From assembly GCA_003598085.1 (NCBI GenBank), contig QZKU01000097.1, positions 1 to 11,945 of the forward strand: 11,945 nt of DNA, written 5' to 3'. Origin of the DNA: Candidatus Abyssobacteria bacterium SURF_5. GTDB taxonomy: Bacteria > Abyssobacteria > SURF-5. This document shows, in pieces, positions 1 through 11,945 of this stretch. The notes under the pieces are model-generated. The model did no database searches. It saw only the letters and a list, made by a program, of their open reading frames with translations, and was not told where the DNA came from. The position numbers and the translations under genes are program-made. The stretch's first letter is position 1, and every line of letters begins with the position of its first letter.

Positions 1-1
1 G

Positions 2-85
2 GACTACTGGTCGAGCGGAAGCACGACCTATATCGTCCTTGCCGGCTTTACACCCGGATCGGGCGAAACGCCTCCGGAAGAGTGA
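2..85 (+). CDS. C-terminal end of an unidentified protein (partial, 5' end outside window)
   Basis: One frame is open from the window edge to a TGA at 83-85 and encodes the last 27 residues of a protein. The tail is rich in Ser, Thr, Gly and Pro and ends in two glutamates (GSGETPPEE). No domain or family can be recognised from so short a piece. A hairpin overlaps its stop codon and a 161-nt gap separates it from sat, so it probably belongs to a different transcription unit. The reading frame is chosen because it ends just before the hairpin. The other frames on this strand are less plausible but cannot be excluded. Confidence 0.35.
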   Translation, partial: DYWSSGSTTYIVLAGFTPGSGETPPEE

Positions 86-110
86 GAACCCTCTTCCCAA
101 AGGGTTTCTC
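84..110 (+). terminator. possible weak terminator hairpin after the upstream gene
   Basis: An imperfect inverted repeat starts in the stop codon of the upstream partial gene. GAGAA (84-88) pairs with TTCTC (106-110), and CCCT (89-92) pairs with AGGG (101-104), leaving one bulged T at 105 and an 8-nt loop. No T tract follows, so this is not a classical rho-independent terminator. It may be an attenuating structure or chance. A second small inverted repeat, GGCCC/GGGCC, lies at 119-138. Confidence 0.3.
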
Positions 111-246
111 CTGTACCCGGCCCAAGGATCAACGGGCCAAATCGGCTCTTGAAGGAGGTGGCTGGGATAAAACAGGTGAAAATAACCGGTGCAGTCCAAA
201 GAGAAGTTTTACTATACCTCAGGAAAGGAAAGGGGGGTAGCAGGTA

Positions 247-1476
247 ATGTCAAAATTAGTGAAGCCGCATGGGGCAGCCGAATTGAAGCCGCTTTTGCTT
301 TCGGGCAAGAAACTGGAAGAGGCGAAGAAGAAGGCTCAGTCGCTGCCGAAAATCGTCATGACCAGCCGCGAAACATCGGACCTGATCATGATGGGTATTG
401 GTGCGTTCACTCCGCTTGAAGGATTCATGACAAAGGCGGACTGGAAGGGCGTGTGCGCCGAATACATCATGGCGAACGGTGTGTTTTGGCCGATCCCGAT
501 TACACTCTCCGCGAGCAAGGAAGTGGCCGGGTCTTTGAAGGAAGGTTCGGAGGCGGCCTTAGTCGATGGCGAAACCAACGAGTTGATGGGCAGCATCAAG
601 ATCACGGAAAAGTACACGATCGACAAGGAGTACGAGTGCAAACAGGTGTTCCGCACAAACGACAAGGAGCACCCGGGCGTCGCGAAAGTGATGCAGCAGG
701 CCGAAACCAATCTTGCCGGTCCGGTGCACGTATTCAGCGAAAGCTATTATCCCAAAGAGTTCAAAGACGTCTATATGAGGCCGGCCGAAAGCCGGAAGAT
801 CTTTGAGCAAAAGGGATGGAATACCGTTGCCGCATTGCAGCTGCGCAACCCGATGCACCGCTCGCATGAGTACTTGGCGAAAATCGCCGTCGAAGTTTGC
901 GACGGGCTATTCATTCATCAACTTGTCGGCAAGCTGAAGGCGGGCGACATTCCAGCCGACGTGCGCGTGAAATGCATTGATGTACTCGTTGAAAACTACT
1001 TTGTCAAGGACACGGTGGTTCAGGGCGGCTATCCGATGGAGATGCGCTATGGCGGCCCGCGCGAGGCGTTGCTTCATGCCGTGTTCCGGCAGAACTACGG
1101 ATGCAGTCATTTGATCGTCGGCCGCGACCATGCCGGTGTCGGCGACTACTACGGCCCGTTCGACGCACAGAAGATATTCAACGAGATTCCCAAGGACGCC
1201 CTCGAGCTCAAACCGCTTAACATCGACTGGACATTCTATTGCCATAAGTGCCGCGGCATGGCCTCCATGAGGACCTGCCCGCACGGCAAAGAGGATCGTC
1301 TCCTGCTCAGCGGAACAATGCTTCGCAAAATGCTTTCTGAGGGAGGCGAAGTTCCTGCCGATTTCAGCCGGCCCGAAGTCCTCACCGTCTTGAAGGAATA
1401 CTACGCAGGTTTGACGGAAAAGGTTGAAATCAAGTTGCATGGAGCCGCCACCGGCGAAGCTGCCAAAAAGAAATAG
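247..1476 (+). CDS. sat: ATP sulfurylase (sulfate adenylyltransferase), dissimilatory type
   Basis: This enzyme makes APS and pyrophosphate from sulfate and ATP in the cytoplasm, the activation step of sulfate respiration. The 409-residue product has the usual length of prokaryotic homo-oligomeric Sat with no APS-kinase domain. The nucleotide-binding signature [13 protein letters not shown] lies at about residues 198-210, with H204 and H207 in the HxxH position. The second signature GRDHAG is at 292-297. A C332-x2-C335 ... C344-x-H346 cluster is a probable zinc site, as seen in bacterial and archaeal dissimilatory Sat. The ATG at 247 follows a purine-rich stretch (GGGGGG at 232-237) and matches the family N-terminus. 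aprB starts 133 nt downstream with no clear terminator between, so sat and aprBA are probably co-transcribed. Confidence 0.97.
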
Positions 1477-1533
1477 GATGAGAGAAAGGGTTTAGTTGCA
1501 GCATGTACTTATTCTCGGTGAAAGGAGGTATTC

Positions 1534-1560
1534 CGAAAAAAGAAATTATCCATTTTTTCG
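1534..1560 (+). repeat. AT-rich perfect inverted repeat between sat and aprB
   Basis: CGAAAAAA (1534-1541) and TTTTTTCG (1553-1560) are exact reverse complements around an 11-nt loop. The stem has only two G-C pairs, and no further T tract follows the right arm. It is therefore a weak hairpin at best. It could be a processing or attenuation element in the 133-nt sat-aprB gap, or chance in an A/T-rich stretch. Confidence 0.4.
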
Positions 1561-1596
1561 TAAATCGAAGTAGACAGAGGGTAACTAAAACGGCTT

Positions 1597-1602
1597 AAGG
1601 AG
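1597..1602 (+). promoter_or_regulatory. Shine-Dalgarno site of aprB
   Basis: AAGGAG lies 7 nt before the aprB ATG at 1610 and supports that start. It overlaps the stop codon (TAA, 1596-1598) of a short 31-codon open frame that begins at 1503. Confidence 0.8.
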
Positions 1603-1609
1603 TTAAACA

Positions 1610-2053
1610 ATGCCAAGCTATGTGAACCCGGAAAAATGCGACGGCTGCAAGGCATTGGACAAGACCGCGTGCCAGTACATCTGCCCGAACGACCTCATGG
1701 TGCTCAATAAGGACCTCATGAAGGCATACAATCGGGAACCCGAAATGTGCTGGGAATGCTACAACTGCGTGAAAATCTGCCCGACGCAAGCCGTCGAAGT
1801 CAGAGGGTACGCAGATTTCGTTCCCATGGGCGCAAACGTCACCCCAATGCGAAGCACTGAAGACATCATGTGGACCGTGAAGTTCCGGAGCGGCCAAATC
1901 AAACGCTTTAAATTCCCCATCCGCACCACACCGGAAGGCTCTGCCGTTCCGGATGGCGGCTGGAAAACGGGTACAGACGACCTGAGCAGCCCCATCCTGT
2001 TCACGGAACCGGCTTCGGGCGGCATGTCGGATTTGGCGAAGCTCAACAAATAA
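1610..2053 (+). CDS. aprB: adenylylsulfate (APS) reductase beta subunit, iron-sulfur protein
   Basis: AprB passes electrons from the Qmo complex to the FAD of AprA. The 147-residue product has two [4Fe-4S] cluster motifs. The first is C10-x2-C13-x7-C21-x3-C25, with the unusual longer spacing typical of AprB. The second is C47-x2-C50-x2-C53-x3-C57. W48, next to the second motif, matches the conserved tryptophan known to help electron transfer in Archaeoglobus AprB. From about residue 70 a cysteine-free tail of roughly 75 residues (ending SGGMSDLAKLNK) corresponds to the arm that wraps around AprA in known structures. The gene is 18 nt upstream of aprA, and the pair forms the heterodimer. Start and length are typical. 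Confidence 0.97.
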   Translation: MPSYVNPEKCDGCKALDKTACQYICPNDLMVLNKDLMKAYNREPEMCWECYNCVKICPTQAVEVRGYADFVPMGANVTPMRSTEDIMWTVKFRSGQIKRFKFPIRTTPEGSAVPDGGWKTGTDDLSSPILFTEPASGGMSDLAKLNK

Positions 2054-2065
2054 GGGGAGGAGGTG
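2054..2065 (+). promoter_or_regulatory. strong Shine-Dalgarno site for the GTG start of aprA
   Basis: A long purine run, GGGGAGGAGGTG, directly follows the aprB stop codon and ends 6 nt before the GTG at 2072. The near-perfect anti-SD complementarity probably offsets the weaker GTG start and helps keep AprA and AprB stoichiometric. Confidence 0.75.
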
Positions 2066-2071
2066 AGATAA

Positions 2072-3946
2072 GTGGCTGATTTTCAAAATGTAGAAATTAC
2101 TACCGATCTCTTGATATGCGGCGGCGGAATGGCGGCGTGCGGCGCTGCTGTTGAAGCTGCATATTGGGCAAAGAAAAGTGGCGTGAAAGTGACGCTGGTT
2201 GACAAGGCGGCGATGGACCGCAGCGGCGCTGTGGCCATGGGGCTTTCGGCCATCAACCAGTACGTGGGCCTGAAAGACGGCGAAAACACGCTGGAAGACT
2301 ACATCAAGTACGTTCGCAACGACCTCATGGGGATCACGCGCGAGGACTTGGTCGCCAGCATCGCCCGGCACGTGGATTCCACCGTGCATCTGTTCGAAAA
2401 GTGGGGGCTCCCCATTTGGAAAGATGCTGAAGGCAAGTACGTCCATGAAGGCCGCTGGCAGCTCATGATCAACGGCGAATCCTACAAAGTGCTCGTCGCA
2501 GAGGCTGCGAAAAATGCGCTCGGCATGGATAACATCTATGAGCGCGTGTTCATCGTCGAACCGTTGTTGGACGGTGATCGGATCGCCGGTGCTGTCGGTT
2601 TCAGCGTCCGCGAAAACAAATTCTATGTCTTCAAAGCAAAGGCCGTTCTGGCTGCCATGGGCGGCGCAGTGCACGTCTTCAAACCTCGCTCAGCGGGTGA
2701 AGGTCTGGGGCGCGCCTGGTATCCGCCGTGGAATTCGGGCTCCAGTCTGTATTTCACCGCTCGCGCCGGCGCTGAGCAGACCTGTCAGGAAGTGCGCTTC
2801 ATCCCGGTGCGCTTCAAGGACGGGTACGGTCCGGTCGGCGCCTGGTTCCTCCTGTTCAAATCCAGGGCCACCAACGCCATGGGCGGCGACTATATGGTCG
2901 AACGGAAACCGGAACTGCAGAATTGGCTGCCGTACGGCAACGTGAAGCCGGTCCCGGCGAATCTGAGAAATTATCTCGGTATGCTCGATATCATGGAAGG
3001 CAAAGGCCCCATCTACATGCGCACTGAAGAAGCCATTCAGAAGCTGGCCGAAGCCGAGCCTGATGAGAAGAAGAGAAAGAAGAAGCTGAAGGAACTTGAG
3101 AGCGAAGCGTGGGAAGACTTCCTCGACATGACCATTTCACAGGCCGTCCTATGGGCCGGCACAAATGTCCAGCCCGAAGAGAAGCCGTCGGAAATCGCGG
3201 CGTCCGAACCTTATTTCATCGGTTCGCATTCCGGCGCGTCCGGTGCGTGGGTCAGCGGCATGAAGGACCTCGCTCCGCCGGAGTACTTCTGGGGCTATGG
3301 CCACATGTCGACCGTGAAAGGGCTGTTCTGCGCGGGTGACGCATCCGGCGCCTCCAGCCACAAGTTCTCCTCCGGTTCCTGCACCGAAGGCCGAATTGCG
3401 GCGAAAGAAGCCATCCGCTTCATCGTCGAGAACAACACTCAGCCCAAAGTGGATGCGGCAGCGGTTGCCGCTCTGAAGGAAAGACTCCTGAAGCCGCTCG
3501 AAATCTTCCAGCAGTTCAAGGGAGCCTCGAGCGATCCCAATATCAATCCGAACTACATGAAGCCGAAGATGTTCATGTTCAGGCTTCAGAAGGTCATGGA
3601 CGAGTACGCTGGCGGTGTCACCGCGCAGTTCACTACCAACAAGAAGTCGTTGGAGCGGGCGCTTGAATTAATCGGTTACCTCAAAGAGGATTCCGATAAA
3701 CTCGCGGCCGAAGACCTGCACGAGTTGATGCGCTGCTGGGAAAACGTCCAGAGGCTGTGGCAGGCCGAAGTGCACGTCCGCAGCATGCTCTTCCGTGAAG
3801 AGACTCGCTGGCCCGGATACTACTTCCGGTCCGATTTCCCGAAGATGGACGAGCAAAACTGGAAGGTTTTCGTCAACGCGAAATGCGACCCGAAGACCGG
3901 CCAGTGGGAAATGGCAAAAAGACCCGTCATTTCCATCATCAGCTAG
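2072..3946 (+). CDS. aprA: adenylylsulfate (APS) reductase alpha subunit, FAD protein
   Basis: AprA is the catalytic flavoprotein that reduces APS to sulfite and AMP, using two electrons from AprB. The 624-residue product belongs to the fumarate reductase/succinate dehydrogenase flavoprotein superfamily and has normal length. The N-terminal Rossmann segment CGGGMAACGAAVEAA (about residues 16-30) binds FAD. The conserved block EVRFIPVRFKDGYGP contains R242 and R247, in the region of the arginine that contacts APS in known structures. GSHSG (384-388, with H386) corresponds to the active-site histidine region. The AGDASGASSHKFSSGS block (about 422-437) is the conserved flavoprotein C-terminal signature. 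A lysine/glutamate-rich helix (about 328-352) is a lineage-variable insertion. It starts with GTG behind a strong Shine-Dalgarno site and is followed at once by a strong terminator. Confidence 0.97.
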   Translation: MADFQNVEITTDLLICGGGMAACGAAVEAAYWAKKSGVKVTLVDKAAMDRSGAVAMGLSAINQYVGLKDGENTLEDYIKYVRNDLMGITREDLVASIARHVDSTVHLFEKWGLPIWKDAEGKYVHEGRWQLMINGESYKVLVAEAAKNALGMDNIYERVFIVEPLLDGDRIAGAVGFSVRENKFYVFKAKAVLAAMGGAVHVFKPRSAGEGLGRAWYPPWNSGSSLYFTARAGAEQTCQEVRFIPVRFKDGYGPVGAWFLLFKSRATNAMGGDYMVERKPELQNWLPYGNVKPVPANLRNYLGMLDIMEGKGPIYMRTEEAIQKLAEAEPDEKKRKKKLKELESEAWEDFLDMTISQAVLWAGTNVQPEEKPSEIAASEPYFIGSHSGASGAWVSGMKDLAPPEYFWGYGHMSTVKGLFCAGDASGASSHKFSSGSCTEGRIAAKEAIRFIVENNTQPKVDAAAVAALKERLLKPLEIFQQFKGASSDPNINPNYMKPKMFMFRLQKVMDEYAGGVTAQFTTNKKSLERALELIGYLKEDSDKLAAEDLHELMRCWENVQRLWQAEVHVRSMLFREETRWPGYYFRSDFPKMDEQNWKVFVNAKCDPKTGQWEMAKRPVISIIS

Positions 3947-3955
3947 AAAAACAAC

Positions 3956-3993
3956 TTCCTCCGGGCGCCCAGTGCGCCCGGAGGAACCTTTTT
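3956..3993 (+). terminator. strong rho-independent terminator after aprA
   Basis: TTCCTCCGGGCGC (3956-3968) and GCGCCCGGAGGAA (3974-3986) form a perfect 13-bp, GC-rich stem with a 5-nt loop (CCAGT). After CC comes a run of five T (3989-3993). It begins 10 nt after the aprA stop codon. It marks the end of a sat-aprBA unit and should strongly reduce read-through into the qmo block. Confidence 0.93.
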
Positions 3994-4064
3994 ACAGAAG
4001 TGCTTTTCGGCGGAGATTCTGCTCACCGCCGGTTGAACAAATGCAGGTAAGCATGGTGGTTCAA

Positions 4065-4367
4065 ATGAAAATTACCGAAACTCCATCCTGTCCACATTGC
4101 GGGTCTCAGATGAAGAGATGGCAGGTGCCGGACGCAGGCACGTGGGACGCGGAGTTTCACTATGTATGTTTCAATGACGACTGCCCCTACTTTGTCAGGG
4201 GGTGGAACTGGATGCAAGAGCGGTATAATGCTCGTGCCTCATATCGTCATTGCATCGATCCAACAACCGGCTGTTGCCGTCCGCTTCCCGTGTGGTCGGA
4301 ATCGGCCCTCAAGGATCGAATCGTTTTCGACAACCGAATCAATAGAGAAGTTCAGAAGTTTCCATGA
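4065..4367 (+). CDS. small zinc-ribbon protein of the apr-qmo locus
   Basis: The function is unknown. The 100-residue product has an N-terminal zinc-ribbon-like arrangement, C9-x2-C12 (CPHCGSQMK) and C35-x4-C40 (CFNDDCPYF), resembling the Ogr/Delta-like and related short zinc fingers. An aromatic stretch (FVRGWNWMQERYN, about 43-55) follows, then a tail with three more cysteines (C63, C70, C71). I recall similar small proteins near apr/qmo genes in sulfate reducers but could not check this. ATG codons at 4041, 4053 and 4065 are all in frame. I chose 4065 because the conserved-looking part begins there and GGTGG (4056-4060) precedes it; 4053, after AGGTAA, is a fair alternative. Its stop overlaps the ykgJ start (ATGA at 4364-4367), implying coupled translation. 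It could be a regulator or a metal/cofactor assembly factor. Confidence 0.75.
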   Translation: MKITETPSCPHCGSQMKRWQVPDAGTWDAEFHYVCFNDDCPYFVRGWNWMQERYNARASYRHCIDPTTGCCRPLPVWSESALKDRIVFDNRINREVQKFP

Positions 4368-5182
4368 AAGATTTTGAAGATATCAAAGAAGCCATTCTGA
4401 CTGATGCGCCTCGATTCAAAGAAACCGACAGGTTCAAATTCTCTTGCCACAGAGGAGTATCCTGCTTTACCGACTGCTGCGCCGACGTAAATATTTTCCT
4501 CACTCCCTACGACATCCTGCGGATGAAGAAGCGCCTCGGAATATCATCTGACGAATTCCTCTCGCGTTACACGCTGATTCCTTTCAATGAAAAACAGCAG
4601 GTGCCCGTGGTCGTGCTGAAAATGCTGGAAAATGAGAAGAAGCAATGCCCTTTCCTCTCGCCCGGCGGTTGTACGATCTACGAAGACCGGCCGTGGGCGT
4701 GCCGCATGTATCCGCTCGGCCTGGCGTCGCCGAAGGACAACGGCAATGGAGAAGAACAATTTTATTTTCTCATGCAGGAGGGGAATTGCTGCGGATTCAA
4801 AGAAGAAAAGGAATGGTCCGTCCGCCAATGGCTCGAGGACCAGGGTATTATCGAATATAACAAGATGGGAGAGTCTTTCAAGGCAATCGCGCTGCACGAG
4901 TACTTGCAACAAGGAAATCACCTCGATCCGGACAAGATGGAAATGTACCACATGGCGTGTTACAACCTGGACAAGTTCAGGCGGTTTGTCTTTGAAAGTC
5001 GTTTCCTGTCCTATTTTGATATAGATGCAGAACTTGCGGAGTCACTGCGAAACGATGATCTGCAACTAATGCAATTCGGTTTCCGCTGGCTCAGGTTTGC
5101 GCTGTTTAATGAACCCTCAATCAAGATCCGTGATGAAGTGCTCGCCATCCGGAAAATACAGTTGGGAAAACAAGCACAGTGA
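4364..5182 (+). CDS. YkgJ-family cysteine-cluster protein (CxxCxxCC-like metal-binding domain)
   Basis: The 272-residue product matches the YkgJ/UPF0153 pattern of putative zinc- or iron-chelating proteins. An N-terminal cluster C28-x5-C34-x3-C38-C39 is followed by C95, C103 and C113 in the hallmark setting CPFLSPGGCTIYEDRPWACRMYP, which I cite only by position (95-117). A further C142-C143 pair follows. Nine or so cysteines in the first 145 residues suggest a metal or Fe-S site. The C-terminal half (about 150-272) is charged and mostly helical-looking, without a recognised domain. No signal peptide or membrane segment is seen, so it is cytoplasmic. It overlaps the zinc-ribbon gene by 4 nt and ends 11 nt before qmoA, so it belongs to the qmo operon. 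A role in Apr or Qmo cofactor assembly is only an inference. Confidence 0.85.
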   Translation: MKDFEDIKEAILTDAPRFKETDRFKFSCHRGVSCFTDCCADVNIFLTPYDILRMKKRLGISSDEFLSRYTLIPFNEKQQVPVVVLKMLENEKKQCPFLSPGGCTIYEDRPWACRMYPLGLASPKDNGNGEEQFYFLMQEGNCCGFKEEKEWSVRQWLEDQGIIEYNKMGESFKAIALHEYLQQGNHLDPDKMEMYHMACYNLDKFRRFVFESRFLSYFDIDAELAESLRNDDLQLMQFGFRWLRFALFNEPSIKIRDEVLAIRKIQLGKQAQ

Positions 5183-5184
5183 AT

Positions 5185-5188
5185 GGAG
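5185..5188 (+). promoter_or_regulatory. Shine-Dalgarno site that decides the qmoA start
   Basis: GGAG lies 5 nt before the ATG at 5194. A GTG at 5179, in the same frame, overlaps the ykgJ stop (GTGA) but has only a poor site before it. Starting at 5194 also puts the FAD motif at the usual distance from the N-terminus. Confidence 0.7.
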
Positions 5189-5193
5189 ACGCT

Positions 5194-6450
5194 ATGAGTA
5201 CTAACGGCAAGATTCTCGTAATCGGCGGCGGCATCAGCGGCATTTCCGCGGCTGCCGACGCTGCTGAATTCGGCTACGATGTGGTGCTCGTCGAAAAAGA
5301 ACCCTGCCTCGGCGGCCGCGTCATACGAATGAATCAGTATTTCCCAAAACTGTGTCCGCCTTCTTGCGGCATGGAAATCAATGTGCGTAGAATCCGCCAG
5401 AACCCGAAGATCAAGGTCTACACCATGGCCGAGATCGAGAAGGTTTCCGGAGGTCCCGGAGATTATTCCGTCAGCATCCGCATTAGGCCGCGCTACGTGA
5501 CGGGGAAACAGCCGGTCGGCCAGGCCCATCTCGATGCCGTTACCACGGAAGTCCCAAACGATTTTAATTACGGCATGAACTCGACCAAGGCGCTGCATCT
5601 CCCGCATGAGACGGCGTTCCCGATGCTGCACGTGCTCGAGAGGAGCAAACTCGGCGCGGAAGAAGTCGAGAAGCTCATGGCCGCTTCGCCCGCCGGCGCG
5701 ATTGATCTCGACATGAAGGAAGAGGTCGTCGAAGAAAAGGTGGGCGCCATCATTATTGCCGCTGGTTGGCGCCCCTACGATGTCGCCAAACTGGATAACC
5801 TGGGCGCCGGCAAATACCCGAACGTAATCACCAACGTGATGATGGAAAGACTGGCATCCCACACCGGCCCGACCGGCGGGAAAATCACCCGCCCGTCCGA
5901 CGGGAAAGAGCCTGCCACCGTCGCCTTCGTCCAGTGCGCGGGCTCGCGCGACGAAAACCATCTGCCTTACTGCTCGGCGCTCTGCTGCATGGGCTCATTA
6001 AAGCAGGCCCGCTACGTACGGGAAAACCTGCCCGAAGCGAAGATTACCATTTTCTATATCGATATTCGCACGATCGGGCGGTTTGAAAAGTTCTACTACG
6101 ATCTGCTGGACGATCCCAATATCTCTTTCATCAAGGGGAAGGTGGCGAAGATAACCGAAGATGCGGCCACCGGAAATCCGATTGTTGAGGCCGAAGAAGT
6201 GATGCCGGGGGAAAAGCTGCGCGAGCAGTTCGACATGGTTGTCCTTGCAACGGGTGTCGTTCCGTCGACCGCCGACCTGAACATTCCAGGCCTCAAGCTT
6301 GAGAAAGATAGTGACGGTTTTGTCATAGACAGTCCGAATGGAAGCGGTATATTCGCCGCTGGATGTGCGAAAAGGCCCCTGGATGTATCCAGGTCTGTAA
6401 AAGACGCTACTGCGGCCGTGATGAAGGCTATCCAACTAATCAGGAGGTAA
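5194..6450 (+). CDS. qmoA: quinone-interacting membrane-bound oxidoreductase subunit A, HdrA-like flavoprotein
   Basis: QmoA is a soluble FAD subunit of the QmoABC complex, which links the menaquinone pool to APS reductase. The 418-residue product is HdrA-like. It has the FAD Rossmann motif GGGISG at 11-16, the block CLGGR (38-42), C54/C58 in CPPSCGMEIN, and the HdrA-type block with C248 (QCAGSRD) and C260, C264, C265 (YCSALCC). The C-terminal end GIFAAGCAKRPLDVSRSVKDA is the conserved FAD-domain close, named here in part. Unlike full HdrA it has no ferredoxin-type [4Fe-4S] motif pair, as expected for QmoA (known length about 410). It ends with tandem stops TAA TAG, and the qmoB Shine-Dalgarno site lies in its last codons. 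An alternative start at GTG 5179 would add five residues. Confidence 0.95.
   Translation: MSTNGKILVIGGGISGISAAADAAEFGYDVVLVEKEPCLGGRVIRMNQYFPKLCPPSCGMEINVRRIRQNPKIKVYTMAEIEKVSGGPGDYSVSIRIRPRYVTGKQPVGQAHLDAVTTEVPNDFNYGMNSTKALHLPHETAFPMLHVLERSKLGAEEVEKLMAASPAGAIDLDMKEEVVEEKVGAIIIAAGWRPYDVAKLDNLGAGKYPNVITNVMMERLASHTGPTGGKITRPSDGKEPATVAFVQCAGSRDENHLPYCSALCCMGSLKQARYVRENLPEAKITIFYIDIRTIGRFEKFYYDLLDDPNISFIKGKVAKITEDAATGNPIVEAEEVMPGEKLREQFDMVVLATGVVPSTADLNIPGLKLEKDSDGFVIDSPNGSGIFAAGCAKRPLDVSRSVKDATAAVMKAIQLIRR
6442..6447 (+). promoter_or_regulatory. Shine-Dalgarno site for the GTG start of qmoB
   Basis: AGGAGG sits in the final coding bases of qmoA, 10 nt before the GTG at 6458. It supports the GTG start and tight coupling of qmoA and qmoB translation. 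Confidence 0.75.
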
Positions 6451-6457
6451 TAGTCCC

Positions 6458-8707
6458 GTGGCAAGCAAAATCGGAGTATATATCTGCACAGGGTACGGGA
6501 TAGGCGAGGCCCTGAACGTCGACGAATTGTGCGAAGTAGCTACGGACGAATACAAGGTCGACGTGTGCAAGACGGTTCCTTCCTGCGAAGGCGAAGACCT
6601 TGAGGGTATCAAAAAAGATATTGCCGAGCAGGGGCTTGAAAAAGTGGTGTTGGCAGGGCCGTCTCCACGGTTCTATTCGCCGAAGACATTCCCGGAGAAT
6701 CTTATCGTCGAGTACGTCAACCTCAGAGAGCAGGTCGTATGGTGCCAGCCCCCGAGTGACGAAGACACTCAGATGATGGCCGCCGATTACCTGCGAATGG
6801 GGATCGTGAAAGTGCAAAAGACCAACCCGGTCGAGCCGTTCCCCGAAAGCAAGGATATCAATAAAACAATTTTGGTTGTCGGTGGGGGCATCGCCGGAAT
6901 GACCGCGGCGCTCGAAAGCGCGGCCGCCGGATATGATGTCGTCCTGGTTGAGAAAAGCCCTCAGCTCGGCGGGTGGATGGCCAAGCTGAAGAAATCGACT
7001 CCCCGCACGGCCCCCTACGACAGCATCGAGGATACCGGCATAGAAGAAAAGATAAAGCAGGTACAGCAAAACGAGCGAATCAAAGTTTTCACCAGCGCCC
7101 AGATCGAATCGATCAACGGGGGCCCAGGCGTGTTCGATGTCAAGCTCAAGGGCGACGGCGACACCTTCCGCGTTGGAGCAATTGTTCAGGCTACCGGATG
7201 GAAGCCTTACCGGCCGGCCAACCTTGGCCACTTAGGTTTCGGTTCGCTACCGAACGTCATTACGAACGTCGAAATGGAAGAGATGGCGAAGAGCGGCAGC
7301 ATCGCCCGCCGGTCCGACGGAAAGAAAGCCAAAAATGTCGTGTTCATCCAATGCGCGGGGTCGAGGGACAAGAATGAGCTCTCCTACTGCTCGTCAATCT
7401 GCTGCCTCAATTCGCTGAAGCAGGCGGCATATGTCCGCGAGCAGGACCCCGATGCGAAAGCATACATCGTTTACGAAAACATGAGGACGCCGGGCCAATA
7501 CGAGTATTTCTACAAGAAAATGCAGCAGGATCCCGGCGTCTTTTTGACGAAGGGCAGCGTTGCAGGCGTCAAACCGAACGGCGATGGCTCGATGGAGGTC
7601 GAGATCAAGAACAGCCTGCTCGGGGAGGATATCCTTGTCGACGCCGATCTCGTCGTCCTTGCAACCGGGATGCTGCCGAATGCGGCCGACGGCGAAAAGA
7701 TCCGTGCCGTCAAGGACGCCCGATCTTTTCTCGCCTCCGACCAAGGAGGCCCGCAGGTCGAAGAGATGAAGAAGAAGATCGCCATGTGGGAGAGCCATGA
7801 GGGCACCGAAATCTTGAACCTTAACTACCGTCAGGGACCGGATCTTCCGACCTTGCAGTATAACTATCCCGACTCCCACTTCATCTGCTTCCCCTATGAA
7901 ACGCGGCGGACGGGCATCTATGCCGCCGGCGCGGTTCGCGCCCCGATGGACGGTCTCGGGAGTGTGGAGGATGCCACCGGCGCCGCCTTTAAAGCGATTC
8001 AGTGTGTCGAAATGCTTTCGCGCGGCGAGACTGTGCTTCCGCGTGCAGGCGACCGCTCGTATCCGGAATTCTTCCTTCAGAGATGCACCCAATGCAAGCG
8101 GTGTACCGAAGAATGTCCGTTCGGCACTCTGAACGAGGATGTCAAAGGAACTCCGCTGCCCAATCCTACACGGTGCAGGCGGTGCGGCATCTGCCTGGGC
8201 GCGTGTCCGGAACGCATCATCAGTTTCAAAAACTATTCCGTTGACCAGGTTGCTTCGATGATCAAGGCGATCAATGTGCCCGACGAGTTCGAGGAGAAAC
8301 CGAGGGTCTTGGTGCTTGCCTGCGAGAACGATGCGTATCCCGCGTTCGATATAGCGGGACAAAAGGGACTGAAATACAGCTCGTTTGTGCGGATCATTCC
8401 GGTGAGATGCCTCGGCTCGGTCAATGTGATCTGGATCAATGAGGCCTTCGCCAAAGGGTTTGACGGCGTGATGTTGTTTGGCTGCAAGTACGGCGACGAT
8501 TACCAATGCCATTTTATACGCGGCAGCGAATTGATGAATACGCGCGGAGAGAACGTCAGGGAGAAACTGAAGACGATGGCGCTTGAAAATGAGCGCGTCG
8601 AGCTGCACCAAGTTCAGATATCCGATTGGCACAAACTGCCCGGCCTCGTGAACGACTTCATGGAGGTCATCGAATCGGTAGGAATGAACCCGTTCAAGGG
8701 TATGTAG
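6458..8707 (+). CDS. qmoB: quinone-interacting membrane-bound oxidoreductase subunit B, HdrA-MvhD fusion
   Basis: QmoB is the second soluble flavoprotein of the Qmo complex and is thought to be the likely contact to AprBA. The 749-residue product reads as a fusion. Residues 1-135 are an HdrA-type N-terminal domain. The FAD domain starts with GGGIAG at 142-147 and includes the block with C299 (QCAGSRD), C311, C315 and C316. Two [4Fe-4S] motifs follow: C543-x2-C546-x2-C549-x3-C553 and C573-x2-C576-x2-C579-x3-C583. The end (about 615-745) is an MvhD-like domain with C622, C651, C676 and C684 as probable [2Fe-2S] ligands. This is the standard QmoB architecture and length. It starts with GTG 7 nt after the qmoA stop and lies 16 nt before qmoC. 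Confidence 0.95.
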   Translation: MASKIGVYICTGYGIGEALNVDELCEVATDEYKVDVCKTVPSCEGEDLEGIKKDIAEQGLEKVVLAGPSPRFYSPKTFPENLIVEYVNLREQVVWCQPPSDEDTQMMAADYLRMGIVKVQKTNPVEPFPESKDINKTILVVGGGIAGMTAALESAAAGYDVVLVEKSPQLGGWMAKLKKSTPRTAPYDSIEDTGIEEKIKQVQQNERIKVFTSAQIESINGGPGVFDVKLKGDGDTFRVGAIVQATGWKPYRPANLGHLGFGSLPNVITNVEMEEMAKSGSIARRSDGKKAKNVVFIQCAGSRDKNELSYCSSICCLNSLKQAAYVREQDPDAKAYIVYENMRTPGQYEYFYKKMQQDPGVFLTKGSVAGVKPNGDGSMEVEIKNSLLGEDILVDADLVVLATGMLPNAADGEKIRAVKDARSFLASDQGGPQVEEMKKKIAMWESHEGTEILNLNYRQGPDLPTLQYNYPDSHFICFPYETRRTGIYAAGAVRAPMDGLGSVEDATGAAFKAIQCVEMLSRGETVLPRAGDRSYPEFFLQRCTQCKRCTEECPFGTLNEDVKGTPLPNPTRCRRCGICLGACPERIISFKNYSVDQVASMIKAINVPDEFEEKPRVLVLACENDAYPAFDIAGQKGLKYSSFVRIIPVRCLGSVNVIWINEAFAKGFDGVMLFGCKYGDDYQCHFIRGSELMNTRGENVREKLKTMALENERVELHQVQISDWHKLPGLVNDFMEVIESVGMNPFKGM

Positions 8708-8723
8708 AGGAGGTTCTGTTCTC

Positions 8724-9983
8724 ATGACGACGGAACTCATGGCCGAAACCGCTGAGAAGGAGCAGGCCACACCCCAAAAGGCAGGAAAGCAGATCGTGAA
8801 GATCGAGCCGGACCTCGATTTCATCAGAGAGATATCGGCGGCGGGCGGGGGTACCCTGAAGAAATGCTTCCAGTGCGCCACCTGCTCCGTGGTGTGTTCT
8901 CTTACTCCCGAATCGCACCCGTTCCCGCGGAAGGAGATGATCTGGGCGTCGTGGGGGCTGAAAGACAGGCTCATCAACGACCCCGACATCTGGCTCTGTC
9001 ACCAGTGCGGAGATTGCTCCGTCAGTTGTCCCAGGGGTGCACGGCCGGGCGACGCGCTCGCGGCCGTGCGCAACTACATCTTTAAGACGTTCACGTTCCC
9101 AAGATTTATCGGGACCTGGCTGGGAGAGCCCAAATACCTGCCGCTGGTCTTCGGCATTCCATTTGTGTGGCTCCTCGTCATGCTGGCAATAGCCGGAACA
9201 CTTGGCTCCATTCCCGCGGGTGAAATCGAGTTCTCCAAATTTTTGCCGCATCCGCACCTGTACGTCGTGTTCATCACCTCCACGCATCTTGCTGCGCTCG
9301 CGCTGGTTTTCAGCCTGGCGAGATTCTGGAAGATGCTCGGAACCGCCGAGGTCAACAGGAGTGGCGCGAATCCGGGCGGGCCCACTCAGGGTAACCTGAT
9401 CGCCAGCGCCCAGGCCACGCTCAAGGAAGTTCTCACGCAGGCAAAGTTCAAGAAATGCGAGGAGAATAAGGAGCGCCACGTCGGCCATCTCTTGATCATG
9501 TATGGCTTCATAGCGATTGCGGTGGGAACCGGCATCGCCTTTTTCATGATGTACGGCCTCAAGATTCATCCGCCGTTCGCGCAGTGGACTCCTCCGAAAA
9601 TACTTGGCCACTTGGGGGTAGTTGCGCTGATCGCCGGGCTGGTGATCGTTATCCGGGGCAGACTCGAACAAAAAGAGAATGTCAGCAAGGCCAGTTATCA
9701 GGACTGGTTCCTGCTGGTTGTGCTGCTGGCGGTTGCAGTGACCGGGCTGGCTGTTGAAATCATCCGGTTTGCCGGAATCGCATGGGCCGCATATTGGGGA
9801 TACATCGTTCACCTGGTGTTTGTGTTCGCACTGATCGGGTACTTCCCGTACTCGAAGTTCGCCCACATGTTCTTCCGGTTTACGGCAATTCTTCACTCGA
9901 AATATACCGGCAGGGATATCGTTCTCGAACAAAGCAAAGGAACTGAAGCAAGAGCGGTCCAAATGGAAAAAGCCGCCGCCTGA
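8724..9983 (+). CDS. qmoC: quinone-interacting membrane-bound oxidoreductase subunit C, HdrC-cytochrome b fusion
   Basis: QmoC is the membrane subunit that oxidises menaquinol and feeds electrons to QmoAB. The 419-residue product has an HdrC-like N-terminal part with two [4Fe-4S] motifs: C48-x2-C51-x2-C54-x3-C58 and C92-x2-C95-x2-C98-x3-C102. The rest is a NarI/HdrE-like cytochrome b domain with about six membrane segments, near residues 139-161, 179-202, 254-278, 293-310, 328-347 and 357-375. Candidate heme b ligands are among H188, H255, H296, H363 and H381. AGGAGG (8708-8713) lies 10 nt before the ATG. A QmoC of this form is typical of Desulfobacterota-like sulfate reducers. Known Gram-positive sulfate reducers use HdrBC in its place. 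Confidence 0.95.
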   Translation: MTTELMAETAEKEQATPQKAGKQIVKIEPDLDFIREISAAGGGTLKKCFQCATCSVVCSLTPESHPFPRKEMIWASWGLKDRLINDPDIWLCHQCGDCSVSCPRGARPGDALAAVRNYIFKTFTFPRFIGTWLGEPKYLPLVFGIPFVWLLVMLAIAGTLGSIPAGEIEFSKFLPHPHLYVVFITSTHLAALALVFSLARFWKMLGTAEVNRSGANPGGPTQGNLIASAQATLKEVLTQAKFKKCEENKERHVGHLLIMYGFIAIAVGTGIAFFMMYGLKIHPPFAQWTPPKILGHLGVVALIAGLVIVIRGRLEQKENVSKASYQDWFLLVVLLAVAVTGLAVEIIRFAGIAWAAYWGYIVHLVFVFALIGYFPYSKFAHMFFRFTAILHSKYTGRDIVLEQSKGTEARAVQMEKAAA

Positions 9984-10007
9984 TGTTTCTGTTGGAGACG
10001 AATTGAA

Positions 10008-11702
10008 ATGAAGGAAGCGCGCAAAATAGTGATCATCGGCGGGGTGGCATGCGGCCCAAAGGCCGCCGCCCGCGCTCGGCGGCGCGACCCGCACGCCGAG
10101 ATAACCGTCATTGAACGCGGTTCGCTTCTCTCCTACGCAGGTTGCGGGATACCATATTACATCGGCGGCGCGATCCCTGAATACGACGGCCTGCGGAAAA
10201 CACAGTACGGCGTCGTGAGAGACGAGCAATTCTTCGACTCGGTCAAAGGGATCCGAGTTCGCACACGCACTCTGGCTGAGGCGATAGACCGCAAAAACAA
10301 AACCGTTCAGATACGGAACCTGCAAACAGAGTCGATTGAACAGCTCCACTATGACAAGCTGGTTCTCGCAACAGGCGCGTCTCCCGCTCGGCCGCCGATC
10401 GAAGGCCTGGCGCTTGACCGCGTTTTCTTCGTGCACTACCCCCAGGACGCTTTGCGAATGCGCGAACTGATAGAAGGCGGCGAGGTCGATAAGGCCGTCC
10501 TCATCGGAGCGGGACGTATTTCCCTCGAAATCGCCGAGTCCTTGTTTGCGCATGCCGTCGATGCCGTCATCGTCGAATTGGAAGATTGTATCCTTCCAAC
10601 CATGTTGGATCCCGAAATCGCCGCCACCGTCGCCGGAGCGTTGCGTGACGAAGGAGTGCAGGTTCTGGTCGGCGAAAAAGTCGTACGCATCCTTGCCAAT
10701 CAAGACGGACAGGCATGCGGAGTAGTCACCGGGACACGGGAAATTCCGGCAGATATGGTGGTTGTGGCGACTGGAGTAAAACCAAATGTGCAATTGGCCG
10801 CCGCCGCCGGGCTGAAAATCGGCAGTACCGGCGCCATATCGGTAAACGAATACCTGCAAACGAACGATCCGGATATCTATGCCGGCGGAGATTGTGTTGA
10901 ATGCGACAGTTTGGTTACCGGTAAAAAGCTCTATGCTCCCCTCGGCTCGACGGCCAATCGTCATGGCCGCGTCATCGGCGATAACATCACGGGCGGGAAA
11001 TCGGTGTTTCCCGGCGTGGTTGGCACGTCCGTAATGAAAGCCATGGGTGTGAACATCTCCTCCTCCGGGATAACCGAGCGCCAGGCTCGGGCAATGGGAT
11101 ATTCGCTTCTTACATCGGTGGTTCCCTGGATGGATCGAGCCCACTATTTTCCCGGCGGAAAAGCGCTCCTCATAAAACTTGTTGCCGATGCACAAAGCGG
11201 GAGACTGCTGGGTGGACAGATAGTCGGGCCGGGTGATGTTACAAAACGAGTCGATGTAATCGCCACCGCCCTGAGCAGCCGCGCCAAAATCGAGGAGGTC
11301 GCCAATCTCGACCTCGGGTATGCGCCGCCGTATTCGACCGCGCTCGACAGCATTGCCCACGCCGCGAACGTGCTCCTGAACAAGAGAGATGGTTTGGCGA
11401 AAACCATTTCGGCCGCTGAGTTGCGCGCGCGGATCGAGCGAGATGAGGATTTTGTGCTCCTGGACGTGCGCGAAATGAATGAAGTGGAAAAGTCAAGATT
11501 TGAAAACCCCCGCGTGTGTTCGCTCCCCTTGAGTCGATTGCGTGCGGCAAAAGACGATATACCGAGCAATAAAGAGTTGATATGCTTTTGCCAACTCGGC
11601 ATGAGAAGCTACGAAGCGTGCCGCACTCTCGCGGGTATGGGATTTGATGATGTGAAATTCCTGGAAGGCGGGCTCCGGTTCTGGTTGGAGGGAGGTGACT
11701 AG
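10008..11702 (+). CDS. CoA-disulfide reductase-like flavoprotein fused to a C-terminal rhodanese domain (putative NADH-dependent persulfide reductase)
   Basis: The 564-residue product has the order of the CoADR-Rhd/Npsr family: an FAD/NAD(P)H disulfide oxidoreductase (about 1-450) plus a rhodanese domain (about 465-564). Family members reduce CoA-persulfide, polysulfide or CoA-disulfide with NAD(P)H in the cytoplasm. The single active-site cysteine is C46 in SYAGCGIPYYIGG. The rhodanese active loop is C528-QLGMRS. C526 sits two residues before it and D486-VRE is the usual rhodanese DVR motif. Two details differ from the common consensus: the FAD motif reads GGVACG (11-16), with C15 for Gly, and the second Rossmann motif reads GAGRIS (167-172), with Ser for the last Gly. 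GGAG at 9994-9997 precedes the ATG by 10 nt. The 24-nt gap after qmoC suggests co-transcription with qmo. A polysulfide or persulfide role in sulfate respiration is inferred, and NADH oxidase activity is an alternative. Confidence 0.88.
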   Translation: MKEARKIVIIGGVACGPKAAARARRRDPHAEITVIERGSLLSYAGCGIPYYIGGAIPEYDGLRKTQYGVVRDEQFFDSVKGIRVRTRTLAEAIDRKNKTVQIRNLQTESIEQLHYDKLVLATGASPARPPIEGLALDRVFFVHYPQDALRMRELIEGGEVDKAVLIGAGRISLEIAESLFAHAVDAVIVELEDCILPTMLDPEIAATVAGALRDEGVQVLVGEKVVRILANQDGQACGVVTGTREIPADMVVVATGVKPNVQLAAAAGLKIGSTGAISVNEYLQTNDPDIYAGGDCVECDSLVTGKKLYAPLGSTANRHGRVIGDNITGGKSVFPGVVGTSVMKAMGVNISSSGITERQARAMGYSLLTSVVPWMDRAHYFPGGKALLIKLVADAQSGRLLGGQIVGPGDVTKRVDVIATALSSRAKIEEVANLDLGYAPPYSTALDSIAHAANVLLNKRDGLAKTISAAELRARIERDEDFVLLDVREMNEVEKSRFENPRVCSLPLSRLRAAKDDIPSNKELICFCQLGMRSYEACRTLAGMGFDDVKFLEGGLRFWLEGGD

Positions 11703-11761
11703 ACTGCCTGAGCGGCAAATTGCGGAGAGGATGCAGAATTGGATTTTACCTTTGAAAATGT

Positions 11762-11791
11762 TTGACTCGAATCCGCTGGCAATGATAGAAT
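11762..11791 (+). promoter_or_regulatory. sigma70-type promoter with extended -10 upstream of dsrA
   Basis: TTGACT (11762-11767) and TAGAAT (11786-11791) are separated by 18 nt. TG at 11783-11784 stands one base before the -10 hexamer, forming an extended -10. A transcript would start near 11797-11799 and give a leader of about 67 nt before dsrA. The leader holds a run of nine A (11813-11821). The site lies in the 163-nt gap after the flavoprotein-rhodanese gene, where no clear terminator is seen. Confidence 0.65.
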
Positions 11792-11854
11792 GACGCCATG
11801 CGTTAATGGTTGAAAAAAAAAGGGTTATCCTATCGTTCTTAGAGACGCAAAGAC

Positions 11855-11859
11855 AGGAG
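11855..11859 (+). promoter_or_regulatory. Shine-Dalgarno site of dsrA
   Basis: AGGAG ends 6 nt before the ATG at 11866, and a second AGG follows at 11861-11863. It supports this start for the partial gene. Confidence 0.75.
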
Positions 11860-11865
11860 AAGGAT

Positions 11866-11945
11866 ATGAGTGAAAATGGGACGCCGTTGTTGGACGAGCT
11901 GGAGAAGGGTCCATGGCCGAGCTTTGTGAAGGAGATCAAGCGAGC
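11866..11945 (+). CDS. dsrA: dissimilatory sulfite reductase alpha subunit, N-terminus (partial, 3' end outside window)
   Basis: Only 26 codons and two bases are present. After an ATG at 11866 the peptide contains [17 protein letters not shown] (about residues 9-25), which closely resembles the start of bacterial DsrA (for example the LDQLESGPWPSFV region of Desulfovibrio DsrA, from memory). DsrA pairs with DsrB to form the siroheme enzyme that reduces sulfite in the cytoplasm with DsrC. None of the siroheme or Fe-S cluster motifs is inside the window, so the call rests on this N-terminal match and on the sat-apr-qmo context. The gene has its own promoter and a good Shine-Dalgarno site. dsrB would be expected next. 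Confidence 0.85.

Follow-up and report, generated by a model that had tools for sequence, protein, structure and literature searches.

In this study, we found that the gene lying between qmoC and dsrA in SURF_5, a metagenome-assembled genome of 'Ca. Abyssubacteria', encodes a protein which, judged from its sequence, is better named an NADH-dependent persulfide reductase (Npsr) of the type of AfNpsr from Archaeoglobus fulgidus than a CoA-disulfide reductase (CoADR), and that members of the same clade recur inside the sulfate-respiration clusters of several other phyla. It is fairly probable that this gene, npsr, encodes an NADH-dependent persulfide/polysulfide reductase which returns sulfane sulfur to sulfide in a sulfate reducer. 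The Npsr family itself is already known; the open-access literature searched contained no report of its recurrent presence in sulfate-respiration clusters, nor of npsr or a CoADR gene placed with dsr. The window, i.e. the whole stretch of DNA analysed (11,945 nucleotides), is one whole contig (C97) of SURF_5 (genome code G000), and its features are listed in Table 1.

Table 1. Coordinates of the features in the window and the basis of each assignment
Feature	Position	Strand	Basis or remark
End of collapsed dsrA...dsrD repeat	1..99	+	Identical to first 99 bp of SURF_5 contig C48
dsrD 3' end (DYWSSGSTTYIVLAGFTPGSGETPPEE, then stop)	2..85	+	Translation; frame agrees with PF08679 matches of G001
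sat, sulfate adenylyltransferase	247..1476	+	NF003166, 528 bits
aprB	1610..2053	+	TIGR02060, 207 bits
aprA	2072..3946	+	TIGR02061, 919 bits
Zinc-ribbon ORF	3795-4367		Between aprA and qmoA; called start overlaps aprA, true start probably later
YkgJ-like CxxCxxCC protein	4364..5182	+	PF03692; homologues in L082, L108, L154
qmoA	5179..6450	+	HdrA/QmoA-like; synteny in SURF_17
qmoB	6458..8707	+	FlpD domain, HdrA-like
qmoC	8724..9983	+	NF038018, 449 bits (cut-off 300)
npsr, Npsr-type NADH-dependent persulfide reductase with C-terminal rhodanese domain	10008..11702	+	Pfam, alignment, tree
Putative sigma-70-like promoter before dsrA (TTGACT-18-TAGAAT)	11762..11791	+	Conserved in SURF_17 (L119 about 11848) and G001 (C112)
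Start of collapsed dsrA...dsrD repeat	11847..11945	+	Identical to last 99 bp of SURF_5 contig C54
dsrA 5' end, 26 codons, runs off contig	11866..11945	+	TIGR02064

The original prediction of a fusion gene at 10008-11702, placed between qmoC and dsrA, was borne out by the ORF check and the Pfam scan. The ORF is intact, starts with ATG, encodes 564 aa with zero internal stops, and lies 24 nt 3' of qmoC and 163 nt 5' of dsrA. npsr is no chance ORF; a long antisense ORF of 888 aa (8694-11360) that overlaps it only mirrors the conserved frame of npsr on the other strand. Between SURF_5 and SURF_17, another genome of the same group, the proteins share 74.3% aa identity with a pN of 0.168 versus a pS of 0.735, values similar to those of qmoC, and npsr is under purifying selection between the two genomes. 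The Pfam scan of the window protein gave Pyr_redox_2 at residues 6-297 (E 3e-59), Pyr_redox_dim at residues 348-446, and a rhodanese domain at residues 468-560 (E 7.5e-10), i.e. the Npsr architecture of a CoADR-type FAD/NAD core followed by a C-terminal rhodanese domain of ~100 aa. In some Desulfovibrio, the position after qmoC is occupied by QmoD, from which the window gene, a flavin disulfide-reductase fusion, is set apart by its architecture.

The best solved relative of the window protein is AfNpsr (6PFZ), with E 1.9e-166 over residues 7-559 and 48.7% identity across 548 residues. The two proteins share the domain order, and alignment to AfNpsr places the active Cys46 (Cys42 of AfNpsr), Glu190, Tyr380, Tyr438, and the rhodanese Cys528 in the window protein, which thus has one active-site Cys in an S-Y-x-x-C-G-x-P-Y-Y motif, the catalytic Tyr residues, and the rhodanese Cys with its CxxGxR loop. 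Glu190 aligns with Glu183, the NADH-selecting residue of AfNpsr, although this residue alone is no proof of NADH specificity. Furthermore, the loop KTQYGVVRD (about residues 63-73) pairs with ETTYGAVRD of AfNpsr, within which the CoA-closing loop TTYGAVR (TQYGVVR in the window protein) was described as unseen in Shewanella and Bacillus homologues, and as limiting access and favouring small substrates (PMC7969121). When 40 homologues were placed in a tree, those with the loop, including AfNpsr and the window protein, were separated from the loop-less Shewanella/Bacillus type by a split with support of 100/98. SlNpsr (3NTA) and the Bacillus CoADR-RHD (3ICR) resemble the window protein in combining an FAD reductase with a rhodanese domain that has a CQxGxR loop, and are 36-38% identical to it, but they have no CoA-closing loop and fall on the other side of this split.

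The window protein also shares its fold and active-site motif with CoA-disulfide reductases, but it has a rhodanese domain and the loop in addition, and its scores are below both NCBI CoA-disulfide reductase equivalog cut-offs (400 vs 578.8 bits for TIGR03385, and 381 vs 458 for NF007123). AfNpsr reduces persulfides and polysulfide with NADH, and its CoA-disulfide activity was not detectable (PMC7969121). The earlier description of the protein as a CoA-disulfide reductase/rhodanese fusion therefore holds for its domains and fails for its name, which is ruled out by the curated cut-offs together with the AfNpsr biochemistry. Considering the identity to AfNpsr, the CoA-pocket loop, the presence of all catalytic residues, and the sub-cut-off CoADR scores, the name Npsr is preferred. 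The accompanying suggestion of NADH-dependent persulfide or polysulfide reduction gained support, since the closest solved relative has been measured to do so (PMC7969121), and the fold and residues of the window protein predict the same activity.

By analogy with AfNpsr, from which the proposed chemistry is taken, sulfane sulfur (persulfide, polysulfide, or zero-valent sulfur) would be loaded onto the rhodanese Cys528, passed to the thiol of bound CoA and then to Cys46, and reduced via FAD by NADH to give H2S and NAD+. For the cellular substrate we infer sulfur that would come from incomplete sulfite reduction, which would tie the enzyme to that step, or from sulfide re-oxidation. Leaked sulfane sulfur would thereby be restored to the end product sulfide, the cell would be protected from zero-valent sulfur, and NADH may gain an outlet during sulfate respiration, in a pathway usually drawn as quinol-driven. 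In air, AfNpsr also oxidises NADH with O2, with a kcat slightly higher than half of that for CoA-persulfide (PMC7969121). This activity, like the NoxA-3 annotation, would suit an NADH oxidase accompanying the oxygen-sensitive sulfate-respiration genes as an oxygen or redox-stress enzyme. However, the window protein keeps the rhodanese Cys and CxxGxR loop, which an oxidase would not need, AfNpsr without air is a sulfur reductase only (PMC7969121), and the linkage is to sulfur genes; a stress role is thus quite improbable.

The survey of qmo and dsr neighbourhoods that had been called for with the original prediction turned out positive. SURF_17, the only close match in the contig scan of genomes, has a gene order identical to that of SURF_5 at the npsr locus, and in several other phyla such a gene has been placed independently within a sat-apr-qmo-dsr cluster. 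Window-clade npsr genes were found in such clusters in three phyla beyond Abyssubacteria, represented by G041 (qmoABC, a PEP-synthase-like gene, dsrM, dsrK, npsr, dsrD, dsrA, dsrB, dsrN, dsrC, and a second dsrM, dsrK, and dsrJ), by G386 (sat, aprBA, two conserved ORFs, qmoABC, npsr), and by G022 and its sister G393 (npsr, sat, aprB, continuing to qmoABC in G022). These linked proteins and the window protein form one clade, with support of 99/98 for five rows and an SH-aLRT of 93 for seven rows in a second tree. A member of the clade in G258 lies at a contig end with its neighbour beyond view, and a different, loop-less Npsr of the SlNpsr/CoADR-RHD type is found directly 3' of qmoC in the same genome; the two G258 genes are at C62:12291-13907 and C64:306-1973. 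This loop-less copy is one of the more distant Npsr genes, of which G208 has another at the end of a dsrN-C-M-K-J-...-P run, only 6 nt behind dsrP, and G225 a further one in its qmo-sat cluster, at ~13 kb from the preceding qmoC. Cys15 in the FAD loop (GGVACGPKAA) was considered as a signature of the dsr-linked clade, as it seemed unique in the first tree, yet it is common in unlinked homologues.

The frequency of this linkage was evaluated in a 386-genome sample picked without regard to linkage, in which we considered the best 30 qmoC genomes outside the family of the window. Fourteen of these 30 encode a CoADR/Npsr protein (matches with an E of at most 1e-60), and in five of the 14 (G041, G022, G258, G225, and G208) the gene is inside the sulfur cluster. 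With random placement at 1-3% per genome, the probability of at least 5 of 14 is 2e-7 to 4e-5, a rough figure, for which the per-genome chance is an assumed value and relatedness is ignored. In the third Abyssubacteria genome (G001), qmoC leads straight to dsrA with npsr absent at the junction, and no npsr orthologue was found in this genome, the best match being a 44% paralogue elsewhere. Thus, the pathway can do without npsr, and the enzyme is not obligatory at this locus. A search of ~9 kb on either side, contigs permitting, found no sat, aprAB, dsrAB, or qmoC near two SURF_5 Npsr paralogues at other loci, or near 20 close homologues, taken regardless of dsr content, from the phylum of G025, which is probably Desulfobacterota. 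A universal linkage of npsr to sulfate genes is ruled out by G001 and by the 20 unlinked homologues; the link between npsr and sulfate respiration is real but optional, a repeated feature of certain lineages and not of the whole Npsr family.

The absence of npsr at the G001 junction and the unlinked close homologues would also fit a mobile or chance neighbour that plays no role in sulfate respiration, and in G041 palindromes ACAGGTTnnnAACCTGT match on both sides of npsr (L081 8566 and 10305), as if it had been inserted. Such hitch-hiking is nevertheless highly improbable in view of placements in at least four phyla that involve no single Npsr subfamily alone (for random placement, P is below 1e-4), and of the purifying selection on npsr. 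The entry of npsr into the sulfate-respiration cluster in at least four phyla suggests that its product works with sulfate respiration. The role of Npsr in organisms which respire sulfate but not sulfur is a stated puzzle for Archaeoglobus, and the authors of the AfNpsr study describe its presence there as anomalous, without connecting it to genes of sulfate reduction (PMC7969121). Like the host of the window gene, Archaeoglobus is a sulfate reducer; it differs in being archaeal, whereas the window copy sits inside a sat-apr-qmo-dsr cluster. A clade whose genes occupy, in different phyla, the dsrK-dsrD interval, the site behind qmoC, or that ahead of sat ties the enzyme to sulfate respiration and makes the question testable. 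Alternatively, Npsr may serve another sulfur mode of the same cells, i.e. S0/polysulfide respiration or sulfur disproportionation via the same cluster, considering that the Shewanella Npsr has been proposed to act in sulfur respiration (cited in PMC7969121) and that SURF_5 has the two further paralogues. This is rather unlikely, since the linked clade accompanies the sat-apr-qmo-dsrD genes of the reductive direction, and the paralogues elsewhere could handle sulfur respiration instead.

In SURF_5, dsrA and dsrD are visible only as ends protruding from a collapsed repeat. The 26 DsrA residues of the window align to the DsrA model (TIGR02064, E 2.5e-6) over its first 18 positions. When a de Bruijn assembler collapses a repeat, it characteristically leaves contig ends that overlap by a constant length; like the two ends of the window, the corresponding contig ends of SURF_17 overlap by 99 bp (C87/C125), and those of G001 by 141 bp at either side (C12/C112, C112/C2). 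The repeat extends from a point 10-21 nt 5' of dsrA to the end of dsrD or slightly beyond. Since such overlaps occur in each of the three Abyssubacteria genomes, every genome would have two dsrA(B)D copies that are nearly identical; in G001, the last codons of dsrD are not the same in both copies. The original prediction did not take into account that the window opens inside dsrD and has the same dsrA...dsrD repeat on both flanks. The arrangement that explains these ends most simply is C54-[dsrA(B)D]-sat...npsr-[dsrA(B)D]-dsrN-dsrC-dsrMKJOP, where dsrN, dsrC, dsrM, dsrK, dsrJ, dsrO, and dsrP follow the second dsrD end on SURF_5 contig C48 (L151 125-8757), and the encoded DsrC has two C-terminal Cys residues. 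dsrB was not seen, and its place would presumably be in the dsrA(B)D block.

In the original paper on these genomes, dsrAB and dsrD were not identified, and reduction was concluded to stop at sulfite (PMC6121073). The reported absence of these genes from SURF_5 and SURF_17 is explained by their loss with the collapsed repeat. SURF_5 and SURF_17 carry at least dsrA and dsrD; since these are present at contig ends, the published conclusion that reduction ends with sulfite no longer holds. From another lake, bins of Abyssubacteria have been credited with the full pathway and with npsr, with no gene order given (PMC7887784). With dsrB presumed to be present, the sulfate-reduction pathway of SURF_5 looks complete.

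The original prediction also offered a link of NADH to the sulfur chain, which would have to run through DsrC or quinone. DsrL is an NAD(P)H:acceptor oxidoreductase of the Dsr pathway, with an architecture unlike that of the window protein. The two proteins possibly do the same job, in that both would tie NAD(P)H to Dsr chemistry, but the window protein shows no Fe-S (Fer4-type) domain of the DsrL kind in the Pfam scan. If Npsr were a reductive counterpart of DsrL, its rhodanese/CoA arm would re-reduce the DsrC persulfide or trisulfide with NADH, replacing quinol and DsrMKJOP. The genes adjoining npsr in G041 (dsrDAB), its position behind dsrP in G208, and the two-Cys dsrC and dsrMKJOP on the contig after the repeat in SURF_5 are all consistent with such an NADH entry into the Dsr pathway. 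However, besides the missing iron-sulfur domain, the AfNpsr loop restricts access and prefers small substrates (PMC7969121), and DsrMKJOP is present and would do the same job, so that we regard this route as unlikely. A somewhat broader proposal, also to be taken as doubtful albeit worth stating, is that the dsr-linked Npsr clade is a dedicated, so far unrecognised component of sulfate reduction in several uncultured phyla, which, acting like a DsrL in the reductive direction, would feed NADH directly either into the DsrC persulfide or trisulfide or into sulfane sulfur that DsrAB releases.

As for expression, the 24-nt gap between qmoC and npsr has no clear terminator, and npsr is probably the last gene of the qmo transcription unit. 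Co-transcription of qmoC and npsr as a general rule was dropped, since in G386 the two genes are separated by ~0.28 kb with a terminator-like hairpin followed by a T-run. A TTGACT-N17/18-TAnnAT sequence just 5' of dsrA is common to SURF_5, SURF_17, and G001, and this promoter-like site suggests a separate transcription start for dsrA. The site is specific to the qmoC(-npsr)-dsrA junction and absent before the other dsrA copy, the upstream flanks of which are genus-specific.

Several further features of these clusters were observed. The G041 cluster contains two dsrMK sets (L081 10337-12692 and 3-2859), and the DsrK adjoining npsr in this genome scores 344 bits against a DsrK cut-off of 400. 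A PEP-synthase-like protein of ~850 aa, the C-terminal part of which has no assignment, is encoded near qmo in three lineages (L081 12744-15284, L082 2363-4921, and L110 11622-14210). The zinc-ribbon ORF and the YkgJ-like protein of the aprA-qmoA interval both recur in G258 and G386, and the YkgJ-like protein, additionally found in G022 and G225, is kept between aprA and qmoA in other phyla.
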